NCBI RefSeq assembly: GCF_900637515.1
Contig: NZ_LR134375.1
Location: 1,741,001-1,805,000, forward strand
Reading direction: 5' to 3'
Origin: Veillonella dispar
GTDB lineage: Bacteria; Bacillota; Negativicutes; Veillonellales; Veillonellaceae
DNA: 64,000 nucleotides
Position numbers and translations under genes: made by a program. The notes beneath the pieces were generated by a model that had not been told where the DNA came from, made no database searches, and saw nothing but the letters and a program-made list of their open reading frames with translations. Shown here in pieces: positions 1 through 64,000 of the stretch; within the stretch, counting starts at the first letter, position 1, and each line of letters begins with the position of its first letter.

Positions 1-178
1 TTTTCACAGCACTATTCCAATATTGCTCATAACCTGGCAACTCCAAAGAAATTTGGTCAGGTTGTAATTTAGTTTCTTGTAAGCAGAAAATATCTGCATC
101 CAACTCGTTAAAGGATTCCATGAACCCTTTTGTTACAGCCGCACGAAGGCCGTTTACATTCCAAGAAATTAATTTCAA
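1..178 (-). CDS. exoA: Exodeoxyribonuclease III, 5' part only (runs off the window)
   Basis: The visible 59 residues begin LKLISWNVNGLRAA and include CLQETKLQ, the hallmark N-terminus of the ExoIII/AP endonuclease family. The Asn of WNVNGLR and the Glu of QETK bind the catalytic metal in this family. The enzyme cuts DNA 5' of abasic sites and removes 3' blocking groups in base excision repair. The start is TTG (base 178 reading left); a TAAGGAG ribosome-binding site sits about 6 bases upstream, and no ATG competes. The rest of the gene, including the catalytic Asp/His region, lies outside the window. It is monocistronic as far as can be seen. Confidence 0.93.
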   Translation of the reverse strand, partial: MKLISWNVNGLRAAVTKGFMESFNELDADIFCLQETKLQPDQISLELPGYEQYWNSAVK

Positions 179-327
179 TGCTTACTCCTTATTCTAATAG
201 TGCTTTTACATACTAATATAGTTTATGAAAGCCTCTATTTCAACAATTTCTTTATATTTCAAAAAGATTCTTATTTATGCTAGTAATTATAGTATGTTAT
301 ACAGTTTAGCCAGAAAGTTGTACATTA

Positions 328-552
328 CTATTGTTTGTGTTTCTTTGCATGTCTTGCTTCCGCACGAGCCTTTCGAGCGTTTTCATTTGCTTTAAGATTA
401 CTTTCACGTTTTTCACGGAAATAATTAGCTATGGAAGATAAAACAAGAATTACCAACACCGTAACATTAAACATGCCGGGCCCGAAGGTATAGATGTGAT
501 AACACAAATAGCCAAACGCAACAAGGGTTAGTAGATGTTTTAAAATTTTCAT
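328..552 (-). CDS. Small two-helix membrane protein of unknown function
   Basis: This 74-residue protein has two hydrophobic stretches, about residues 6-20 and 27-43, then a highly charged Lys/Arg/Glu tail (residues 45-74) ending in AKKHKQ. It should sit in the inner membrane as a hairpin with the basic tail inside, by the positive-inside rule. The family is not recognised. It starts 13 bases downstream of the sulfurtransferase stop and is probably co-transcribed with it. An AGGAGGG-type ribosome-binding site lies just before the ATG, which supports it as a real gene. Confidence 0.65.
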   Translation of the reverse strand: MKILKHLLTLVAFGYLCYHIYTFGPGMFNVTVLVILVLSSIANYFREKRESNLKANENARKARAEARHAKKHKQ

Positions 553-565
553 TTGCCCTCCTGTA

Positions 566-1384
566 TTATCGTAATGTTTCTACACCAGTCTTAAGTGGGA
601 AACCGTCATAGGTTACCCAATCACTAGAGCTACCAACATATAAAGCCGATTCAAGCCCTACTTCGCTCATAGTTAATAGCGCATTACAAGCGGTTACTCC
701 TGAGCCACAGTAAGTCACAACAGGTCTATTTTGGTAGATTTCATTATAGTACTCGGCTTCTAAATCTTTTACAGACTTAGGACCATCTACGGTATAACCA
801 CTTTCATAAAAATGATTAACAGCACCAGGAATGTGACCAGTCATGCCATCCATCGTATCTACTTGAGACCCATCGTAGCGGAACGGCGCACGAGCATCAA
901 TGATAACATGGTCACCCGTTTCACTAGCCTTGAGAACCTCATCACGACTCATAACCATATGCGTTTGTAATTCATAGTTGAAAACAGACGGTTCTGCAGG
1001 TAACGGAGTTGGTTCTTTAGTTAGAACATGACCTTCCTTAATCCAGCGTTCAACACCGCCAGACAATACGCGTACATCCGTTAAACCCATGTAGCGCAAC
1101 GTCCACCATAAACGTCCCGCCAAAAAGAGCCAAGAGTCATATACAACGACCTTGGAATCACGAGTGATTCCGTAAGACTCAAAAGTATGAGCCAAACGCT
1201 CCATATCCGGCAATGGATGACGACCGCCATGCTCGCCCAAAGGACCTGTTAAATCCTTATTTAAATCCACCGCATAAGAGCCTTTAATATGACCTTTTTG
1301 ATAATCTTGATAACCTCGAGCATCTAAGATAATAACCTCATCGAGACAAGATAGTAATTCTTTAGGAGTGATGAAATTTGACAT
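566..1384 (-). CDS. Thiosulfate/3-mercaptopyruvate sulfurtransferase (tandem rhodanese)
   Basis: This 272-residue protein has two rhodanese domains, about residues 1-120 and 140-272. The N-terminal domain has the CH2A-like DARGYQDYQKGHIKGS motif but an Asp (VYDSW, residue 83) where a cysteine would be, so it is the usual inactive structural half. The C-terminal domain carries the active-site loop CGSGVTAC, with Cys226 as the persulfide-forming residue. The CGSGV loop resembles 3-mercaptopyruvate sulfurtransferases; thiosulfate as donor cannot be excluded. Length and layout match the SseA family. No signal peptide is present, so it should be cytoplasmic. It heads a two-gene unit with the small membrane protein. 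Confidence 0.88.
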   Translation of the reverse strand: MSNFITPKELLSCLDEVIILDARGYQDYQKGHIKGSYAVDLNKDLTGPLGEHGGRHPLPDMERLAHTFESYGITRDSKVVVYDSWLFLAGRLWWTLRYMGLTDVRVLSGGVERWIKEGHVLTKEPTPLPAEPSVFNYELQTHMVMSRDEVLKASETGDHVIIDARAPFRYDGSQVDTMDGMTGHIPGAVNHFYESGYTVDGPKSVKDLEAEYYNEIYQNRPVVTYCGSGVTACNALLTMSEVGLESALYVGSSSDWVTYDGFPLKTGVETLR

Positions 1385-1545
1385 ATGTACTCCTTTCTTT
1401 TAATTATATCGAAAAATACAAATTTGATAATATTATTATATAACGATATGAAAGTATGGACAATGAATATCAAAATATAATTTAAACAATACGCCAATAT
1501 GTTCTAATAGCTCTTTCACATTACAAATATCCTATCCATACAAAT

Positions 1546-1584
1546 AAAAGGTACACCTATGTAGTATTATAGGCGTACCTTTAT
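1546..1584 (-). terminator. Intrinsic terminator after the zinc-ribbon gene
   Basis: A 15-base arm at 1546-1560 (AAAAGGTACACCTAT) pairs with 1569-1584 with one wobble/mismatch, around an 8-base loop. It lies 22 bases past the stop of the minus-strand gene at 1607. A/T tracts on both sides make it usable in either direction. The remaining bases between 1385 and 1545 are AT-rich, and nothing else is visible there apart from the probable promoter region of the sulfurtransferase. Confidence 0.7.
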
Positions 1585-1606
1585 ATTGTATGCTAATGTA
1601 TTTCAA

Positions 1607-2059
1607 TTATAAAAGAAAAGAATTCCCACAACGTAAACATATATATGTATGCTCCCAATCGCGACGTAATCCTGGATATGTATCTCTATTCCATACATAA
1701 CGTTGATATGTTTTGTAGATTAACAACGCATAGGCACCAAAATAAATAATTAGTGAAGCCTCATGTTTACTTAGACCGGAAATCCAAAGCAATAATACGA
1801 GACCAAATTGAATCGCAATCCACCACTTTAAAATAAATGTAGCAATCGATTTTTTCATCGGAGGTTTTGCCATCATAGAAAGTGCTGTTTGTTGAGTACC
1901 TACAGTATTGCCAATACCAACACCTACTCGACCACCAGCACCAATACCTACACCTGTAGTTACACCATTTACATTAGAAAAGCCACCAGCATAAGCAATA
2001 TTATAACTTTGAATATTTTCCGACTGACAATATGGACACACGTATGCATTCTCGCTCAT
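1607..2059 (-). CDS. Zinc-ribbon membrane protein of unknown function
   Basis: This 150-residue protein has a CPYC pair at residues 8-11 and a CLRC pair at residues 141-144, which together can form one zinc ribbon. Between them are a Gly/Val-rich flexible stretch (about residues 24-55, with repeated GVGIG-like units) and two hydrophobic segments (about 75-95 and 100-115) that look membrane-spanning. The arrangement places both metal-binding ends on the same, probably cytoplasmic, side. The function is not recognised. The gene stands alone, with a terminator on its 3' side and an AGGAGAG ribosome-binding site before the ATG. Confidence 0.65.
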   Translation of the reverse strand: MSENAYVCPYCQSENIQSYNIAYAGGFSNVNGVTTGVGIGAGGRVGVGIGNTVGTQQTALSMMAKPPMKKSIATFILKWWIAIQFGLVLLLWISGLSKHEASLIIYFGAYALLIYKTYQRYVWNRDTYPGLRRDWEHTYICLRCGNSFLL

Positions 2060-2262
2060 AAATCTCTCTCCTATTATATTTCAACATATTATAATAGTTT
2101 ATATCCTACTTAGAATTAATGAGAAAGTAATGAGAGTCACAATAATTTTTAATTCTATTATAGTTATAAGGCAATATATAAAATAATCTCAATGCCTATT
2201 CCCAATTAACACTAATCGTAGTACAATATTTTGATTGGTTTTTATATTAGGAGGCGATTAGC

Positions 2263-2604
2263 ATGGTCAAATTTAATACTAGCCAAAAAGAAATAACATT
2301 AGAAGAAATTCAAAATATTACTACGCCACTATTCAAAAAATATGGTTTTAAATCAGCTTATTTATTTGGTTATTATGCCTCTAACACAACAATTATCGAT
2401 ATTGATATAGAATTTATGGTAGAAGACTCTGATAAAACTGAAGAGTTAGATATGTTAGACTGGTATGATATGATTGATGATTTTGAACATACGCTTCAAC
2501 TACCTTGTCAAATCACAGATATAGATATTTTAAAATCTGATAATCATAACTACCTAAAGAAAAAATATTACGATAAATCTATTTTAATTTATAAGGAAAA
2601 TTGA
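2263..2604 (+). CDS. Degenerate MNT-type nucleotidyltransferase-like protein
   Basis: This 113-residue protein resembles minimal nucleotidyltransferase (MNT/MntA antitoxin-like) domains. Residues 33-57 read AYLFGYYASNTTIIDIDIEF, which lines up with the family pattern LFGSxARGxxxxxSDIDL. The usual GS is GY, and the D-x-D pair is only partly kept (DIDIE), so it may be catalytically dead. In the family this domain adenylylates a HEPN toxin or acts as antitoxin; no HEPN partner is present here. An AGGAGGC site stands 7 bases before the ATG. Its 3' end overlaps the tail of the zeta remnant on the other strand. Base composition is very AT-rich, consistent with acquired DNA. Confidence 0.6.
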   Translation: MVKFNTSQKEITLEEIQNITTPLFKKYGFKSAYLFGYYASNTTIIDIDIEFMVEDSDKTEELDMLDWYDMIDDFEHTLQLPCQITDIDILKSDNHNYLKKKYYDKSILIYKEN

Positions 2605-2925
2605 AGTAGCTCAACAAAGGGCCTGTAACAAAACCTATATCTGCCCCAACTAACTTTTGCAATTTAACAAAATTAGGATGATATCTTCTAAATTGATCAC
2701 CATCAATGACTAATAAATTATTATTCAATCTTTCTTTTGCTAACTCTACAAAAACGGATTTACCAGCACCAGGTGTTCCCCAGTAACAATACCTTCTGGT
2801 TTATCTACTGGTGATAATGCATTATATTTTTTTGTAATTATATCTTTCCAGATTTTTTCAGTAGCTTCTAAGGCTTTTTTCTCTGTAAATGATTGTAAAT
2901 CTTTTACTTTATCTATATTATCCAT
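2579..2925 (-). pseudogene. Frameshifted, truncated zeta-toxin remnant
   Basis: Reading left from the ATG at 2923-2925, the frame gives MDNIDKVKDLQSFTEKKALE and on to GIVTG. A one-base loss in the run of C at 2778-2781 then breaks it. In the shifted frame it continues TPGAGKSVFVELAKERL, a Walker A loop, and VIDGDQFRRYHPNF, the conserved substrate-side motif of zeta toxins (UDP-N-acetylglucosamine kinases). Nothing recognisable follows about base 2620, so at least half of a normal zeta domain is missing. The start overlaps the stop of the upstream antitoxin-like gene by 8 bases, a coupling typical of toxin-antitoxin pairs. It should make no active toxin. Confidence 0.8.
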
Positions 2926-3136
2926 TATTAATGCCTTCTAATATTGCTTGCTTATCTTTTATAAATTTTATCTCTTTTTGATACTCTATGTCTTCTGGCT
3001 TTAATCCATATAATTCGTCTCTTTTATAAATTAAAGATAATCTATCTGGGTTCTCAAATTCAACAGTTTTAGAAGTTAAGCCTAAAATATGTGAAATAAG
3101 TTCGATCAATACATACTTTTCCATAAATGTAGCCAT
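2918..3136 (-). CDS. Antitoxin-like small protein, array copy 4 (next to the zeta remnant)
   Basis: This 72-residue acidic protein starts MATFMEKYVLIELISHILGL and ends AILEGINNG. It is one of four tandem paralogues sharing MATxMxKxVLxE at the start, a central LYG-x-x-PEE/PED-I-x-Y motif, and an FIKDKxAILE tail. The stop codon overlaps the zeta-toxin start, so its position is that of the cognate antitoxin. The internal ATG was chosen over an upstream one because all four copies align from MAT. Its function as an antitoxin is inferred from position, size and the zeta partner; the family is not recognised by name. Confidence 0.65.
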   Translation of the reverse strand: MATFMEKYVLIELISHILGLTSKTVEFENPDRLSLIYKRDELYGLKPEDIEYQKEIKFIKDKQAILEGINNG

Positions 3137-3493
3137 AATAATACATCTTTTCACTAACCAAAATAAATATTATCCACAAAAGTTATATTAGTTACTAATA
3201 CTTTCTAATATAGCTTTTTTTTCTTTAATAAAATCTACTTCTTTTTCATAATCTATTTCTTCTGGGCTCAATCCATACAATTTACCTTGTAAACGAAGTA
3301 GTGAAATAACATCTTTGTTATCAACATCAACATCACGAGCTGTTACAGCAACTACATGACTAATAAACTCAATTAATACATCTTTCTCCATCCAAGTAGC
3401 CATAATAATACCTCTTTTCACTAACGAAACAAATATTATCCACAAAAGTTATATTAGTTACTAATACTTTCTAATATAGCTTTTTTATCTTTA
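3131..3493 (-). repeat. Near-identical direct repeats across antitoxin-like genes
   Basis: The stretch 3131-3230 (start region of copy 4, the intergenic gap and the 3' end of copy 3) is almost the same as 3398-3493 (the matching junction one gene upstream). The shared core includes TATTATCCACAAAAGTTATA and TAGTTACTAATACTTTCTAA. The spacers between the genes are better conserved than the gene middles. This points to tandem duplication by recombination in the junctions, followed by divergence or selection on the coding parts. Confidence 0.8.
3188..3403 (-). CDS. Antitoxin-like small protein, array copy 3
   Basis: This 71-residue paralogue begins MATWMEKDVLIEFISHVVAV and ends AILESISN. The LYGLSPEEIDYEKE centre and FIKEKKAILE tail match the other copies; the middle (residues 22-40, DVDVDNKDVIS) diverges most. 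The start at MAT is preceded by AGAGGT about 8 bases upstream and matches its siblings, whereas the longer open frame begins with 14 unrelated residues. A 51-base spacer separates it from copy 4. No toxin gene of its own lies beside it. Confidence 0.62.
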   Translation of the reverse strand: MATWMEKDVLIEFISHVVAVTARDVDVDNKDVISLLRLQGKLYGLSPEEIDYEKEVDFIKEKKAILESISN

Positions 3494-3669
3494 ATAAATG
3501 ACAATTCTTCTTTATAGTTTATTTCTTCTGGCTCCATACCATATAATTTATTTCTTAATTCTAGTAACTCTATTCTTGCAGGATGATCTAAATTATTATT
3601 ATACGCAGTTAATCCTAGTGCAGTTGAAATACACTCAATTAAAACATCTTTTTCCATAAATGTAGCCAT
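3454..3669 (-). CDS. Antitoxin-like small protein, array copy 2
   Basis: This 71-residue paralogue begins MATFMEKDVLIECISTALGL and ends AILESISN, with LYGMEPEEINYKEE in the middle. The N- and C-terminal ends are nearly the same as copy 3, but residues 22-40 differ. If these are antitoxins, the variable middle may set partner specificity; that is inference. It is read leftward as part of the four-gene run, with a 50-base spacer to copy 3. Confidence 0.62.
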   Translation of the reverse strand: MATFMEKDVLIECISTALGLTAYNNNLDHPARIELLELRNKLYGMEPEEINYKEELSFIKDKKAILESISN

Positions 3670-3765
3670 AATCAATTACTCCTATTTATTCATTTTGTCC
3701 ATGTAATCACGTAACAACATACGAATTGTTTTAATTGTTTCTCAACATTACCATCAATCATTATT

Positions 3766-3969
3766 TTAGCCTTTATATGTTTCAATAACTTGTTTAATAT
3801 ATTGACTCATCTCATTAAAGTCCAATTCTTCTGGAACAGAGCAATATATTTTTTCTTTCAAATCTAATAAAACTTCTCTATCTTTACTATTAGGATTTTT
3901 ATTAATAACATATCCTAAAGCTTGAAATACACCTTCTAATAAAACATCTTTTTGCATTAAAGTAGCCAT
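3766..3969 (-). CDS. Antitoxin-like small protein, array copy 1 (most divergent)
   Basis: This 67-residue protein begins MATLMQKDVLLEGVFQALGY and carries VPEELDFNEMSQYIKQVIE, matching the paralogues' PEE-I-x-Y and FIKxK regions but lacking the AILE tail. It is first in the leftward run, so the promoter for the array should lie within 3970-4050, which is nearly pure A/T. A GGAGGAA ribosome-binding site precedes the ATG. The bases 3670-3765 after it hold an AT-rich stretch in which a short frame resembling MDKMNK can be read; nothing there can be supported as a gene. Confidence 0.6.
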   Translation of the reverse strand: MATLMQKDVLLEGVFQALGYVINKNPNSKDREVLLDLKEKIYCSVPEELDFNEMSQYIKQVIETYKG

Positions 3970-4051
3970 ATTCTTCCTCCTATATACATTATTTCTATAA
4001 CTATATTATATAGTATAGTTTTATATAAAAATATTATTTTACATAAAATAG

Positions 4052-4077
4052 AAGGGGCTGTAACAAAACAGCCCCTT
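4052..4077 (-). terminator. Intrinsic terminator after the restriction-modification genes
   Basis: AAGGGGCTG (4052-4060) pairs with CAGCCCCTT (4069-4077) around an 8-base loop, followed on the minus strand by TCTATTTTATG. It sits 21 bases past the methyltransferase stop and separates that operon from the antitoxin-like array, so the array probably has its own promoter. Confidence 0.75.
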
Positions 4078-4097
4078 TCATATATACTTATAAGTTT

Positions 4098-5390
4098 TTA
4101 CTTATCAATTTTTTGTAGTTCATCACCAATACGTTTTACGATACCGGTTACCAATGCATTCCCCATAAAGAACATACGCATACGATCAGAAACCTCTACT
4201 ACTTCACCTTTCGCATTACGTTTATAGCGTGTCCAATCATCAGGAAAGTCTTGCAAGCGCTCAGCTTCAATTGGAGTAATGAGACGATATTTACCATTAA
4301 TTTTCAAAAGATGTGTAGAGCGATTTACACTACCTTCAGAAGTAAGCATTGTACGCCCCGGCAGATCAAGAGAGTCATATTTACTCATACCACCTTCAGA
4401 GAAAGTATAAGTATGTCCATTAGCTGCAGTCCGTGTAATTTTCTTAGGCCCCCGAAGATATTTAAACTTCTCTAATTTTTCACCATCAATATAATACTCT
4501 TCTGGCACTTGATCAGGTGAAACCACAATCTCTTTCATTGGTATTGGTTCTTCATCACTTTTAGGTTCAGTTTCAATCGTATAATAGTACCCGTTTGTCA
4601 TGAGTCCAGAGTTCCACATTTTACCATCTGAAAAGTTTGCAGAAACTTCAGCAATATCATCATCAAGCTTATTTGCATTAATACGTTTCTTAACTGCTTC
4701 ACCTTTAACAGGGAATTGACGAGCAAAAAGCCCATCTTGAAAGATATAAGGTGTATAACAAGCTAAACGAGTACCTAAATCGGCATCAGTAGGCAATGTG
4801 GCTTCATATTTAGTATGTAGTCGTTTTCCCCACTTTGTATCATTTCTAAATACAAAGAAGAACACACGACGTCTCCGTTGTGCACGACCATAGTCAGCAG
4901 CATTGATAACACGCCACTCCACAGAATAACCTAATTGATTGAAAGCAGCCAACATAATCGCAAAGTCACGACCACGTTGGTTGGAAGGAGCCTTCAATAA
5001 ACGGTCAACATTTTCTAAAACCAAATACTTAGGTCTAATTACCTCAGTAGCACGGATAATTTCCCAGAAAAGAACGCCTTTTTTCCCTTCAATACCAAGC
5101 TCATTCTTTTTACTACGTGCTACAGAATAGTCTTGGCAAGGAAAGCCTCCAACAATCATATCTACGCCATTAGATTTCATTTCCCCAAACTTTTCATTTG
5201 GAATTAAAGCTACATCGGTTGGAATATGTTCCATATCAGGAAATCTATACAAACCTACTTCATAGGCATCCTGAGTCTTACGAGATGGCTCATACTGGTT
5301 AGAATATAGCGTTTGGAAAACTTCTTTAGACGAATTCTCTAACCCTACTATAAACCCACCTACACCATCAAACATAGAGAATATTTTCAT
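4098..5390 (-). CDS. Type II DNA (cytosine-5) methyltransferase
   Basis: This 430-residue protein has the ordered C5-methyltransferase motifs: I (FSMFDGVGGF, residues 4-13), IV with catalytic Cys85 (GGFPCQDYS), VI (ENVDRL, from residue 127), VIII (RAQRRRRVFF), IX (ERLQDFPDDW) and X (MGNALVTGIV). It transfers a methyl group from S-adenosylmethionine to C5 of cytosine and protects host DNA. The start at 5390 has AGGGG about 7 bases upstream and begins exactly at motif I; a longer frame to 5462 adds an unrelated hydrophobic stretch. It is last of three genes with the Sau3AI-type nuclease, so the site is inferred to be GATC. Confidence 0.92.
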   Translation of the reverse strand: MKIFSMFDGVGGFIVGLENSSKEVFQTLYSNQYEPSRKTQDAYEVGLYRFPDMEHIPTDVALIPNEKFGEMKSNGVDMIVGGFPCQDYSVARSKKNELGIEGKKGVLFWEIIRATEVIRPKYLVLENVDRLLKAPSNQRGRDFAIMLAAFNQLGYSVEWRVINAADYGRAQRRRRVFFFVFRNDTKWGKRLHTKYEATLPTDADLGTRLACYTPYIFQDGLFARQFPVKGEAVKKRINANKLDDDIAEVSANFSDGKMWNSGLMTNGYYYTIETEPKSDEEPIPMKEIVVSPDQVPEEYYIDGEKLEKFKYLRGPKKITRTAANGHTYTFSEGGMSKYDSLDLPGRTMLTSEGSVNRSTHLLKINGKYRLITPIEAERLQDFPDDWTRYKRNAKGEVVEVSDRMRMFFMGNALVTGIVKRIGDELQKIDK

Positions 5391-5471
5391 TACTTTACCC
5401 CTTAATTTATCAACTTCATAGATCCTTATTATAGCAGAAATACTAAAAAAGATCAAGATCAAATTTAGGCA

Positions 5472-6302
5472 TTATTTTTTAGATACAGATTTTTTTACCT
5501 CTACACCTTCAGGAGTAACAATCCAATAACTGTTAGCCAAGTTGATTAAATCTTCACGTTTAATAACTATATTTAAAGGCTGTTCATAGAGCTTCTCAGG
5601 TAAGGTTAAAACCCACTGAGGATATTTTCTTGCAACCAATAAATCAGTATCAAATTGTAAATGTGCCTTATTATAGTCAGGTCTATCGTCTAAAGCATTA
5701 ATTAAAGAATCCAATTGATGTTCCAATTCTAAACGATATACTCCACGCTCTTTCATTTTTTTACGTAATATATCCGCTTTAGACTCAAATGTTTTAACCT
5801 CTTTATTGCCCATAGCACGCATTATAAGTTTATCTCTTATCTTTACTTTAGGAATTGACAATACTTCGATTTTTAGAATATCCTCACAGCCTAAATTATA
5901 TTTATTAGCATCAGGTTTAATCCAAAGCCAGCAAAGAAAATAAGCATGTGTCTCCTTATACTTTTCATTTGTAAGCCAGCCTCGCTTTAGTTCTCCATCT
6001 TTTAAATAAGAAACTTCAAAAGCAAACGTTGATAAAGGCTTATCACCCAAATTGTTTCTAGCATAGTGTATAGCTGCCTTTTCATCAATATTAATACATC
6101 TTGCCGCTTCTTCAGTCTCATCATTAATTATATACATAATTGTATCAATACCTTTGTGTTGTTGATCCAATGTTGTATTAGAATTAAAAGAATCAATTAT
6201 CCCATCATCAACTAAATAACTATACAAATACTTTCGTAAAAATTCATTTACTGCTCTCTCACTTTTTAAATCACCTTTAAAGGTAGATTTTCTCTCTGCC
6301 AT
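5472..6302 (-). CDS. Unrecognised protein inside the restriction-modification operon
   Basis: This 276-residue protein sits between the endonuclease gene (7 bases upstream) and the methyltransferase (81 bases to its chosen start), so it is part of the system. Residues 47-75 include QQHKGIDTIMYI and INIDEKAAIHYAR, followed by STFAFEVSYL. The spacing of D, D-E-K and E resembles the core of a PD-(D/E)XK nuclease fold; this is a weak resemblance by eye. There is no signal peptide or membrane segment, and the C-terminal half is charged and helical. It could be a second nuclease, a specificity or accessory subunit, or a nicking enzyme. The function is unknown. Confidence 0.6.
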   Translation of the reverse strand: MAERKSTFKGDLKSERAVNEFLRKYLYSYLVDDGIIDSFNSNTTLDQQHKGIDTIMYIINDETEEAARCINIDEKAAIHYARNNLGDKPLSTFAFEVSYLKDGELKRGWLTNEKYKETHAYFLCWLWIKPDANKYNLGCEDILKIEVLSIPKVKIRDKLIMRAMGNKEVKTFESKADILRKKMKERGVYRLELEHQLDSLINALDDRPDYNKAHLQFDTDLLVARKYPQWVLTLPEKLYEQPLNIVIKREDLINLANSYWIVTPEGVEVKKSVSKK

Positions 6303-6309
6303 AAGCCCC

Positions 6310-7695
6310 TCAACTTAACTCTTTTACTATTTCTGCTATATACTCTCTATTTAACCAATAGCATTGTTTTGTTATACGTTGTCCATCTGGTAATTCTACT
6401 TGATCCTTTCCATCTCTAGCCTTAGGTCGAATATGACAAATCCCATTAAAGCTAGCACCTGGCAAGTTATTTGATACGCCATTACGTACAAACTTAAGTT
6501 CAACGCCAGTTTCTAAAATTGATTTTGTAGTTTTCCAAAGGTCTTTTAATTCATGTTCAATGACAACTTCTGGCATATTCCAAAGCATAATACCTTTTAA
6601 GTAAGGTTCTCTATTTTTATTTTCCTTCTCAGTCTCATCATATTGAAATACTACAAATAGATATTTTGTATACTCAAATTTTTCATAAAGCTGAGAGTTT
6701 TCCCATGCATCGTTAACCCAACGATGAAAGTCTATTTGTTCAAAGGATATGTGTTCCTTTGGAATTCCAGTAGGCTCAAGCCGTATGGTTTTAAACTTAA
6801 TATTTGCTTTACTAAATTCTCTAAGTGATTCTAACTTGGTCCCTTTTACACCCAAAACCGCACTAATAAGATTGGCATTAAAAGCCTTATTTTTAGTTAC
6901 TGGAATATCTACGAGTTTTGCAATTTCAGATACTCGTTTACCAATATATGGAGCGAATCGTTCTTGTAATAATTGTAATGTAGTCTTACTTTTAAGTTCA
7001 TTAACATTAAATAGTGATGGTATTAATTGTCTATCAATAACACGGCGAGCAAAGGCAGACATGTAAGAACTTTTAAGAGAAAATGCACGTTGTTTAGCTA
7101 GTATATTAGAAAATGGTTGTTTTCTTATGGACTTAGCATTAGCCCCTTTAGTACAGGCAGCCAAATACATCGTATCGCCTTCCGAAATATTATGGGCCTC
7201 ACCAGCTTTAATCTTATCTATAATAGTTTGCCAATCCTGTTTTATAATTTCTAAATCCACAGGATCAAAATTATGTAAGACCGACTTTATGATAGGAAAA
7301 TCCTTTTTATCTAATTCATCTTTATATAAGTAGAAAATAATTAGTAAATTCTTATTTTTTTGCCAAAATGATGATTCTTCAAAAGAGTCTTTATAATCCT
7401 CTTCATAGTTAATAATATTTAAAACTAACCGTTCTTTTGCAGAGAAGTCATTCTTTTTATTTTCTTTTATAGCAGTAACTTTTAGCTCCAAACCCAAATC
7501 AACAAAGTCTGCTTCTGCTCTGCTATTAACGGCCATTTTAAATAAGCCTTCTTCTAAAACCTGACCTATACCGCCCTTGTTTCCCCTACTATCCAGGCGA
7601 TTATTTATATCAAACTCACCAACAGTTTTACCCTCTGCAGATTCGGCTATATCTAATACTTCTTCAATGGAGTTATAAATCTTATCCGTGCTCAT
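6310..7695 (-). CDS. Sau3AI/MutH-type restriction endonuclease (predicted GATC-specific)
   Basis: This 461-residue protein has an N-terminal MutH-like catalytic region: KGGIGQVLEE at residues 40-49, then the metal site in EADFVDLGLELKVT, with Asp63, Glu70 and Lys72 spaced as in the D-x6-E-x-K motif of MutH and Sau3AI. The second half (about residues 240-461) corresponds to the second, regulatory MutH-like domain of Sau3AI. Length is close to Sau3AI. The family cleaves before GATC; the site here is inferred. The start at 7695 has GGAGGGG 7 bases upstream; an upstream TTG is in frame but less likely. It is first gene of the three-gene operon. Confidence 0.85.
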   Translation of the reverse strand: MSTDKIYNSIEEVLDIAESAEGKTVGEFDINNRLDSRGNKGGIGQVLEEGLFKMAVNSRAEADFVDLGLELKVTAIKENKKNDFSAKERLVLNIINYEEDYKDSFEESSFWQKNKNLLIIFYLYKDELDKKDFPIIKSVLHNFDPVDLEIIKQDWQTIIDKIKAGEAHNISEGDTMYLAACTKGANAKSIRKQPFSNILAKQRAFSLKSSYMSAFARRVIDRQLIPSLFNVNELKSKTTLQLLQERFAPYIGKRVSEIAKLVDIPVTKNKAFNANLISAVLGVKGTKLESLREFSKANIKFKTIRLEPTGIPKEHISFEQIDFHRWVNDAWENSQLYEKFEYTKYLFVVFQYDETEKENKNREPYLKGIMLWNMPEVVIEHELKDLWKTTKSILETGVELKFVRNGVSNNLPGASFNGICHIRPKARDGKDQVELPDGQRITKQCYWLNREYIAEIVKELS

Positions 7696-7864
7696 TAAAA
7701 TCCCCTCCAATCATATATATGTAAATTATATCAAAGGTATTAAGAAATATACTAATTTAACTTTCACAGAGTATATTCATCTATAAATAGCGAATTATAA
7801 ATATTAATATATGTTCATATCCAATGATTTCATCTATTCCTTATGATTCTCCACTCTATACGTC

Positions 7865-7950
7865 TTTTTTGGGACGTAAGTTTATGATATAATATAACTA
7901 ATTACTCTTAGGGGCGTAGTCCGCCCAAACGGATCCAAAAAGAGTTAGTG
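7865..7950 (+). promoter_or_regulatory. Promoter and structured 5' leader of the DUF3829 gene
   Basis: A TATAAT box lies at 7888-7893, with a T-run 17 bases upstream (7865-7870) as a weak -35. The transcribed leader holds GGGCG/CGCCC (a 5-bp stem around TAGTC, near 7912-7926), a GGATCC self-pairing site, and outer arms ACTAATTACTCTT and AAGAGTTAGT that can close the structure with a three-base bulge. A Shine-Dalgarno AAGGAG follows at about 7958. It matches no riboswitch class I recognise. Confidence 0.45.
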
Positions 7951-7972
7951 TATTTTCAAGGAGCGTGCGCAG

Positions 7973-8908
7973 TTGAAAAAGGGGTACATCAAGTTAATAG
8001 CAGCCGTTATACTTGGCATCGCTATTATCGGTGGTGGGATCTACGGGGTGTATACACTCTTGTCATCCAATACAACGACAATTTTATATCGATCAACCGT
8101 TGACGACAAGATCAACGCTATCCGACCTTATATCGTCGCATTAGACTCATATAACGCGTACAGTGTAGCCTATGCAAATCAATTACAACCAACTCTTGAA
8201 GAGTTACGTAATGGGTCCCATAACACGACGATTACATTACCTAAATACAAAGATCTTAAAACAGCATTAGAGGCTGCAAAGCAAGATAGCCCTACTCCAT
8301 ACGAAGATGTAAACCAATCAACTAATGATGTATTAGCAGTGCTAGATCAATTGATTCCTGTTGCGGATCAATTGCAAGCCTACTATGTAGAACGTCGTTT
8401 TGAAAAAGATAATTTCAAAGGTAGCGATGAGTTAGCGGCACAGTATGTACCTCTAGCTGAACAATTCTACGCTACATACAATGCTTTAGATTTAGCCTTA
8501 GATAATCGTAATAATGAGCTCTATACAGAACGCATGACTGAATATCAAGGTGAAAAACGTGAAAATGCAGTTAACTTCATCGAGTTAAATCTCATGACTG
8601 CCCAAACAATCGATCTTATCGATCCAGATGGAAATACGGATACCCAAAAGGTTGAAGCAAACTTGCAACAAATCACGCAACGCATCAACAAATTACAACC
8701 TGGTACAACATCAGAAACGCAAAACGCAGTTCGCGAGTATCAAGATTCTGTAAAAGAGTTTGTCGCAGAGGCTCGCAACTATATCATCATCAATTCTTCC
8801 TACGGCGAAGCATATACACAACTATTTATTAAATATAACAAAATGGTTGGCAAAGCAAATGTCGTGAATATGGCAGAGCTTGATGCAACAGATCAAAAGA
8901 AAAAATAA
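7973..8908 (+). CDS. DUF3829-family (YiiG-like) membrane-anchored protein
   Basis: This 311-residue protein starts with a basic end and one hydrophobic segment (residues 6-29, rich in I/A/G), likely an uncleaved anchor or signal. The rest is helical, with features of DUF3829: DKINAIRPYIVALDSYN near residue 45, then YYVERRFEKDNFKG (around 138-151), the family's central motif, and a C-terminal helix. The biochemical role of the family is unknown. The start is TTG at 7973, supported by AAGGAG ten bases upstream. It is monocistronic, with a structured leader before it and a strong terminator after it. Confidence 0.75.
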   Translation: MKKGYIKLIAAVILGIAIIGGGIYGVYTLLSSNTTTILYRSTVDDKINAIRPYIVALDSYNAYSVAYANQLQPTLEELRNGSHNTTITLPKYKDLKTALEAAKQDSPTPYEDVNQSTNDVLAVLDQLIPVADQLQAYYVERRFEKDNFKGSDELAAQYVPLAEQFYATYNALDLALDNRNNELYTERMTEYQGEKRENAVNFIELNLMTAQTIDLIDPDGNTDTQKVEANLQQITQRINKLQPGTTSETQNAVREYQDSVKEFVAEARNYIIINSSYGEAYTQLFIKYNKMVGKANVVNMAELDATDQKKK

Positions 8909-8917
8909 CTAACTACA

Positions 8918-8949
8918 AAAAGAGGACTAGCCGTGGCTAGTCCTCTTTT
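8918..8949. terminator. Bidirectional intrinsic terminator
   Basis: A perfect 15-bp stem, AAAAGAGGACTAGCC (8918-8932) with 8935-8949, has a two-base spacer (GT) between the arms and A and T tracts at either end. It serves the DUF3829 gene from the left and the decayed binding-protein gene from the right. Confidence 0.85.
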
Positions 8950-9014
8950 GCTATGTCGACAACTACGTTAAATTATATTAACAAGTTTCATTACTATAGG
9001 TTTATATAATAAAA

Positions 9015-10443
9015 TTATTTCCGTTTTAAGTCTTTTGTAATGATATAGTATTCAGATGGAGATATCTTAATACCATCGATATTGTTATTCCCTACAATAT
9101 TAATCTTAGGATATCCAAGGAAGAGTGCTATCGAATCATCTAGCATCAATTGTTGTGCATTGATCACCGCATTACGACGAACCACTGGATCATTAGCGCT
9201 TTCACCAAGAGCCAACAATTCATCGAAACGTGGATTAGAGAATCCAGAACCATTTGCCTCAGCACCGGTCCCCCAGTATTGTTTCAAGAACCATACAGGT
9301 TGGCCAGTATTAGCAGTAACTACACTAGAGATGAGCATATCGTAATCCCCAGATTGCGCCAATGTATCAATCACAGCATAGTCTATGATTTTAATTTGTA
9401 AATCTACACCGATTTTTTTGTAGTCCGCTTGTAATGCCTCTGCATATAATGGCAATTCAGGACGAGATGTATAGGCATAGAAATCAAGCACTAGGTTTTC
9501 ACCATCTTTATCTACAATCCCATCACCATTTGTATCAATATAACCTTCACGTTTAAGTAATTCTTTAGCACGTTCAACATTATATTTATTAGGATCCCGC
9601 AATTGATTGAATCCATAATCAATGGACGGTGGCAATGGAGCCTTACCGGCAATAAAGGTATCCTTCATAAGCTTCTTTGCATAGGACTCACGATTCGCTC
9701 CGGCAATGAGGGCCGCTCAAAGATTAGCATTCTTAAGCTTGCCTTTTTGGCTCATCCGAACGAATACATCACGTAAAGATGATTCTTCATAAATAGTAAA
9801 TTTCTTATCGTTTTGGAAGATACCATATTCGCCAGGTCCAATGCTAACGGCCATATCTACATCACCCGCTTGCAATGCCATAGCTCGTGTATTGGCATCG
9901 TTAATAGATGGAATTTCAACCTTAGCAAAGCCTGGCTTGCCATCCCAATAGTTATCATTCCGTGCTAGCTCAGCACGCTCTTTTGTAAATGATGTCACTA
10001 CATAAGGACCAGTACCAATAGGACCTTCCTTCGCAATATCACGACCATTTGCCTCAGCAGTTACATCCATAACAAGGAACAATGGATCCCCCAACAAGTT
10101 TGGCAAATTATAATAAGGCTTATCGGTCTTAATTGTGAGCTCTTGACCATTAGCCGTCATTTCAGTGTAATTAAAGAATGTTTTTGCCCGTTTACTCTTC
10201 ACAAAGGTTCGTTCCAAAGATGCCTTTACGGCCTCAGCAGTAAGGGCATTACCGTTAGAGAACTTAACCTTATCGTTGATGGTGAAAGTCCAAGTCAGCT
10301 TATCATCACTTTGTTTCCAAGAGGATGCTAACCAGGGTTTAGCATTCATGTGATCATCAAATTTTATTAGTGTTTCCCCTACACCATATCGTACAACGGC
10401 CCAGCATCATACCAATCAGTAACGCCTTACGTAATCCCTTCAT
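9015..10443 (-). pseudogene. Decayed solute-binding protein of the peptide/nickel family
   Basis: This is a degraded second copy of the binding protein at 12386-13954. From 10349 leftward the protein reads MNAKPWLASSWKQSDDKLTW and so on, closely parallel to the intact gene. A TGA at 9717-9719 interrupts it where the intact copy has KVRAA, and the frame then continues correctly to 9015. At the 5' end the signal start MKGLRKALLIGMML (ATG at 10441-10443) jumps in the wrong frame to VVRYGVGETL, so about 45 codons including the lipobox are deleted. Three lesions make function very unlikely. A reassembled C-terminal fragment from an internal start would lack export signals. Confidence 0.88.
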
Positions 10444-10630
10444 TCACACACCTAACCTTTCTCTATATGTATATGTATATCATTTCATATGAGTATATTT
10501 AATTATACCCATAGGGGTATATTGCTTAGTCAACTATACTATATATTTAGTGTTAACACAATCATTTTTGAGAAAATTTTCGATATATTTATATATGTGA
10601 GCAAATCTGTATAGATACGTAACATACAAA

Positions 10631-10662
10631 AATAGCAGTTAGCGCTAAAGCTAACTGCTATT
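10631..10662 (-). terminator. Intrinsic terminator of the ABC transporter operon
   Basis: AATAGCAGTTAGC (10631-10643) pairs with 10650-10662; on the minus strand it is followed by TTTTTGTATG. It lies about 105 bases past the last ATPase gene. The rest of the gap 10444-10767 is AT-rich; a weak 6-bp hairpin with arms CCTACT and AGTAGG is visible near 10682-10709. The decayed binding-protein gene would have needed its own promoter, near 10450-10600, where no clear -35/-10 pair stands out. Confidence 0.8.
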
Positions 10663-10767
10663 ATATATGTACCTACTGGATTTTACCCATATTAGTAGGG
10701 CAAATCCTCTGGTTGAATACACTAGGCGATTGCTACAATGAGAGGTCTGATAAGTTGTATTAAAGTC

Positions 10768-11583
10768 CTATGCTTCTACAGCCGCTTCTTCTAAAGTAAG
10801 TGGCTTATGATCTTTGCCAATTTCAAAGATAGAGCTCAATAGAACCTTTGTATAAGGATGTTTTGCATCTGCTAAATGGAATGCATCTAGCTCTTCAACG
10901 ACAGCACCTTTATGCATAACAACTACCTTATGACACATCGTGCGAATGAACGCAATGTCATGAGCAATGAATAGGTATGTTAAGTTTTTCTTTTTTTGTA
11001 AACGCGCTAGTAAATAGGCGATGGAGTCTTGTACAGACACGTCTAGAGCACTTGTTGCCTCATCTAGAACAAGAATTTCTGGTTCAAGTACAATGGCACG
11101 AGCAATGGCCACACGTTGACGTTGACCACCAGACATTTCATGAGGATAACGATGCATGAACTCGCGAGGTAGGTCTACCATTTCAAGATAGTCACCTGCG
11201 ATTTGTTCTTCTTTTCCTTTTTCAAGAAGCCCAAAATTGTATAACGGTTCAAGGATAATATCCTTTACCTTCATACGAGGATTGAAGGCTGCAGATGGAT
11301 CTTGGAATACCATTTGAATTTTCTTGCGGTATTCTCTCGTTTGCTCAGAGTTCATATGTTGAATCTCTACACCATCTACATAAATCTCGCCTTCCGTAAT
11401 AGGCAGCATCTTCATAATCATACGAACCAAAGTCGTTTTACCAGAGCCAGATTCCCCTACAATCCCAAGGGACTCGCCTTTTTCTAAGGTGATATTAATA
11501 CTCTTACACGCTTCGAGCTCACCACCAGTAGGAAGTGGGAATCGTTTACATACATTTTTTAATTCTACAGCGTAGTTAGTCAA
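10768..11583 (-). CDS. ABC transporter ATPase, OppF/DppF/NikE type
   Basis: This 271-residue ATPase has Walker A GESGSGKTT (around residue 45), a Q-loop in MVFQDPSAAFNPRMKV, signature MSGGQRQRVAIARA, Walker B LVLDEATSALD and the H-loop HDIAFI. It energises import by the membrane permeases of the same operon. The start is TTG at 11583, overlapping the stop of the preceding ATPase (ATTGACTAA) with GGAAGGAGG upstream; the longer open frame is unlikely. It ends without the extra C-terminal oligopeptide motif region being long, so substrate cannot be read from it. It is last gene of the riboswitch-controlled operon. Confidence 0.9.
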   Translation of the reverse strand: MTNYAVELKNVCKRFPLPTGGELEACKSINITLEKGESLGIVGESGSGKTTLVRMIMKMLPITEGEIYVDGVEIQHMNSEQTREYRKKIQMVFQDPSAAFNPRMKVKDIILEPLYNFGLLEKGKEEQIAGDYLEMVDLPREFMHRYPHEMSGGQRQRVAIARAIVLEPEILVLDEATSALDVSVQDSIAYLLARLQKKKNLTYLFIAHDIAFIRTMCHKVVVMHKGAVVEELDAFHLADAKHPYTKVLLSSIFEIGKDHKPLTLEEAAVEA

Positions 11584-12373
11584 TGTAACGACCTCCTTCC
11601 AATGTTGGTACAGCATCTTTTAATTGCTTCGTATATTCATTAGATGGGTTTTCCAAAATGTCTTGCGGTGTGCCAGCATCAACAACACGACCCTTTTTCA
11701 TAACAATGATATAGTCGGACATATAGGCCGCTACACCAAGGTTATGCGTAACCATTACGATAGCAGAATTATGCTCTTTAGCAAGTTCTAGCATTTGCAT
11801 AACAACTTGTGATTGTGTTGTTACATCTAAAGCAGATGTAGGTTCATCACCAATTAATAACGCAGGATCCAGCGCTAATGCCATAGCAATGCCCACACGT
11901 TGGCGTTGACCGCCGGATAACTCATGTGGATAACGGCGCAATATATCTGCCCCATTAGGGAGAGAAACAGATTCTAATAACTCAATTGCTCGTCGATCAC
12001 ATTCATCATTGGTAATTTCTATATGAGATTTAAATAATTCTCTAAACTGTTTACCAATGCGAACTATTGGGTCTAAAGCACTACCACTATCTTGGAAAAT
12101 CATGGCCATGTCTTTACCACGTATAGCTCTCCATTCAGACTTAGATAGGGTGCGAAGGTCTTGACCATTAAAGAGCATTGTACCATCTGTGACCTCACCA
12201 CCTATAGGCAATAAACCCATGAGGGCCCGGATCACGGTAGTTTTACCGGATCCAGATTCCCCTACAATGGTCAATACCTTACCGCGTTCCAAGGTAAAGT
12301 TTACATCCATAACAGCAGGCACACCTTGGTACGCGATGTTAAGGTTCTCTACAGTTAGTATGTTTTCTGCCAT
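11576..12373 (-). CDS. ABC transporter ATPase, OppD/DppD/NikD type
   Basis: This 265-residue ATPase has Walker A GESGSGKTT (about 36-44), Q-loop AMIFQDSGSALDPI, signature LSGGQRQRVGIAMA, Walker B LLIGDEPTSALD and H-loop THNLGV. The Leu-Ile-Gly-Asp-Glu-Pro form of Walker B is typical of the D subunit in peptide/nickel importers. It should form a heterodimer with the neighbouring ATPase. At about 265 residues it is shorter than OppD (about 330) and close to NikD (about 254), which slightly favours a metal-type importer. It starts 12 bases after the binding protein, with AGGAGC before the ATG. Confidence 0.9.
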   Translation of the reverse strand: MAENILTVENLNIAYQGVPAVMDVNFTLERGKVLTIVGESGSGKTTVIRALMGLLPIGGEVTDGTMLFNGQDLRTLSKSEWRAIRGKDMAMIFQDSGSALDPIVRIGKQFRELFKSHIEITNDECDRRAIELLESVSLPNGADILRRYPHELSGGQRQRVGIAMALALDPALLIGDEPTSALDVTTQSQVVMQMLELAKEHNSAIVMVTHNLGVAAYMSDYIIVMKKGRVVDAGTPQDILENPSNEYTKQLKDAVPTLEGGRYID

Positions 12374-12385
12374 TATAGCTCCTTA

Positions 12386-13954
12386 TTATTTTGTAATTTT
12401 ATTAGTAATCCAGTAGTAGTCACTTGGGTACATGACAGCACCTTTCAAGTAAGAACCAGTAACGATATTAGTTTTAGGGTAACCTAAGAACAATGCAGCA
12501 CCATCATTCATCAATAATTGTTGAATTTGAATTGCATAGTCACGACGTTTTGCAGGATCAAATTCAGTTTCAGCAGCATCTAACAATTGGTCAACTTGTG
12601 GATTGGAGTAACCAGAACCGTTTTGAGGGTTGGAACCATCCACATTAGTATGCCAGTAGTTAGCTAAGAACCAGATTGGATCGCCTGTATTAGCAGTTAC
12701 GATGTTGGAGATAAGCATATCATAGTCGCCATCTTGACCCATTTTATCAATCAAGTTATAGTCAACTGTTTTGATTTTCATGTCGATACCCACTTTTTTA
12801 AGGTCTGCTTGAACAGCTTCTGCATAAAGTGGTAATTCTGCACGAGAATTATATACTACGAAGTCAAATGTTAATGGTTTGCCATCTTTATCAAGGATGC
12901 CGTCCCCATCAGTATCTTTCCAACCATCTTCTGCTAATAATTGTTTAGAACGTTCAGGGTTATACGCATTAGGATCTTTCAAATCTTTGAAGCCATAGTC
13001 CATGGATGGTGGAATTGGTGCGGAACCAGGAATGAATGTACCTTTTAACAATACATCAGCATAGTTTTTACGGTCTGTTGCGGAAATAACTGCAGCACGT
13101 ACTTTGTCATCACCAAGAACACCTTTTTGGTTGATACGAGCCAATACTACGCGAAGAGATGCGATTTCATCAACCTTGAACTTATCGTTATTTTGGAATA
13201 AGCCCATTTCACCAGCACCGATATTAACAGCCATATCTACGTCGCCAGATTGTAAGCTCATAGCGCGAGTATTAGGGTCATCGATGGAAGGAATTTCTAC
13301 AGTTTTAAATGGTACTGTACCATCCCAATAGTTTTCGTTAGCAGCCATCTCAGCACGATCTTTTGTGAAAGATTTAACTACGTATGGACCTGTACCGATA
13401 GGACCTTCCTTGGCAAAGTTACGACCATCTTTTTCAGATTGAACGTCAACGATTAGGAACAACGGATCCGCTAAAAGGCCAGGCATATTAGGATATTCTT
13501 TTGTTGTATGAATAACTAATTGTTGACCATTAGCTTCCATAGAGTCATATTCGAAAAATGTTTTTGCACGATTGGATTTTTCAAAAGCCCGTTCGATAGA
13601 TGCTTTAACTGCTGCAGCATCAACTTTTTTACCATTAGAGAATTTCACCTTATCATTGATTGTGAAAGTCCACGTTTTATGGTCTGGGGATACTTCCCAT
13701 TTAGATGCAATCCATGGTTGAGGTTTCATATGTTCGTCAAACTTAGCCAATGTTTCGCCTACACCATAGCGCATAACAACCCATGCGAAGAAGTTTTCTG
13801 TAGGTTCTAATGTGGATGCGAAGTTAGTTACACCAACTTTTAAAACATCCTTATTAGCAGCACCATTATTATCAGAGCCGCAACCAGCAATGAAGGAACC
13901 CATCATTACAATGCTAAGACCTGCTAAGAGGGCTTTTTTCCAAGATTTTTTCAT
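12386..13954 (-). CDS. Lipoprotein solute-binding protein, peptide/nickel family (SBP_bac_5)
   Basis: This 522-residue exported lipoprotein has a signal peptide with lipobox FIAGC (Cys25), then the family-5 fold: the WTFTINDKVKFSNGKKVDA stretch, GPIGTGPYVVKSF, and the C-terminal DYDMLISNIVTANTGDP. It captures the substrate outside the membrane and delivers it to the two permeases. The family binds peptides, nickel complexes or metallophores. The cobalamin riboswitch ahead of the operon suggests a cobalt- or B12-related ligand; this is inference. The start at 13954 has AAGGAG 7 bases upstream. The decayed copy at 9015-10443 is its paralogue. 149 bases separate it from the permease gene. Confidence 0.9.
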   Translation of the reverse strand: MKKSWKKALLAGLSIVMMGSFIAGCGSDNNGAANKDVLKVGVTNFASTLEPTENFFAWVVMRYGVGETLAKFDEHMKPQPWIASKWEVSPDHKTWTFTINDKVKFSNGKKVDAAAVKASIERAFEKSNRAKTFFEYDSMEANGQQLVIHTTKEYPNMPGLLADPLFLIVDVQSEKDGRNFAKEGPIGTGPYVVKSFTKDRAEMAANENYWDGTVPFKTVEIPSIDDPNTRAMSLQSGDVDMAVNIGAGEMGLFQNNDKFKVDEIASLRVVLARINQKGVLGDDKVRAAVISATDRKNYADVLLKGTFIPGSAPIPPSMDYGFKDLKDPNAYNPERSKQLLAEDGWKDTDGDGILDKDGKPLTFDFVVYNSRAELPLYAEAVQADLKKVGIDMKIKTVDYNLIDKMGQDGDYDMLISNIVTANTGDPIWFLANYWHTNVDGSNPQNGSGYSNPQVDQLLDAAETEFDPAKRRDYAIQIQQLLMNDGAALFLGYPKTNIVTGSYLKGAVMYPSDYYWITNKITK

Positions 13955-14103
13955 GTAAAATCTCCTTGTACCATTACATATAAACATAAAACATACACAT
14001 CATGACCACTACAATCTACAATAGTCATAATGGAAAAACCTTATTACCGCCTATTTATATAACAACTTTCACAACACAACCTATAAATAAGCATCACACG
14101 TAA

Positions 14104-14925
14104 CTAACCTTGGTTCTTAGGATCCACTACGTCCCGTAAGGAATCAGACCAAAGGTTAAAGATAGCAACTACGATAAGGATGGACATACCAGGGAATGCC
14201 ATCAGCCATGGACTGGTTTGTAAATATTGACGACCTTCGTTAAGCATAAGGCCCCATTCTGGTGTTGGTGGTTGAGCACCAAATCCAAGGAAGGAAAGAC
14301 CTGCTACTTCAATCATGATAGCCCCAATATCAAGTGCCCCTGTTGTAACAACAAGAGGAAGGATATTGGGAATGATATGACGTCTTAGAATAGTCGTTGT
14401 AGAGGCCCCCATCATGACAGCCGCCGTTACATACTCTTCACCGCGAACTTTCAACGTCATAGACCGTACAAGACGAGCATATTTTGCCCAACCAACTACA
14501 GATAGCGCTATAATCGTATTCACAATGCTACCACCCAAAATACCAGCAATAGCAATGGCTAACACAACGCCTGGGAAGGATAACATAATATCTGCAAGAC
14601 GCATGAGGACCATTTCGATTTTACCACCGAAATAACCAGCTACGGCACCGATAATAGTACCAATGCTTACCATGATAACAACAATACTGACACCCATAAA
14701 CAAGGATAACTGTGTACCATAAATGATGCGAGACAATACATCACGACCAAGCTTATCTGTACCAAACCAATGTTGACTACTTGGCGCTTGTAATGCTTGA
14801 CTCAGATTTGAGCTAAAAGCATCACCCGGAGCAAGCCATGGTGCAAAAATAGCAATGAGTACAACAATAATCATCAATGTACTGTAGAAAGAGAACAGTT
14901 TATGTTTTTGAATAAATTCTGCCAT
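14104..14925 (-). CDS. ABC transporter permease, OppC/DppC/NikC type
   Basis: This 273-residue membrane protein has an N-terminal helix (residues 12-32), then about five more, and the permease EAA-type loop VTAAVMMGASTTTILRRHIIPN, where the ATPase docks. The segment QHWFGTDKLGRDVLSRIIYG is the standard N-terminal signature of the C-type permease. It pairs with the B-type permease just upstream, whose stop overlaps its start by one base (TAATG), so translation is coupled. Length agrees with the family. Confidence 0.9.
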   Translation of the reverse strand: MAEFIQKHKLFSFYSTLMIIVVLIAIFAPWLAPGDAFSSNLSQALQAPSSQHWFGTDKLGRDVLSRIIYGTQLSLFMGVSIVVIMVSIGTIIGAVAGYFGGKIEMVLMRLADIMLSFPGVVLAIAIAGILGGSIVNTIIALSVVGWAKYARLVRSMTLKVRGEEYVTAAVMMGASTTTILRRHIIPNILPLVVTTGALDIGAIMIEVAGLSFLGFGAQPPTPEWGLMLNEGRQYLQTSPWLMAFPGMSILIVVAIFNLWSDSLRDVVDPKNQG

Positions 14926-15863
14926 TATGCTCTCTCCCTTTTTAATCTAGGGTCTAACAAGATATATGACGCATCAACTAATGCATTAATACACATATAT
15001 GCTAAGGCAACCCACAACACAAAACCTTCGATCAATGGATAGTCGCGCATAGTAATGGCATATACTGCCATATTCCCAAGACCAGGCCAGGAGAATACCA
15101 TTTCAATAACTGCAACACCGCCTAATAACCAACCGATGACAACGCCCAGTATAGTGATAAGTGGTAATACCGCATTAGGCAAAATATGACCGAATAAAAT
15201 TTTCATCTCACTCACACCACGAGCACGTGCGCCGATAACATAATCCTTTTGCATTTCTTCAAGAATAACGAGACGAACTTGGCGCATGTACTTGGACCCG
15301 ACTACAACAGCTAATGTAACGGCTGGTAGAATTACACCGATAGGAGTTACACGAGAAGATGCAATAGGAACAAGTCCTAATTTAAGGCCAAAGATATAAA
15401 TCAGTACAAGGCCTAACCAGAATGATGGCATAGACACGCCTACAAAGGAAGCAACGCGCAACAGATAGTCGATCCATTTGTTTCGATTTAAGGCGCTTAT
15501 AATCCCTGCCGGCAATGCATAGAGCAATGTAAATACTAATGATGTACCTGCTAACATAACTGTCCCTGGCAAAGCCTCCAACATACGATCTACAACAGGC
15601 TTTTTAGCAGAGTAACTCATCCCTAAGTCACCTTGTGCAGCATTCACAACCCAGTTTGCATATTGCACTAAGAACGGTTTATCTAACCCAAGCTGAGCTC
15701 GAGTTTCATCGATAAGCTCCTGAGACACGATAGTATCTGCCGTTTCTAGTAACATCGTAACTGGATCGCCTGGTGCTAAATAAGTGAGACAAAATGTTAA
15801 AAAAGTAATGCCAAACAGTGTAACAATGAATTGACCTAGCTGTTTAGCAAAGCGTTTGCCCAT
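14925..15863 (-). CDS. ABC transporter permease, OppB/DppB/NikB type; first gene of the operon
   Basis: This 312-residue permease begins with a membrane helix (residues 10-30), the motif FCLTYLAPGDPVTMLL, and later the EAA loop YVIGARARGVSEMKILFGHI and HILPNAVLPL. About six helices can be counted. It forms the channel with the C-type permease. A GGAGGC ribosome-binding site precedes the ATG. It is first gene of the order B, C, binding protein, D, F, and its leader carries a cobalamin riboswitch and an intrinsic terminator. Confidence 0.9.
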   Translation of the reverse strand: MGKRFAKQLGQFIVTLFGITFLTFCLTYLAPGDPVTMLLETADTIVSQELIDETRAQLGLDKPFLVQYANWVVNAAQGDLGMSYSAKKPVVDRMLEALPGTVMLAGTSLVFTLLYALPAGIISALNRNKWIDYLLRVASFVGVSMPSFWLGLVLIYIFGLKLGLVPIASSRVTPIGVILPAVTLAVVVGSKYMRQVRLVILEEMQKDYVIGARARGVSEMKILFGHILPNAVLPLITILGVVIGWLLGGVAVIEMVFSWPGLGNMAVYAITMRDYPLIEGFVLWVALAYMCINALVDASYILLDPRLKRERA

Positions 15864-15964
15864 AGGCGCCTCCTCCTATACTCTCTAAATACTACAATAA
15901 TCTAAATGAACAACTAATATGCTTATCTCTCCCGATATAGCAGAGGTGCATATAGGAAAACGAC

Positions 15965-15991
15965 AAAAAAGGTTAGTCCACCTGACTAACC
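15965..15991 (-). terminator. Riboswitch-linked intrinsic terminator
   Basis: GGTTAGTC (15971-15978) pairs with GACTAACC (15984-15991), followed on the minus strand by a run of six T (15965-15970). It lies between the cobalamin aptamer (16024-16195) and the first permease gene (start 15863), with no gene to terminate other than this leader. It is therefore the likely expression platform: B12-bound aptamer, terminator formed, operon off. Confidence 0.85.
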
Positions 15992-16023
15992 TAAATTAAG
16001 TATAGTATGTACAATACCATACA

Positions 16024-16195
16024 TTTAGAGCAGGCTTTCTGACTCATGATTCATCGCAACATTTCGGCCTTCCCAGTTTCCCAGTGACCCTATAATGAAA
16101 CCTTGCTCCTCATTACAGCTATTTGCATAGTATGGGATTTACACCCATTTTCCTCTTTTACGCTCGGTGAATACCGACACTCACTAGTTCATTCA
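16024..16195 (-). ncRNA. Cobalamin (B12) riboswitch
   Basis: On the minus strand the order of elements is GAACTAGTGAGTGTCGGTA, then GGGTGTAAATCCC, CTGTAA, GTCACTGGGAAACTGGGAAG, and GAGTCAGAAAGCCTGCTC. The last is the B12 box (family AGYCMGGAGACCKGCC, here a variant) and GTCACTGGGAA is the conserved core of cobalamin riboswitches. It precedes the ABC operon starting at 15863. In this class the ligand represses genes for B12 synthesis, or for B12 or cobalt uptake. The AT-rich stretch 16200-16540 upstream should hold the promoter; no gene is visible there. Confidence 0.92.
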
Positions 16196-16540
16196 TTTTT
16201 ATCGATTATAAATATACTATATTAATATCCTATTTACAATACATATACCCCTTATAGGTATATGTACATCGTAGATTTTCAATATAATTTTTATACTAAT
16301 AAAAATTATCGATTACTGATTAAGTCTCTATTTATGTATAAACCTATGCAAATCACTTTATATATATGATTTTTTCTGTATTAACTGTATGCAACTGTAT
16401 ATATATTAATTATTATTATAATGGTAATTTTCTCATAATTTTTTTTTTATACATGCCAAAAAACTTTTAATCACTTAATCAACTATCAATTATTTATAAT
16501 CAATAAAACCATAATTAATAAGTTTGATTAATATACCAAA

Positions 16541-16569
16541 AAGAGGCTGTTACTAAGTAACAGCCTCTT
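16541..16569 (-). terminator. Intrinsic terminator of potE
   Basis: AAGAGGCTGTTA (16541-16552) pairs with TAACAGCCTCTT (16558-16569), leaving a five-base loop, 13 bases past the potE stop. On the minus strand the stem is followed by TTTGGTATATT. Confidence 0.75.
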
Positions 16570-16581
16570 ATAAGACGAGAG

Positions 16582-17898
16582 TTATTTAATTAATCGATAC
16601 TTTCTTGTAAGCGGTGCGCTTTGCGTGTAGATCACAAGACCAATGCTTACTGCCACTGCACTACCAAGCATAGCATCAACACCACATGCATAGACAGCAT
16701 ACAAGCAGTAGATAACGCCTGCACCAAATACGTAATTGGAGCGTTTAATACGGCTTTCAGCTACACCAGCCATACGCATCATTGTAGGTACTGCTAAGAT
16801 GCACAATACATATGGTACTACGTTAGTTACAACCGCCAAGTTTACCAATACTTCAAATTGCTCACGCAAGGAATCACTTGCAGTGAACAATGTAAGTAAT
16901 GTTTCAACAGCGAGTAGAATGAATACGCCGCGAACAGGAGCATCCTTACTATTTACACGAGCGAATACTTTAGGGAAGTAACCATGTTCCGCTGCGCTTT
17001 TAAATACACGAGACAATGTGAATTGCCAGCAAAGTAAAGCGCCAAAGCAAGAAATAACCATTGCAGCCATCACGATGTTTGCAATTGTATCATTGAACAT
17101 GTATACGAATGTCAAACCGAATGGTGCGTTAGAATTTAATAAGTCGATGTTAGGCACGATACCGGCCATAACATTTGTGGACAAGATGTAAACCACTGCC
17201 ACTGCTAATGTACCCGCTACAGTTGCGATAGGTACGTTTTTCTTTGGATTCTCAACAGCATCAGCATTAGCCGCTGCGGACTCAAATCCTAGGAAGCCCC
17301 ACAAAGTGAGGGAAATGGATTGTTTTACTGCATCGTAAAACGGAAGATCATTTGGGTTCCAAGCCGCCCAATAAATAGACGGGTCAAACCAATACCATCC
17401 GATTGTACCAATTAATAAAACCGGCACAATAGAGCCCCAAATAGTCATGTTGCTGAGTCGACCTGTGAAGCGATTACCACGGAAGTTCAAAATCGCTGCA
17501 AACCACAAAAGCACAATTGTTACTTGGCTTGTTTGTGTTGCATTAAGGTCAACACCAAAGAAAGCTGCGCCATAACCTACGGCAGATACCGCGATGGCGA
17601 TATTAGCAATGATGAGAGATATGCTGTAAGCATAGCTCGCCATAAAATGTCCAGTTTTACCGAAGCGGTGTTCTGCATAACCGCCCATGCCCCCTCTAAT
17701 CTGGGAGAACATACCCGCTTGAGCAAAAATATACGCTAACAGAAGCGCACCCACAGCTGTTACGAGCCAAGATAAAACTGAAATAGTACCAACTTGAGCC
17801 AAATTAGTTGGTAACATAATGATCCCAGCTCCTAGCATATTGGCTGCTACCATTGTGGTTAGCTGGAATACAGACATTTTTTTAGCGGTGGTTTTCAT
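16582..17898 (-). CDS. potE: Putrescine/ornithine antiporter PotE-like (APC family)
   Basis: This 438-residue protein has about 12 membrane helices. It matches the PotE pattern closely from memory: MLGAGIIMLPTNLAQVGTIS (about 21-40), GGMGGYAEHRFGKTGHFMA, LTLWGFLGFESAAANADAVE, and STNVMAGIVPN. In E. coli PotE exchanges putrescine for ornithine. Related antiporters carry other cationic amino acids, so the exact substrates are inferred. No decarboxylase gene lies beside it. A GGGGATTG ribosome-binding region precedes the ATG. The gene is monocistronic and has a long leader with an inverted repeat (17968-18010). Confidence 0.85.
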   Translation of the reverse strand: MKTTAKKMSVFQLTTMVAANMLGAGIIMLPTNLAQVGTISVLSWLVTAVGALLLAYIFAQAGMFSQIRGGMGGYAEHRFGKTGHFMASYAYSISLIIANIAIAVSAVGYGAAFFGVDLNATQTSQVTIVLLWFAAILNFRGNRFTGRLSNMTIWGSIVPVLLIGTIGWYWFDPSIYWAAWNPNDLPFYDAVKQSISLTLWGFLGFESAAANADAVENPKKNVPIATVAGTLAVAVVYILSTNVMAGIVPNIDLLNSNAPFGLTFVYMFNDTIANIVMAAMVISCFGALLCWQFTLSRVFKSAAEHGYFPKVFARVNSKDAPVRGVFILLAVETLLTLFTASDSLREQFEVLVNLAVVTNVVPYVLCILAVPTMMRMAGVAESRIKRSNYVFGAGVIYCLYAVYACGVDAMLGSAVAVSIGLVIYTQSAPLTRKYRLIK

Positions 17899-17967
17899 GT
17901 ATCAATCCCCTTTCAAAAGGTGAATTTTTTCTCGTCCATAATTCACTTAAATATAATATACCGCTAA

Positions 17968-18010
17968 GTAAATTCAGTTCGTGCTGTGATGGGCTTGAAT
18001 GTGAATTTAC
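17968..18010 (-). promoter_or_regulatory. Inverted repeat upstream of potE
   Basis: GTAAATTCA (17968-17976) and TGAATTTAC (18002-18010) are perfect 9-bp arms 25 bases apart, 70-110 bases upstream of the potE start. They could be a transcript hairpin or two operator half-sites. The rest of the gap 17899-18352 is AT-rich with no gene visible. Confidence 0.4.
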
Positions 18011-18352
18011 CGTTGTTATTCTTATTACGAATTAAATAATAACACCTATGAACCCAAAATGAAAGTACTTTATTGGCGGACAAGCATTATTACACGAATT
18101 GAATAAATTATAGTTAATTTATCATCTAAAACGAACAGAACTCATTTTAACAATGACAATGTATATTTTTACCCCATTTTCTTCTTTGTATATATGTGAT
18201 TTTTACTATCTATCACGGTTATAGTTTCGTAGTACAAGACTATTGTTTTCGCGTAGTCCACTGTATACGTACATAAATTTACACCATTTTAATAGTAATT
18301 TATCAATTAGAATAACTCTTTTCTAGAAATTATCTATCATTCAAATAAAAAA

Positions 18353-18421
18353 ATCGATATACACATAAGCTTAAAGGTTAATATAAAGCGCTTTAACATA
18401 AGACTTATATGTATATCGATC
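18353..18421 (-). terminator. Intrinsic terminator of the argG-argH operon
   Basis: Long arms at 18353-18371 (ATCGATATACACATAAGCT) and 18403-18421 pair with two mismatches; an inner palindrome AAAGCGCTTT sits in the loop. On the minus strand the hairpin is followed by TTTTTTTATTTG. It is about 95 bases past the argH stop. Confidence 0.7.
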
Positions 18422-18516
18422 TTAAATTTTCAATGTCACAAAAGCTACTATTACTTTGAATGTTACTCTTGTACAGTATGTGGCCCTAAATCATAACATT
18501 AGGCTTACTAAATCAG

Positions 18517-19944
18517 TTATGCTTGCACAGATTCAACAATTGCTTTCCACTGAGCAATTTGTTTTTCTTCTCCGACGATAACAGCTTTACCATTGTTCCG
18601 TTGTCTTTCCACACATTCTGGAGCAGTACCAGAATAGTTATTACGGCCAGCTATGCAAGCTTCGATGGAAATGGCATCAAGGATATCTGCATCAAAATGG
18701 TCGGATATAGCTTTAAAATCCTCAACAGATAAATCAAGCAATACGCAACCTTTTTCAATGCAATGATGTACAGCATTACCTACGATTTCATGAGCTTCAC
18801 GGAATGGAACGCCTTTTTTCGCAAGGTAATCGGCCATATCTGTAGCATTAGAGAAATCATCATCGAGGACAGCTTTCATATGCGCCCCATTGACCTTCAT
18901 ACCACGGACCATAGCCGCATTAATGGACAATGCAAAGTGTACTGTATCGATAGCATCAAAAATGCCCTCTTTATCCTCTTGCATATCTTTGTTATAGGTA
19001 AGTGGCAAGCCTTTTAATGTAGTTAATAAACCTAACAAGTGGCCATAGGTACGACCTGTTTTACCACGAACAAGTTCACATACGTCAGGATTTTTCTTTT
19101 GTGGCATAATACTAGAGCCTGTGCAGTGAGCATCATCGAGTTCAATAAAATTAAACTCATTGGTAGACCACAAAATCAATTCTTCGCTAAGACGGCTCAA
19201 ATGCATCATCACAAGAGATGCAAAGGACAAGAATTCAACTACATAGTCACGGTCGGATACGGCATCCATACTATTTTCGTAAATACGAGAAAAGCCGAGT
19301 AGCTTTTGCGTATAGGTTTGATCAATACCGTATGTAGAACCTGCTAAGGCCCCTGCACCAAGTGGCATGATGTCTGCGTGTTTAAAGACCATCAACAAAC
19401 GGTCAAAGTCGCGTTCTAGCATAGAGAAGTATGCCATCATATGATGCCCGAATAATACAGGTTGTGCCCGTTGTAAATGCGTATAGCCAGGCATGATAAC
19501 ATCGCTGTATTTTTCAGCCGTTTCAATGAGGGCTTTTTGCATATCTACGACGAGCTCGCCCATTTCTACTACGGCTTTACGCACGTACATATGTAAATCT
19601 ACTGCACATTGGTCATTACGGCTACGGCCTGTATGTAAACGACCACCTGCTTCGCCAATATCATCGGTTAAGCGCTTTTCAATATTCATATGAATATCTT
19701 CAAGAGCCACGGAGAATGGGAACTCACCTTTATCGATTTGGTCTTTAATCTTTGTTAAGCCCTCAACAATAGCGTCCCGATCTGCGTCGGAGATAATATT
19801 TTGTTTTGCTAGCATTGTAGCATGTGCTTTACTGCCTGCAATATCTTCGGCGTACATCCGCGCATCAAAAGCGATAGAGGATGTAAAATCCTCTACCGCT
19901 TTATCAGTGCCTTTTGTGAAACGCCCGCCCCACAATTTAGCCAT
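18517..19944 (-). CDS. argH: Argininosuccinate lyase
   Basis: This 475-residue cytoplasmic enzyme splits argininosuccinate into arginine and fumarate, the last step of arginine synthesis. It carries the fumarase/lyase superfamily signature GSSIMPQKKNPD (around residue 280) with the catalytic serine loop, the N-terminal AKLWGGRF motif, and TGRSRNDQ near residue 107. Its start overlaps the argG stop by one base (TAATG), so the two are translationally coupled. Length is normal, about 460-475. Confidence 0.97.
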   Translation of the reverse strand: MAKLWGGRFTKGTDKAVEDFTSSIAFDARMYAEDIAGSKAHATMLAKQNIISDADRDAIVEGLTKIKDQIDKGEFPFSVALEDIHMNIEKRLTDDIGEAGGRLHTGRSRNDQCAVDLHMYVRKAVVEMGELVVDMQKALIETAEKYSDVIMPGYTHLQRAQPVLFGHHMMAYFSMLERDFDRLLMVFKHADIMPLGAGALAGSTYGIDQTYTQKLLGFSRIYENSMDAVSDRDYVVEFLSFASLVMMHLSRLSEELILWSTNEFNFIELDDAHCTGSSIMPQKKNPDVCELVRGKTGRTYGHLLGLLTTLKGLPLTYNKDMQEDKEGIFDAIDTVHFALSINAAMVRGMKVNGAHMKAVLDDDFSNATDMADYLAKKGVPFREAHEIVGNAVHHCIEKGCVLLDLSVEDFKAISDHFDADILDAISIEACIAGRNNYSGTAPECVERQRNNGKAVIVGEEKQIAQWKAIVESVQA

Positions 19945-21155
19945 TATTTACCTGCCTTTTCTTTCATCAATGCATTAATTTTAAGAGGTAAACCGAACAA
20001 GTTAATGAAACCAGCCGCATCAGCTTGGTTGTATACATCATCTTCTTCGAATGTTACGAAATCTTCGCTGTACAAGGAGTATGGAGAAGTTGCACCAGCA
20101 GAGATAATGTTGCCTTTGTACAATTTAAGTTTTACTTCACCAGTTACAGTTTTTTGAGTTTCATCAACGAATGCTTGCAAAGCGTTCATCAATGGTGCGA
20201 ACCACATGCCATCGTATACAAGTTCAGCGTATTTGTTAGCAATGAGTTCTTTGTAGTGGTATGTAGCTCTGTCGAGGCAAAGGTATTCAAGTTCTCTGTG
20301 AGCATACATGATGATGGATCCACCTGGGTTTTCATAAACGCCACGGGATTTCATGCCTACTAATCTATTTTCAACAATATCTACAACGCCTACGCCATAG
20401 TGCGCACCGATTTCGTTGAGTTTTTCTAACAATTGTAAAGGAGTACCTTCTTGGCCATCTACTGCTACAGGTACGCCATCTTTGAAGGATACAGTTACAT
20501 AACCAGCTTCATCTGGAGCTTGTTCAGGAGTATGTGTTACCAAGTACACATCATCTTTAGGAGCATTTGCTGGATTTTCAAGATCGCCGCCTTCATGGGA
20601 CAAATGCCATACGTTTTGGTCCATGGAATACGGATGGGATTTCGTAGCTACAACTGGAATATCATGTTTAGCAGCATATTCCATGCAGTCTGTTCTGGAT
20701 TTCAAATCCCATTCTCTCCAAGGAGCGATGATTTTCATATTAGGAGCCAATGCTTTGATAGCAAGTTCGAAACGAACTTGGTCATTACCTTTACCAGTCG
20801 CACCGTGAGCGATAGCATCAGCACCTTCTTTTTTAGCAATATCTACAAGGATTTTACCGATTAAAGGTCTAGCGAAGGATGTACCTAATAAATATTTGCC
20901 TTCATAAACTGCACCCGCTTTTACTGTTGGCCATACATAATCTTTTACGAACTCTTCTTTAGCATCAACAATGTACGCTTTAGAAGCACCAGATTTGATT
21001 GCTTTTTTCTCAACTGCATCATAATCCTCAGGTTGTCCTAAGTCTACGCATACTGCGATAACTTCAGCGCCATAATTTTCTTTTAACCAAGGAATGATAA
21101 CAGATGTGTCTAAACCACCAGAATATGCGAGTACTACTTTATTTGCTTTACCCAT
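19944..21155 (-). CDS. argG: Argininosuccinate synthase
   Basis: This 403-residue enzyme joins citrulline and aspartate using ATP. It has the PP-loop [15 protein letters not shown] at residues 10-24, [13 protein letters not shown] (around 118-130) and the C-terminal region of the family. It is first gene of argG-argH. No other arg genes are in the window. The upstream bases 21156-21363 are AT-rich; no clear ARG box or T-box was recognised. The start has a GGTGTTATC region before the ATG, a modest ribosome-binding site. Confidence 0.97.
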
Positions 21156-21363
21156 GATAACACCTCATAAAAACTTACTATGTATTTAAACTCATATAAT
21201 CAATATTATATCAGATAATTGTGAAAGCACCGTGGCATCTAGCTCAACGGTCATTCCCTCTTTCTGACAAAAAATAGTATACACCTGTATAATTATAAAT
21301 GCAAGCATTATTTTTATTCAATTCAATAATATATTTCGTTTCCGAACTAATCAATTATAAAAA

Positions 21364-21397
21364 AGCTATATCTAGTAATTTAGCACTAGATATAGCT
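21364..21397 (-). terminator. Intrinsic terminator of the 232-aa gene
   Basis: AGCTATATCTAGT (21364-21376) pairs with 21385-21397 around an 8-base loop; on the minus strand it is followed by TTTTTTATAATTG. It lies 28 bases past the stop at 21425. Confidence 0.8.
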
Positions 21398-21424
21398 TCA
21401 CTTCTTACGATTATCCGTCTGTCC

Positions 21425-22123
21425 TTACTTGATATCAATAGGTGAAAATTGGTAATCCAAAGCAATCTCGTAGTCAGTTGTTTCAATGGGTTCTTTTACC
21501 CTTCCCACTACCAAAGACTTAATTTCATTTATGATGGAATGAAGATTACTTTGTTCCTCACAGATAATAGCTTCAATACGAACATCTAAATCATAAGATC
21601 TTGTAATTCTATAATTACCTTTAGAGTAGTCTACATTCTCAAATAGTTCTAATATATTCATCTTAGATATCGCTGCATCAAAAGTATTTATACTATTTAA
21701 AATATTATGTTTTATCGTTTTATCTACACCAATAATAGTTTGATTACTAATATGGGGAATTTTATCAACGATATATTTTTCTCTTACTTGCACCCTTAAA
21801 GATTCATCTGCCATTAGAATATCTCTATCTAATGCTTTATCCCAAAAGCAATATCTTACAGCCATACAATCATGTTCATCATCGTAATAAACTATCCAGT
21901 TTTCTATTTTATTAACATCTGCTTGTTCAATATAAAATATTTCACGAGCATAAGAATCAACAGCAAGTACTTCAGACTTATAGTCTAATCCTCCAGGTCC
22001 TCTTAAATAATAAGATATAAAATTCTCCAATCTAAGCATAGCAAACCTAATAATAGGTTTTGCACCTATATAAATAGATAAATAATTACCTTTCTCATAC
22101 TGCTTTAATTCAACATTATCCAA
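21425..22123 (-). CDS. Hypothetical protein, 232 residues
   Basis: I do not recognise this protein. It is soluble, acidic, with no signal peptide, membrane helix or cysteine cluster. Aromatic-rich segments occur at residues 34-42 (NFISYYLRG) and 75-95 (ENWIVYYDDEHDCMAVRYCF), suggesting a compact beta-rich N-terminal domain, followed by a helical middle (residues 135-160) and a C-terminal strand-rich part. A GGAGTG ribosome-binding site precedes the ATG. It stands alone between terminators. Codon use is more AT-rich than the flanking argG and transglycosylase genes, so it may be a later arrival. Confidence 0.6.
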   Translation of the reverse strand: MDNVELKQYEKGNYLSIYIGAKPIIRFAMLRLENFISYYLRGPGGLDYKSEVLAVDSYAREIFYIEQADVNKIENWIVYYDDEHDCMAVRYCFWDKALDRDILMADESLRVQVREKYIVDKIPHISNQTIIGVDKTIKHNILNSINTFDAAISKMNILELFENVDYSKGNYRITRSYDLDVRIEAIICEEQSNLHSIINEIKSLVVGRVKEPIETTDYEIALDYQFSPIDIK

Positions 22124-22186
22124 TATTTACACTCCTAATAGTTAAAACTCTCTCTAAATGTGTCTATTATTTAATATAACAAAAGA

Positions 22187-22223
22187 ATCTCTGTTAGCCA
22201 ATTACCAATCAACTAACAGAGAT
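22187..22223 (-). terminator. Intrinsic terminator of the transglycosylase gene
   Basis: ATCTCTGTTAG (22187-22197) pairs with CTAACAGAGAT (22213-22223); on the minus strand it is followed by TCTTTTGTTATATT. It is 19 bases past the stop at 22242. Confidence 0.75.
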
Positions 22224-22241
22224 GTTACTATAGTTATTTAA

Positions 22242-23048
22242 TTATTCGTCCACAAGGCCCAAATCTTGTTTGTATGCATAATCAGCTTCGGCTTGTGTAA
22301 TCATACCTTGGTCTACCATTTGTTCGAGCACTAGTTTTTGTCGTGCCTTAGCCCCTTTATAGTTCGTATAAGGATCTAAGTAGGATGGTGCATTAGGTAA
22401 GGCTGCGAGCATAGCGCTTTGACCTAATGTCAATCGGCTCGGGCTTGTCCCAAAGTAGCCATGTGCTGCTTCGTAGATACCGTAGTAATTGTGACCATAA
22501 TATACGGTATTTAAATACATGGTGAGGATTTCGTCCTTCGTGTAGTAATGTTCCATTTCACTCGCCAAGATAGCTTCTTCTATCTTACGGCTCATAATGC
22601 GTTTTGATGAAAGGAAAAGATTTTTTACTACTTGTTGTGTTATGGTACTGCCACCCTCTACAGTTTCACCAGCAATTGTATTGGTGTAAAAGGCGCGAAT
22701 GATACCAAGTACATCTATAGCGCCATGCTTATAATATCGCTTATCCTCTATGGCGATGAGTGCATTCTTTGTATATTCTGGAATGACATCTCCCTTTACC
22801 CAATGTTCTTTAGAAACACGTTGGTTCAGTGCCGTCTCTACCTTTTCTTTAAAGGTAAATAATCGTATAATACGATCTGTGCGACTAAGGGTATCTTCAC
22901 CTTGTTCTATGCGTTTTTCAACAGTTGTATGCGCGTTACTTTCACGATCTGTACCTTGAACCCTATGGTATCCATCATATATAAACACGGCCAGTATCAT
23001 AACTAGCACAAATACCACTAGGTTCCGAAGGTAGCGAAACACTTTCAT
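22242..23048 (-). CDS. mtgA: Monofunctional peptidoglycan transglycosylase (GT51)
   Basis: This 268-residue protein has one N-terminal membrane anchor (residues 8-27) and a GT51 domain. Motifs in order: AIEDKRYYKHGAID with catalytic Glu101, EGGSTITQQVVKNLF, RKIEEAILASEME, and KDEILTMYLNTVYYG. It polymerises lipid II into glycan strands outside the membrane. No transpeptidase domain follows, so it is a monofunctional enzyme rather than a truncated class A penicillin-binding protein, although the motif spelling resembles the latter. The start at 23048 has AGGTG 7 bases upstream; a GTG nine bases earlier is possible. It is monocistronic. Confidence 0.88.
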   Translation of the reverse strand: MKVFRYLRNLVVFVLVMILAVFIYDGYHRVQGTDRESNAHTTVEKRIEQGEDTLSRTDRIIRLFTFKEKVETALNQRVSKEHWVKGDVIPEYTKNALIAIEDKRYYKHGAIDVLGIIRAFYTNTIAGETVEGGSTITQQVVKNLFLSSKRIMSRKIEEAILASEMEHYYTKDEILTMYLNTVYYGHNYYGIYEAAHGYFGTSPSRLTLGQSAMLAALPNAPSYLDPYTNYKGAKARQKLVLEQMVDQGMITQAEADYAYKQDLGLVDE

Positions 23049-23420
23049 TGCTTTCACCTATTTCATAAAGGCCCGTAGTATATACCTATAGACAAATTTA
23101 AATTCTATATGCATTACAGTACCTTATATACATATACAAACACATTGTGTATTAAATGTATTGTATCACATCAATTAAGAAGAAGATATATATTACAAGG
23201 TCTAAATAGATGTGTATAATATAAAATACATGCCATGCTATTTTAAAAGTATATATTTAAATGTACCTTTGAATACAGATATTCACATACATCCATATAC
23301 AATATAAATCTATATATGTAGATTTAATGCATATTAGGTATACTTATTAAGTTGTATTACAAACTTTACATGGAGTATAATAATAAGGATGATAAAAAAC
23401 ATGCCCATTGGAGGAGTATT

Positions 23421-23699
23421 ATGAAACAATGTATGGATTCAGAAAATCTACATCGTCGATTGCGTAAAATCCTTGGTCAAGTGCAAGCTATTGATCGAAT
23501 GATTGAAGAAGACATTCCATGCGAAGATGTGTTGAGCCAAATTAATGCAGCTAAGTCTGCACTACATAAAGTAGGTCAAGTAGTCCTTGAAGGGCATATC
23601 AACCACTGCGTACGAGATGGTATCGAACACGGTGACGTAGAAAAAACCATTAGCGACTTTACAAAGGCTGTAGAGCGCTTTGCAAACATGGGAAAATAA
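23421..23699 (+). CDS. csoR: CsoR-family copper-sensing repressor
   Basis: This 92-residue all-helical protein belongs to the DUF156/CsoR family: HRRLRKILGQVQAIDRMIEE at residues 11-30 is the typical DNA-facing helix. Cys34, His59 and Cys63 keep the 25- and 4-residue spacing of the Cu(I)-binding Cys-His-Cys of CsoR, so copper is favoured over nickel (RcnR) or formaldehyde (FrmR). It represses efflux genes until it binds metal; none are next to it. The ATG at 23421 has GGAGGAG 8 bases upstream; an in-frame TTG-like extension to 23352 is unlikely. The gap 23049-23420 is very AT-rich with no other gene seen. Confidence 0.85.
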   Translation: MKQCMDSENLHRRLRKILGQVQAIDRMIEEDIPCEDVLSQINAAKSALHKVGQVVLEGHINHCVRDGIEHGDVEKTISDFTKAVERFANMGK

Positions 23700-23700
23700 A

Positions 23701-23730
23701 GAAGAGGCTAAACCGCCTCTTCTTTTTTTA
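23701..23730 (+). terminator. Intrinsic terminator of csoR
   Basis: GAAGAGGC (23701-23708) pairs with GCCTCTTC (23715-23722), followed by seven T. It begins directly after the stop codon. Confidence 0.85.
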
Positions 23731-23849
23731 CTTGAAACTACATGCTAATAGTTTTGTAAATTCGCCATATTAAATTAAAGGTAACATTTAATCAAATCAA
23801 CCAAAACATAAAACATATACAAAAATCATATACATAAAACATATAGATC

Positions 23850-24600
23850 AATCAGAACCACCCGTAAAACGGGTGGTTTGCTCACGGGCTATAAGCCCGT
23901 AGTACTAGGCCAGCGTCTAAAGGCGCTGGCTTTCACTGCGTTCAAGCCGCATAGCCATTGACTCGTAACATTCCCCTTAAAGGGGATATGTATTACTTGC
24001 TACCCTTAAAAGGGTCCTCATATTCTTTTACACTAAGTTTATCTTTCATTTGGTCATGTAACTCTTGCTCACGTATATACTTCTTTACGGTAGCCTCATT
24101 TAAACCTACTGTACTAACATAATAACCCTCGGACCAAAAGTGCCTATTTCCAAATTTATACTTTAAGTTTGCGTGTTTATCGAACATCATTAGTGCACTT
24201 TTCCCCTTTAAATATCCCATAAAAGATGAAACTGATATTTTAGGTGGGATTAATACTAGCATATGCACATGATCGGCCATAAGCTCCCCCTCTATAATCT
24301 TGACGCCCTTATATTCGCATAAACGTCTCAGTATTTCACGTAAACTATTTCTGTATTGATTATATATAACTTTACGTCTATACTTAGGTGTAAATACTAT
24401 GTGGTATTTGCATAACCATTTTGTGTGCGCAAGGCTCTGTGTCTTTGTTGCCATATAAAATCACCTTTCTTTTGCATATAATGCGGCTTGAACACCTACA
24501 TTATACTTAAGCAAGGTGATTTTTTTGTATAACTTTCGTTGCCGCACCCGCATAGCGGGTGGTTTTATGATTCGCGACTACGTCGCGAACCAGTCTAAAG
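23850..24600 (-). mobile_element. IS200-type insertion sequence with hairpin ends
   Basis: The element carries a single HUH transposase gene and subterminal hairpins in place of inverted terminal repeats, as in IS200/IS605. The left side has ACCACCCGTAAAACGGGTGGT region hairpins (23858-23878, 23885-23899, 23909-23930). The right side has ACCCGCATAGCGGGT (24546-24560) and a TTCGCGAC/GTCGCGAA hairpin (24571-24589). An additional inverted pair, GTTCAAGCCGCAT (23940-23952) and its complement (24481-24493), brackets the transposase. Exact ends are estimated. No tnpB is present. Confidence 0.85.
23993..24454 (-). CDS. tnpA: IS200/IS605-family transposase TnpA (HUH Y1)
   Basis: This 153-residue protein is a Y1 single-strand transposase. 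His62-Val-His64 (ADHVHMLVLIP) is the metal-binding HUH motif and Tyr126 (TVKKYIREQE) the nucleophile. It has the family opening KYHIVFTPKYRRKVIY, and FMGYLKGKSALMMF before the tyrosine. It excises and inserts the element as single-stranded DNA at short target motifs. All catalytic residues are intact, so it may be active. The start has GAAAGGTG upstream. Confidence 0.95.
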   Translation of the reverse strand: MATKTQSLAHTKWLCKYHIVFTPKYRRKVIYNQYRNSLREILRRLCEYKGVKIIEGELMADHVHMLVLIPPKISVSSFMGYLKGKSALMMFDKHANLKYKFGNRHFWSEGYYVSTVGLNEATVKKYIREQELHDQMKDKLSVKEYEDPFKGSK

Positions 24601-24611
24601 ACAATAACAAA

Positions 24612-24639
24612 AAAGGACTCTACATTCGTAGAGTCCTTT
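24612..24639 (-). terminator. Intrinsic terminator of ptsH
   Basis: AAAGGACTCTAC (24612-24623) pairs with 24628-24639 around ATTC; on the minus strand it is followed by TTTTTGTTATTG. It lies 17 bases past the ptsH stop. Confidence 0.85.
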
Positions 24640-24655
24640 GTATTACCACATTGTA

Positions 24656-24916
24656 TTAGTCGTGGTTAGTTGTTAAGAATTCGCTTAATGCAGCAAGTGC
24701 ATCGTCTTCGTCAGCACCGTCAGCTGTCAATGTAACGGATGTACCTTTTGTAGCGCCCAAAGTCAATACAGTTAAGATGGATTTAGCATCAGCTGTTTTG
24801 CCGTTAGCAGCGATTGTCAATTTGGAAGCATATTTAGCAGCCAATTGTGTGAAAGCTGTAGCAGGACGAGCATGTAAACCAGATTCGTTAGTAATTTCTA
24901 CTGTTAATTCTTTCAT
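24656..24916 (-). CDS. ptsH: PTS phosphocarrier protein HPr
   Basis: This 86-residue protein has His15 in ESGLHARPAT, the residue phosphorylated by enzyme I, and Ser46 in AKSILTVLTLGA, the regulatory site used by HPr kinase in Firmicutes. It passes phosphate to the EIIA domain of sugar transporters such as FruA nearby. It follows ptsI with a 118-base gap, the reverse of the usual ptsH-ptsI order. An AAAGAGGTT ribosome-binding site precedes the ATG. Confidence 0.97.
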   Translation of the reverse strand: MKELTVEITNESGLHARPATAFTQLAAKYASKLTIAANGKTADAKSILTVLTLGATKGTSVTLTADGADEDDALAALSEFLTTNHD

Positions 24917-25034
24917 GATAACCTCTTTCTATCTTGATAGGCTGTGCCTATCCCATACGTTCTAATAGATATATTGTATCAATTTCAAGCCTTTCAATTC
25001 AAGTATATTGAAAGTTATTTGCTATACAACAGAA

Positions 25035-26762
25035 TTATAGTAAGCCTTTTTCAGCTAGTACAGATTTAGCATAGTCTGTAATTTCTTCTGCTGTATCTAT
25101 GGAAAGTGCTTTATTAGCCACGTCTTCACATTCTGCTTTAGAAACAGAGCGCAAGATTTTCTTAATAAGTGGTATAGAAGACGCTGTCATGGAGAATTCG
25201 TCAAGGCCTAAACCCAATAAAATCATTGTAGCCACAGGATCACTAGCGAGTTCACCGCACATACCTGTAAATTTACCTTGTTCATGGCTCGCATCGATAA
25301 CATGTTTGATAAGACGTAATACGCCTGGATGCAATGGTTGATATAGAGAACCAATAGATTCATTCATACGGTCTACGGCCAAAGTGTATTGGCATAAATC
25401 GTTGGTACCAATACTGAAGAAGTCTACGTATTTTGCCAAGATTGGAGAAATAACAGCCGCCGCTGGTACTTCGATCATAATACCAACCTTAATATTCTTA
25501 TTGAATTCTTTGCCTTCAGCTGTAAGTTCTGCCTTACATTCTTCAAGCATAGCATTCGCTTGTTTCACTTCTTCTACGGAAGCGATCATAGGGTACATGA
25601 TATGAATATCACCAAAGGCACTAGCGCGCAATAACGCACGCAATTGTACTTTGAAGATATCTGGGCGGTTCAAGGAAATACGAATGGCACGGTAACCAAG
25701 GAATGGATTCATTTCCGTTGGCAAATCAAGGCATTTCAACTCCTTGTCACCACCGATATCCATGGTACGAATGATAACAGGCTGTCCCTGCATATCTTCT
25801 GCAACCTTTTTATATTCTTCGAACTGTACATCTTCTGCTGGCAATTCATCATTTTCCATGTACAAGAATTCTGTACGGTATAAGCCGATACCTTGTGCGC
25901 CCATTGTAAGAGCACGTTTAGCATCTTTAGACTTACCGATATTGCCAAATAATTCTACATGATGACCATCTGTAGTCTTAGCTTCAAGATTGGCAGATTC
26001 GCGTAGGCGTTTTAATTCCTCTTGGTAAGCAGTAGCTTGATTTGTATATTCAGCCCAATCCGCATCAGATGGATTTGTTTCGACAATACCATCTGTACCA
26101 AGTACAACGGCTTTCTCGCCATCAACAAAGCCTTCAATATCACCAACGCCCATAACGGCAGGAATTTCCAATGTACGTGCCATGATAGCCGCATGAGATG
26201 TAGGGCCACCAGCAGCTGTTACAATGCCTTTTACAACATTTTTATCTAGAGATGCCGTATCGGATGGCGCCAAATCATGAGCCACCAATATAACCTCCCC
26301 AGAAATATGGGATAAGCCACGAGGGTTCATACCTAACATATTGCGCATCAAACGATCACCGATATCTTTGATATCTGCACCCCGTTCGCGCATGTATGGA
26401 TCTTCCATACCGAGGAAGATATTGGCAAAGGTTTCAATGGTTTGAGCTGTAGCCGCTACAACGTTAGTATGGCTAGACTCAACGAGGGATTTAATACCAT
26501 CAGATAAAGATGGGTCTTGAGCAATTTGCATATGTGCTTCAAAAATAGCCGCCTCTTCAGGGCCCATTTCTTTCAAAGCCTTTTGACGGATTGTATCCAA
26601 TTGCTTTAAGGTAGATGCCATAGCAGCAGCAAACTTACCAATTTCCGCTTCTACCTGATCCTCTGCTACAGTGTAATCAGGAATGACAATTTCCTCTTGA
26701 ATATATCTATATACATTGCCTACTGCAACGCCACGAGATCCAGAAATCCCTTGAATTCGCAT
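25035..26762 (-). CDS. ptsI: PTS enzyme I (phosphoenolpyruvate-protein phosphotransferase)
   Basis: This 575-residue enzyme starts the PTS by taking phosphate from PEP onto His190 (GGPTSHAAIMAR) and giving it to HPr. The N-terminal HPr-binding domain (1-145), swivel domain and C-terminal PEP-binding barrel are all present, with DFFSIGTNDLCQYTLAVDR and the catalytic cysteine segment GMCGELASDP near residue 500. Length is standard. It is first in the ptsI-ptsH unit, divergent from dapF across about 340 bases. A GAGGAACAC ribosome-binding region precedes the ATG. Confidence 0.97.
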   Translation of the reverse strand: MRIQGISGSRGVAVGNVYRYIQEEIVIPDYTVAEDQVEAEIGKFAAAMASTLKQLDTIRQKALKEMGPEEAAIFEAHMQIAQDPSLSDGIKSLVESSHTNVVAATAQTIETFANIFLGMEDPYMRERGADIKDIGDRLMRNMLGMNPRGLSHISGEVILVAHDLAPSDTASLDKNVVKGIVTAAGGPTSHAAIMARTLEIPAVMGVGDIEGFVDGEKAVVLGTDGIVETNPSDADWAEYTNQATAYQEELKRLRESANLEAKTTDGHHVELFGNIGKSKDAKRALTMGAQGIGLYRTEFLYMENDELPAEDVQFEEYKKVAEDMQGQPVIIRTMDIGGDKELKCLDLPTEMNPFLGYRAIRISLNRPDIFKVQLRALLRASAFGDIHIMYPMIASVEEVKQANAMLEECKAELTAEGKEFNKNIKVGIMIEVPAAAVISPILAKYVDFFSIGTNDLCQYTLAVDRMNESIGSLYQPLHPGVLRLIKHVIDASHEQGKFTGMCGELASDPVATMILLGLGLDEFSMTASSIPLIKKILRSVSKAECEDVANKALSIDTAEEITDYAKSVLAEKGLL

Positions 26763-27100
26763 GTGTGTTCCTCTTTCTATTACGATAAACTACATTACTC
26801 TTTATTTTATCATTTCTACGGTAAACAATAAAGTAATAGAGCCCTATATATCCGCCTTTCAGGTTGTCCCACGTGGGTTAATTTTTACCTCATGTTCATA
26901 TTTCTCAACCGTCTTAATACGTACTATAACAAGTACTTTAAAAGGAGGTCATTTTTTGCTTATTTTTACTTTAATTTTATAAAGTTACACCCCATAATTG
27001 AAAGCCATTTATGATATAATAATATAGAATATATAATAATATACATATGAGACTTTCACGGGCTTCATGGTGAAAGTCTTACTTATTGATAGGAGACTTT
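26763..27100. promoter_or_regulatory. Divergent ptsI/dapF intergenic region
   Basis: For dapF, a TTGAAA box (26998-27003) and TAATAT (27020-27025) are spaced 16 bases apart. The leader then forms a perfect 10-bp hairpin, AGACTTTCAC (27050-27059) with GTGAAAGTCT (27070-27079), ending 11 bases before an AGGAG site. Near 26868-26877 a CCCACGTGGG palindrome could be an operator. No gene is visible in the region. Confidence 0.5.
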
Positions 27101-27934
27101 ATGAAATTAACAAAAATGCATGGTCTTGGCAATGATTTTATCCTCTTTGCCGACCCTCAAGGTGCTAACAAGGACTATACTGATTTAGCCATTCGCCTTT
27201 GCGATCGTCGTACAGGCATTGGCGCTGATGGTTTAGTTATTGTTGTACCATCTGACACATGTGATGTGCGCATGCGCATCATCAACTCCGATGGCAGTGA
27301 AGCTGAAATGTGCGGCAATGGTATTCGATGCTTTGCCAAATACGCTTACGAACACGGAGAAATTACAAAAGAAACTTTCACCATCGAAACATTAGCAGGT
27401 ATTATGAAGCCAACCTTAACCATCGAAAATGGTGTGGTTACACTCGTCACAGTAGATATGGGCAAGCCATTCTTTAACAGTAAAGATGTACCTATGAATG
27501 TAGACATGGATAAGGTCATCGACGTAGACATCGATGTAAATGGCGAAACTGTAACAGTGAGCTCCGTATTGCTCGGCGTACCGCACACAGAGGTTTACGT
27601 AGAAGACATTACAAAGGCCCCCGTTACGACACAAGGCCCAATCCTTGAAAAACACGATGCATTCCCATCCAATACAAACGTTAACTACATTGAGGTAGTA
27701 AACGACAAACACATTAAGGTTCGCACATGGGAACGCGGTGCTGGTGCTACACTAGCATGTGGTACAGGCTCTTGTGCCTCTGCCGTTATGTCCTTTGAAA
27801 AAGGCTTAACAGGTCGCGAAGTAGACGTAGAGCTTTACTTAGGAACATTGCATATTTCATACTTGGAGGATGGCACGGTGCTTATGACAGGCCCTGCTGA
27901 GGAAGTCTTCGAAACAGAACTTCCTATCGATTAA
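27101..27934 (+). CDS. dapF: Diaminopimelate epimerase
   Basis: This 277-residue enzyme converts LL- to meso-diaminopimelate for lysine and peptidoglycan. It has the two catalytic cysteines, Cys71 in AEMCGNGIRC and Cys220 in LACGTGSCAS, and the opening MKLTKMHGLGNDF. The ATG at 27101 has AGGAG 6 bases upstream; a frame extended to 27086 adds five unneeded residues. The next gene begins two bases after the stop, so they are likely co-transcribed, possibly with fruK-fruA further on. Confidence 0.96.
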   Translation: MKLTKMHGLGNDFILFADPQGANKDYTDLAIRLCDRRTGIGADGLVIVVPSDTCDVRMRIINSDGSEAEMCGNGIRCFAKYAYEHGEITKETFTIETLAGIMKPTLTIENGVVTLVTVDMGKPFFNSKDVPMNVDMDKVIDVDIDVNGETVTVSSVLLGVPHTEVYVEDITKAPVTTQGPILEKHDAFPSNTNVNYIEVVNDKHIKVRTWERGAGATLACGTGSCASAVMSFEKGLTGREVDVELYLGTLHISYLEDGTVLMTGPAEEVFETELPID

Positions 27935-27935
27935 G

Positions 27936-29333
27936 ATGAAGTGGTTACAACTCATATTAAATGCGTTTCTAAAGTATCAACAAGGCCGTTCAATGATGCC
28001 GAAAAATACAGAGCCCCTCATAGGCTTACTTCTATCCATACTCGTCATCATCATCGCCGTAGCTAATAGCATTGCCATCGGTTACGCCTTGATTGTGGTA
28101 TGGTGCATTATGGCTTATGTGTTCTACCGCAAAGGGTACCAACCAAAGGAACTACTAAACCTATCATGGACAGGTGCTAAAACCTCCATTGTGGTGATGC
28201 AAATATTCCTGCTCATCGGTTGGCTCATCGCCATGTGGCAAGCTGCAGGCGTTATCCCTATGATTATCGCCACAGGCATCGACTTGATTGATCCTTCTAT
28301 CTTTATCGCTTGTGCCTTTTTATTAACAGCACTAGTGAGCATGCTGTTAGGAACTGCCCTTGGCACTGTGGGTACCATAGGTATTGTACTCATTACGATG
28401 GCAAGAGCTGGTAATATTCCAGAGAATATCGTAGCAGGTGCCATCATTGCTGGCGCTTACTTTGGGGATCGGAATGGTTCTTTATCGTCTAGCGCCTCTC
28501 TCGTAGCAGCCTTAACTCATACAAAGGTATCGACTAACATTCCTATTATGTTTAAGGATGGTCTACCAGCACTTGTTATTTCTACAGTGCTCTACCTAAT
28601 ACTATCCCAGTGGTTCCCTCTCAACTATGCAAATAGCTTACTGTCTGATACGATCCACTTTGTGTTCAACATCGATTGGACCTTGTGGATTCCTGTGATC
28701 ATCGTCATTGGTCTGTTACCTTTGAAAGTATCTATCCGTTGGCCTATCGGCCTTAGTGCATTAGCAGCGGCAATTTTGGCTTATACCAATCAGGGCGCTA
28801 CCCTTTCTGATTTAGGCTGGTATACCTTAACAGGCTTTGAACTACCACATTATAATCCACTAGCAGATATCATTCACGGCGGTGGCTTACAAACGATGTT
28901 CATCCCTACCCTTTCCATTTTTATGGCAACTGCCATTTCTGGCATGCTCGAAGGGGTTGGCTTCTGGAACGATATTCGACAACTATTAGAGCGAGCAAAA
29001 ACACGAAGCGATGTATTTGCTGCAAACGTAGGTCTTGCCTTTTTAACAGGTGCTGTAGGTTGTAGTCAAGCTATTGCAGTAGTGATGACCCACTCTATTA
29101 TGCGCATTACCTACGCACAACGAGGCATTCAGGACGAAGATGTGATGCTCGACTTTGAAAATAGTGGCATCGTCATTGCTCCATTACAACCATGGAACAT
29201 CGCTGCCTACGTACCTGTAGTTATGATGGGTACTAGCACCGCTGGCTATGTACCATTCGCCTTCTTCCTATACCTCGTACCGCTCCTTTACTGGTTACGA
29301 CTACGGAATCAAGATCAACCAATTATACGTTAA
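27936..29333 (+). CDS. NhaC-family Na+/H+ antiporter
   Basis: This 465-residue membrane protein with about 11-12 helices has NhaC-family features: GAYFGDRNGSLSSSASLVAALT (about residues 176-197) and GGLQTMFIPTLSIFMATAIS. The family exchanges sodium for protons; some members exchange malate for lactate with the ions, which would fit this organism's metabolism. Substrate is not decided by sequence. The start at 27936 lies one base past the dapF stop without a good ribosome-binding site; coupling or an internal start at MMPKNTEP (residues 20-21) are both possible. Confidence 0.85.
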   Translation: MKWLQLILNAFLKYQQGRSMMPKNTEPLIGLLLSILVIIIAVANSIAIGYALIVVWCIMAYVFYRKGYQPKELLNLSWTGAKTSIVVMQIFLLIGWLIAMWQAAGVIPMIIATGIDLIDPSIFIACAFLLTALVSMLLGTALGTVGTIGIVLITMARAGNIPENIVAGAIIAGAYFGDRNGSLSSSASLVAALTHTKVSTNIPIMFKDGLPALVISTVLYLILSQWFPLNYANSLLSDTIHFVFNIDWTLWIPVIIVIGLLPLKVSIRWPIGLSALAAAILAYTNQGATLSDLGWYTLTGFELPHYNPLADIIHGGGLQTMFIPTLSIFMATAISGMLEGVGFWNDIRQLLERAKTRSDVFAANVGLAFLTGAVGCSQAIAVVMTHSIMRITYAQRGIQDEDVMLDFENSGIVIAPLQPWNIAAYVPVVMMGTSTAGYVPFAFFLYLVPLLYWLRLRNQDQPIIR

Positions 29334-29413
29334 TTACAAAATCAATCAAATTTACACTAATTACAAGATTAACCAATCATAGGCTAATTCATTTATCTTA
29401 AAGGGGAATTTGT

Positions 29414-30328
29414 ATGATTTACACCATTACCTTTAACCCAGCCCTCGATTATATCGTACGTCTTGATCAACTCAAGACGGGCACCATTAATCGCACCACA
29501 CAAGAGTACGTTCTCGGTGGCGGCAAGGGTATCAACGTATCCATCGTGCTCAACAACCTAGGCATGGATACAACGGCACTCGGTTTCATTGCAGGCTTTA
29601 CAGGGGAGGAAATCGTAACACAACTGAACCAATTCGGTGTGAAAGAAAATTTCATCCGTCTTCGCGAAGGTTTAACTCGCATCAATGTTAAGGTGAAAGC
29701 CTCTGACGAAGAAACAGAAATTAACGGCCGTGGTCCCATCATCGCAGACGACGAACTAGAAGCCCTCTACAAACAGCTCGATACATTAACTGAGCAGGAT
29801 ACTTTGATCCTTGCAGGTAGCATTCCTTCTAGCTTACCAAGCGATATGTACGAACTCATTATGGAGCGCTTACAACATAAAAATATTCGCATTGTGGTAG
29901 ATGCTACGAAAGACTTACTCACACGGGTCTTGCCATATAAACCGTTTTTAATTAAACCAAATAATCACGAGCTTAGCGAAATCTTTGGTCGTACCCTTTC
30001 CACAAAGGATGACCTCGTAGAGGCAGCTAAGGCATTACAAGAGAAAGGCGCACAACATGTGCTCATCTCCATGGCTGGTGATGGAGCTATCTTGGTCGCT
30101 GCTGACGGTACGGTATATACGAGCCCTGCCCCTAAGGGTACACTCGTAAATTCCGTAGGCGCCGGCGATTCCATGGTGGCTGGCTTTATTACAGGCTTTG
30201 AAAAAACAGGTGACCTACAAGAGGCGCTCTACTGGGGCATCTCTAGTGGCTCTGCCTCCGCTTACTCTGAAAATCTCGCTACACTGACAGAAGTAGAAGC
30301 ATTACTTTCACAAGTACGAGTTAACTAG
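29414..30328 (+). CDS. fruK: 1-phosphofructokinase
   Basis: This 304-residue PfkB-family kinase phosphorylates fructose 1-phosphate to the 1,6-bisphosphate. It has the N-terminal GGGKGINVSIVLNNLG (around residues 36-51) and the C-terminal catalytic loop NSVGAGDSMVAGF with the Asp base near residue 249. Next to fruA, the substrate fructose 1-phosphate is clear. AAGGGGAATTTGT precedes the ATG. There is no fruR-type regulator next to the pair. Confidence 0.95.
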   Translation: MIYTITFNPALDYIVRLDQLKTGTINRTTQEYVLGGGKGINVSIVLNNLGMDTTALGFIAGFTGEEIVTQLNQFGVKENFIRLREGLTRINVKVKASDEETEINGRGPIIADDELEALYKQLDTLTEQDTLILAGSIPSSLPSDMYELIMERLQHKNIRIVVDATKDLLTRVLPYKPFLIKPNNHELSEIFGRTLSTKDDLVEAAKALQEKGAQHVLISMAGDGAILVAADGTVYTSPAPKGTLVNSVGAGDSMVAGFITGFEKTGDLQEALYWGISSGSASAYSENLATLTEVEALLSQVRVN

Positions 30329-30361
30329 TTTTACATTTTATTTGCATCAAGGAGTACACAT

Positions 30362-32344
30362 ATGCAAATCACTGATTTATTAAAACCTCAATCCGTCCTG
30401 CTAAATGCGGACCCTGTTACAAAGGCTGACGCTATTTATACCTTAGGCGAGTTAATGGAAAAAGGCGGTAACCTCATCGACAAAGGTGAGTACTTAGCAG
30501 CCGTTTTCGCTCGTGAGGAATCTGGCTCTACCGGCCTTGGTGACGGCATCGCTACACCACATGCTAAGTCCGCAGGCGTAAAAGAAGCAGGCCTAGCAGC
30601 TATGGTTGTGCCTCACGGCGTAGACTTCGAAGCACTCGACGGTCAACCATCTCGTTTATTCTTCATGATTGCAGCTCCAGAAGGCGCAGCTGACACTCAT
30701 GTAGAGGTATTGAGCCAATTAGCTATGATGGTTATCGACCCAGATTTCAAAGAAGCCCTCATCGCTGCTCCAACTGTAGAACGTTTCTTGGAGCTCGTAA
30801 CAGCGAAAGAGCAAGGCAACTTTGATCCATCTGTAGAAGGCTTTATTAAACAACCTGAACCTCAAGAAGCACCAAGCCTCACTGATACTATTGAAGAAAA
30901 AGCTACAGAAGCTATCGAAAAAGTAGCTCCTAAAATTTCTGTAGATAATCCTCACTATGAAGTATTAGCCGTTACAGGTTGTCCTACAGGCATCGCGCAC
31001 ACCTACATGGCTGCGGAGTCCTTAGAGCGCAAAGCTAAAGAAATGGGCATTTCCTTAAAGGTTGAGAAAAACGGTGCATCTGGCGTAAAAGATGCGCTTA
31101 CAGCAGAAGAAATTGAACATGCCAAATGCATTATCGTCGCTTCTGACCGCCAAGTAGAAATGGCTCGCTTCGATGGCAAGCCTATGATTCAAACAAAGGT
31201 AGCTAACGGCATCAATAAAGCAGAAGAATTATTGCGTGAAGCTACAGCTGGAACAGCACCTGTATATCATGCCTCTGCAGCTGACCGCGAATCCGCTGAA
31301 ATCGCTGCTAGCGCATCTGACAGTGTAGGTCGTCAAATCTACAAACACTTGATGAACGGCGTATCTCACATGTTGCCATTCGTTATCGGTGGCGGTATCT
31401 TGATTGCCCTTGCATTCTTGTTCGATACATTCGATCCTGCGAATCCTAAAAACTTCGGTTCTGGTACACCTTTATCTGGCTTCTTAATGCAAATCGGTGG
31501 CGCATCCTTTGGCTTCATGTTGCCAGTGCTAGCTGGTTACATTGCTATGAGTATTGCTGATCGCCCAGGTCTTGTAGCTGGTTTCGTTGGTGGCTTATTG
31601 GCTAACCAAGGTGGCTCTGGTTTCCTTGGCGCATTAATCGCCGGCTTTGCAGCAGGTTATTTAGTATTATTAGTAAAAAAATTAGTATCTGGTTTGCCTC
31701 AAGCGTTAGAAGGTACAAAACCAGTTCTCTTCTATCCTGTACTTGGTGTATTGTTCATAGGTCTTGCCATTACCTTCGTAATCAACCCTCCTGTATCTGC
31801 ACTTAACCACTGGTTAATGGACTCCTTGCAATCCATGGGTACTACTAGCCGCATATTGTTAGGTCTCATCTTTGGTGCTATGATGTCCGTTGATATGGGC
31901 GGTCCTGTAAACAAAGCGGCTTACGTTATCGGCACTGGCGCACTTGCTACTGGTGAATATGGTATTATGGCGGCTGTAATGGCAGGTGGTATGGTTCCTC
32001 CGTTGGCAATCGCTCTTTGTACTACATTCTTCCCTAGCCGCTTCACAGAAGCAGAACGTAAATCTGGTATTACAAACTATATTATGGGTCTTTCCTTCAT
32101 CACAGAAGGGGCTATCCCATTTGCAGCGGCGGATCCAGTTCGCGTATTACCAGCTTGCATCATCGGTGCTGGTACAGCTGGTGCATTGTCCATGTTCTTC
32201 GAATGTACATTACGCGCTCCACATGGCGGTATCTTCGTAGTACCAACAATCGGTAACCCACTTCTTTACCTTGCATCCATTGCAATCGGCTCCGTTATCG
32301 CTTGCATCATCTTGGCACTATTAAAACCAAGCTTGAAAAAATAA
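30362..32344 (+). CDS. fruA: PTS fructose transporter, EIIABC fusion
   Basis: This 660-residue protein has three domains in order: EIIA (residues 1-150, phospho-His67 in TPHAKS), EIIB (about 197-295, phospho-Cys207 in VTGCPTGIAHT) and membrane EIIC (about 325-655) with roughly nine helices and GGAFFD-like loops replaced by GGPVNKAAYVIG. It imports and phosphorylates fructose to fructose 1-phosphate, which FruK then uses. AAGGAGT precedes the ATG. Phosphate comes from PtsI and HPr encoded just upstream on the other strand. Confidence 0.96.
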   Translation: MQITDLLKPQSVLLNADPVTKADAIYTLGELMEKGGNLIDKGEYLAAVFAREESGSTGLGDGIATPHAKSAGVKEAGLAAMVVPHGVDFEALDGQPSRLFFMIAAPEGAADTHVEVLSQLAMMVIDPDFKEALIAAPTVERFLELVTAKEQGNFDPSVEGFIKQPEPQEAPSLTDTIEEKATEAIEKVAPKISVDNPHYEVLAVTGCPTGIAHTYMAAESLERKAKEMGISLKVEKNGASGVKDALTAEEIEHAKCIIVASDRQVEMARFDGKPMIQTKVANGINKAEELLREATAGTAPVYHASAADRESAEIAASASDSVGRQIYKHLMNGVSHMLPFVIGGGILIALAFLFDTFDPANPKNFGSGTPLSGFLMQIGGASFGFMLPVLAGYIAMSIADRPGLVAGFVGGLLANQGGSGFLGALIAGFAAGYLVLLVKKLVSGLPQALEGTKPVLFYPVLGVLFIGLAITFVINPPVSALNHWLMDSLQSMGTTSRILLGLIFGAMMSVDMGGPVNKAAYVIGTGALATGEYGIMAAVMAGGMVPPLAIALCTTFFPSRFTEAERKSGITNYIMGLSFITEGAIPFAAADPVRVLPACIIGAGTAGALSMFFECTLRAPHGGIFVVPTIGNPLLYLASIAIGSVIACIILALLKPSLKK

Positions 32345-32478
32345 TCTCACAATTAAATCATCCAGCTCAATCATTTATAAATAATTAGTTGATGACCAAT
32401 TGTCTATTGTGAAAGCTAGCGAAATACTAAAATACAGAAAATTGTACATATAATAAAATAATAATTAGTACATATAGC

Positions 32479-32513
32479 AAAAGGACTAGAACTCCTAGAG
32501 TTCTAGTCCTTTT
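32479..32513. terminator. Bidirectional intrinsic terminator
   Basis: A perfect 16-bp stem, AAAAGGACTAGAACTC (32479-32494) with 32498-32513, separated by CTA, serves fruA from the left and the secreted-protein pair from the right. Confidence 0.85.
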
Positions 32514-32524
32514 CTTATGTAACA

Positions 32525-33103
32525 CTATCGGATTACATCATCATAAAATACGCCAAATACTTTCTTGAAAACTCGATTTGCAACGTGATAGCTTTCAAAA
32601 TCAAAGTCTGTAGGTGTTAAGAAGGTAACATGCTCATACCCTTTATAACCTGGTTGTGTAGGTTTACTTTCACCATGCAGCGTGTAATCCTGTTGAGCCT
32701 TAACAGTACCAACAATTCCAGAATCATCCATTTTTATATTCCATATTTCACCTAAATAGAAATCCGGAAATTGTTGTTTAAACTCTGGCATTTTGGCTAC
32801 TAAATTCGCAAAAGAATAATTTAAGTTATAGTCATAATGAATGGTGTATTCTCGAATCAAATTAGACGAAGGCAATACAACATAAATCTTAGCCTCTATA
32901 CTTTTGGTACTATCACTTGTAGACACATCTTTGACTGTACTCAACTCAATGTATTTACCATCTCCACCACCAGTATCACCTTTAGATATAATATGTTCAA
33001 AACGACTCGTATCTCGTAATTCAACATTAGAAACGGCTTTCACAGAAGTAAAAGACACGCACCATACGCATAAGATGGCCATAATAAATAAGAAACGTTT
33101 CAT
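32525..33103 (-). CDS. Secreted protein of unknown function, paralogue A
   Basis: This 192-residue protein has a signal peptide (residues 1-22, likely cut after VKA) and a mature region with YDYNLNYSFANLVAKMPEF, then KMDDSGIVGTVKAQQDYTL. The same layout occurs in the upstream neighbour (paralogue B), so they are tandem duplicates. The family is not recognised; the beta-rich pattern and DDSG motif suggest a small periplasmic domain. The start at 33103 has GAGGTGCC upstream. It is the second gene of a two-gene unit ending at the shared terminator. Confidence 0.6.
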   Translation of the reverse strand: MKRFLFIMAILCVWCVSFTSVKAVSNVELRDTSRFEHIISKGDTGGGDGKYIELSTVKDVSTSDSTKSIEAKIYVVLPSSNLIREYTIHYDYNLNYSFANLVAKMPEFKQQFPDFYLGEIWNIKMDDSGIVGTVKAQQDYTLHGESKPTQPGYKGYEHVTFLTPTDFDFESYHVANRVFKKVFGVFYDDVIR

Positions 33104-33111
33104 ATGGCACC

Positions 33112-33693
33112 TCATTTCAAGACAATATCATCAAAATGTTGCTGATAAGCAACGACAAACATGGCATCTGCTATGGCGAAGAGATCCTGATCCGAACGAC
33201 TACGGTCAAGCGGTCGTAATTGATGTAGCAATCTAGCTGGGCTATTAACCACAGTGCCATCCCAAGTGTATCGTTTGACCGCTTGTAACTCAATCTGTAT
33301 ACCAGAATCATCTTGTGCAGCCTTAATAACAGCATACATAGCTGGCGACGGTTTTACACTCTGCTGGGCTTGTATTAAGCTAGCCAAGGAATAATTCGTA
33401 TCATAGGTAGCAGTCAATTCATATTCTGTAATAGCCCAATCACGAGCACGTTCGTCTACAGAATAAACAGTACCTTTCAATTTATAATGTGGTGCTGCAT
33501 ATTCTAGAGACTCTACAGAATAGGTATTTAAAAAGAATACATCCCTATTACTTGAACCATCACCATAAGAATATGTTTTTTCATACACATTTTTAAACTG
33601 TGGTGATCCATTCAACTCATTAATCGATATAGCTTGTGTCTGTATGGTGAAAGTTCCTAGCACCATACACGCTAGTAAGATTTTTCTAAGCAT
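33112..33693 (-). CDS. Secreted protein of unknown function, paralogue B
   Basis: This 193-residue protein has a signal peptide (residues 1-20, likely cut after TQA) and TYDTNYSLASLIQAQQ, then QDDSGIQIELQAVKRYTW, aligning with paralogue A. It also carries an N-terminal SYGDGSSNRDVFFLNTYSV where A has GDTGGGDGKYIELSTV. Identity is low but the order of motifs is the same. AAAGGAGAG precedes the ATG at 33693. It is divergent from the large hydrolase gene at 33985, separated by about 290 AT-rich bases that should hold both promoters. Confidence 0.6.
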   Translation of the reverse strand: MLRKILLACMVLGTFTIQTQAISINELNGSPQFKNVYEKTYSYGDGSSNRDVFFLNTYSVESLEYAAPHYKLKGTVYSVDERARDWAITEYELTATYDTNYSLASLIQAQQSVKPSPAMYAVIKAAQDDSGIQIELQAVKRYTWDGTVVNSPARLLHQLRPLDRSRSDQDLFAIADAMFVVAYQQHFDDIVLK

Positions 33694-33984
33694 ACTCTCT
33701 CCTTTATAATTGAAAGTCAATCAAATTACCAAAAGCATATCATATATTACGGAAATATGTACATATAATAAAAAACTACTTCAAATCATTAGAAGCAATA
33801 TGTAATATTCTATGCACTTTAAATTTATTTATATTTTCCTATTCTCATCTTCTTTACACCCATCCAGTATTCATCTATATTTTCATAAATTGTACAAATA
33901 TATCGATTTATGTTAAACTATATAAATATAAATAAATTTTAAAATTATAAATTATTATTTGAAATCTAGTTCGGAGAGTAATTC

Positions 33985-36900
33985 ATGAAATCATCTAGGA
34001 AACGTAAGGTTACCGCTGCATTTTTTGCAGCTGCAGCGTTGGGTGGTGTTGCCCACGCAGCCCCTACCCTCAATATGAATGATTTGGTAGGTTCGAACAC
34101 TACCACTGAATCAACGACGCAAGGTACTACAAATGTAGCAACCCCAGTCGTGCGACCTATGGCTACTCAGCCTACCCCTGCAACTACACAACCAATAGTT
34201 GTTGCACCACAACAGGCAGCCGTAAAACCTATACAGGCACAACCAATGGCTCCGGTTCGCGTAGCACCACCTCAAATGGTTCCTACACAAGCACAACCGG
34301 TAATGCAAACACAACAAGTTATGCAACCAAGTGCTACCACACAAGCGGATCCAAAGGTAACACCTTTAATTCCCCGTGTACGTCCAGTACCGGTAAACGA
34401 TATAGCAAAAGCTTTATCTGATCAACAAAGAGCCGTTTCACAGCCACAATATGTTGTTAATAAACAAACTAATGCTGTAATGGAACCAACATTGGCTATG
34501 CATAGCTTGATGAATGTACAACGTAAAACTGAACCTGTTACAGTACAAAAACAAGTTGATGGCAAACAGCAAGTACAAACGACACAGGTACAACGTACTC
34601 CTGTAATGGTTCAACAAGAATCTACAACACCTTTAGTTATTGCTAATACAACTCAAACTAAAGCCGTTGTAGCAAAACAAAAGTTAACTATTCGAGATAT
34701 TCAACGTGCAGAACGTGAAAGATTAGCTCAACTAGCAGCTGAAGAAGCAGCACAACAATCAGGTGCAAATCAAGTTGATCAGCAAATGGTTGCGCAAAAG
34801 CAAGCTGAAGCACAACGTCAAGCGGTAATTCTAGCAGAACAACAACGTCAAATGGCTATGCAGGCAGAACAGCAACGCGTAGCACAACAACAAGCCGAGG
34901 CGCAACGTCAAGCGACTATGCAAGCCGAACAACAACGTTTGGCGGCTCAACAAGCTGAGACTCAACGCCAAGCGGCTCTAAGAGCTGAGCAAGAACGTAT
35001 TGCCGCGGAGCAAGCTGAACAAGCTCGTATCGCAGAAGCTCAACGTCAAGCTGCAGAACAAGAACGTCTTCGTATCCAAGAAGAACAACGCCGTATTGCA
35101 GCGCAACAACAAGCTGAACAACAACGTTTGGCAGCTCAACAAGCTGAAGCTCAACGTCAAGCGGCTTTGCAAGCTGAACAACAACGTTTAGCTGCAGAGC
35201 AAGCTGAAGCTCAACGACAAGCGGCTTTGCAAGCTGAACAACAACGTATTGCTGCAGAGCAAGCTGAGGCTCAACGTCAAGCAGCTATGCAAGCGGAACA
35301 ACAACGTATCGCTGCAGAGCAAGCTGAGGCTCAACGCCAAGCTGCCTTAAAAGCTGAACAACAACGTATTGCTGCTGAACAAGCTGAAGCTCAACGTCAA
35401 GCTGCTATACAAGCAGAGCAACAACGTTTAGCTGCTCAACAAGCTGAACAAGCTCGTATCGCTGAAGCTCAACGCCAAGCTGCCTTAAAAGCTGAACAAG
35501 ATCGCATTGCAGCTCAACAAGCAGAGCAACAACGTATCGCTGCAGAACAAGCTGAAGCTCAACGCCAAGCGGCTTTGCAAGCAGAACAACAACGTATTGC
35601 AGCAGAGCAAGCTGAAGCTCAACGACAAGCTGCCTTAAAAGCTGAACAAGAGCGTATCGCAGCAGAGCAAGCTGAACAACAACGTATTGCTGCCGAACCA
35701 GCTAAAGCTGAACGTGAAGCAGCAATCAAAGCAGAACAAGATCGCATTGCTGCACAACAAGCAGAAATGGCAAGACAAGTTGCCATCAAAGAAGAGCAAG
35801 AACGTTTAGCTGCCGAGCAATTAGCAAAAGAAGAAGCAGAGGCTGCTGCTAAAGCACAAGCTGAATCTGCTGCTAAGGCTCAAGCTGAAGCAGAGGCAAA
35901 AGCTAAAGCTGAAGCGGAAGCCGCCGCTAAAGCTCAAGCTGAAGCAGAGGCAAAAGCTAAAGCTAAAGCTGAAGCGGAAGCTGCCGCTAAGGCTCAAGCT
36001 GAGGCAGAAGCAAAAGCTAAAGCCGAAGCTGAGGCACAAGCTAAAGCTCAAGAAAATAAATTACCTCAATCTTATGTAGATGCTCGTAATGAAGCTTCCA
36101 CAAAAGGTGCTGGTGTAACGGAAGATAAAAATATTCTTTCTCAACCAATGGAACCACCATTACAAGCCGATACATCTGCGAAGATTAGCCTTGCTTTCGA
36201 CGTGAAAAATTACGAATCCATGTCTACTACAGTAGATAATAAGGAAATCAAATATCGCGCCTTCGAATATATCCCTTACGTGGCTAATCCAATCGATATC
36301 GATCAACAGTACATGAACATTTATGTACCAGAAGAATACTTCAACAATGGCACTGTAAATGGTTACAATACGCAAACAGCCCCTATCTTCATGCCAAATG
36401 CGGTAGGTGGTTATATGCCAAGCCAAGCTATGACTCCAAAAGTGGAAAATGGCAAACCTAATAGTGTTCTTTACGCATTATCCCGTGGCTATGTAGTAGC
36501 TTCCCCGGCTACCCGTGGTCGTACAAATAAAGCATCCGATGGCAACTTTATCGGTAAAGCGCCTGCAGTTATTGTTGACTTACAAGCTGCAACAGCATAC
36601 TTACATGCTAACGATTCCACAATGCCAGGTAATGCAAATCGTATCATCACTAATGGTACAAGTGCTGGTGGTGCTGTATCCTTATTGCAAGGTGCCACTG
36701 GTAACAACTCTGACTTCCAACCATATTTACAAGCATTAGGTGCTGCTACAGCGGCAACCAATGTATATGCAGTTTCTGCCTATGCGCCTATTACAAACCT
36801 TGATGCGGCTGATATGGCCTATGAATGGAGCTATAAAGGTATTACATCTTTCAATAAAGTAACGATGGGCCAAGGCGAATTGCCTCAAGCCAACGTAGGT

Positions 36901-37629
36901 GGTAATACAGCTCCTCCGCAACGTACAATGCAACGTGTAAACTTGAATGCTGATGATGTAGCATACTCTAACTTACTAAGTGAACACTTCCCAGAATACG
37001 TAAACAATTTACAATTGCATGACTCTATGGGGCGTGTATTGAAACTAGATAAGAATGGCAATGGTACTTTCAAAAATTATGTGAAAGCATTCATCATCGA
37101 TGCAGCTAATAAAGCACAAGCTAAAGGTACTGATTTATCTAAACATACATACTTTGTACGAGATAATAAAACAGGCGATATTAAAGATATTAACTGGGAA
37201 GCTTATAATCAATTTGTAAGTCGTTCTAAAGCACCAGGTGCATTCGACTCCCGTTCTAATGACTCTGGCGAGAATAGCCTATTCGGTACAAGTGCTACAG
37301 ATAATAATCACTTTACAATTACTGCTGCATTACACGATACAACACCTAACCAAGATGTATACGTAGAAAATGCTAAAATCGTTACTATGATGAATCCAAT
37401 GAACTATCTCGGTTCTCCAGCAGCGACAAATGCACGCTACTATCGTATTCGCTATGGTACAGCTGATAGCAATACATCCGTAGCCATCCCATTGATTGTA
37501 GGTACACGTGCTCAAAACCTTGGGTACAACGTAGATATGGCAACACCATTTGATGTAGACCATTCTGGCGACTACGATTTAGACGAATTATTCAACTGGA
37601 TGGACAATATCGTTAAAAACGGTAGATAA
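33985..37629 (+). CDS. Exported TolA-like coiled coil fused to a tannase-like hydrolase
   Basis: This 1214-residue protein has a signal peptide (residues 1-25, AHA cut). Next come a Pro/Gln/Thr-rich low-complexity stretch (26-225), a long Ala/Glu/Gln/Arg heptad-like repeat (about 270-690, ending in AEAKAKAEAE units as in TolA), and a C-terminal alpha/beta hydrolase (about 732-1214). The hydrolase has Ser893 in GTSAGGAVS, Asp1161 in GTADSNTS and His1193 in DHSGDYDLDELF, matching the Ser-Asp-His triad of bacterial subtype B tannases. It may hydrolyse ester bonds in gallates or related compounds; the substrate is inferred. The coil may span or anchor in the envelope. A weak GGAGAG site precedes the ATG. 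Confidence 0.8.
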   Translation: MKSSRKRKVTAAFFAAAALGGVAHAAPTLNMNDLVGSNTTTESTTQGTTNVATPVVRPMATQPTPATTQPIVVAPQQAAVKPIQAQPMAPVRVAPPQMVPTQAQPVMQTQQVMQPSATTQADPKVTPLIPRVRPVPVNDIAKALSDQQRAVSQPQYVVNKQTNAVMEPTLAMHSLMNVQRKTEPVTVQKQVDGKQQVQTTQVQRTPVMVQQESTTPLVIANTTQTKAVVAKQKLTIRDIQRAERERLAQLAAEEAAQQSGANQVDQQMVAQKQAEAQRQAVILAEQQRQMAMQAEQQRVAQQQAEAQRQATMQAEQQRLAAQQAETQRQAALRAEQERIAAEQAEQARIAEAQRQAAEQERLRIQEEQRRIAAQQQAEQQRLAAQQAEAQRQAALQAEQQRLAAEQAEAQRQAALQAEQQRIAAEQAEAQRQAAMQAEQQRIAAEQAEAQRQAALKAEQQRIAAEQAEAQRQAAIQAEQQRLAAQQAEQARIAEAQRQAALKAEQDRIAAQQAEQQRIAAEQAEAQRQAALQAEQQRIAAEQAEAQRQAALKAEQERIAAEQAEQQRIAAEPAKAEREAAIKAEQDRIAAQQAEMARQVAIKEEQERLAAEQLAKEEAEAAAKAQAESAAKAQAEAEAKAKAEAEAAAKAQAEAEAKAKAKAEAEAAAKAQAEAEAKAKAEAEAQAKAQENKLPQSYVDARNEASTKGAGVTEDKNILSQPMEPPLQADTSAKISLAFDVKNYESMSTTVDNKEIKYRAFEYIPYVANPIDIDQQYMNIYVPEEYFNNGTVNGYNTQTAPIFMPNAVGGYMPSQAMTPKVENGKPNSVLYALSRGYVVASPATRGRTNKASDGNFIGKAPAVIVDLQAATAYLHANDSTMPGNANRIITNGTSAGGAVSLLQGATGNNSDFQPYLQALGAATAATNVYAVSAYAPITNLDAADMAYEWSYKGITSFNKVTMGQGELPQANVGGNTAPPQRTMQRVNLNADDVAYSNLLSEHFPEYVNNLQLHDSMGRVLKLDKNGNGTFKNYVKAFIIDAANKAQAKGTDLSKHTYFVRDNKTGDIKDINWEAYNQFVSRSKAPGAFDSRSNDSGENSLFGTSATDNNHFTITAALHDTTPNQDVYVENAKIVTMMNPMNYLGSPAATNARYYRIRYGTADSNTSVAIPLIVGTRAQNLGYNVDMATPFDVDHSGDYDLDELFNWMDNIVKNGR
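34795..36060 (+). repeat. Coding tandem repeats of the TolA-like coil
   Basis: Near-identical blocks of 45-60 bases encode units such as AEQQRIAAEQAEAQRQAAL, repeated more than ten times, then AEAKAKAEAEAAAKAQ units. The bases are as similar as the amino acids, so copy number is likely to vary by slippage or recombination between strains. It is open throughout and in frame. Confidence 0.85.
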
Positions 37630-37654
37630 TAATAACTAAATACATACCATAACA

Positions 37655-37683
37655 AAAAAGGAGCTACCTAATAGCTCCTTTTT
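37655..37683 (+). terminator. Intrinsic terminator of the hydrolase gene
   Basis: AAAAAGGAGCTA (37655-37666) pairs with TAGCTCCTTTTT (37672-37683), ending in a T-run. Confidence 0.85.
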
Positions 37684-37711
37684 CTTATATAAAATTGTAA
37701 CATTAAAAAAA

Positions 37712-37731
37712 AGCCCCTCTACCGAGGGGCT
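37712..37731 (-). terminator. Intrinsic terminator of cysK
   Basis: AGCCCCTC (37712-37719) pairs with GAGGGGCT (37724-37731); on the minus strand it is followed by eight T. It is about 50 bases past the cysK stop. Confidence 0.85.
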
Positions 37732-37779
37732 CTACTATCTTAGGAAAGCCAGATTATTGCTTTCACTAATCATATTCTA

Positions 37780-38715
37780 TTATACTTCTGGGAATAATGC
37801 AGTGGACAAGTAGCGTTCACCTGTATCAGGAAGAATTACTACGATGTTTTTGCCTTTATTCTCAGGACGTTTAGCCAATTCTTGAGCAGCCCAAAGAGCA
37901 GCACCAGAGGAAATACCAACTAGGATACCTTCTGTATGACCAAATGCTTGAGATGTAGCAAATGCATCATCATTAGTTACTTGGATTACTTCATCATAAA
38001 TGGAAGTATCTAAAGTATCAGGAATGAAGCCAGCGCCTAAGCCTTGGATTTTGTGAGGACCAGGTTTGCCATTGGACAATACTGGGGAATCAGTTGGTTC
38101 AACAGCCACAATTTTTACGTCAGGGTTTTGTTCTTTTAAATAACGACCTGCACCAGTCAAAGTACCGCCTGTACCAACACCAGCTACGTAGATATCTACT
38201 GTACCATCTGTATCTTGCCAGATTTCAGGACCAGTTGTTTTATAGTGAATTGCTGGGTTTGCTTGATTTACGAATTGACCCGCCTCGATGGCACCAGCTG
38301 TAGCTGTTACGATTTCTTTAGCTTTTGCAATAGCACCTTTCATGCCAAGAGAGCCATCAGTCAACACGAGTTGAGCACCATAGCCAAGCATCAATTTACG
38401 GCGTTCGATGGACATTGTTTCTGGCATTACGATTACAACTTTATAGCCAAGAGCAGCACCAACAGCGGATAAACCGATACCAGTGTTACCAGATGTAGCT
38501 TCTACGATTGTACCACCTGGTTGTAATTCACCAGATTCAACAGCTGCTTGAATAATTGCTGCAGCAATACGATCTTTAACAGAGCCACCTGGATTAAAGT
38601 ATTCCAATTTAGCAAAAATATTTGCATCTGCGCCATATTTTTTACCAAAACGTGTAGCTGCCAACAAAGGTGTTTTACCAATTAATTCAACGAAAGATTT
38701 TGCAATATTAGACAT
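37780..38715 (-). CDS. cysK: Cysteine synthase A (O-acetylserine sulfhydrylase)
   Basis: This 311-residue PLP enzyme makes cysteine from O-acetylserine and sulfide. Lys47 in [11 protein letters not shown] binds [13 protein letters not shown] (around 75) binds the substrate carboxylate, and [13 protein letters not shown] the phosphate. The family's C-terminal region is complete. It follows the Rrf2 regulator by 15 bases and is likely in one operon with it, under the promoter at 39286-39314. Confidence 0.95.
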
Positions 38716-38730
38716 AATAGTTACTCCTTA

Positions 38731-39180
38731 TTAAATAGAACCATCCCAATTATCATATTTTGTATCAAGTTTAGCGTAAGTTCCATCAATTACATCTTGA
38801 AGAGTTACGTTTTCTAGATAATCATGAATATAGTTTTGTAATCCCGCCCAGAAACCAACAGTTCTCTCATTGATTACTGTATCAGTACTCACCCCTTCAT
38901 CAAGAGTGGAGATAATAGCCATGGATTCTTCCGTGGCAAGCAAAATTTCAATAATAGTGTACTCTTTAGGGCTTTTAGATAAGCGATAGCCTCCGTATTT
39001 ACCACGAATACTATCCACTAGGTTAGCGGCACCCAAACGAGCCACAATACCCTCAAGGTATTTCTCAGATATACCTTGTCGTTCTGCAACGGATCGCAAG
39101 GAAACCGGTTTATCCTGACCTTGCTCTGCTAAATCGATGAGAACCATCAATGCATAGCGACCTTTTGTGGAAATCCTCAT
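38731..39180 (-). CDS. cymR: Rrf2-family regulator, CymR-like
   Basis: This 149-residue winged-helix protein has the Rrf2 opening MRISTKGRYALMVLIDLA and the wing RGKYGGYRLSK. It contains no cysteine at all, so it cannot hold an iron-sulfur cluster as IscR does. CymR of Firmicutes also lacks the cluster, senses cysteine supply by binding CysK, and represses sulfur genes. The adjacency to cysK makes that role the best guess. It would then autoregulate this operon. Confidence 0.82.
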   Translation of the reverse strand: MRISTKGRYALMVLIDLAEQGQDKPVSLRSVAERQGISEKYLEGIVARLGAANLVDSIRGKYGGYRLSKSPKEYTIIEILLATEESMAIISTLDEGVSTDTVINERTVGFWAGLQNYIHDYLENVTLQDVIDGTYAKLDTKYDNWDGSI

Positions 39181-39285
39181 ATATCTTGCCTCTCTTTGTA
39201 AAAGTTAGTGCTAACACACCCCATGTTATAAAGCACTTATCCTACTTCATTTATAAAACCTTGTGTATCACTAGGAATTAATTTC

Positions 39286-39314
39286 ATTATAGACCACTAA
39301 ATCTAAAAATGCAA
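39286..39314 (-). promoter_or_regulatory. Sigma-A type promoter for cymR-cysK
   Basis: On the minus strand, TTGCAT (39309-39314) and TATAAT (39286-39291) are 17 bases apart, a near-consensus pair, about 106 bases upstream of the cymR start. CymR itself may bind in the leader. Confidence 0.75.
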
Positions 39315-39457
39315 GAACTTATTTCCTACTTTTACAAGGGGGTATTTAAAACCCTTATATTTATTGGCCTAAGCCTATATTATTGATTTATTTTATTTTA
39401 TTCTATTATTAGACTAGCAATCACACATATCGATACATTAACTATTTTACATAACAC

Positions 39458-39487
39458 AAAAGGACTAGCCCGAAGGCCAGTCCTTTT
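39458..39487. terminator. Intrinsic terminator between cymR and ahpC regions
   Basis: AAAAGGACTAGCC (39458-39470) pairs with GGCCAGTCCTTTT (39475-39487) with one mismatch; A and T tracts flank it. It most likely ends ahpC transcripts read leftward, about 160 bases past that stop. The gap 39181-39645 otherwise holds the cymR promoter and one possible short frame. Confidence 0.75.
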
Positions 39488-39510
39488 GCGTATAGTTTGT
39501 AGTTTGTTAT

Positions 39511-39633
39511 ATGAGGTTTACCATGATGAATTGGAGAGGGTTCATCTGGTATTGGGACTTACCGTATCGTCAGGAAAACGATGCGCGCCCGTTTTGTCAT
39601 TTGAGGAGTTGTCTAGATTATTCTAGCGTTTAA
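39511..39633 (+). CDS. Possible short ORF of 40 residues
   Basis: An open frame from ATG 39511 reads MRFTMMNWRGFIWYWDLPYR and on to a stop at 39631. It is unusually rich in Trp, Tyr, Cys and Arg, with no strong ribosome-binding site (GAGG sits inside the frame). It could start at 39523. The composition is unlike neighbouring genes, and it may instead be a remnant or structured RNA. No function is proposed. Confidence 0.25.
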   Translation: MRFTMMNWRGFIWYWDLPYRQENDARPFCHLRSCLDYSSV

Positions 39634-39645
39634 GTTATTTCTAAA

Positions 39646-40209
39646 TTAGATTTTACCTACGAGATCAAGACCTGGTTTCAATGTGTCTTTACCTGGTTTC
39701 CAACGTGCAGGACACACTTGGTCACCATGTTTTGCTACGAATTGAGCCGCTTGTACTTTACGAACCAATTCTTCAGCAGAACGGCCGATACCCATGTCAT
39801 GGATTTCAGCTGTACGAACGAAACCTTCTGGATCTACTACGAATGTACCACGGTAAGCCATAGCGGATTCTTCTTGGAATACGTCGAAGAAATCAGCTAA
39901 TTCATGTTTTTTATCAGCTAACATGTAGTACTCGATTTTATTAATGCTTGGAGAAGCATCAGACCATGCTTTGTGAACGAATTCAGAGTCACAAGATACG
40001 GAGTAAACTTCGCAACCTAGTTCTTTCAATTCTGCATAAGAGTTTTGTACGTCTTCTAATTCTGTAGGGCAAACAAATGTGAAGTCTGCTGGATAGAATA
40101 CGAAGATGGACCATTTGCCCAACACATCTGCAGTACTAACTTTTACTAATTCAGGTTTTTTGAAAGCATCTAGAGTAAATTCAGGAAGTTGTTTACCAAT
40201 AATAGACAT
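39646..40209 (-). CDS. ahpC: Alkyl hydroperoxide reductase subunit C (2-Cys peroxiredoxin)
   Basis: This 187-residue peroxiredoxin reduces peroxides. The peroxidatic Cys47 sits in DFTFVCPTELED, and the resolving Cys166 in HGDQVCPARWKPG. Pattern and length match AhpC rather than Prx/Bcp types. Its usual reductase AhpF is not beside it, so another disulfide reductase must serve. AGGAGGAC precedes the ATG. A promoter is visible at 40297-40325. Confidence 0.96.
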   Translation of the reverse strand: MSIIGKQLPEFTLDAFKKPELVKVSTADVLGKWSIFVFYPADFTFVCPTELEDVQNSYAELKELGCEVYSVSCDSEFVHKAWSDASPSINKIEYYMLADKKHELADFFDVFQEESAMAYRGTFVVDPEGFVRTAEIHDMGIGRSAEELVRKVQAAQFVAKHGDQVCPARWKPGKDTLKPGLDLVGKI

Positions 40210-40296
40210 GTTATGTCCTCCTTAATTGAGTTCTAATGTAACAGTTATATTATTATCGGTGTACTTATCACCAAATCTATATCTATCTTTGTCTAT

Positions 40297-40325
40297 ATAA
40301 TAACAAATATCATTCAAGATTGCAA
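40297..40325 (-). promoter_or_regulatory. Promoter for ahpC
   Basis: On the minus strand TTGCAA (40320-40325) and TATTAT (40297-40302) are 17 bases apart, about 90 bases upstream of the start. No clear PerR box was recognised. Confidence 0.7.
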
Positions 40326-40380
40326 GTGTTATTTTTAAATTTATCGATATATTTTTCAAGTTTTTTCGATATAAATAAAA

Positions 40381-40418
40381 AAGAAGAAAGATGCTCATTT
40401 CTGAGCATCTTTCTTCTT
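40381..40418 (-). terminator. Terminator formed by the old gene end
   Basis: A perfect 17-bp stem (40381-40397 with 40402-40418) overlaps the displaced gene end. Its left arm lies beyond the stop and its right arm is the last coding bases (KKKKDAQ). On the minus strand it is followed by TTTTTTATTT. It was probably the original terminator of the pyrG operon; the intact gene at 42715 lacks the second arm. Confidence 0.75.
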
Positions 40419-40508
40419 TTTACGTACTACAACAAATTTACTGCTTATAGCATGATCAAAGGATATTAGTCCCGCTAGGTTAGCAACACCTCGTCGTGCT
40501 ATATGCCC
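40395..40508 (-). pseudogene. Displaced 3' end of the pyrG-linked small gene (att-like duplicate)
   Basis: Read leftward it encodes HIARRGVANLAGLISFDHA and then ISSKFVVVRKKKKDAQK and a stop, matching the C-terminal 36 residues of the gene at 42715-42930 with several changes. The last 30 bases are identical in both copies (40395-40424 and 42715-42744), then they diverge. No start codon or 5' half is present. The gap 40425-40814 also contains a short frame reading CPTFAPFLNP near 40600-40640, perhaps an integrase tail, and otherwise nothing that can be supported. Confidence 0.8.
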
Positions 40509-40814
40509 CCTACATGAATTTGTAAGAACTTTTCATATTGAAAATAAACAAAAATGTTGAAATATAGCTGATTTTAGGGAAATACTTTTAGGTATTTTCA
40601 ATGTCAGGATTTAAAAATGGGGCAAAAGTGGGGCAAAAACGAATGACTCACATTTGGTTTGAAAACCTATAATACCTAATGATTATGCCATACTAGATAT
40701 ATAGTGTTGTTATAAATAAATGTCAGTGCGAGTTCAAATCGGAGGATAAAATGGAAAAACAAATTAATGAAAAAAGGCCTTGGTTCCCAAAGCTTTTTTT
40801 ATGTTATAATCTCA

Positions 40815-41960
40815 TTAAAATATCCCCCAGTTAGATTTGGAATATTTTTTATTCTGTGTCACATAAAAATAAATAAAATGACTAGCTATAGCTAGAGCAA
40901 AAATGGTTGCAACACTCAGCACTATTATAGGATTAGAAGCGAAAACCAAAGCCAGAATCAAGGCAACCAGATAGAGTGTCGCTTGGATACAGTAGTAACT
41001 TTTCGAATAGCTAAGATAGTGTTTGTTATAGGGCCCATTTGCTAGGACAGCAGCTTGGAAGAGGCCAATTCCGATATAAAAGAAGCTGATTGAAGCGAGA
41101 AGATTAGCTTCAGGATTCAGAAGAAAACCCATCGCAACTGTCATCAACATAAGCCCAATGAAAATAGGATAGTGACTGTAAATTTGAAATAGTCCCTTTT
41201 GATTAGATTTTTCATCAATAGCATGGTCAAATTCACCAAAATAAAACAGGAACAGAGAAAGCATGATAATGAAATTTAGAACCGAATAAATCGAGAAACT
41301 CTCGGCTGTAAAGAAGCTAACTAGATTAATAACCATCTCTCCAAACGTAATAATGACAAGAAGGGAGACGCGCTCGATTATATGGGGAAGATTTACCTGG
41401 AAATGCTCATCTTTAGTAATCAAGAAAATTGGCACAATAAATGTTAGCAGAATACTAGCAATAAAGATATAGACTCCAACGTAAATAGGAAAAAGAGCTG
41501 CCAGATAGGCTCCTAAACTTTGTAGACCTGTTAACCATAGAAAACCTTTGATACTTTCCCGATTAGCATTATCGGTTGATTCTCTAAAAAATTCAACCAA
41601 ATATTGAAAAAATAAGGTAAGGGTTAATGTGCCAACAGCCCAACAGGTATGATAGTACCATTGTTGCCAATTGTATCCAATCATATTGGATATAAAGAGC
41701 AGAAGTCCCATGTTGATAAACATGATTACCATATTAAATAACGAGTTCTTTCCATAGCGATTGGTATAAATGGTTTGAATCATCCAGGAATTGATGATAA
41801 CCATGACAGAGATGAAGAAATCAAGTAAAGAATCCCAAGACAAAACAACGCTATGAAGAGGGTGAATTAAAGCAGTTGCTTTTGAAATTGCAAAAACAAA
41901 AACTAGGTCATAATAAAGTTCTGAAAATTCTACACGTTTATGTTTAATAAGAGTTGTCAT
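40815..41960 (-). CDS. ltrA: Low-temperature-requirement A (LtrA) family membrane protein
   Basis: This 381-residue protein has about ten hydrophobic helices and the LtrA hallmark VEFSELYYDLVFVFAISKAT near the start (residues 10-29), with ITFGEMVINLVSFF near 205. The family is named from a Listeria gene needed for growth in the cold; its molecular function is unknown. The gene lies inside the inserted segment, and its style resembles streptococcal genes, so acquisition from an oral streptococcus is plausible. AAAGGACTTAAG precedes the ATG. It is the only whole cargo gene. Confidence 0.82.
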   Translation of the reverse strand: MTTLIKHKRVEFSELYYDLVFVFAISKATALIHPLHSVVLSWDSLLDFFISVMVIINSWMIQTIYTNRYGKNSLFNMVIMFINMGLLLFISNMIGYNWQQWYYHTCWAVGTLTLTLFFQYLVEFFRESTDNANRESIKGFLWLTGLQSLGAYLAALFPIYVGVYIFIASILLTFIVPIFLITKDEHFQVNLPHIIERVSLLVIITFGEMVINLVSFFTAESFSIYSVLNFIIMLSLFLFYFGEFDHAIDEKSNQKGLFQIYSHYPIFIGLMLMTVAMGFLLNPEANLLASISFFYIGIGLFQAAVLANGPYNKHYLSYSKSYYCIQATLYLVALILALVFASNPIIVLSVATIFALAIASHFIYFYVTQNKKYSKSNWGIF

Positions 41961-42156
41961 CTTAAGTCCTTTCTATTTTAGAAGTACTATTTATTATAAC
42001 AGAAAATGGTAATGAAAGAGAACGAGATGCTTAAATAACTTCATGTGACGCGAATTGTCAAAACCTTGGAGCACATTTTCACGTACCAGCTTACAGGCGG
42101 AGGGTTTGACGATTGATAATGAAGAATAAGATTATACAATAGAAAAAGCGAGCCTA

Positions 42157-42714
42157 TGATCTGCACCCATTTTCTTGGACAGATATAATTAAGCTACTTT
42201 TTGGGAATGAGTTCGGTATTCTACCGGACTCATTCCTTTTAATTTGAGCTTAATGCGTTCCTTATCTGATTTTTGGGTTGAATCTATTTGTGTTTTAATT
42301 TCTTTCTTAGTCTTCATAGGTGATCTACCTTTAGGCTTGGGTTGCAACCCAAAAATTCCGTCATCTAAATACCGCTTTTGCCATGCTGCAATTAGACTAG
42401 GGTTGTCTAAATTAAATAATTCTGCTGTTTCTTTAAAGGATAACTTATTTTTCCACCTAGTTTCAAGAACTTTACGTTTAAAACCTGCTGAAAATACTTG
42501 TTTACTAATTTTATGGTCCAAATTATGACTAAGGTTAAACTTGTATATCCAGTTTCTTACAGTACTTTCAGGAATTGAAAGCTCCGTAGCAATTCTAAAG
42601 GGGCTTAATCCTTTTTCAAAAAGGCTAATGACTTTTTCTTTAACTTCTTTTGTGTATTTCGACATAAAAAACTGCGCCTCCAAAAATTGTGTCCAATTTT
42701 TGGGGTGCAGTTCA
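42157..42714 (-). mobile_element. Internally deleted IS3-family (IS150-type) element
   Basis: The ends TGATCTGCACCC (from 42157) and TGAACTGCACCC (from 42714, other strand) are imperfect terminal inverted repeats of about 25 bases, each leading to TTGGACA. Only 558 bases lie between the outer ends, against about 1.4-1.5 kb for a complete element. One open frame fuses the orfA start to the orfB tail. The bases next to the ends (CTA and TCA) do not match, so no target duplication remains. It abuts the stop codon of the gene at 42715. Confidence 0.85.
42189..42665 (-). pseudogene. IS3-family transposase OrfA/OrfB deletion fusion
   Basis: The frame starts MSKYTKEVKEKVISLFEKGL, with two helix-turn-helix units (residues about 10-50 and 65-105; SIPESTVRNWIYKFN and LFNLDNPSLIAAWQKRYL), as in OrfA. 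After KTKKEIKTQIDSTQKSDK it passes straight to KLKGMSPVEYRTHSQKVA, the C-terminal end of OrfB. The whole DDE catalytic domain is therefore missing, about 900 bases by comparison with complete elements. The product could still bind the inverted repeats and act as an inhibitor. The chosen start drops an extension to 42728 that is part of the terminal repeat. Confidence 0.82.
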
Positions 42715-42930
42715 TCATTTCTGAGCATCTTTCTTCTTTTTACGAACTACAATAGATTTACTACTTACAGTAGAATGATCAAAAGCGATTAAACCCGCTA
42801 TATTAGCAAGCCCTCTCCGTGCTATGTGACCAGTTGTAGATTGTTCTTTTCCAGATTTACCATATACAAACTGCTCTAGTTTGAGTGCAGCTAATATAAA
42901 GATACCTATAATAGATAAAATGGATCCCAT
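42715..42930 (-). CDS. Small membrane protein downstream of pyrG
   Basis: This 71-residue protein has one N-terminal hydrophobic helix (residues 3-17, ILSIIGIFILAALKL) and a basic tail ending VVRKKKKDAQK. It starts 9 bases after the pyrG stop and is therefore in that operon. The function is unknown. A second, partial 3' end lies at 40395-40508, so the gene's end looks to have been used as an insertion site; the current C-terminus may have come with the inserted DNA. The IS element begins directly after its stop codon. Confidence 0.7.
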   Translation of the reverse strand: MGSILSIIGIFILAALKLEQFVYGKSGKEQSTTGHIARRGLANIAGLIAFDHSTVSSKSIVVRKKKKDAQK

Positions 42931-42939
42931 TTCTATTCT

Positions 42940-44562
<1,623 letters not shown>

Positions 44563-44565
44563 CTA

Positions 44566-46299
44566 TTACATTTTTTCCGGAGCGGAAATACCTAAAATAC
44601 CCAAGCCTTGACGAAGTACGAGGGCAATCGCTGTGATTAATCCTAGACGAGCTTGTTGCAACGCTGGATCTACGCCAATGATACGACCTTGACGATAGAA
44701 GGAATGGAACATGCTTGCCAAATCGAATAAGTAACGAGCAATACGATGTGGTGCATGATGTTCGGCAGATTGAACGACCTCTTCTGGATATTCAGCTAAT
44801 TTTTTAATCAATTCTAATTCCATTTCGCTTGTAAGCGTTGTGAAATCAGTTTCACTATAATCACCAAATGCAATGCCTGCTTCACGCACTTGGTTGTAAA
44901 TGCTGTGAATACGGGCATGAGCATATTGAATATAATATACTGGGTTATCATTGCTACGAGATTTAGCCAAGTTAATATCAAAATCAAGTTGGCTATCTAG
45001 AGAACGCATCAAGAAGAAGTAACGAGATGCATCTACGCCAACCTCTTCAATCAATTCATCTAATGTAACGCTATCACCGCTACGTTTAGATAATTTAACG
45101 AGTTGTCCATCGCGGAACAATGCTACCATTTGTAACAATAATACTGTTAGTTTATCTGGGTCATAACCAAAAGCAGCCATAGCAGCTTTTACACGGCATA
45201 CATAACCATGATGGTCAGCGCCCCAAATATCAATCATTTCTTTGAATCCACGATCATATTTATTGCGGTGGTATGCAATATCTGCTGCTAAATATGTAGG
45301 AACTCCATTATCACGAATAACTACGCGGTCTTTATCATCACCATAGTCAGTAGATTTCAACCACAATGCACCGTCTTTTTCATACACTTTGCCAAGAGCC
45401 TTTAACGCCTCTACGGAGTGATGAATTTCATCAGCTTCATGAACAGTACGTTCAGAGAACCAATTATCGAAAGTAACACGGAAATTGCTTAATGTTTCCT
45501 CTAAGCGAGCTAATTTTTCTTTTAAGCCCTCTTCTTTAAACAATGCTACACGATCAGCTTCGTTCATAGCATTTAATTTATCGAAGCCTTCGCGTTCTGC
45601 AATAGTTTTTGCAGTCTCGATAATATCAGGACCACGGTAGCCATTTTCAGGGAATACGAGAGCCCCTTCTGGAATATCGAATTCAGGCATGGAACCATCT
45701 TCGTTGCGCTTAGGTGGGAACACTAATGTAGCACCTTGCAACTCTTGGAAACGGTACTCAATGGAGATAGCCATATTATCGATTTGGTTACCTGCATCAT
45801 TGATGTAGTACTCGGATTGTACATTGTAACCTGCTGCACGCAACAAGTTTACAAGGGCACTACCATACGCAGCACCACGACCATGTCCGACATGTAACGG
45901 ACCTGTTGGGTTCGCACTTACGTACTCTACTTGAATCGTATCGCGTGCACGCAATGGTTGAACGCCATACTGATCGCCAGCATTTAAAATAGCTTTCAAC
46001 GTATCGTATACCATATCAGATTTCAAGAAGAAGTTGATGAAACCTGCACCAGCAACCTCAGCACGTTCGAGCCAATCAAAATTCATATGGCTAATCAAAG
46101 CCTCTGCAATAGCACGAGGGTTTTGACGAGCTACACGAGCGGATTGCATTGCAATGTTTGTAGAAAAATCACCGAATTCTTTTTGAGGTGGCACTTCGAG
46201 AACGATTTCTGGATATTCCCCAGCTGGTAAGCCACCGCTGTTAATCGTATCTTGTAATGCCTGTTCAATCCCCGATTTCAGGATTTCCTTCATTTCCAT
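44566..46299 (-). CDS. argS: Arginyl-tRNA synthetase
   Basis: This 577-residue class I synthetase charges tRNA-Arg. HVGHGRGAAYG (around residue 130) is the HIGH motif; KLSKRSGD (near 377) takes the KMSKS place, as usual in this family where that loop is degenerate. The N-terminal Add-1 domain and C-terminal anticodon-binding helical domain (DALR-type, from about 460) are present. Its start overlaps the DUF1934 gene end by 35 bases, with GGAGGATAC upstream of the ATG. Operon order: DUF1934, argS, pyrG, small membrane protein. Confidence 0.97.
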   Translation of the reverse strand: MEMKEILKSGIEQALQDTINSGGLPAGEYPEIVLEVPPQKEFGDFSTNIAMQSARVARQNPRAIAEALISHMNFDWLERAEVAGAGFINFFLKSDMVYDTLKAILNAGDQYGVQPLRARDTIQVEYVSANPTGPLHVGHGRGAAYGSALVNLLRAAGYNVQSEYYINDAGNQIDNMAISIEYRFQELQGATLVFPPKRNEDGSMPEFDIPEGALVFPENGYRGPDIIETAKTIAEREGFDKLNAMNEADRVALFKEEGLKEKLARLEETLSNFRVTFDNWFSERTVHEADEIHHSVEALKALGKVYEKDGALWLKSTDYGDDKDRVVIRDNGVPTYLAADIAYHRNKYDRGFKEMIDIWGADHHGYVCRVKAAMAAFGYDPDKLTVLLLQMVALFRDGQLVKLSKRSGDSVTLDELIEEVGVDASRYFFLMRSLDSQLDFDINLAKSRSNDNPVYYIQYAHARIHSIYNQVREAGIAFGDYSETDFTTLTSEMELELIKKLAEYPEEVVQSAEHHAPHRIARYLFDLASMFHSFYRQGRIIGVDPALQQARLGLITAIALVLRQGLGILGISAPEKM

Positions 46300-46723
46300 G
46301 CTCTGTATCCTCCCGCACGTCTATATCTAACTGATTATAAAATTGCCATTCACCTTCGACGGAAATGTCATATCCTAAATGAACATGACCTACACCTTCG
46401 TGAAAGTCTACTGTTAATTCATGAGTATTCACGGCCATGTGCAAATCACCATACGGTGTTTCATACACGGATTCGCGCTCTTCACCACGGACATATTGAT
46501 GACGCATATTAACAGCCCCTGTTCGAAGCAATACAATAGAGTCATCATGGATTTTAATGGTCGTCTTTACCCCATCTAAGCCAGTCACACTAGATTCTTC
46601 GTAACGCACATACTGGGCATTACCCTTTTCATGTGATGTACCTGGGGAAATCAGTTCCACTACGGTATCCTTGCCGTCCATATCTCGTTGTACACTTTTT
46701 ACGGACACTAGAACCCGCTTCAT
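46265..46723 (-). CDS. DUF1934 (YwiB-like) protein
   Basis: This 152-residue protein has the calycin-like beta pattern of DUF1934: VSVKSVQRDMDGKDTVVEL, YVRYEESSVTGLDGVKTTIK, VHLGYDISVEGEW near the end. Members such as YwiB of Bacillus sit next to argS as here; their function is unknown. The 3' end overlaps argS by 35 bases. It is the first gene of the argS-pyrG operon, with GGAGGTTG upstream of the ATG. Confidence 0.82.
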   Translation of the reverse strand: MKRVLVSVKSVQRDMDGKDTVVELISPGTSHEKGNAQYVRYEESSVTGLDGVKTTIKIHDDSIVLLRTGAVNMRHQYVRGEERESVYETPYGDLHMAVNTHELTVDFHEGVGHVHLGYDISVEGEWQFYNQLDIDVREDTEHGNEGNPEIGD

Positions 46724-46775
46724 TTTTCAACCTCCATGGCAGTAATTAATCATCATATTATACCATAATCAAAGA

Positions 46776-47057
46776 CTATTTTACACCCTCAATGAGTCGC
46801 AATTTCTTAGTCTTTGTCATCTGTTTTATGGCATATTCTCTACGTTGTGCATCTTGTTTATTGTGAAAGCTTTCAGAATACACCAATTCAACAGGACGTC
46901 GCCCTCTCGTATACTTAGCACCGCCTGGAATAAGCCCATTATGAGCCTCTATACGGCGTTCAATATCGGTGGTCCACCCACAATACAAGGAATCATCTGC
47001 GCAACGCACCAAGTACACATAGTGCCGCTCTTCAGACTTAACCTCCTTATTTGCCAT
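46776..47057 (-). CDS. GIY-YIG nuclease-family protein (UPF0213/YhbQ type)
   Basis: This roughly 93-residue single domain has HYVYLVRCADDSLYCGWTTD (the GIY-YIG core with Tyr-Val and Tyr-Cys-Gly-Trp), the Arg of the second helix in IERRIEAHN, and the Glu of RREYAIKQ. The family includes DNA nucleases of unclear physiological role. Its beginning overlaps the cyclophilin gene end by 11 bases, and the start codon is uncertain: ATG at 47057 has no good ribosome-binding site, while a GGAGG lies downstream of it. Coupled translation is likely. Confidence 0.82.
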   Translation of the reverse strand: MANKEVKSEERHYVYLVRCADDSLYCGWTTDIERRIEAHNGLIPGGAKYTRGRRPVELVYSESFHNKQDAQRREYAIKQMTKTKKLRLIEGVK

Positions 47058-47688
47058 TTTTTGCATCATCAGTAATCGGTTCCAACGTAATAGTATTGAT
47101 GATTACTGGCTCTACTGGTTTATCATTACGGCCTGTTTTTACTTTGCCAATTTTTTCAACTACATCCATACCTTGTACTACGGTACCAAAGATAGTGTGT
47201 TTGTTATCTAACCAATCTGTAGGTCCCAAGGTAATAAAGAACTGAGAGCCCCCTGTATTAGGGCCTCGGTTTGCCATGGCAAGAACGCCCATTTTATTGA
47301 AGTGTAAATCATTGGAGAACTCATCAGGAATGGTATAACCTGGACCGCCAGCACCTGTACCATCTGGATCCCCGCCTTGAATCATAAAGCCTTCGATAAC
47401 GCGGTGGAATGTAACACCATTATAGAAACCTTTTTTCACTAAGTAATCAAAGTTTTTTACAGTAATAGGCGCTTTAGAGCCTAGCAAACGAACTTTGAAT
47501 TGACCATAATTTGTATCAAAAATAGCATACTCATCAGCAATTGGCGCATTAGAGAAATTAGGCATAGTTACAGTTTCTGCTTTTACAGTATTACCTTGTG
47601 GTTGTTCCCCACTTTTTGTACCACAAGCTGCTGTACCAAGCATTGTAATCCCCAACATTGCGCATAAAGCCAAGCGTTTCCAGTTCAT
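47047..47688 (-). CDS. Peptidyl-prolyl cis-trans isomerase, cyclophilin-type lipoprotein
   Basis: This 213-residue protein has a lipoprotein signal with lipobox GTAAC (Cys22), and a cyclophilin domain from about residue 55: VTFHRVIEGFMIQGGDPDGTG (catalytic Arg in HRVI), GVLAMANRG and GSQFFITLG. It speeds prolyl isomerisation in proteins outside the membrane. The Trp that binds cyclosporin is replaced, as is usual in short bacterial forms. It is followed by the overlapping GIY-YIG gene. Confidence 0.93.
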   Translation of the reverse strand: MNWKRLALCAMLGITMLGTAACGTKSGEQPQGNTVKAETVTMPNFSNAPIADEYAIFDTNYGQFKVRLLGSKAPITVKNFDYLVKKGFYNGVTFHRVIEGFMIQGGDPDGTGAGGPGYTIPDEFSNDLHFNKMGVLAMANRGPNTGGSQFFITLGPTDWLDNKHTIFGTVVQGMDVVEKIGKVKTGRNDKPVEPVIINTITLEPITDDAKNGK

Positions 47689-47743
47689 AGTTCCCCCAAA
47701 ATATATTGTTTATACTAACATGTATGTAAAATTCACATAGAAA

Positions 47744-47766
47744 AGCCGCTCAACCCGTGAGCGGCT
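47744..47766. terminator. Intrinsic terminator
   Basis: AGCCGCTC (47744-47751) pairs with GAGCGGCT (47759-47766). A T-run follows on the plus strand and TTTTCTATG on the minus strand. It probably ends the HAD phosphatase unit read leftward. Confidence 0.7.
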
Positions 47767-47916
47767 CTTTTTTAGTATATCATGTTTTAGAGAAAATTTG
47801 GTTTAAATAATTATTAAATTTACCAATTTATATAACCTTATACTTTCAGTTATATATCAGTCATTATTTACCATCAAATTGTTCAGTTTTTTAGTCTACA
47901 ATGAGGACATTAGAAC

Positions 47917-48693
47917 TCAATCAATCCACTTGAAATGCTTACACGCATTATAAATACCATCCTTATCACAGTCGGTAGTGATATAATCGGCTTTTTCTTT
48001 CAATTCAGCACGGGCATTTCCCATGGCAATATTAAGCCATTCTGGCCTAAACATAGATAAATCATTATATCCATCACCAAATACTACGGCTTGATTAGGT
48101 TTCATACCAAAATGATCAAGCATATTGCGAATACCCAAAGCTTTTTCCATTGGTTCATATAAAACACAGCCATCGCCATAACGAATGAGCTTATGCGTCA
48201 TATGCTCAATTTCTTTTTCCTCTTCTTCCCCTTCTTTAAAGAACACATAAATCTTATAAAACTCTTCTACATTATGAAAGTCAAAATTAGGATCTACTGT
48301 CGTTTTAAAAACATCCCAATTCGGATGCCAATCTAATATTTCCTTATACGGCGTAATTCGGCCTAATTTATTCCGATCTGTTACAGCCCAAGGAATATTA
48401 TGGGACTCTAAATATTCCAAATAGTTAATGCATGCATCACGATCCATGCCAATCATGGACACTAGTTCATTATTAACAGTAACACTATGTCCGCCATCTG
48501 CCACAAAATCTGTAAGCCCCGCTTGTTCCGCAAAACGCTTTGCATCTACTTGGATACGGCCTGTTGCTAGTGCCACCCTATGACCACGGCGCTTTAATTC
48601 ATCTAAGCTATATTGAGCACTGTCAGGAATTTTACCTTCCGGCCACACAGCTAAGGTATTGTCTATATCGAAAAAGAAAAATTTCTGTTCCAC
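47917..48693 (-). CDS. HAD-superfamily Cof-type phosphatase
   Basis: This 258-residue enzyme has motif I FFDIDNTLAV (nucleophile Asp9, Asp11), motif II ALATGRIQ, Lys of motif III in the middle and motif IV VFGDGYNDLSMF, with the C2B cap between them (residues about 80-190). Cof/YidA-type members dephosphorylate sugar phosphates or nucleotides; the substrate cannot be told. It follows the DUF1653 gene by 8 bases. Confidence 0.9.
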   Translation of the reverse strand: MEQKFFFFDIDNTLAVWPEGKIPDSAQYSLDELKRRGHRVALATGRIQVDAKRFAEQAGLTDFVADGGHSVTVNNELVSMIGMDRDACINYLEYLESHNIPWAVTDRNKLGRITPYKEILDWHPNWDVFKTTVDPNFDFHNVEEFYKIYVFFKEGEEEEKEIEHMTHKLIRYGDGCVLYEPMEKALGIRNMLDHFGMKPNQAVVFGDGYNDLSMFRPEWLNIAMGNARAELKEKADYITTDCDKDGIYNACKHFKWID

Positions 48694-48701
48694 AGGCCCT
48701 C

Positions 48702-48938
48702 CTAATCACGTCCGCTCATTAACTTAAATCGCTCTTTCTGCTCTACATCAGGATATTTTTCTTGATCCACATCACTCAAAAACATATCTAGTGGTCGTAC
48801 ATATAAGTCACGTTGATCATATAATTTTTGATACACTACGAACTGTTCACTCGTTTCCGAATGAGTTGCAACATCTAACACATAATAGTACATGCCTTTA
48901 AAATGACGATATAAGCCACCCTTTACAATTTTTCGCAT
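48702..48938 (-). CDS. DUF1653 protein
   Basis: This 78-residue protein fits DUF1653: KGGLYRHFKGMYYYVLDVAT, HSETSEQFVVYQKLY and VRPLDMFLSDVD. The domain is a small beta barrel of unknown function, common in Firmicutes. It is the first gene of a pair with the HAD phosphatase. Confidence 0.85.
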   Translation of the reverse strand: MRKIVKGGLYRHFKGMYYYVLDVATHSETSEQFVVYQKLYDQRDLYVRPLDMFLSDVDQEKYPDVEQKERFKLMSGRD

Positions 48939-48982
48939 TTATAACCTCATCACATAACATACACAAACGGTTACAAATTATA

Positions 48983-50056
48983 TTAATCAAGAGATTCCAT
49001 GTATTGAATAGCCTTAGTCAACATATCTGCTGTAATTTTGTACGGAGATACATCAATATCATGAACAGATGTAGCCTTTTCAACAATTTGAGGAATATGC
49101 GATGCAGTAAGACCTAACTGTGAAAGTTTAGTAGGCCAACCTAATTCGCGGTATATTGGCAACCACCGTTGTAATTCATCCATTTGTTGGTCAACGGTTA
49201 ACAAAATAAGTAAGCCATATGCTACCATTTCACCATGCAAATGGTTTTCTTCTGTTTCTTTATTAGTAACACAGCCATAACATACAGCATGAGCCATATT
49301 ACTATTATATGCCATAGGAACACAACCCGATACAATACCGGTAGTAAAGATAACAGTCATAGCAATGGTATCAAATGCATCACTACGTTTTTTAGCTTGA
49401 CTGTCTTTATAGGCTTGTATACCATGTGCTAAAATTGGTTCACTACACATAGAAGCTAGAGTAAGGCCTAACTGAGTATTATAATCTTGCTCACGATTGC
49501 GAGCAGAAAGATGAGTTTCATAGTGTTTTGCAATAGTATCTCCCATTCCCGCCCACAAGTAACGGCTTGGTGCTTCTACGAGAATATCAGCATCAATAAA
49601 GCAGTGCACAGGAGGATGATTTACAAAGGCTACGTCATCAAAAGTATGCTCTGCAGTGTATACAGCTGCTACTTCTGACGTTGCAGCACAAGTAGAGGCA
49701 ATGGTCGGAATTGTAAAGAATGGTTTATCATCTAACTCTAGAGCTACTACTTTTACCGTATCCATGGCCTTACCGCCACCAACAGCAAACATAAAGTCCG
49801 CATCTTTTACAGAAGCCATTTGTGCAATTTCCTTACCTCGAGAGAAAGTACACTCTCCACCAAAGTGAATAATATCTAGCACTTTAATCCCTGCTTTATC
49901 AAGCACTGGACGAATGTGTGGCAAAGCTTTAGAAAGAGCTGTCTCACCACCAATGATAACTACAGACTTACCATATAATTTTGTAAATTTGGGAATAGCG
50001 TCAAACACCTCATGACCGCCAAAACTATAACTAGGTAAACAATGAGTACTACGCAT
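48983..50056 (-). CDS. Iron-containing alcohol dehydrogenase / glycerol dehydrogenase family
   Basis: This 357-residue oxidoreductase has the family's GGGKAMDTVKVVA (NAD-binding, around residue 95) and TIPTIASTCAATSEVA, with metal-binding histidines in SNMAHAVCYG and HLHGEMVAYG. The pattern is closest to GldA-type members (glycerol dehydrogenase and related hydroxyacid/aldehyde enzymes). The substrate is not determined. The start at 50056 has GGAAGGAAG upstream; the longer frame to 50134 adds a basic stretch and is unlikely. No dha or gly genes lie beside it. Confidence 0.82.
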   Translation of the reverse strand: MRSTHCLPSYSFGGHEVFDAIPKFTKLYGKSVVIIGGETALSKALPHIRPVLDKAGIKVLDIIHFGGECTFSRGKEIAQMASVKDADFMFAVGGGKAMDTVKVVALELDDKPFFTIPTIASTCAATSEVAAVYTAEHTFDDVAFVNHPPVHCFIDADILVEAPSRYLWAGMGDTIAKHYETHLSARNREQDYNTQLGLTLASMCSEPILAHGIQAYKDSQAKKRSDAFDTIAMTVIFTTGIVSGCVPMAYNSNMAHAVCYGCVTNKETEENHLHGEMVAYGLLILLTVDQQMDELQRWLPIYRELGWPTKLSQLGLTASHIPQIVEKATSVHDIDVSPYKITADMLTKAIQYMESLD

Positions 50057-50152
50057 AAAATCTTCCTTCCTTCTTTCATTATCTATATTCTTATTATAGA
50101 AACTTCTACTCACAAAATCAATTTTATATGACAACCCTTAAGACACTAAAAA

Positions 50153-50189
50153 GGTTCTATACTTTCACCCAAAACGAAAGTATAGAACC
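50153..50189 (-). terminator. Intrinsic terminator of brnQ
   Basis: GGTTCTATACTTTC (50153-50166) pairs with 50176-50189; on the minus strand it is followed by TTTTTAGTG, 11 bases past the brnQ stop. Confidence 0.85.
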
Positions 50190-50199
50190 ATTAATGATA

Positions 50200-51531
50200 T
50201 TATTTATTTTCGGACACAAGACCTTTATGGATAAGACCTACAACGAAGCCTAATACCGCAAAGCTCACCCAGCCCATCCCAGCAGCCTGGAATGGAATGT
50301 ATTGAGTAAAGAGCTGTTCCAATGCAACAGGTGCAATACCTGCCGTTTCAAGACCAGTCATAAGAGCAGAGATCATTGTGAAAGCCATTGTCCATGCGTA
50401 TACGCAACGACGACCACCGAACACATTGTGAAGAAGTGCCAACAAGATGATTACAATCGTTAACGGATACAAGAGCATCAACACTGGAATCGCTGCACTG
50501 ATGATTGTTTTCAAACCGAACATGCTAAGACCAAATGCTGCTACGGAGAAGATTACTACATATAATTTATAGCTAATCTTCGGTGTCAACTTGTGGAAGT
50601 ACGTACCACAAGAAGTGATAAGACCGATACTTGTAGACAAGCAAGCTAGAAGAACGATGATAGCCAAGATAATTTGACCGAATTCACCGAACAAGTAGTT
50701 AGCACTTACGGACAACACAGGAGCACCTGTATCAAACAAACCAAAACGTTCAACACTAGTAGCACCAATGTTAGCGATAAATACATAAACAATACCGAGA
50801 AGACCTACAGCAATAGCGCCTACTTCCATTACTGTTTTTGTAATAACCGCACGAGATGTAGCGCCGCTAAGACGAACAAAGTCGATTACAAGAATAGCAA
50901 ATACTACGGAAGCCAACGCATCCATCGTATTATAGCCGTCCAAGAATCCTTGCAACACAGCTGTAGGTGCATCACCATAAGCTGGTTGTGGCACTGCATA
51001 GCCGCCTAGCGGAGTCATAAAGGATTTAATAATTAACAACAGAATTACAAGTAGTAATGCTGGTGTCAAAATATTACCGATACGATTAACAAGCTTTTGT
51101 GGACTAATGGATAACCACAAAGAAACACCAAAGAATAATGCCAAGAAAATTGGTTCCATATTCATGCTTAAACCTTCTGTGAAAGGTTTAATTGCAATTT
51201 CATAAGCTACAGTACCAGTACGTGGCGTCGCAAACATTGGACCGATACTCAAGTAAAGAGAAATTGTGTACAACAAGCCATAAATCGGATGAACACGGCT
51301 CGCAAGTTCTTCAACATCTTTACAGGAGGAGTACCCCATCGCTGCAACACCTAATAGTGGAAGGCCTACACCTGTTAATATGAAGCCGAGCAAAGCCCAA
51401 CCTACGTTATCACCAGAATGTTGACCTAAGGCCGCTGGGAAGATCAAGTTCCCTGCCCCAAAGAATAGGGCGAATAACATCATGCCTATAGCCCAATAGG
51501 CACGGGCAGATAATTTATCATTACCATTCAT
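50200..51531 (-). CDS. brnQ: Branched-chain amino acid carrier BrnQ (LIVCS family)
   Basis: This 443-residue membrane protein has about 12 helices and the LIVCS opening GMMLFALFFGAGNLIFPAAL, followed by GVGLPLLGVAAMGY. It imports leucine, isoleucine and valine with sodium or protons. A GGGGGTTACG region lies before the ATG. It is monocistronic, with a perfect 30-bp palindrome (51669-51698) about 140 bases upstream. Confidence 0.93.
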   Translation of the reverse strand: MNGNDKLSARAYWAIGMMLFALFFGAGNLIFPAALGQHSGDNVGWALLGFILTGVGLPLLGVAAMGYSSCKDVEELASRVHPIYGLLYTISLYLSIGPMFATPRTGTVAYEIAIKPFTEGLSMNMEPIFLALFFGVSLWLSISPQKLVNRIGNILTPALLLVILLLIIKSFMTPLGGYAVPQPAYGDAPTAVLQGFLDGYNTMDALASVVFAILVIDFVRLSGATSRAVITKTVMEVGAIAVGLLGIVYVFIANIGATSVERFGLFDTGAPVLSVSANYLFGEFGQIILAIIVLLACLSTSIGLITSCGTYFHKLTPKISYKLYVVIFSVAAFGLSMFGLKTIISAAIPVLMLLYPLTIVIILLALLHNVFGGRRCVYAWTMAFTMISALMTGLETAGIAPVALEQLFTQYIPFQAAGMGWVSFAVLGFVVGLIHKGLVSENK

Positions 51532-51668
51532 AAACGTAACCCCCTTCAGGTTATATATAGAAATAATATTACTATTATAATCCTAATGAGGATATGTATG
51601 CAATAAAAATATCGTTATTATGATATGTCGGCATAGCACTATTCCCGTAAGTAAAAGGAATTAAGCAC

Positions 51669-51698
51669 CATAATAAATACTATATAGTATTTATTATG
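51669..51698. promoter_or_regulatory. Perfect 30-bp palindrome between an oxidoreductase gene and brnQ
   Basis: The left half CATAATAAATACTAT (51669-51683) is exactly the reverse complement of the right half (51684-51698). It has no central loop, which is unusual for a terminator, so a dimeric protein's operator is possible. It could still fold as a hairpin with a few unpaired central bases and end the oxidoreductase transcript. Confidence 0.5.
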
Positions 51699-51747
51699 CT
51701 GTTCTCTTTTATATACTCACCTTATATATCATTTTCATATTCTTATC

Positions 51748-53763
51748 TTATGCGTCAACCTTTTTAATATGAACTTGTACATCGTAGAATGTACTACCCC
51801 AACCTTCATCTGTAGGGCGGTCTGCAGTAAGCGCATTAATAGCTACATTTGGATCACTAGATTGTGATTGCCACCACACGCCAAGTGTTACTAATGTACC
51901 TCGTTGTACCTCTTCATCATAGTAAGCTTTAATTTTTACACTACCACGATTATTATAGATTTCTACTTCATCCCCATCATTAATGTTATATACCTTTGCA
52001 TCTTCAGGGTTGATACGAAGTTTCATAAGCTCAGGATCATCAAACTCGAGTTCACAGAAGCTAGAATCTAAAATACGAATATCGTTCCCTATGATAAGCC
52101 AGAACGGTGCATTATCTCCATATGGCGGCAAATAACGAATTAATGGTTCCACATCATGTGGATTATATAGCTCTATTTTTCCAGATGGCGTTTTAAAATC
52201 TAATTTGTAATTTTCAGGCAATGTCATCTCTACAGGTTCACCTTGTAAGATTACATCTTGATCGACCTCAGATATACGACTAGATGTACGAACAATTTGT
52301 TCTATTAACGCCCGTTCACTAAGGTTAAAGAATTCATCTTCAAGCCCCATTCGCTTAGCTAGTTCAGAAATCACTTGCCAATTGGATCGAGATTCACCAA
52401 TAGGATTGATTAATTTATAGCCAGTTCCGATGGTATAGTGCCCATAGGAGTTATATATATCATCATGTTCTACTGATGTTGTGGCGGGCAATACAATATC
52501 CGCATATTTACATGTGTCAGTAAAGAATCGTTCGTGAACAACCGTAAACAAATCATCTCTCATCAAACCTTTTCGCACCACATTTTGATCAGGTGCTGTT
52601 ATGGCAGGGTTACTAGAGAACACATAGAGACTATGAACTGCTGTACCTGATGGATTTGTAAGCATTTCGCCAAGTTTAATCATAGGCATCAATCGCTTGG
52701 CTGGTGCAGCAACATGAGCCTGCTGCATAACTTCTTTGCCAACAAACTTACTGCCACTAGCACTGGATAGCAAACCACCGCCTAAATATTGCCAAGCACC
52801 AACTACAGCAGGTAATGCATTAATGGCGCGACAACTCATGGCACCATTCCCATATCGAGATAATCCGCTGCCAAGACGAATGAATGGAGCCTTAGCCTTA
52901 GCGTATGCATGAGCAAACTCAGTCATACGCTCTACGGAAACGCCACAAAGTTCAGATGCTTTTTCCGGTGTAAAGTCAATTAACACATCATTTACAAGCT
53001 CATCATAACCTTGTACATGTTTCTTAATAAAATCTATATCTGCTAATCCATCTCGATGAATAATATGAAGCATACCTAACGCTAAGGCGACATCACTACC
53101 AGGTTTTACGTAAATATGTTCATGAGCTTGGTTAAAGGTATAGGTTTTATGAGTATCAATAATCCAAACTCGAGCGCCATTCCGTTTTGCCACGTTTACA
53201 TCATGTAAGATATGAACGTCGGTAGCAGTTGCATTAATGCCCCACAAAACAATTAAATCACTATGTTGTGCCTCTTGCGGCTTAATAGCTAATGTATCAC
53301 CGTAAACTGAGCGGAAACCGGCCTGCTTAGCGGGAGAGCATATACCTCGATCCTGGTCCGTCGCACCAATACGGCGGAAAAAGTAATCTGCTGCTGGGCT
53401 TTGAATAACTCCCATAGTGCCGGCATAGGAGTAGCGTAAAATACTTTCACTACCATAAGTACTAATGGTGTCTTTAAAATTATTAACAATGATATCTAAT
53501 GCCTCATCCCAGCTGATACGCACATATTGATCTTCTCCAATACCTTTCTTGCCAACCCGTTTCATTGGGTACTGTAAACGCAACGGAGAATGAACCACTC
53601 GTTCATAATGCGCCATCTTAGGGCATAATGTGCCTCTTGTAAAAGCATGATCTCTATTACCACGAACAGATACCACTCTATTGTTATCTACCGATACGAT
53701 TAAACCACATGCATCTGGACAGTCATATGGACATACTGATTTGTATTCTTTCAAAATAAGCAC
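51748..53763 (-). CDS. Molybdopterin oxidoreductase (DMSO reductase family), orphan
   Basis: This 671-residue protein binds a 4Fe-4S cluster through Cys11, Cys15, Cys19 and Cys47 (CPYDCPDACG and GTLCPKM), then the molybdopterin domains (about 55-540) and the C-terminal dinucleotide-binding domain (about 550-671, ending with GWGSTFYDV). No Tat signal is present, so it is cytoplasmic. Candidate substrates in this family include formate, thiosulfate and polysulfide, but no iron-sulfur or membrane subunit gene lies beside it, and the reaction cannot be told. The start has CGAGGTGC upstream. Confidence 0.88.
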   Translation of the reverse strand: MLILKEYKSVCPYDCPDACGLIVSVDNNRVVSVRGNRDHAFTRGTLCPKMAHYERVVHSPLRLQYPMKRVGKKGIGEDQYVRISWDEALDIIVNNFKDTISTYGSESILRYSYAGTMGVIQSPAADYFFRRIGATDQDRGICSPAKQAGFRSVYGDTLAIKPQEAQHSDLIVLWGINATATDVHILHDVNVAKRNGARVWIIDTHKTYTFNQAHEHIYVKPGSDVALALGMLHIIHRDGLADIDFIKKHVQGYDELVNDVLIDFTPEKASELCGVSVERMTEFAHAYAKAKAPFIRLGSGLSRYGNGAMSCRAINALPAVVGAWQYLGGGLLSSASGSKFVGKEVMQQAHVAAPAKRLMPMIKLGEMLTNPSGTAVHSLYVFSSNPAITAPDQNVVRKGLMRDDLFTVVHERFFTDTCKYADIVLPATTSVEHDDIYNSYGHYTIGTGYKLINPIGESRSNWQVISELAKRMGLEDEFFNLSERALIEQIVRTSSRISEVDQDVILQGEPVEMTLPENYKLDFKTPSGKIELYNPHDVEPLIRYLPPYGDNAPFWLIIGNDIRILDSSFCELEFDDPELMKLRINPEDAKVYNINDGDEVEIYNNRGSVKIKAYYDEEVQRGTLVTLGVWWQSQSSDPNVAINALTADRPTDEGWGSTFYDVQVHIKKVDA

Positions 53764-54334
53764 CTCGCTTATAAATTATATAAACTATAGGATGTATATT
53801 TATATTATATTACAGCATCCTTTGTATAAGTGTAACCTTTAATACATTTTCTAACTTTGTAAAGATTAAGAATACTGCATATATTGCATAACAATACATT
53901 CAGTTATCACAATACGTTAATATACTCATCAATATTTTTTATATATAATACTGAATATTTCAAGTTTTATCGATATTTATCCATTCTCATTCTTACTCAA
54001 AGCCTAAACAGATATACTAATAAGCTCTATAAAAATACTGCAAATCTATAAAAAAATTATGCAATCATAACTAAAAGTCATAACCATATAGTTTTAGGTA
54101 TAATCAGTTGTTTCAGTAACTGCCCTAGGAATATGTGACAAACATCACCGGTACGTATGCGTATTTAGTAATGTGTTTCAGACTGTAAGACTATTCAATC
54201 TCACATCTTTCTGTGCTATACTGACATTGTCATTTGAGAGGATATAGAGCTCACAAGATATCATTTAAATTTCATGATATTTTAGAGTGATGTTACTATA
54301 TCAGGTACATATTTTCTGAAAAGAGGTTTTAACG
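53764..54334 (+). promoter_or_regulatory. Long upstream region of the lactate module
   Basis: These 571 bases contain no credible gene. They are AT-rich on the left. Near the gene, ATATCAT (54258-54264) and ATGATAT (54274-54280) form an inverted pair 9 bases apart, 55-77 bases upstream of the start, a possible operator. An AAGAGG site stands 9 bases before the ATG at 54335. No riboswitch was recognised. Confidence 0.45.
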
Positions 54335-55474
54335 ATGGCAGACGCAAAAAACACTGTGTTATTCCCTTATGAAACATTGAAAAAATTAAGCATGGACGCT
54401 TTCCAAAAATTCGGTTTCTCCGAAAAAGAAGCTGACATCATCCAAGACGTACTTTTGACTTCCGACTTGTTCGGTATTCAAAGCCATGGTATGCAACGTA
54501 TGGTTCGTTACCACAAAGGTATCACTAATGGCTTAATCAAAATCGACGCAAAACCTGAAATCGTAAAAGAAACTCCAATTTCCGCAGTTATCGACGGTCA
54601 TGACGGCATGGGTCAATTGTTGGGCCACATGGCTATGGAAATGGCTATCGAAAAAGCTAAAAAATCCGGTGTTGGTATCGTATCCGTACGTAACTCCAAC
54701 CACTATGGTATCGCTGGTTACTATGCTAAAATGGCTTCCGACCAAGGCTTAATTGGTTTCTCTTGTACAAACTCCGAAGCAATCATGGTTCCTGTATATG
54801 CTCGTAAAGCTATGCTTGGTTCCAACCCTATCGCTTGGACTGTACCTGCTGATCCTGTTGACTTCTTCTTCGATTGCTCCACTACAGTAGTAACTCGTGG
54901 TAAACTTGAAATGTACAACAAAATGGGCAAAGCTACTCCAGATGGCTGGGCTGTTAATAAAGACGGCGTTCCTTCCACTGACGCAGCTGAAGTATTGGGC
55001 AACATCTCCCGTCATGAAGGCGGCGGTATCCTTCCTTTAGGTGGTGCTACAGAAGTTCTTGGCGGCCACAAAGGTTATGGTAACGGCATGATTGCTGAAT
55101 TATTCTCCTCCATCTTGTCTCAAGGCGGTACTTCCAACAAATGTATGGTTGGCGGTAAATCCAACATCTGCCACGGCTTCATGGCTATCAACCCTGAATT
55201 CTTCGGTGACCCAGCTGAAATCAAAAAACACTTCTCCCAATTCTTACAAGAATTACGTGAAGCTCCTAAAGCTCAAGGTCAAGACCGTATCTACACTCAT
55301 GGCGAAAAAGAACATGAATCTGTTGCTAAAGTTAAAGCTGAAGGCATCCCTGTACTTAACGGTACAATGCTTGAAGTTCAAGACCTTTGCAATGAATTAG
55401 GTTTAGACTTCAAATCCTACTTCGGCGATTATGTACCAGAAGCTCCTGCTACAATGTTCAAAGGTAACTACTAA
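54335..55474 (+). CDS. LDH2-family L-lactate/malate dehydrogenase (possible malate-lactate transhydrogenase)
   Basis: This 379-residue enzyme belongs to the malate/L-lactate dehydrogenase type 2 family, unrelated to the classic Rossmann LDH. His51 in GIQSHGMQR and His123 in SNHYGIAGYY are the conserved family residues; NSEAIMVPVYARKAMLGSNP follows. The family reduces 2-oxoacids with NAD(P)H. It lies 306 bases before the lactate permease gene, so lactate is the likely substrate. Codons are strongly biased (TTC, AAC, GGT, AAA), a sign of high expression. Veillonella is known for a malate-lactate transhydrogenase with bound NAD; this is a candidate for it, by inference. Confidence 0.85.
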   Translation: MADAKNTVLFPYETLKKLSMDAFQKFGFSEKEADIIQDVLLTSDLFGIQSHGMQRMVRYHKGITNGLIKIDAKPEIVKETPISAVIDGHDGMGQLLGHMAMEMAIEKAKKSGVGIVSVRNSNHYGIAGYYAKMASDQGLIGFSCTNSEAIMVPVYARKAMLGSNPIAWTVPADPVDFFFDCSTTVVTRGKLEMYNKMGKATPDGWAVNKDGVPSTDAAEVLGNISRHEGGGILPLGGATEVLGGHKGYGNGMIAELFSSILSQGGTSNKCMVGGKSNICHGFMAINPEFFGDPAEIKKHFSQFLQELREAPKAQGQDRIYTHGEKEHESVAKVKAEGIPVLNGTMLEVQDLCNELGLDFKSYFGDYVPEAPATMFKGNY

Positions 55475-55523
55475 TACCTAAGACCTTACAAAGGCCCTAA
55501 CGTGGACATGTAGTCAGTAAAGA

Positions 55524-55552
55524 AGGGGACATAAACACTGTTTATGTCCCCT
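55524..55552 (+). terminator. Intrinsic terminator between dehydrogenase and permease
   Basis: AGGGGACATAAA (55524-55535) pairs with TTTATGTCCCCT (55541-55552), followed by CTCTTATATTTTTTT. The permease gene would therefore have its own promoter in 55560-55770, although read-through is possible; that remaining gap is AT-rich with no gene. Confidence 0.8.
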
Positions 55553-55780
55553 CTCTTATATTTTTTTAATCTCATTAACCTCAAAACCATGAGGTTAAAA
55601 AATTTTAAGAGATATATTAATTTTTATGATAAGTTTATCTGTTATTTTATTGTAAGCTTTTATTTTAACTGAACTTTTACAACTTAATACAATAGCGATT
55701 TACTCATCAATTAAATTGATTAAGCTACATCGTCCTGTTAAGCATATATTTTTATTTTTCTTGAAAGGATGATTTTAGAA

Positions 55781-57418
55781 ATGAGTGCTATCACCGTTCT
55801 ATTAGCGCTATCTCCAATCATTTGGTTGATCGTAGCGTTATCCATCTTGAAATTACCTGCATGGCAAGCAACAAGTGTTGCTGCAATCGGTTCTTTCATC
55901 ATCGCTATTACAGCATTCCAATCCGATCCATTCATTATGGTCACTGGTGCCCTTGAAGGTGCCGCTTTGGCAATCTGGCCAATCCTATTAGTTATTACAG
56001 CTGCTATCTTCGTTTATAACTTGGTAGTACATACGAAAGCAATGGAAACTATTAAAACAATGCTTTCTTCTGTAACATCTGATACTCGTGTACTTGCATT
56101 GTTACTTGCATGGGGCTTTGGTGCCTTCATGGAAGGTATGGCTGGCTTTGGTACTGCCGTTGCAATTCCAGCTGCTATGATGGTTGCAGTAGGTTTTGAT
56201 CCACTAAAATCTATCATCGCATGTCTCGTTGCGAACTCCGTACCAACAACATTTGGCTCCATCGGTATTCCAACAACTACATTGGCATCCTTAACAAACC
56301 TTGATCCAAGCCATTTAGGTACATTCATTTCCGTACAATTATTCTTACTTAACCTTATCGCTCCATTCTTCGTTGTTATGATTATTGGTGGCGGTATCAA
56401 AGCGTTAAAAGGCGTATTCCTTGTTACATTACTTTCCGGTTTAGCATTAGCTATTCCTGAAACTATAATCAACGCAGTAATGGGTCCAGAATTATCCGTA
56501 ATCTCTGCATCCATCGTTATCATGGCAGTTATCATTATTTGTGCAAAAATTATGCCTCCTAATGATCCTGCATACGCAGTTAAACAAACTGGCGAAGTTC
56601 CAAAAGTTTCTGGCGGTGAAGGCCTTGTAGCTGCAATGCCATTTATCTTAATCTTCGTATTATTGTTATTAACTTCCAAATTGTTCCCTGCAATTAATGG
56701 TCCTCTTGCGTCCATTAAAACATCTGTACCTATTTATCAAGGTCCTGGTGCAAAACCTTACACATTCGTATGGATTGCAACTCCTGGTATCATGATTTTC
56801 ATCGCTGGTATTGTTGGTGGTTTCATCCAAAAAGCAAAAGCTGGCGAAATCTTCGGTACATTGGGTAGCACAGTTAAAAACTTGAAATTCACATACCTTA
56901 CAATCATCACAGTTGTTATGACAGCTAAATTGATGACTTACTCTGGTATGACTGCAGATATTGCGAAAGCAATGGTTGCTGGTACAGGTTCCTTATACCC
57001 TCTATTCGCTCCTATCGTAGGTGCGTTGGGTGCCTTCTTGACAGGTTCCGGTACAAACTCCAACGTATTGTTTGGCCCACTTCAAATCGCTGCAGCTCAA
57101 GGTTTAGATCCTACAAACTTCGAAGATCTTGGCTTCTGGTTAGCAGCAGTTAACTCCGGTGCAGCTGGTATCGGCAAAATGTTGTCCCCACAATCCATCG
57201 CGATTTCTATTGGTGCCGTAGGTCCTGCTTTGAAAGCATACCTAGAAAACCACAAAGAAATTGGTTCTGAAGAAGCTCACAACTTAGAACATGAAATCGA
57301 AGCAAGCGTTATCATGAACAGCGCGTTCAAATACTTCTTGATCTTCATCGTTATGCATGGTTGCATCTCCTTCTTCGGTCAACATTTCATCCATGAAATT
57401 CACCACTTCTTCTTCTAA
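55781..57418 (+). CDS. lldP: L-lactate permease
   Basis: This 545-residue membrane protein with about 13 helices fits the LctP/LldP family: LEGAALAIWPILLVITAAIF, the core GFGAFMEGMAGFGTAVAIPAA region, NSVPTTFGSIGIPTTTLASL, and FLTGSGTNSNVLFGPLQ. It imports lactate with protons or sodium. The start at 55781 has AAGGA 11 bases upstream; the alternative ATG at 55769 overlaps that site. Codon bias is as strong as in the dehydrogenase, consistent with lactate as the main energy source. Confidence 0.93.
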   Translation: MSAITVLLALSPIIWLIVALSILKLPAWQATSVAAIGSFIIAITAFQSDPFIMVTGALEGAALAIWPILLVITAAIFVYNLVVHTKAMETIKTMLSSVTSDTRVLALLLAWGFGAFMEGMAGFGTAVAIPAAMMVAVGFDPLKSIIACLVANSVPTTFGSIGIPTTTLASLTNLDPSHLGTFISVQLFLLNLIAPFFVVMIIGGGIKALKGVFLVTLLSGLALAIPETIINAVMGPELSVISASIVIMAVIIICAKIMPPNDPAYAVKQTGEVPKVSGGEGLVAAMPFILIFVLLLLTSKLFPAINGPLASIKTSVPIYQGPGAKPYTFVWIATPGIMIFIAGIVGGFIQKAKAGEIFGTLGSTVKNLKFTYLTIITVVMTAKLMTYSGMTADIAKAMVAGTGSLYPLFAPIVGALGAFLTGSGTNSNVLFGPLQIAAAQGLDPTNFEDLGFWLAAVNSGAAGIGKMLSPQSIAISIGAVGPALKAYLENHKEIGSEEAHNLEHEIEASVIMNSAFKYFLIFIVMHGCISFFGQHFIHEIHHFFF

Positions 57419-57431
57419 GATTTGGTAACAT

Positions 57432-57464
57432 AAAAAGAACAGCTCTTAATGAGCTGTTCTTTTT
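57432..57464 (+). terminator. Intrinsic terminator of lldP
   Basis: A perfect 14-bp stem, AAAAAGAACAGCTC (57432-57445) with 57451-57464, has a five-base loop and ends in T6. Confidence 0.88.
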
Positions 57465-57548
57465 TATTGTTATATATTAGGATACTCCAAGTAATACAAC
57501 CTTAAGAAGTTTATCCACATTTGTTACACATTATAAAATCTCAGTCTA

Positions 57549-57833
57549 TTAATAGACCTCTTGCTCCACTTCCCATTTTGTAAATGTACCAGTATCTGCA
57601 TCGATTTCAAAGTCGTATTCATAACCATTGTAATGAATTTCACCTTCATACTCTAAACGGCCATGATCATAATCACGATTGAACTCAGTTACATTTGCAA
57701 TCGTTGCACCAGGTACACGTGCCAATGCACTTTGTACGGCCTCATCAGAACTAATAGCTTCTACGGAGGACACTACAGTACTACTCAGGACAGCTACCAC
57801 AGTCAAAATCAAAGATTTTACCATTTTTTTCAT
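57549..57833 (-). CDS. Small secreted PepSY-domain protein
   Basis: This 94-residue protein has a signal peptide (residues 1-26, likely cut after VEA) and one PepSY unit: SSDEAVQSALARVPGATIAN, then YEGEIHYNGYEYDFEIDADTG. PepSY domains are thought to modulate peptidases or act as periplasmic binding modules; no partner is adjacent. AGGAGAG stands 6 bases before the ATG. It is read toward the lldP terminator. Confidence 0.85.
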   Translation of the reverse strand: MKKMVKSLILTVVAVLSSTVVSSVEAISSDEAVQSALARVPGATIANVTEFNRDYDHGRLEYEGEIHYNGYEYDFEIDADTGTFTKWEVEQEVY

Positions 57834-58006
57834 ATAATTCTCTCCTATATATATAAATCAAATCGATATTTTTAGATGCAATAATATATCTATTTTAATC
57901 GATGAAAGAAAAGATAGCAAATCAGAATTCTTAATAACAAAAATCTATAGAAATTATCTACTAATCATGTTACAATACATCGTATCAAATAGAAAAAATT
58001 AAATGC

Positions 58007-58041
58007 AGTCTGCGAAGTGCGATTCGCAGGCTTTTATTTTT
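58007..58041 (+). promoter_or_regulatory. Leader terminator (possible attenuator) before the Bcr-like gene
   Basis: AGTCTGCGAA (58007-58016) pairs with TTCGCAGGCT (58023-58032) with one G-T pair, followed by TTTATTTTT. It lies only 25 bases before the start codon and after a possible TACAAT -10 box (57971-57976). No gene on the plus strand ends just upstream, so it should act on the leader of this gene. Confidence 0.6.
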
Positions 58042-58065
58042 CCCATTTTAAGATAGGAGGATTAT

Positions 58066-59253
58066 ATGAATCAAGAAAATTCTGCTAAGGTTTCCTTTAT
58101 CTTGGTAGTATTCCTTGGCATGTTAACAGCCATAACACCGCTCGCAACAGATCTTTATTTACCAGCATTGCCGATTATGCCTGGCGAATTAAATACAACC
58201 GCATCTAATATTCAAATGACCATTGGTGTTATGACCTTTGGTGTTGCATTAGGCCAATTATTTGGTGGCCCTATTAGCGATACAATGGGTCGTAAATTAC
58301 CACTCATCGTAGGCAATTTACTATGTGTCATCTCTAGCATCATTTGTGCCTTTGCACCTAACATCGAAATACTTTTACTAGGTAGATTCCTACAAGGTTT
58401 AACTGGATCTGTAGGTGTTGTAATTGCCAAGGCTATCGCTCGAGACTTTGCTTCTGGTCAAGAATTGACGAAACTCTTCGCCTTACTTATGATGGTTAAC
58501 GGCTTAGCTCCAGTACTTGCCCCTCTCATAGGTGGCCAATTGCTCTTATTCACTACATGGCGTGTAATCTTTGTAATTCTAGCAGTATTCTCTGCTATTC
58601 TATTAGTAGGCTCACTTCTATTCCGTGAAAGCTTACCAAAAGAAAAACGTATTACAGGCGGTGTAGGTGTAGCAGTTAAAAATTATATTACCCTCATCAA
58701 AGATAAGCCATTCTTAGGTCAAACATTAATACAATTATTTGCCTTTGGCGGATTTTTTGCTTATATATCAGGTTCATCCTTTGTATACCAAAATATTTTT
58801 AATCTTTCCGCTCAAGAATTTAGCTATCTTTTCGGTATTAACAGCTGTGGTATTGTCTTAGCTAGTGCCATTAGTAGTCGTGTCAGTAATGTTATAACAG
58901 CTAAACAATTACTAACATTCAGCCTATGGCAACTTACAATTGGTTCCTTACTATTCTTAATTGCTATGATTTTCGAATGGTCACTCATCCCTGTAACAAC
59001 CATCCTATTCTTTACCGTATGTACCGTATCCCTATTCGGCTCCGCCTCATTCTCTATGGCGATGACCAACTACGGGAAAATGGCAGGCAGTGCCTCTGCC
59101 ATACTCGGCTTTGCAAGCATGTTTGCGGCAGGTATTGTATCTCCACTCGTTGGTATTGGTGGGGATCATACGGGGATACCCATGGGGATTACAATGCTAG
59201 TATGTGCAGTGCTTTCCTTATTGTGCCTATATGGTTTAGTTGAAAAAGAATAA
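58066..59253 (+). CDS. bcr: Bcr/CflA-family multidrug efflux transporter (MFS)
   Basis: This 395-residue protein has 12 helices and the DHA1 family features: TPLATDLYLPALPIMPGELN (residues 25-44), MFS motif A GGPISDTMGRKLPLIVG, and motif C-like MMVNGLAPVLAPLIGGQLL. It exports drugs by proton antiport; relatives handle bicyclomycin, chloramphenicol or sulfonamides, and the substrate is not known here. AGGAGG stands 7 bases before the ATG. The leader terminator suggests regulated read-through. Confidence 0.88.
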   Translation: MNQENSAKVSFILVVFLGMLTAITPLATDLYLPALPIMPGELNTTASNIQMTIGVMTFGVALGQLFGGPISDTMGRKLPLIVGNLLCVISSIICAFAPNIEILLLGRFLQGLTGSVGVVIAKAIARDFASGQELTKLFALLMMVNGLAPVLAPLIGGQLLLFTTWRVIFVILAVFSAILLVGSLLFRESLPKEKRITGGVGVAVKNYITLIKDKPFLGQTLIQLFAFGGFFAYISGSSFVYQNIFNLSAQEFSYLFGINSCGIVLASAISSRVSNVITAKQLLTFSLWQLTIGSLLFLIAMIFEWSLIPVTTILFFTVCTVSLFGSASFSMAMTNYGKMAGSASAILGFASMFAAGIVSPLVGIGGDHTGIPMGITMLVCAVLSLLCLYGLVEKE

Positions 59254-59273
59254 TCTATTTTACATTTGTGTAC

Positions 59274-59420
59274 GTCCCACAATGGGGCCCAACTACAACA
59301 GAATATTATTAGTATATAAATAAGATACCCCTTTCCTTGCTCAGTACTTCGTAAAATCGCTTCGGAAAGGGGTATCTTATTTATATTAACACTACCTGTG
59401 AAGGCGTCCCATTGCGGGAC
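59274..59420. repeat. Nested palindromic repeat, copy 1
   Basis: An inner perfect 23-bp stem (59314-59336 with 59364-59386, including AAGATACCCCTTTCC) encloses a 27-base loop that contains GCTCAGTAC and CGTAAAATCGCT. Outer arms GTCCCACAATGGG (59274-59286) and CCCATTGCGGGAC (59408-59420) pair with one wobble. Its bases from AATGGGGCCC to GCTCAG align with the reverse complement of copy 2, so the two are members of one family in opposite orientation. Confidence 0.85.
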
Positions 59421-59513
59421 TATACAAGCATACTTCAAAATAGATTACTTCTTATTCCCTACAAACACCATAAGCACAATAAAAGAAAGCTACTGTCCAA
59501 CTGGTTGTAAACG

Positions 59514-59544
59514 AAAGGAGATGTGGCATAGCCACATCTCCTTT
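59514..59544. terminator. Strong hairpin terminator between repeats
   Basis: AAAGGAGATGTGGC (59514-59527) pairs perfectly with 59531-59544 around ATA. T-rich bases follow on the plus strand (CTCC between), and a short CG-TTT on the minus strand. It may end one of the two converging transcripts. Confidence 0.6.
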
Positions 59545-59562
59545 CTCCCCCTCCCATCTCCG

Positions 59563-59891
59563 TTAGGTGTATTGCTAATTTTTTATAATAAATAATGAGA
59601 TAACAAACTCGATGGAGCTATTAGGGATATAGTAGATTGGATTACTTACATTTTATAATGGGACATCTTCATAGCCGAGTGTATATAGAAAAGAATACAG
59701 CCCTCTCTGCAGCGATTTTACGGAGCGTAGTGACGTACCTGAGCCAAGAGAGGGCTGTATTTTTTCTATACTAATGATATGCAGTTGTATCCGGGCCCCA
59801 TTATAAAATGAAAGCACCTTATCGCTTATTTACAATAGCTCCATCGAGTTACACAACTATTATTGGGGCTAAAATTAGCAATACATCTAAC
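59563..59891. repeat. Nested palindromic repeat, copy 2 (about 330 bases)
   Basis: Five sets of arms are nested around one centre: GTTAGGTGTATTGCTAATTT (59563-59582) with 59871-59891, one mismatch; AACTCGATGGAGCTATT (59606-59622) with 59834-59850, perfect; CATTTTATAATGGG (59649-59662) with 59797-59810, perfect; and AATACAGCCCTCTCT (59694-59708) with 59747-59761, perfect, extended by AGAAAA-type flanks. The 38-base loop, read on the minus strand, has GCTCAGGTAC and CCGTAAAATCGCT, as in copy 1. No protein is encoded. It resembles a miniature inverted-repeat element. Confidence 0.88.
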
Positions 59892-59924
59892 ATGGCCCCA
59901 TTGAAAATATAACGGAGCATTCCT

Positions 59925-62900
59925 TTATTCAAACATGGTCGATAGTAATAGTTTCAAGCGGTTTGCTTGGTTTACTGCACTGGAGCCTGGATCGTAGTCG
60001 ATGGCAGCAATGCGCACGTCTGGGTAGGCAGCGGATAGTGTTTTTACCATGCCTTTACCTGTTACGTGGTTTGGTAAGCAACCGAATGGTTGCAAGCATA
60101 CGATTTGTTTTGCCCCTTTTTCGATGAGGTCAATCATATCGCCTGTGAGGAACCAGCCTTCACCGCATTGGTTACCAAGGCCAATGTATTGAGCTGCTTC
60201 TTTTGCTACTTCTGTCATACGTTGTAGAGGGTCGAAGTGTTTAGACGCTGCTACGGCTTTAGCGTATGGCAAGCGGTAAAGTTCAAGGGCTTCACGAGCC
60301 AATGTACCGAAGAAGCCAGATAGCCATGTACCATCAAGGTGTTTAGCACGGTATGTGCTATCCATTGCGCAGTACAAGAAGAAGTCTAATAAACCAGATG
60401 TAACGACTTCGCCACCTTCTTTTTCAATGAGTTCATTGATATGGTTGTTAGCACTTGGGTGGAATTTAACGTAAATTTCCCCTACGACGCCAACGCGAGG
60501 TTTTTGTACATCTTTATTGACCGGCAAGTTATCAAAGTCATGAATGATTTCTTTGATGTACTTATTATACTGACGAAGGCTGGCAGATGTAATGTTTTCA
60601 CGTAATTTTTTAATCCAGTAATCACATAATGCATCTGTAGAGCCTGGGTTAGTTTCGTAAGGACGTGTAGCCAATACGCATTGCATGAGGGCATCACCGT
60701 AGACAACGGCTTGAATCATGCGATGCAAGAAACCTTTTGTCAATTTGAAGCCTGGTTGACGTTCCATATCGCTTGCATTAAGAGATAGAATTGGCACTTG
60801 TTTCATACCAGCGTCAATCAATGCTTTACGCAAATAGCCAATATAGTTTGTAGCACGGCAACCACCACCTGTTTGAGAGATGATAACAGCTGTTTTATCG
60901 ATATCATATTTGCCAGATAATAGTGCAGACATGAGCTGACCAACAACGATAATCGCTGGGTAACATGCATCATTATTGATATATTTCAAGCCCACTTCAA
61001 TATCGTCACGCGTTGGTGCTGGCAACATTTCAAAGTTATAGCCTTCATTTTTGAGGACTGGATCTAAGAGGCTAAAATGCAATGGTGACATTTGTGGCAC
61101 CAAGATTTTATAGGTCTTACGCATTTCCTCTGTAAACACCACGCGATTATAATCGTAGGTTGGCAATTGTTCTTCCACCACTTCTGGTGCCTCTGGGTTG
61201 TGATGACGACGCAAGCTACGTTCCATTACAGATTGCAATGAACGCAAACGAATCGTTACAGCCCCAAGGTTTGTACCTTCGTCAATTTTGAGTAAGGTAT
61301 GAATTTTATGGTTTGCTGAAAGTATATCTTTTACTTGATCCGCTACGATAGAGTCGAGGCCACAACCGAAGGAGTTGAGCTCAACAATTTGGAAGCCTTC
61401 TGTTCTACTTACGAATTCAGCAGCGCGATATAGACGGCTATGGTAAGACCATTGGTCTACAACACGTAGATGCTTGATTTCATTCCCCAGTGGCGCAACG
61501 CCATCTTCTGTAAGAACAGCCATACCAAGGGATGTAATAAGCTCTGGGATACCGTGATTAATACCAGAGTCCAAATGGTATGGACGGCCAGCTAATACGA
61601 TAGTAGGAATTTGTTCTGCTACGAGGCGAGATACTGTTTTCTTTGTCGTTTCACGGTAAGAAGCCTTACAATTTTCTTGTTCTTCCCACGCTTTTTCAAC
61701 AGCGTTAGCAATATCTTTCTTCTTGAGATTCAAGAAGTCCAATGCTTTCACAAGAGCAGGAACAAGAGATTTCTTATCAGCTAACGGCAAGAATGGTGCA
61801 TGGAATGGAGTATCTCCTAACACGTCTTGCATGTTGTTTTTAATAAGTTCTGGATAGGAAATAACCATTGGACAATGGTAATTATTGTCGCGGCTAAATT
61901 CCTTAGGGCCATGTTGAATACAAGGGTACCAAACAAAGTCTACCTGTGCATTCGCAAGATCGCGAATATGACCATGAACAGCTTTTGCTGGATAGCAAGC
62001 TGTATCGGATGGGATTGTATCGATAGCCTTGTTGTATTGGTCCTTCGTTGTGTAATCGGAAAGGATTACTTCATAGCCAAGTGTATTAAAGAATGTAAAC
62101 CAGAATGGGAAATCCTCATACATGTTGAGGACGCGAGGAATACCTACGCGCATTTTACCTTCGAACTCTGGAATATTTTTCTTTAAGTAGTAGTCGAAGT
62201 AACGACGCAATTTAACATCTACTAAGTTAGGAACTGCTTTGCGTTCCTCTTGAATCATACCGCCTGCACCGCGGTCACAACGGTTACCCGTTACATAGGT
62301 ACGACCATCGGAGAAAGCGTTGATGGTAAGCATACAATTATTAGAGCAAAGTCCACAATTGCGCATTGTCGTAGATACTTGTAAGGAGTTAAGACCATTG
62401 CTATCGAGCAAAGTACTTTTTTCCTTTTGTAACTCTTCTGCCGTTTCAGCTGCAAGAAGGGCCATACCATACGCACCCATCAAGCCAGATACGTCAGGAC
62501 GAATTACTTCTACGCCCATCAATTTCTCAAAGGCACGCAATACGGATTCATTGTAGAATGTACCGCCTTGTACAACGATATGATCGCCCAATTCTTTAGG
62601 ATCTTTTACCTTAAGAACCTTATAAAGGGCATTTTTAATAACAGAGTAAGCAAGACCTGCCGCGATATCTTGTACCGTAGCACCTTCTTTTTGAGCCTGC
62701 TTAACCTTAGAGTTCATAAATACGGTACAACGAGACCCCAAGTCGATTGGCAAGGATGCCAACAAACCTTCCTTCGCGAATTGGTCGATTGGAATGCGTA
62801 GACCGGATGCGAATGTATCGATGAAGGAACCACAACCAGAGGAACATGCTTCGTTCAATACGATATCTTCGATATAGCCATCGCGAACCTTACAGCATTT

Positions 62901-64000
62901 CATATCTTGACCGCCGATGTCCAAGATAAAGGAAACATCAGGGCAGAAGTAGCGAGCTGCACGATAGTGAGCCATTGTTTCTACTTCACCGATATCGATG
63001 CCAAGGGCGCGTTTAAGGAACGCTTCGCCGTAACCCGTTACACCAGAATGCGCAATATAAGCGCCTTTTGGTAAAAGTTCATAAATTTTCTCGATCATTT
63101 CACGAGATTTTTCTAACGGTTTACCATGGTTTGGACCATAGTGAGAGAAGATAATTTCCTTATTACTATTGATGAGAACTACCTTAAGTGTAGTAGAACC
63201 AGCATCAATACCAAGGTAACAAGGACCTTGCGCATCTTCAATATTTGCTTTTGGCGTTACTGCCTTAGCATGACGAGCGCGGAATTCTTCTAATTCTTGT
63301 TCATTTTTAAATAGAGGTTCTACACGATCTGTAGCCTCCATAGGAATACCGATGAGGGCACCGATTTCTTTTGTTAATTGACCAACTGTAATCTCACGAC
63401 AGTCTTCTTTCATCAAAGCCGCCCCTAAAGCGATGAACAATTCACCATTCTCAGGGATAATGCGATGCGCTTCATCTAGTTCTAAGGTATCGCAGAAGCA
63501 TTGGCGCAATTCAGACAAGAATGTCAATGGACCGCCAAGGAACGCTACATTACCTTCAATTTTATGACCGCATGCAAGGCCCGCAATTGTTTGGTTTACA
63601 ATCGCTTGGAATACGGATTTTGCAATATTTTCATGAGATGCGCCTTGGTTTAACAAAGCTTGTACGTCTGTTTTAGCAAATACGCCACAGCGTGCTGCAA
63701 TTGGATAAATCGTATCAGCATTCATGGCCAATTGGTTAAGACCAGATGCATCAGTTTGCAATAAAGTCGCCATTTGGTCGATGAAAGCACCTGTACCACC
63801 TGCACAAGAACCATTCATACGGTGTTCTGCCGTTTGACCTAAATAGGTTACCTTCGCATCTTCACCACCAAGTTCGATGATAACATCAGTTTCTGGATAC
63901 AATGCTTTTACAGCACGTGTTTCAGCAATAACCTCTTGTACGAATGGAATGCGTACCTTTTCAGCCATCGCCATACCACCAGAACCGGTAATACATACAT
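59925..64000 (-). CDS. 2-hydroxyacyl-CoA dehydratase activator-type protein, very large (5' end outside the window)
   Basis: At least 1358 residues are visible; the frame stays open to the window edge (ITGSGGMAMAEK), so the first part is missing. Domains in order: a first ASKHA ATPase part (GSGG, IIELGGEDAKVTYL, GSCAGGTGAFIDQMA), a complete second ASKHA domain (YLGIDAGSTTLKVVLI near 63200, LDIGGQDMKC, ACSSGCGSFID), a DUF2229 domain (MRVGIPRVLNMYEDFPFW near 62150), and a C-terminal region like the HgdB/FldC dehydratase subunit with several cysteines. Activators hydrolyse ATP to push an electron into the dehydratase. The substrate is unknown. Its stop faces the palindromic repeats. Confidence 0.88.
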   Translation of the reverse strand, partial: VCITGSGGMAMAEKVRIPFVQEVIAETRAVKALYPETDVIIELGGEDAKVTYLGQTAEHRMNGSCAGGTGAFIDQMATLLQTDASGLNQLAMNADTIYPIAARCGVFAKTDVQALLNQGASHENIAKSVFQAIVNQTIAGLACGHKIEGNVAFLGGPLTFLSELRQCFCDTLELDEAHRIIPENGELFIALGAALMKEDCREITVGQLTKEIGALIGIPMEATDRVEPLFKNEQELEEFRARHAKAVTPKANIEDAQGPCYLGIDAGSTTLKVVLINSNKEIIFSHYGPNHGKPLEKSREMIEKIYELLPKGAYIAHSGVTGYGEAFLKRALGIDIGEVETMAHYRAARYFCPDVSFILDIGGQDMKCCKVRDGYIEDIVLNEACSSGCGSFIDTFASGLRIPIDQFAKEGLLASLPIDLGSRCTVFMNSKVKQAQKEGATVQDIAAGLAYSVIKNALYKVLKVKDPKELGDHIVVQGGTFYNESVLRAFEKLMGVEVIRPDVSGLMGAYGMALLAAETAEELQKEKSTLLDSNGLNSLQVSTTMRNCGLCSNNCMLTINAFSDGRTYVTGNRCDRGAGGMIQEERKAVPNLVDVKLRRYFDYYLKKNIPEFEGKMRVGIPRVLNMYEDFPFWFTFFNTLGYEVILSDYTTKDQYNKAIDTIPSDTACYPAKAVHGHIRDLANAQVDFVWYPCIQHGPKEFSRDNNYHCPMVISYPELIKNNMQDVLGDTPFHAPFLPLADKKSLVPALVKALDFLNLKKKDIANAVEKAWEEQENCKASYRETTKKTVSRLVAEQIPTIVLAGRPYHLDSGINHGIPELITSLGMAVLTEDGVAPLGNEIKHLRVVDQWSYHSRLYRAAEFVSRTEGFQIVELNSFGCGLDSIVADQVKDILSANHKIHTLLKIDEGTNLGAVTIRLRSLQSVMERSLRRHHNPEAPEVVEEQLPTYDYNRVVFTEEMRKTYKILVPQMSPLHFSLLDPVLKNEGYNFEMLPAPTRDDIEVGLKYINNDACYPAIIVVGQLMSALLSGKYDIDKTAVIISQTGGGCRATNYIGYLRKALIDAGMKQVPILSLNASDMERQPGFKLTKGFLHRMIQAVVYGDALMQCVLATRPYETNPGSTDALCDYWIKKLRENITSASLRQYNKYIKEIIHDFDNLPVNKDVQKPRVGVVGEIYVKFHPSANNHINELIEKEGGEVVTSGLLDFFLYCAMDSTYRAKHLDGTWLSGFFGTLAREALELYRLPYAKAVAASKHFDPLQRMTEVAKEAAQYIGLGNQCGEGWFLTGDMIDLIEKGAKQIVCLQPFGCLPNHVTGKGMVKTLSAAYPDVRIAAIDYDPGSSAVNQANRLKLLLSTMFE

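Follow-up and report, generated by a model that had tools for sequence, protein, structure and literature searches.

Why should a chromosome carry four antitoxin-like genes beside a toxin gene that is dead? The question is raised by a locus of Veillonella dispar (assembly GCF_900637515.1, contig NZ_LR134375.1), which lies in a 64-kb stretch of DNA that was analysed as a whole and is called the window here. A sequence-only reading of this stretch had taken the four genes for zeta antitoxins and had suggested that they form an immunity array against incoming zeta-type toxins.

Organization of the array and its toxin remnants

Four intact tandem open reading frames encoding paralogous proteins of 67-72 aa are found on the minus strand of the window, between positions 3969 and 2918, as first described, and a whole-genome search with a single sequence retrieved just these four copies (E 7e-42 to 3e-5), with no other convincing match. 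A chance similarity is excluded, as one copy used as the query retrieves the other three with E values of 3e-21 to 3e-5. Copy 1 (3766-3969, 67 aa) is assigned to a type of its own, type 1, and the remaining ones to type 2, namely copy 2 (3454-3669, 71 aa), which matches the family profile, copy 3 (3188-3403, 71 aa), which is flanked on both sides by a repeated intergenic sequence, and copy 4 (2918-3136, 72 aa). The N-terminal signature MATxMxKxVLxE is common to all four, in agreement with the initial description; the C-terminal signature FIKxKxAILE, which had also been attributed to the whole set, is nevertheless confined to copies 2-4, as copy 1 ends in YIKQVIETYKG. At the DNA level, copies 2-4 constitute a repeat family of 238 nt (identities of 71% and 65% at spacings of 267 and 266) and a block of 62 nt is common to all four copies. 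The proteins encoded by copies 2-4 share no more than 55-61% identity. No family in Pfam, NCBIfam or PADLOC was matched above the cut-off by any of the four copies, and the matches of copy 4 to Pfam RuvB_C (E 0.008) and of copy 1 to PADLOC REase_II (E 0.003), being below cut-off or isolated, are regarded as noise.

Upstream of copy 1, positions 3970-4048 of the same strand contain the putative promoter and the ribosome-binding region of the array, with AGGAGG ahead of the gene. A sigma-70-like match at 4029-4000 is weak, and promoter matches are no more frequent here than expected by chance. Between the array and the methyltransferase gene that precedes it upstream there is an intrinsic-terminator-like hairpin (4052-4077, minus strand; one found versus 0.2 expected).

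At the other end of the array, copy 4 extends down to 2918 and the reading frame of a zeta gene opens at 2925, which bears out the 8-base overlap that had been pointed out. The same can be said of the death of this zeta gene (here zeta2; 2616-2925, minus strand): a frameshift in the Walker A codons breaks it into two ORFs (2925-2746 and 2728-2579), about 103 of 254 residues are left, similarity to intact zeta proteins stops near 2616, and a Pfam Zeta_toxin match is obtained only in the second piece (E 7e-4). Additionally, between copies 1 and 2 there is the stub of a second zeta gene, zeta1, that was missing from the first account. It comprises the first ~13 codons (~3724-3761, minus strand), up to a deletion junction, and aligns with the start of zeta1 of the Veillonella plasmid pVr3468 (40 of 42 bases over 3765-3724).

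With zeta1 reduced to ~13 codons and zeta2 frameshifted and truncated, the operon lacks the intact toxin that is expected of a type II toxin-antitoxin system. No intact zeta of the pVr3468 type was found in the genome either, as the plasmid zeta1 and a profile of nine zeta sequences, used as queries, matched the zeta2 remnant only. By these searches, the antitoxins have no cognate toxin anywhere in the genome, as is expected of orphan antitoxins.

A family of EzeT-type zeta antitoxins

The array copies match the N-terminal domain (~80 residues, with a MATLMEKD or MATxMxKD start) of an Escherichia zeta protein, L018, which is annotated as a zeta toxin family protein, adjoins lysC and is carried by 1427 of the 5426 complete genomes of E. 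coli. Judged by organism, domain layout and size, L018 is almost certainly EzeT, the E. coli zeta kinase described by Rocker and Meinhart (2015), whose N-terminal antitoxin domain neutralises its toxin in cis (PMC4803016). EzeT is toxic once its first 83 residues are removed (PMC4803016; PMC4826407), with activity only below 30 °C, and growth is restored when EzeT(1-82) is given separately, i.e., the domain also neutralises in trans (PMC4803016). The array copies belong to the same sequence family and differ from this domain in that they are free-standing, are present four times and have no working toxin attached.

Structure predictions agree with this layout. The AlphaFold2 model of L018 (pLDDT 91.3, pTM 0.88) has helices at residues 4-27, 36-52 and 60-80 followed by a kinase/zeta fold, and Foldseek relates the kinase part to the PDB entries of epsilon/zeta (1gvn, E 7e-16) and PezT (2p5t, 1e-14), within a range of 1e-12 to 1e-16. 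The epsilon/zeta system of pSM19035 and PezAT of Streptococcus pneumoniae share with the family a homologous zeta kinase partner (Pfam Zeta_toxin) and the bicistronic order, and the epsilon of pSM19035 is a three-helix bundle, as predicted for copy 1 (pLDDT 95.9). A kinship of the antitoxins themselves has no support from sequence, as the array antitoxins have no similarity to epsilon or PezA among PDB chains, and in the structural comparison copy 1 has no significant Foldseek relative in the PDB (epsilon, 1gvn_A, appears at E 5.6). Gonococcal epsilon1/zeta1, which is likewise zeta-type and resides in a Gram-negative organism on a conjugative plasmid, has an antitoxin of a different family; its epsilon1 binds as an extended chain to a topologically rewired zeta1 (PMC5923241), and this differing binding mode excludes it as a relative.

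Neither Pfam nor NCBIfam contains a model of the family, and its members are annotated as "hypothetical protein" on the plasmids examined. As a separate observation, 15 of 15 scanned members match the first ~75 positions of phrog_25145 (a 308-position model of unknown function), a sign that the fused form exists in some phage family.

A profile of the four copies, run on genome contigs, located 16 loci in Megasphaera, a Veillonellaceae MAG, Neisseria, Pasteurellaceae, Treponema, Helicobacter and Enterobacteriaceae. In Neisseria, Treponema and Helicobacter, the small gene is directly ahead of a gene for an intact zeta kinase. In Escherichia, Pseudocitrobacter and one member of the Pasteurellaceae, the two are fused and the family forms the N-terminal domain of the zeta protein, whereas in Megasphaera and others the small gene is solitary. 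We then widened the survey to genomes of Neisseriaceae, Pasteurellaceae, Campylobacterales, Treponemataceae and Enterobacteriaceae and to plasmid hits, scanning the loci with antitoxin and zeta profiles. In this non-random sample, which includes several plasmids, a script classified 62 antitoxin places, 27 of them beside an intact zeta, 6 fused, 4 beside a zeta fragment and 25 without zeta. Two places were corrected by hand: one is fused, with the zeta in the same 412-aa ORF (L089), and the other is paired with a zeta across a contig end (L074). Consequently, the members adjacent or fused to zeta change from 33/62 to 35/62, and ~23 are left without it; homologues are not mostly found away from zeta. 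Given that the family is found adjacent or fused to zeta and that the EzeT domain acts in trans, the antitoxin identity proposed from the 8-base overlap is well supported, and we consider it very likely that the four copies are zeta antitoxins.

Origin in a plasmid addiction region

A translated search of plasmids retrieved pVr3468 of Veillonella rogosae (NZ_CP110419), to which copy 1 is 97% and copy 3 is 73% identical. This plasmid of 34 kb carries type IV secretion/transfer genes and a region in which an antitoxin-zeta1 operon (8022-7050, with the antitoxin at 7819-8022) is followed, in the same direction, by a MipZ/ParA gene (6971-6342), a 76-aa gene (6339-6109), two tandem type-2 antitoxins (6096-5881 and 5830-5621) and, as the last gene, zeta2 (5619-4855). 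The zeta genes of the plasmid are both intact and encode Zeta_toxin proteins (E 4e-39). Copy 1 is the orthologue of the zeta1 antitoxin, with 97% aa identity, and the identity to the plasmid's two zeta2 antitoxins is 58-59% for copy 2, 73-74% for copy 3 and 51-54% for copy 4. Each antitoxin type forms a clade of its own, in which a plasmid member and a Megasphaera orphan are found. A recent tandem duplication of a single gene is excluded as the source of the array, because copies 2-4 have diverged to 55-61%, copy 1 is in a different clade and the two-type layout is already present on the plasmid.

The correspondence extends to the DNA. Positions 4048-3724 of the window equal pVr3468 8103-7777 (94.8%) and comprise the promoter region, which is common to the plasmid antitoxin-zeta1 operon (57 of the 60 bases upstream of the copy 1 ATG match), antitoxin 1 and ~13 zeta1 codons. 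Two further BLASTN blocks align window 3197-3726 with pVr3468 5624-6153 (80.7%) and window 2616-3331, which includes the zeta2 remnant, with 5308-6024 (77.5%). Within the former, positions 3682-3726 (minus strand) are the 3' tail of the plasmid 76-aa gene; they include the stop codon of this gene and the site at which ribosomes would bind ahead of copy 2. A deletion has fused codon ~13 of zeta1 to this 3' end and has taken away the remainder of zeta1, the MipZ/ParA gene and the larger part of the 76-aa gene. Elsewhere in the window, only short matches to pVr3468 were found.

Plasmid and array, therefore, have in common the gene order, the two antitoxin types and a near-identical antitoxin 1. 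They differ in that the plasmid has both zetas and ParA/MipZ intact and two type-2 antitoxins, whereas the chromosome has none of the former intact and three of the latter. A phage origin was rejected, as no relative was found in phage records and none was confirmed in viral contigs. We have hardly any doubt that the array derives from a plasmid and, as read from these alignments, what is left on the chromosome is a decayed plasmid addiction region, in which both toxins are destroyed and the four antitoxins are intact. This modifies the immunity proposal in two ways: it supplies a concrete opponent, pVr3468 zeta1, for an immunity that is plausible, but it lends no support to an array assembled for immunity in the first place.

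Toxin-free members in other genomes and plasmids

Orphan antitoxins of the EzeT-type family recur in other genomes and plasmids. Megasphaera micronuciformis has one orphan of each type, at distant loci, and no zeta in its genome. With the zeta profile at E 1e-5, nothing was found in at least 14 other genomes with solitary or broken antitoxins; the exceptions are one genome with three zetas (G447) and one with fragments only (G394), and in another (G444) a zeta fragment falls below the cut-off. L081 and L082, two orphans on Pasteurellaceae chromosomes, share 87% and 77% identity, respectively, with antitoxins of toxin-bearing plasmids. In the same bacterial family, resistance plasmids of 3.4-6.2 kb, which are devoid of a toxin gene, carry an orphan antitoxin as well as a VbhA antitoxin; these include pB1000 (blaROB-1), and pTetHS016 and another plasmid with tet(B). 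Our literature searches found no report on orphan antitoxins in tandem, nor on VbhA in Pasteurellaceae plasmids.

Selection or passive survival

The strongest competitor of a present function is that the antitoxins are mere leftovers of a dead addiction region, in which the toxins go first and little time has elapsed. The distribution of the array is in line with this proposal. Among 15 Veillonella genomes, one per species, the array is present only in that of V. dispar, i.e., it is not conserved, and in a class-wide sample 3 of 381 genomes have any family member. Additionally, it occupies a variable hot spot whose cargo differs by species and which is bounded by a rhodanese gene (566-1384) on one side and by a gene for 311 aa (7973-8908) on the other: two other Veillonella species have almost nothing at this site, two have only Sau3AI-type restriction-modification genes, and four have a NUDIX gene and a PLD-helicase-DUF3427 gene.

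Substitution patterns point in the same direction. Compared with the plasmid gene, the zeta2 remnant has a dN/dS of 0.41 overall (both sides of the frameshift) and of 0.22 in its later part, which indicates that the toxin was functional through most of its divergence from the plasmid and was inactivated recently; as a consequence, the intact antitoxins are no proof of selection. Furthermore, the loss of the toxin before that of the antitoxin is the sole viable order, and four intact antitoxins are thus compatible with passive survival. The dN/dS of the antitoxins against their plasmid counterparts is 0.22-0.46 for the type-2 copies and 0.08 for copy 1, the latter value resting on seven changes (5 synonymous and 2 non-synonymous) and being shared with the plasmid branch. 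By contrast, two separate inactivations have struck the toxins and none of the four antitoxin ORFs, the window has one type-2 antitoxin more than the plasmid, and toxin-free retention recurs, as the Megasphaera orphans of both types and the two Pasteurellaceae orphans illustrate. This recurrence is a better argument for a benefit, though an indirect one. Altogether, we give passive survival somewhat less than an even chance, and that the array has been kept by selection for anti-addiction is a tentative proposal, to which we give slightly less.

It has also to be considered that the surplus antitoxins were already directed on the plasmid against the toxins of rival plasmids, and that the chromosome simply inherited them. 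The two tandem antitoxins ahead of the single zeta2 of pVr3468 would fit such plasmid-plasmid competition, as would the small Pasteurellaceae resistance plasmids with their toxin-free antitoxins; both pVr3468 type-2 antitoxins could, however, serve zeta2 itself, through dosage or as a heteromer, and we regard this explanation as rather unlikely. Finally, although the array is directly downstream of a Sau3AI-type restriction-modification operon and surplus tandem antitoxins are present even on pVr3468, it is very improbable that the copies bind some other partner or regulate the neighbouring restriction-modification genes or plasmid genes, as no DNA-binding domain was found for them in the family libraries searched, the terminator-like hairpin separates them from the methyltransferase gene and the same restriction-modification locus lacks the array in two species.

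Proposed mechanism

In our preferred reading, to which we assign a probability of roughly 0.7, the locus is a dead plasmid addiction region whose antitoxins probably still neutralise zeta toxins of the pVr3468 type, i.e., they exert anti-addiction. The sequences show that the ancestral order [antitoxin 1-zeta1]-[ParA/MipZ-76-aa gene]-[two type-2 antitoxins-zeta2] has given way to antitoxin 1 and three type-2 antitoxins. A single deletion has removed zeta1 and ParA/MipZ and placed the type-2 antitoxins behind the promoter of antitoxin 1; to judge from the deletion junction, one transcript probably spans all four copies. Each copy would act as a small antitoxin of three helices, of the same type as the N-terminal domain of EzeT, and would bind and block the UDP-N-acetylglucosamine kinase domain of zeta. 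Without a toxin of their own to hold, the antitoxins would form a standing pool in the cell, and the zeta of a pVr3468-like plasmid would be neutralised when the plasmid enters or is lost.

By analogy with EzeT, it is likely that these free domains neutralise zeta, copy 1 acting against pVr3468-type zeta1 most of all. A chromosomal antitoxin highly identical to that of a circulating plasmid is what anti-addiction calls for, and copy 1, at 97%, fits this description; we are fairly confident that it still neutralises pVr3468 zeta1. Cross-neutralisation by copies 2-4 is uncertain because they are just 51-74% identical to the plasmid antitoxins. Anti-addiction by a chromosomal antitoxin has been established for ccd (PMC2654758). 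The ccd locus of Erwinia chrysanthemi 3937 resembles the array in having a chromosomal antitoxin close to a plasmid toxin-antitoxin system, but it is a complete toxin-antitoxin pair whose effect was demonstrated (PMC2654758), whereas the array is toxin-free, belongs to another family and has an effect that is predicted. On balance, anti-addiction is a probable present effect of the V. dispar locus.

A bolder generalization would be that toxin-free EzeT-type antitoxins are a recurrent immunity class, which chromosomes and small plasmids capture, keep and diversify, sometimes as variant arrays, to get rid of addictive plasmids or to outcompete them. In this case, the Veillonella array would be a multi-specific bank, with copy 1 directed against zeta1 and copies 2-4 against zeta2 variants. 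We put this forward as a speculative extension that is more likely wrong than right.

Implications

The case for anti-addiction has so far relied mainly on toxin-antitoxin pairs that are complete on the chromosome. In Veillonella, both opponents are at hand, i.e., a chromosomal array devoid of toxins and, from the same genus, a plasmid that has been sequenced and encodes the matching toxins, which makes anti-addiction directly testable. The analysis also gives a functional lead for an unnamed family with orphan members on resistance plasmids of Pasteurellaceae, pB1000 among them, and it suggests that small resistance plasmids may benefit from disarming the zeta addiction of larger ones. As for V. 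dispar, the cell may be protected by its array against related plasmids that kill the cells that lose them.

Relatives of the antitoxin family

The antitoxin family of the array, named after the N-terminal domain of the Escherichia coli zeta kinase EzeT, matches the first ~75 of the 308 positions of phrog_25145, a PHROG whose function is not known, in 15 of 15 scanned antitoxin members. The PHROG probably represents an EzeT-like antitoxin-zeta fusion carried by phages. On Pasteurellaceae resistance plasmids of 3.4-6.2 kb, an orphan EzeT-type antitoxin forms a two-gene unit with a VbhA-family antitoxin (L031, 1791-2194; L032, 3880-4291; L033, 1645-2056), from which a toxin gene is absent; the same unit occurs in Neisseria (L008) and Gallibacterium (L009). 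At a Helicobacter locus (L021, 4001-5387), zeta decay next to an intact antitoxin occurs repeatedly: two consecutive pairs of an antitoxin and a truncated zeta (70-71 aa) are followed by a 77-aa VbhA-like ORF, without a Pfam match, and then by a Fic-like start.

Neighbourhood and chromosomal site of the array

Immediately upstream of the array lies a Sau3AI-family type II restriction-modification operon (window 4098-7710, minus strand), which encodes a C5 methyltransferase, a 276-aa protein with no family assigned and a Sau3AI-like endonuclease. This operon occupies the same site, but without the array, in two other Veillonella species (L122, L123). Facing the array, a lone gene (2263-2604, plus strand) encodes a protein of 113 aa that resembles nucleotidyltransferases, matching Polbeta at E 4e-5, the PADLOC model PDC-S09 at E 2e-6 and, weakly, the MntA antitoxin, with no HepT-like partner seen adjoining it; 85 bp of this gene are 81% identical to a gene encoding 287 aa on the Veillonella rogosae plasmid pVr3468. 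Farther along, an oligopeptide-type binding protein gene (9015-10349) appears to be split, because two ORFs (9668-9015 and 10349-9717) jointly resemble the 533-aa solute-binding protein encoded at 13987-12386. In four other Veillonella species (L113-L116), the array's site holds genes for a NUDIX protein and a 967-aa PLD/ResIII helicase/DUF3427 protein (1468-4781 in L113), a pair that looks like defence cargo of this hot spot.

Follow-up and report, generated by a model that had tools for sequence, protein, structure and literature searches.

The gap between two convergent genes of Veillonella dispar carries two members of a dispersed family of hairpins, in which the stems change from locus to locus while the tip stays conserved. 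From sequence comparison we tentatively read these elements, at a rough probability of 0.45, as bidirectional terminator hairpins with a tip that would bind a factor, found mainly on the origin side of the chromosome and with stems that would be kept by template switching. The window, that is, the whole stretch of 64,000 nucleotides analyzed, covers G000:C1:1741001-1805000, where G000 is the genome carrying it (a single contig of 2,116,915 bases, of the same genus as Veillonella parvula SKV38, V. rogosae, and V. infantium). Every count given below rests on genome search tools and sampled stretches.

The gap (59254-59924) lies between an MFS gene on the plus strand and an activase gene on the minus strand and contains unit A, a plain hairpin, and unit B, the last inside an outer hairpin (Table 1). 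The sequence-only reading had placed two large palindromes here, and both are present: the folds of unit A (-69.6 kcal/mol, z -10.6, 0 of 200 shuffles as good) and of the element of about 330 nt at 59562-59891 (-126.5 kcal/mol, z -11.3, 0 of 100 shuffles as good) are 10 to 11 standard deviations better than those of shuffles. The segments said to be common to both in opposite orientation each occur once per unit, CGTAAAATCGCT at 59350-59361 on the plus strand and 59711-59722 on the minus strand, with no other occurrence in the window, and AATGGGGCCC at 59281-59290 on the plus strand and 59793-59802 on the minus strand. As for the second copy of about 329 bases, the nested arm pairs claimed for it are real (59562-59582/59871-59891, 59606-59622/59834-59850, 59645-59662/59797-59814, and 59690-59708/59747-59765), but it is not one element: unit B (59645-59814) sits inside an unrelated outer hairpin (59562-59891), which is decayed or half-lost in other species (sequences of G008, G011, G012, and G013). 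The outer GTTAGGT..ATCTAAC arms are oriented inside-out, for which reason an integron attC-like reading was rejected. Facing pairs of units with a short hairpin between them occur at three loci (the window; 1885 kb; and 258 kb in G000 or 311-313 kb in G008/G013). A short purine-armed hairpin lacking a T-run was seen between facing units at three independent loci (window 59513-59545 and the spacers of L116 and L125).

Table 1. Features of the convergent gap and of its bordering genes, in window coordinates
Feature	Coordinates	Strand	Details
MFS transporter gene	58066..59253	+	3' end faces unit A
2-hydroxyacyl-CoA dehydratase-type activase gene	59925..63974	-	3' end (59925) faces unit B; open frame runs past the start given here
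Unit A, complete family member	59269..59425	+	157 nt; model R1 172.1 bits, R2 140.6 bits; fold z -10.6
Unit A outer stem P1, left arm	59274..59286	+	Closes on AATGGGGCCC (59281-59290); from sequence; compensatory changes, alignment A1 columns 6-13
Unit A outer stem P1, right arm	59408..59420	+	GTCCCATT at 59406-59413; from sequence; compensatory changes
Unit A inner stem P3, terminator-like	59314..59386	+	Perfect 23-bp arms 59314-59336 and 59364-59386; 100% complementary
Unit A conserved tip, TTGCTCAGTACTTCGTAAAATCGCTTC	59337..59363	+	From sequence and cross-copy comparison
Plain 15-bp hairpin between units A and B	59513..59545	.	Inverted-repeat pair
Outer nested hairpin around unit B	59562..59891	.	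Arm pairs and fold; locus-specific, not related to the unit family
Unit B, complete family member	59645..59814	-	About 157-170 nt; model R1 174.5 bits, R2 115.4 bits
Unit B inner stem P3	59690..59765	-	59690-59708 with 59747-59765, 95% complementary; A/T-rich base on both strands
Unit B conserved tip	59709..59746	-	Minus strand contains GGCTCAGGTACGTCACTACGCTCCGTAAAATCGCTGC

Across the family, variable outer arms (P1, about 14 pairs on average) close on ATGGGGCCC/GTCCCAT, and the inner stem (P3, about 21 pairs), which also varies between loci, has an A-rich 5' base and a T-rich 3' base (A5-6/T5-6). The tip reads GCTCC, a small variable hairpin, and AAGTCGC, with the form GCTCAG...CGTAAAATCGCT in the window subfamily. 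That the arms differ around a conserved loop, as had been proposed, is confirmed between loci, and the tip, with columns invariant or nearly so (alignment A3), is the best conserved part. Its mini-hairpin has a mean stem of 3.09 against 2.46 in shuffles (0 of 500 as long). A tip that is both conserved and structured suggests recognition by something in the cell. Simpler terminators have only P3 and the tip in common with the family.

The genes flanking the gap are conserved across the genus, and seven other Veillonella species have copies here too, the orthologous gap holding one to several units in G005, G006, and G008 to G013. The inner hairpin of unit A has been lost in G005, and the G008 gap has extra truncated tandem copies, while the short gap of G001 to G004 and G014 has at most one ordinary hairpin. 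The terminator that is simple in G014 carries, in G003, another hairpin within its loop. Compensatory changes are seen in 20 of 45 predicted pairs among 15 units of this locus. Local duplication and deletion in the palindrome array are seen at L056 5418-5912 (G008), where left halves of unit B with its outer hairpin stand truncated and in tandem.

Within each genome blastn finds the window subfamily at this locus only, which suggested a single-locus element; covariance models overturned that. The model built from window-locus units only (R1) matches units at other loci with E values down to 1e-15, and the model built from units across loci (R2) detects the family in 13 of the 15 Veillonella genomes, with no members in G002 and G007, so the suspected Veillonella family does have other copies. 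Because R2 was derived from the 21-unit alignment, its fit to that alignment is partly by construction, and independent support comes from slid controls, shuffled controls, and genome-wide matches. Outside the genus, R2 gave only weak matches, up to about 47 bits, in two sister genera (L157-L163), where the CTCC..AAGTCGC tip is kept and the stems and the rest differ. Copies at different loci are strongly diverged, their stems completely so, and the dispersed copies are old; the copy at 158 kb in G000 has no inner hairpin. Weak model matches at window 1505-1628 and at 1313 kb in G000 proved on inspection to be coding or plain hairpins, and pattern matches in other bacteria (Marinobacter, Scytonema, and others) were treated as chance. 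An Rfam RNA family was rejected, as the window region reached at best 31.9 bits against a threshold of 80 in Rfam 15 and none of ten further loci had a match at gathering score. A phage or plasmid origin was likewise rejected, blastn giving no match in phages for one other family member and none in plasmids for the whole window gap; when viral contigs were scanned with a loose pattern, many matches appeared, probably chance ones given the size of that collection. The family is apparently undescribed: it was not found in the papers open to search, which is weak evidence of absence since most subscription papers lie outside that coverage, and the available part of a structured-RNA survey reports the Veillonella motifs ilvD and potE and does not mention it (PMC8632094).

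Members stand mostly just after genes, downstream of many unrelated ones. In 46 of 61 cases, a count that includes orthologues and some overlapping matches, the tip reads the same way as the gene upstream, with the stop usually 20-100 nt away. In the window, the unit A tip reads with the MFS gene and the unit B tip with the activase gene. Exceptions are second members of pairs, oriC members, L123/L128 in a divergent gap, and one orthologue flipped in place. The units have the features of an intrinsic terminator, namely, a stem with a T-run (A5-6/T5-6 bases) and a position after stops. A terminator consensus scan returned nothing at the window units because it allows only 3-8 nt loops.

The arms covary, so here too the earlier proposal stood: among 21 units from many loci there are 187 double-changed cells against 60 in shuffles. 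In the same units 89.7% of cells pair, against 67% when shuffled and 42-49% with the partner slid, and the covariation of the alignment is 0.589 against 0.175 in the control. Mismatches are rare in the stems. On the tip strand (the one with CTCC..AAGTCG) P3 has 1,101 Watson-Crick pairs, 4 G.U, and 29 A.C, which visual inspection brings down to about 15 A.C and 4 G.U independent events, whereas ordinary terminator-like hairpins of G000 have 13 G.U and 2 A.C on the T-tail strand. This reversed bias suggests that the main constraint lies elsewhere than in the mRNA-sense stem, namely, on the opposite strand or at the level of DNA; any RNA constraint on the stem would act on the strand opposite to the mRNA of the upstream gene. 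One arm pair appears in orthologues as G-C, A.C, and A-T (L132, L116, and L138), and the tip is flipped in place between the orthologues L118 and L133. Paired arm changes without wobble intermediates, together with spacer flips, are known marks of replication template switching (PMC8794818, PMC8604942). Arms that covary and yet have so few non-Watson-Crick pairs point to correction as DNA in this way, which probably accounts for much of the covariation; the covariation alone is therefore not proof of RNA structure. Even with no RNA selection, template switching can maintain perfect stems, but conservation of the tip is beyond its reach, so that the tip most likely has a function of its own.

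The family also has a preferred position on the chromosome. In G000, where dnaA lies at base 346, the pattern CTCC-N10-AAGTCG has 18 matches, 12 of them at hairpin tips and the other six without a matching hairpin. The 12 hairpin-borne tips form eight loci, none of them farther than 323 kb from dnaA and the oriC gap among them; with three R2 loci added, the 11 hairpin-verified loci all stay inside a distance of 407 kb (mean direction -7 degrees, Rayleigh p=5e-4). Across five complete genomes, counting orthologues repeatedly, 28 of 34 R2 loci lie in the origin-proximal 40%, two between, and four near the terminus, and near-terminus members occur in three of the five. The significance depends on hairpin verification, full in G000 only, because the Rayleigh test on all pattern matches, chance ones included, is weak per genome (p 0.01-0.29). 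Most loci fetched from G003 and G014 have matches in stretches on the origin side of G000, and for no locus is the best match terminus-side. Hairpins with a 20-39-nt loop numbered 0 in 400 kb of terminus-side sequence and 22 in 464 kb of origin-side sequence, some of the latter stretches having been chosen for known matches; the origin bias is thus carried by the genome-wide pattern and model searches and not by this sampled count. IS200-like copies have no such origin concentration. Directly upstream of dnaA, in the oriC gap of G000 (L251 18337-19283), we observed three nested tip-motif hairpins, two of them with outer arms ATTGATGTTACGTTT/AAACGTAACATCAAT.

Under the terminator reading, the inner stem, with its A-rich 5' and T-rich 3' base, would form in nascent RNA from either side and end transcription. 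The tip (CTCC, small hairpin, AAGTCG), whose conservation is observed, would be the binding site of a putative protein or other factor, which may see it as RNA or as extruded DNA, with the stem sequences left free to change. Template switching would copy one arm from the other, giving near-perfect stems and occasionally flipping the tip; we infer this step from the paired arm changes, the very few wobble pairs, and the one flip. The concentration in the origin half, itself observed, may perhaps reflect a relation of the factor or its benefit to that domain. Several findings stand against this reading. A simple mRNA reading is at odds with the wobble-pair bias, L123/L128 lie between divergent genes, members in the oriC gap have no annotated gene needing a terminator, and at least two codirectional loci have antisense second members (L116 A and the 258-kb B).

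If the hairpins were plain terminators by descent, an ancestral long-loop terminator would have been duplicated around the origin, and its tip would have no function of its own, its conservation being due to recency and arm correction; most members do lie directly after stops, and DNA-level correction explains the covariation without RNA selection. This seems to us quite improbable, because an unpaired tip is out of reach of arm correction and still shows the best conservation, both among paralogues and in the weak sister-genus matches, while the stems of the same copies have diverged completely. The hairpins could instead serve the architecture of the origin domain by marking or folding the origin half, either in the form of DNA cruciforms or, like E. 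coli REP325/naRNA4 with HU, as RNA associated with the nucleoid. Such a role would suit their near-perfect DNA palindromes, an A.C/G.U pattern unlike that of an mRNA stem, and the origin-centered distribution in five complete genomes, three tips in the G000 oriC gap included; we hold it to be unlikely, since a double-stranded DNA site need not follow gene direction and members lie near the terminus in three of those genomes.

The sequence-only reading had also offered a miniature or mobile element. Against mobility, blastn places the subfamily at one locus per genome, dispersed copies are diverged, and Y1 copy number does not track the units. In its fullest form, a selfish single-strand hairpin would be acted on at its ssDNA tip by a transposase-like enzyme in trans, as proposed for REPIN/RAYT, with copies spreading into or beside hairpins near the origin and nesting. 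The family is indeed dispersed and its copies nested, some lack the inner hairpin (158 kb in G000; unit A of G005), one tip sits on unrelated stems, and site occupancy differs by species (220 nt at L414 against 37 nt in G000; L408). Occupied and unoccupied orthologous gaps are both seen, their sequences too diverged to call a target-site duplication, and neither a junction nor an autonomous partner was identified. Copies at different loci are strongly diverged; orientation tracks the upstream gene and position tracks the origin, neither expected of random insertion. Mobilization by Y1/RAYT was rejected on copy numbers (G008, no Y1_Tnp copies and many units; G007, 14 matches and no units), and we consider a selfish origin doubtful. 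One of the nine equal-scoring IS200-like Y1 transposase genes of G000 lies in the window, at 24065-24421.

With terminators bearing a factor-binding tip as the preferred reading, comparison with known systems shows what sets the family apart. Veillonella is naturally competent, and as with Neisseria DNA uptake sequences a conserved motif stands at terminator hairpins of a naturally competent genus. Uptake sequences, however, have hundreds to thousands of copies (PMC2346458) and form an inverted pair in the arms, whereas the Veillonella motif lies in the loop; with 18 pattern matches in G000, about 12 of them hairpin-borne, it is too rare for one. REP, BIME, and REPIN elements (with RAYT) are likewise dispersed extragenic palindromes, frequently in inverted pairs and often at gene 3' ends. 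A REP conserves its short palindrome and bears a GTAG or CGTC tag at one of its ends (PMC3733652), while here the stems are free, conservation lies in the tip and in ATGGGGCCC/GTCCCAT, and a conserved palindromic core is lacking. Copies number about 10-20 and not hundreds, they are origin-sided, and no RAYT pattern was found with them (Y1_Tnp is absent from the unit-rich G008, and the nine IS200-like copies of G000 are spread round the genome). Terminator stems with conserved tips such as HRC-8-4 are alike in the terminator-like stem and well-conserved tip nucleotides (PMC8632094); those are cis elements of defined genes, whereas this family follows many unrelated genes, has one or two extra nested stems, and is origin-biased. 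E. coli REP325/naRNA4, likewise a palindromic extragenic repeat, has a proposed role in nucleoid organization as RNA and via DNA cruciforms (PMC6907758).

Dispersed bacterial palindromes as a rule conserve the palindrome; in this family the stem is free and the tip fixed, so that the tip could readily serve as bait for a binding factor. An origin-sided distribution is not what repeats usually show, and the arms, both changing with very few wobble intermediates, offer a clean natural case of template switching imitating RNA covariation. A wider reading, which we think improbable, is an origin-domain marking system of Veillonella and perhaps its family, in which near-perfect gene-end hairpins with a shared tip, bound by a putative factor as RNA or extruded DNA, would link the ends of transcripts, or the folding of DNA, to the origin half.

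In G003 and G014, which probably represent the V. atypica group, the same tip with a 42-nt GC-rich insert occurs on unrelated stems at no fewer than 12 loci. At L400-L417 (G003, G014, and G009) the 42-nt sequence, ACCGGCCGGGTCTGACTCCGGCC..CAGGGCC, stands in the tip on unrelated perfect stems and looks like an insertion into the tip. A tip variant, GACACGCTANNGCGCTAAAGCGG..CCCGAAGTC, was found on hairpins near family members in the L403 and L415 gaps, and at L406 (G003 C11, near 197 kb) a tip hairpin is followed downstream by a tandem array of roughly 60-nt repeats (TAGAACAGGCGTGTACTAATTTAAGAAAGG...).
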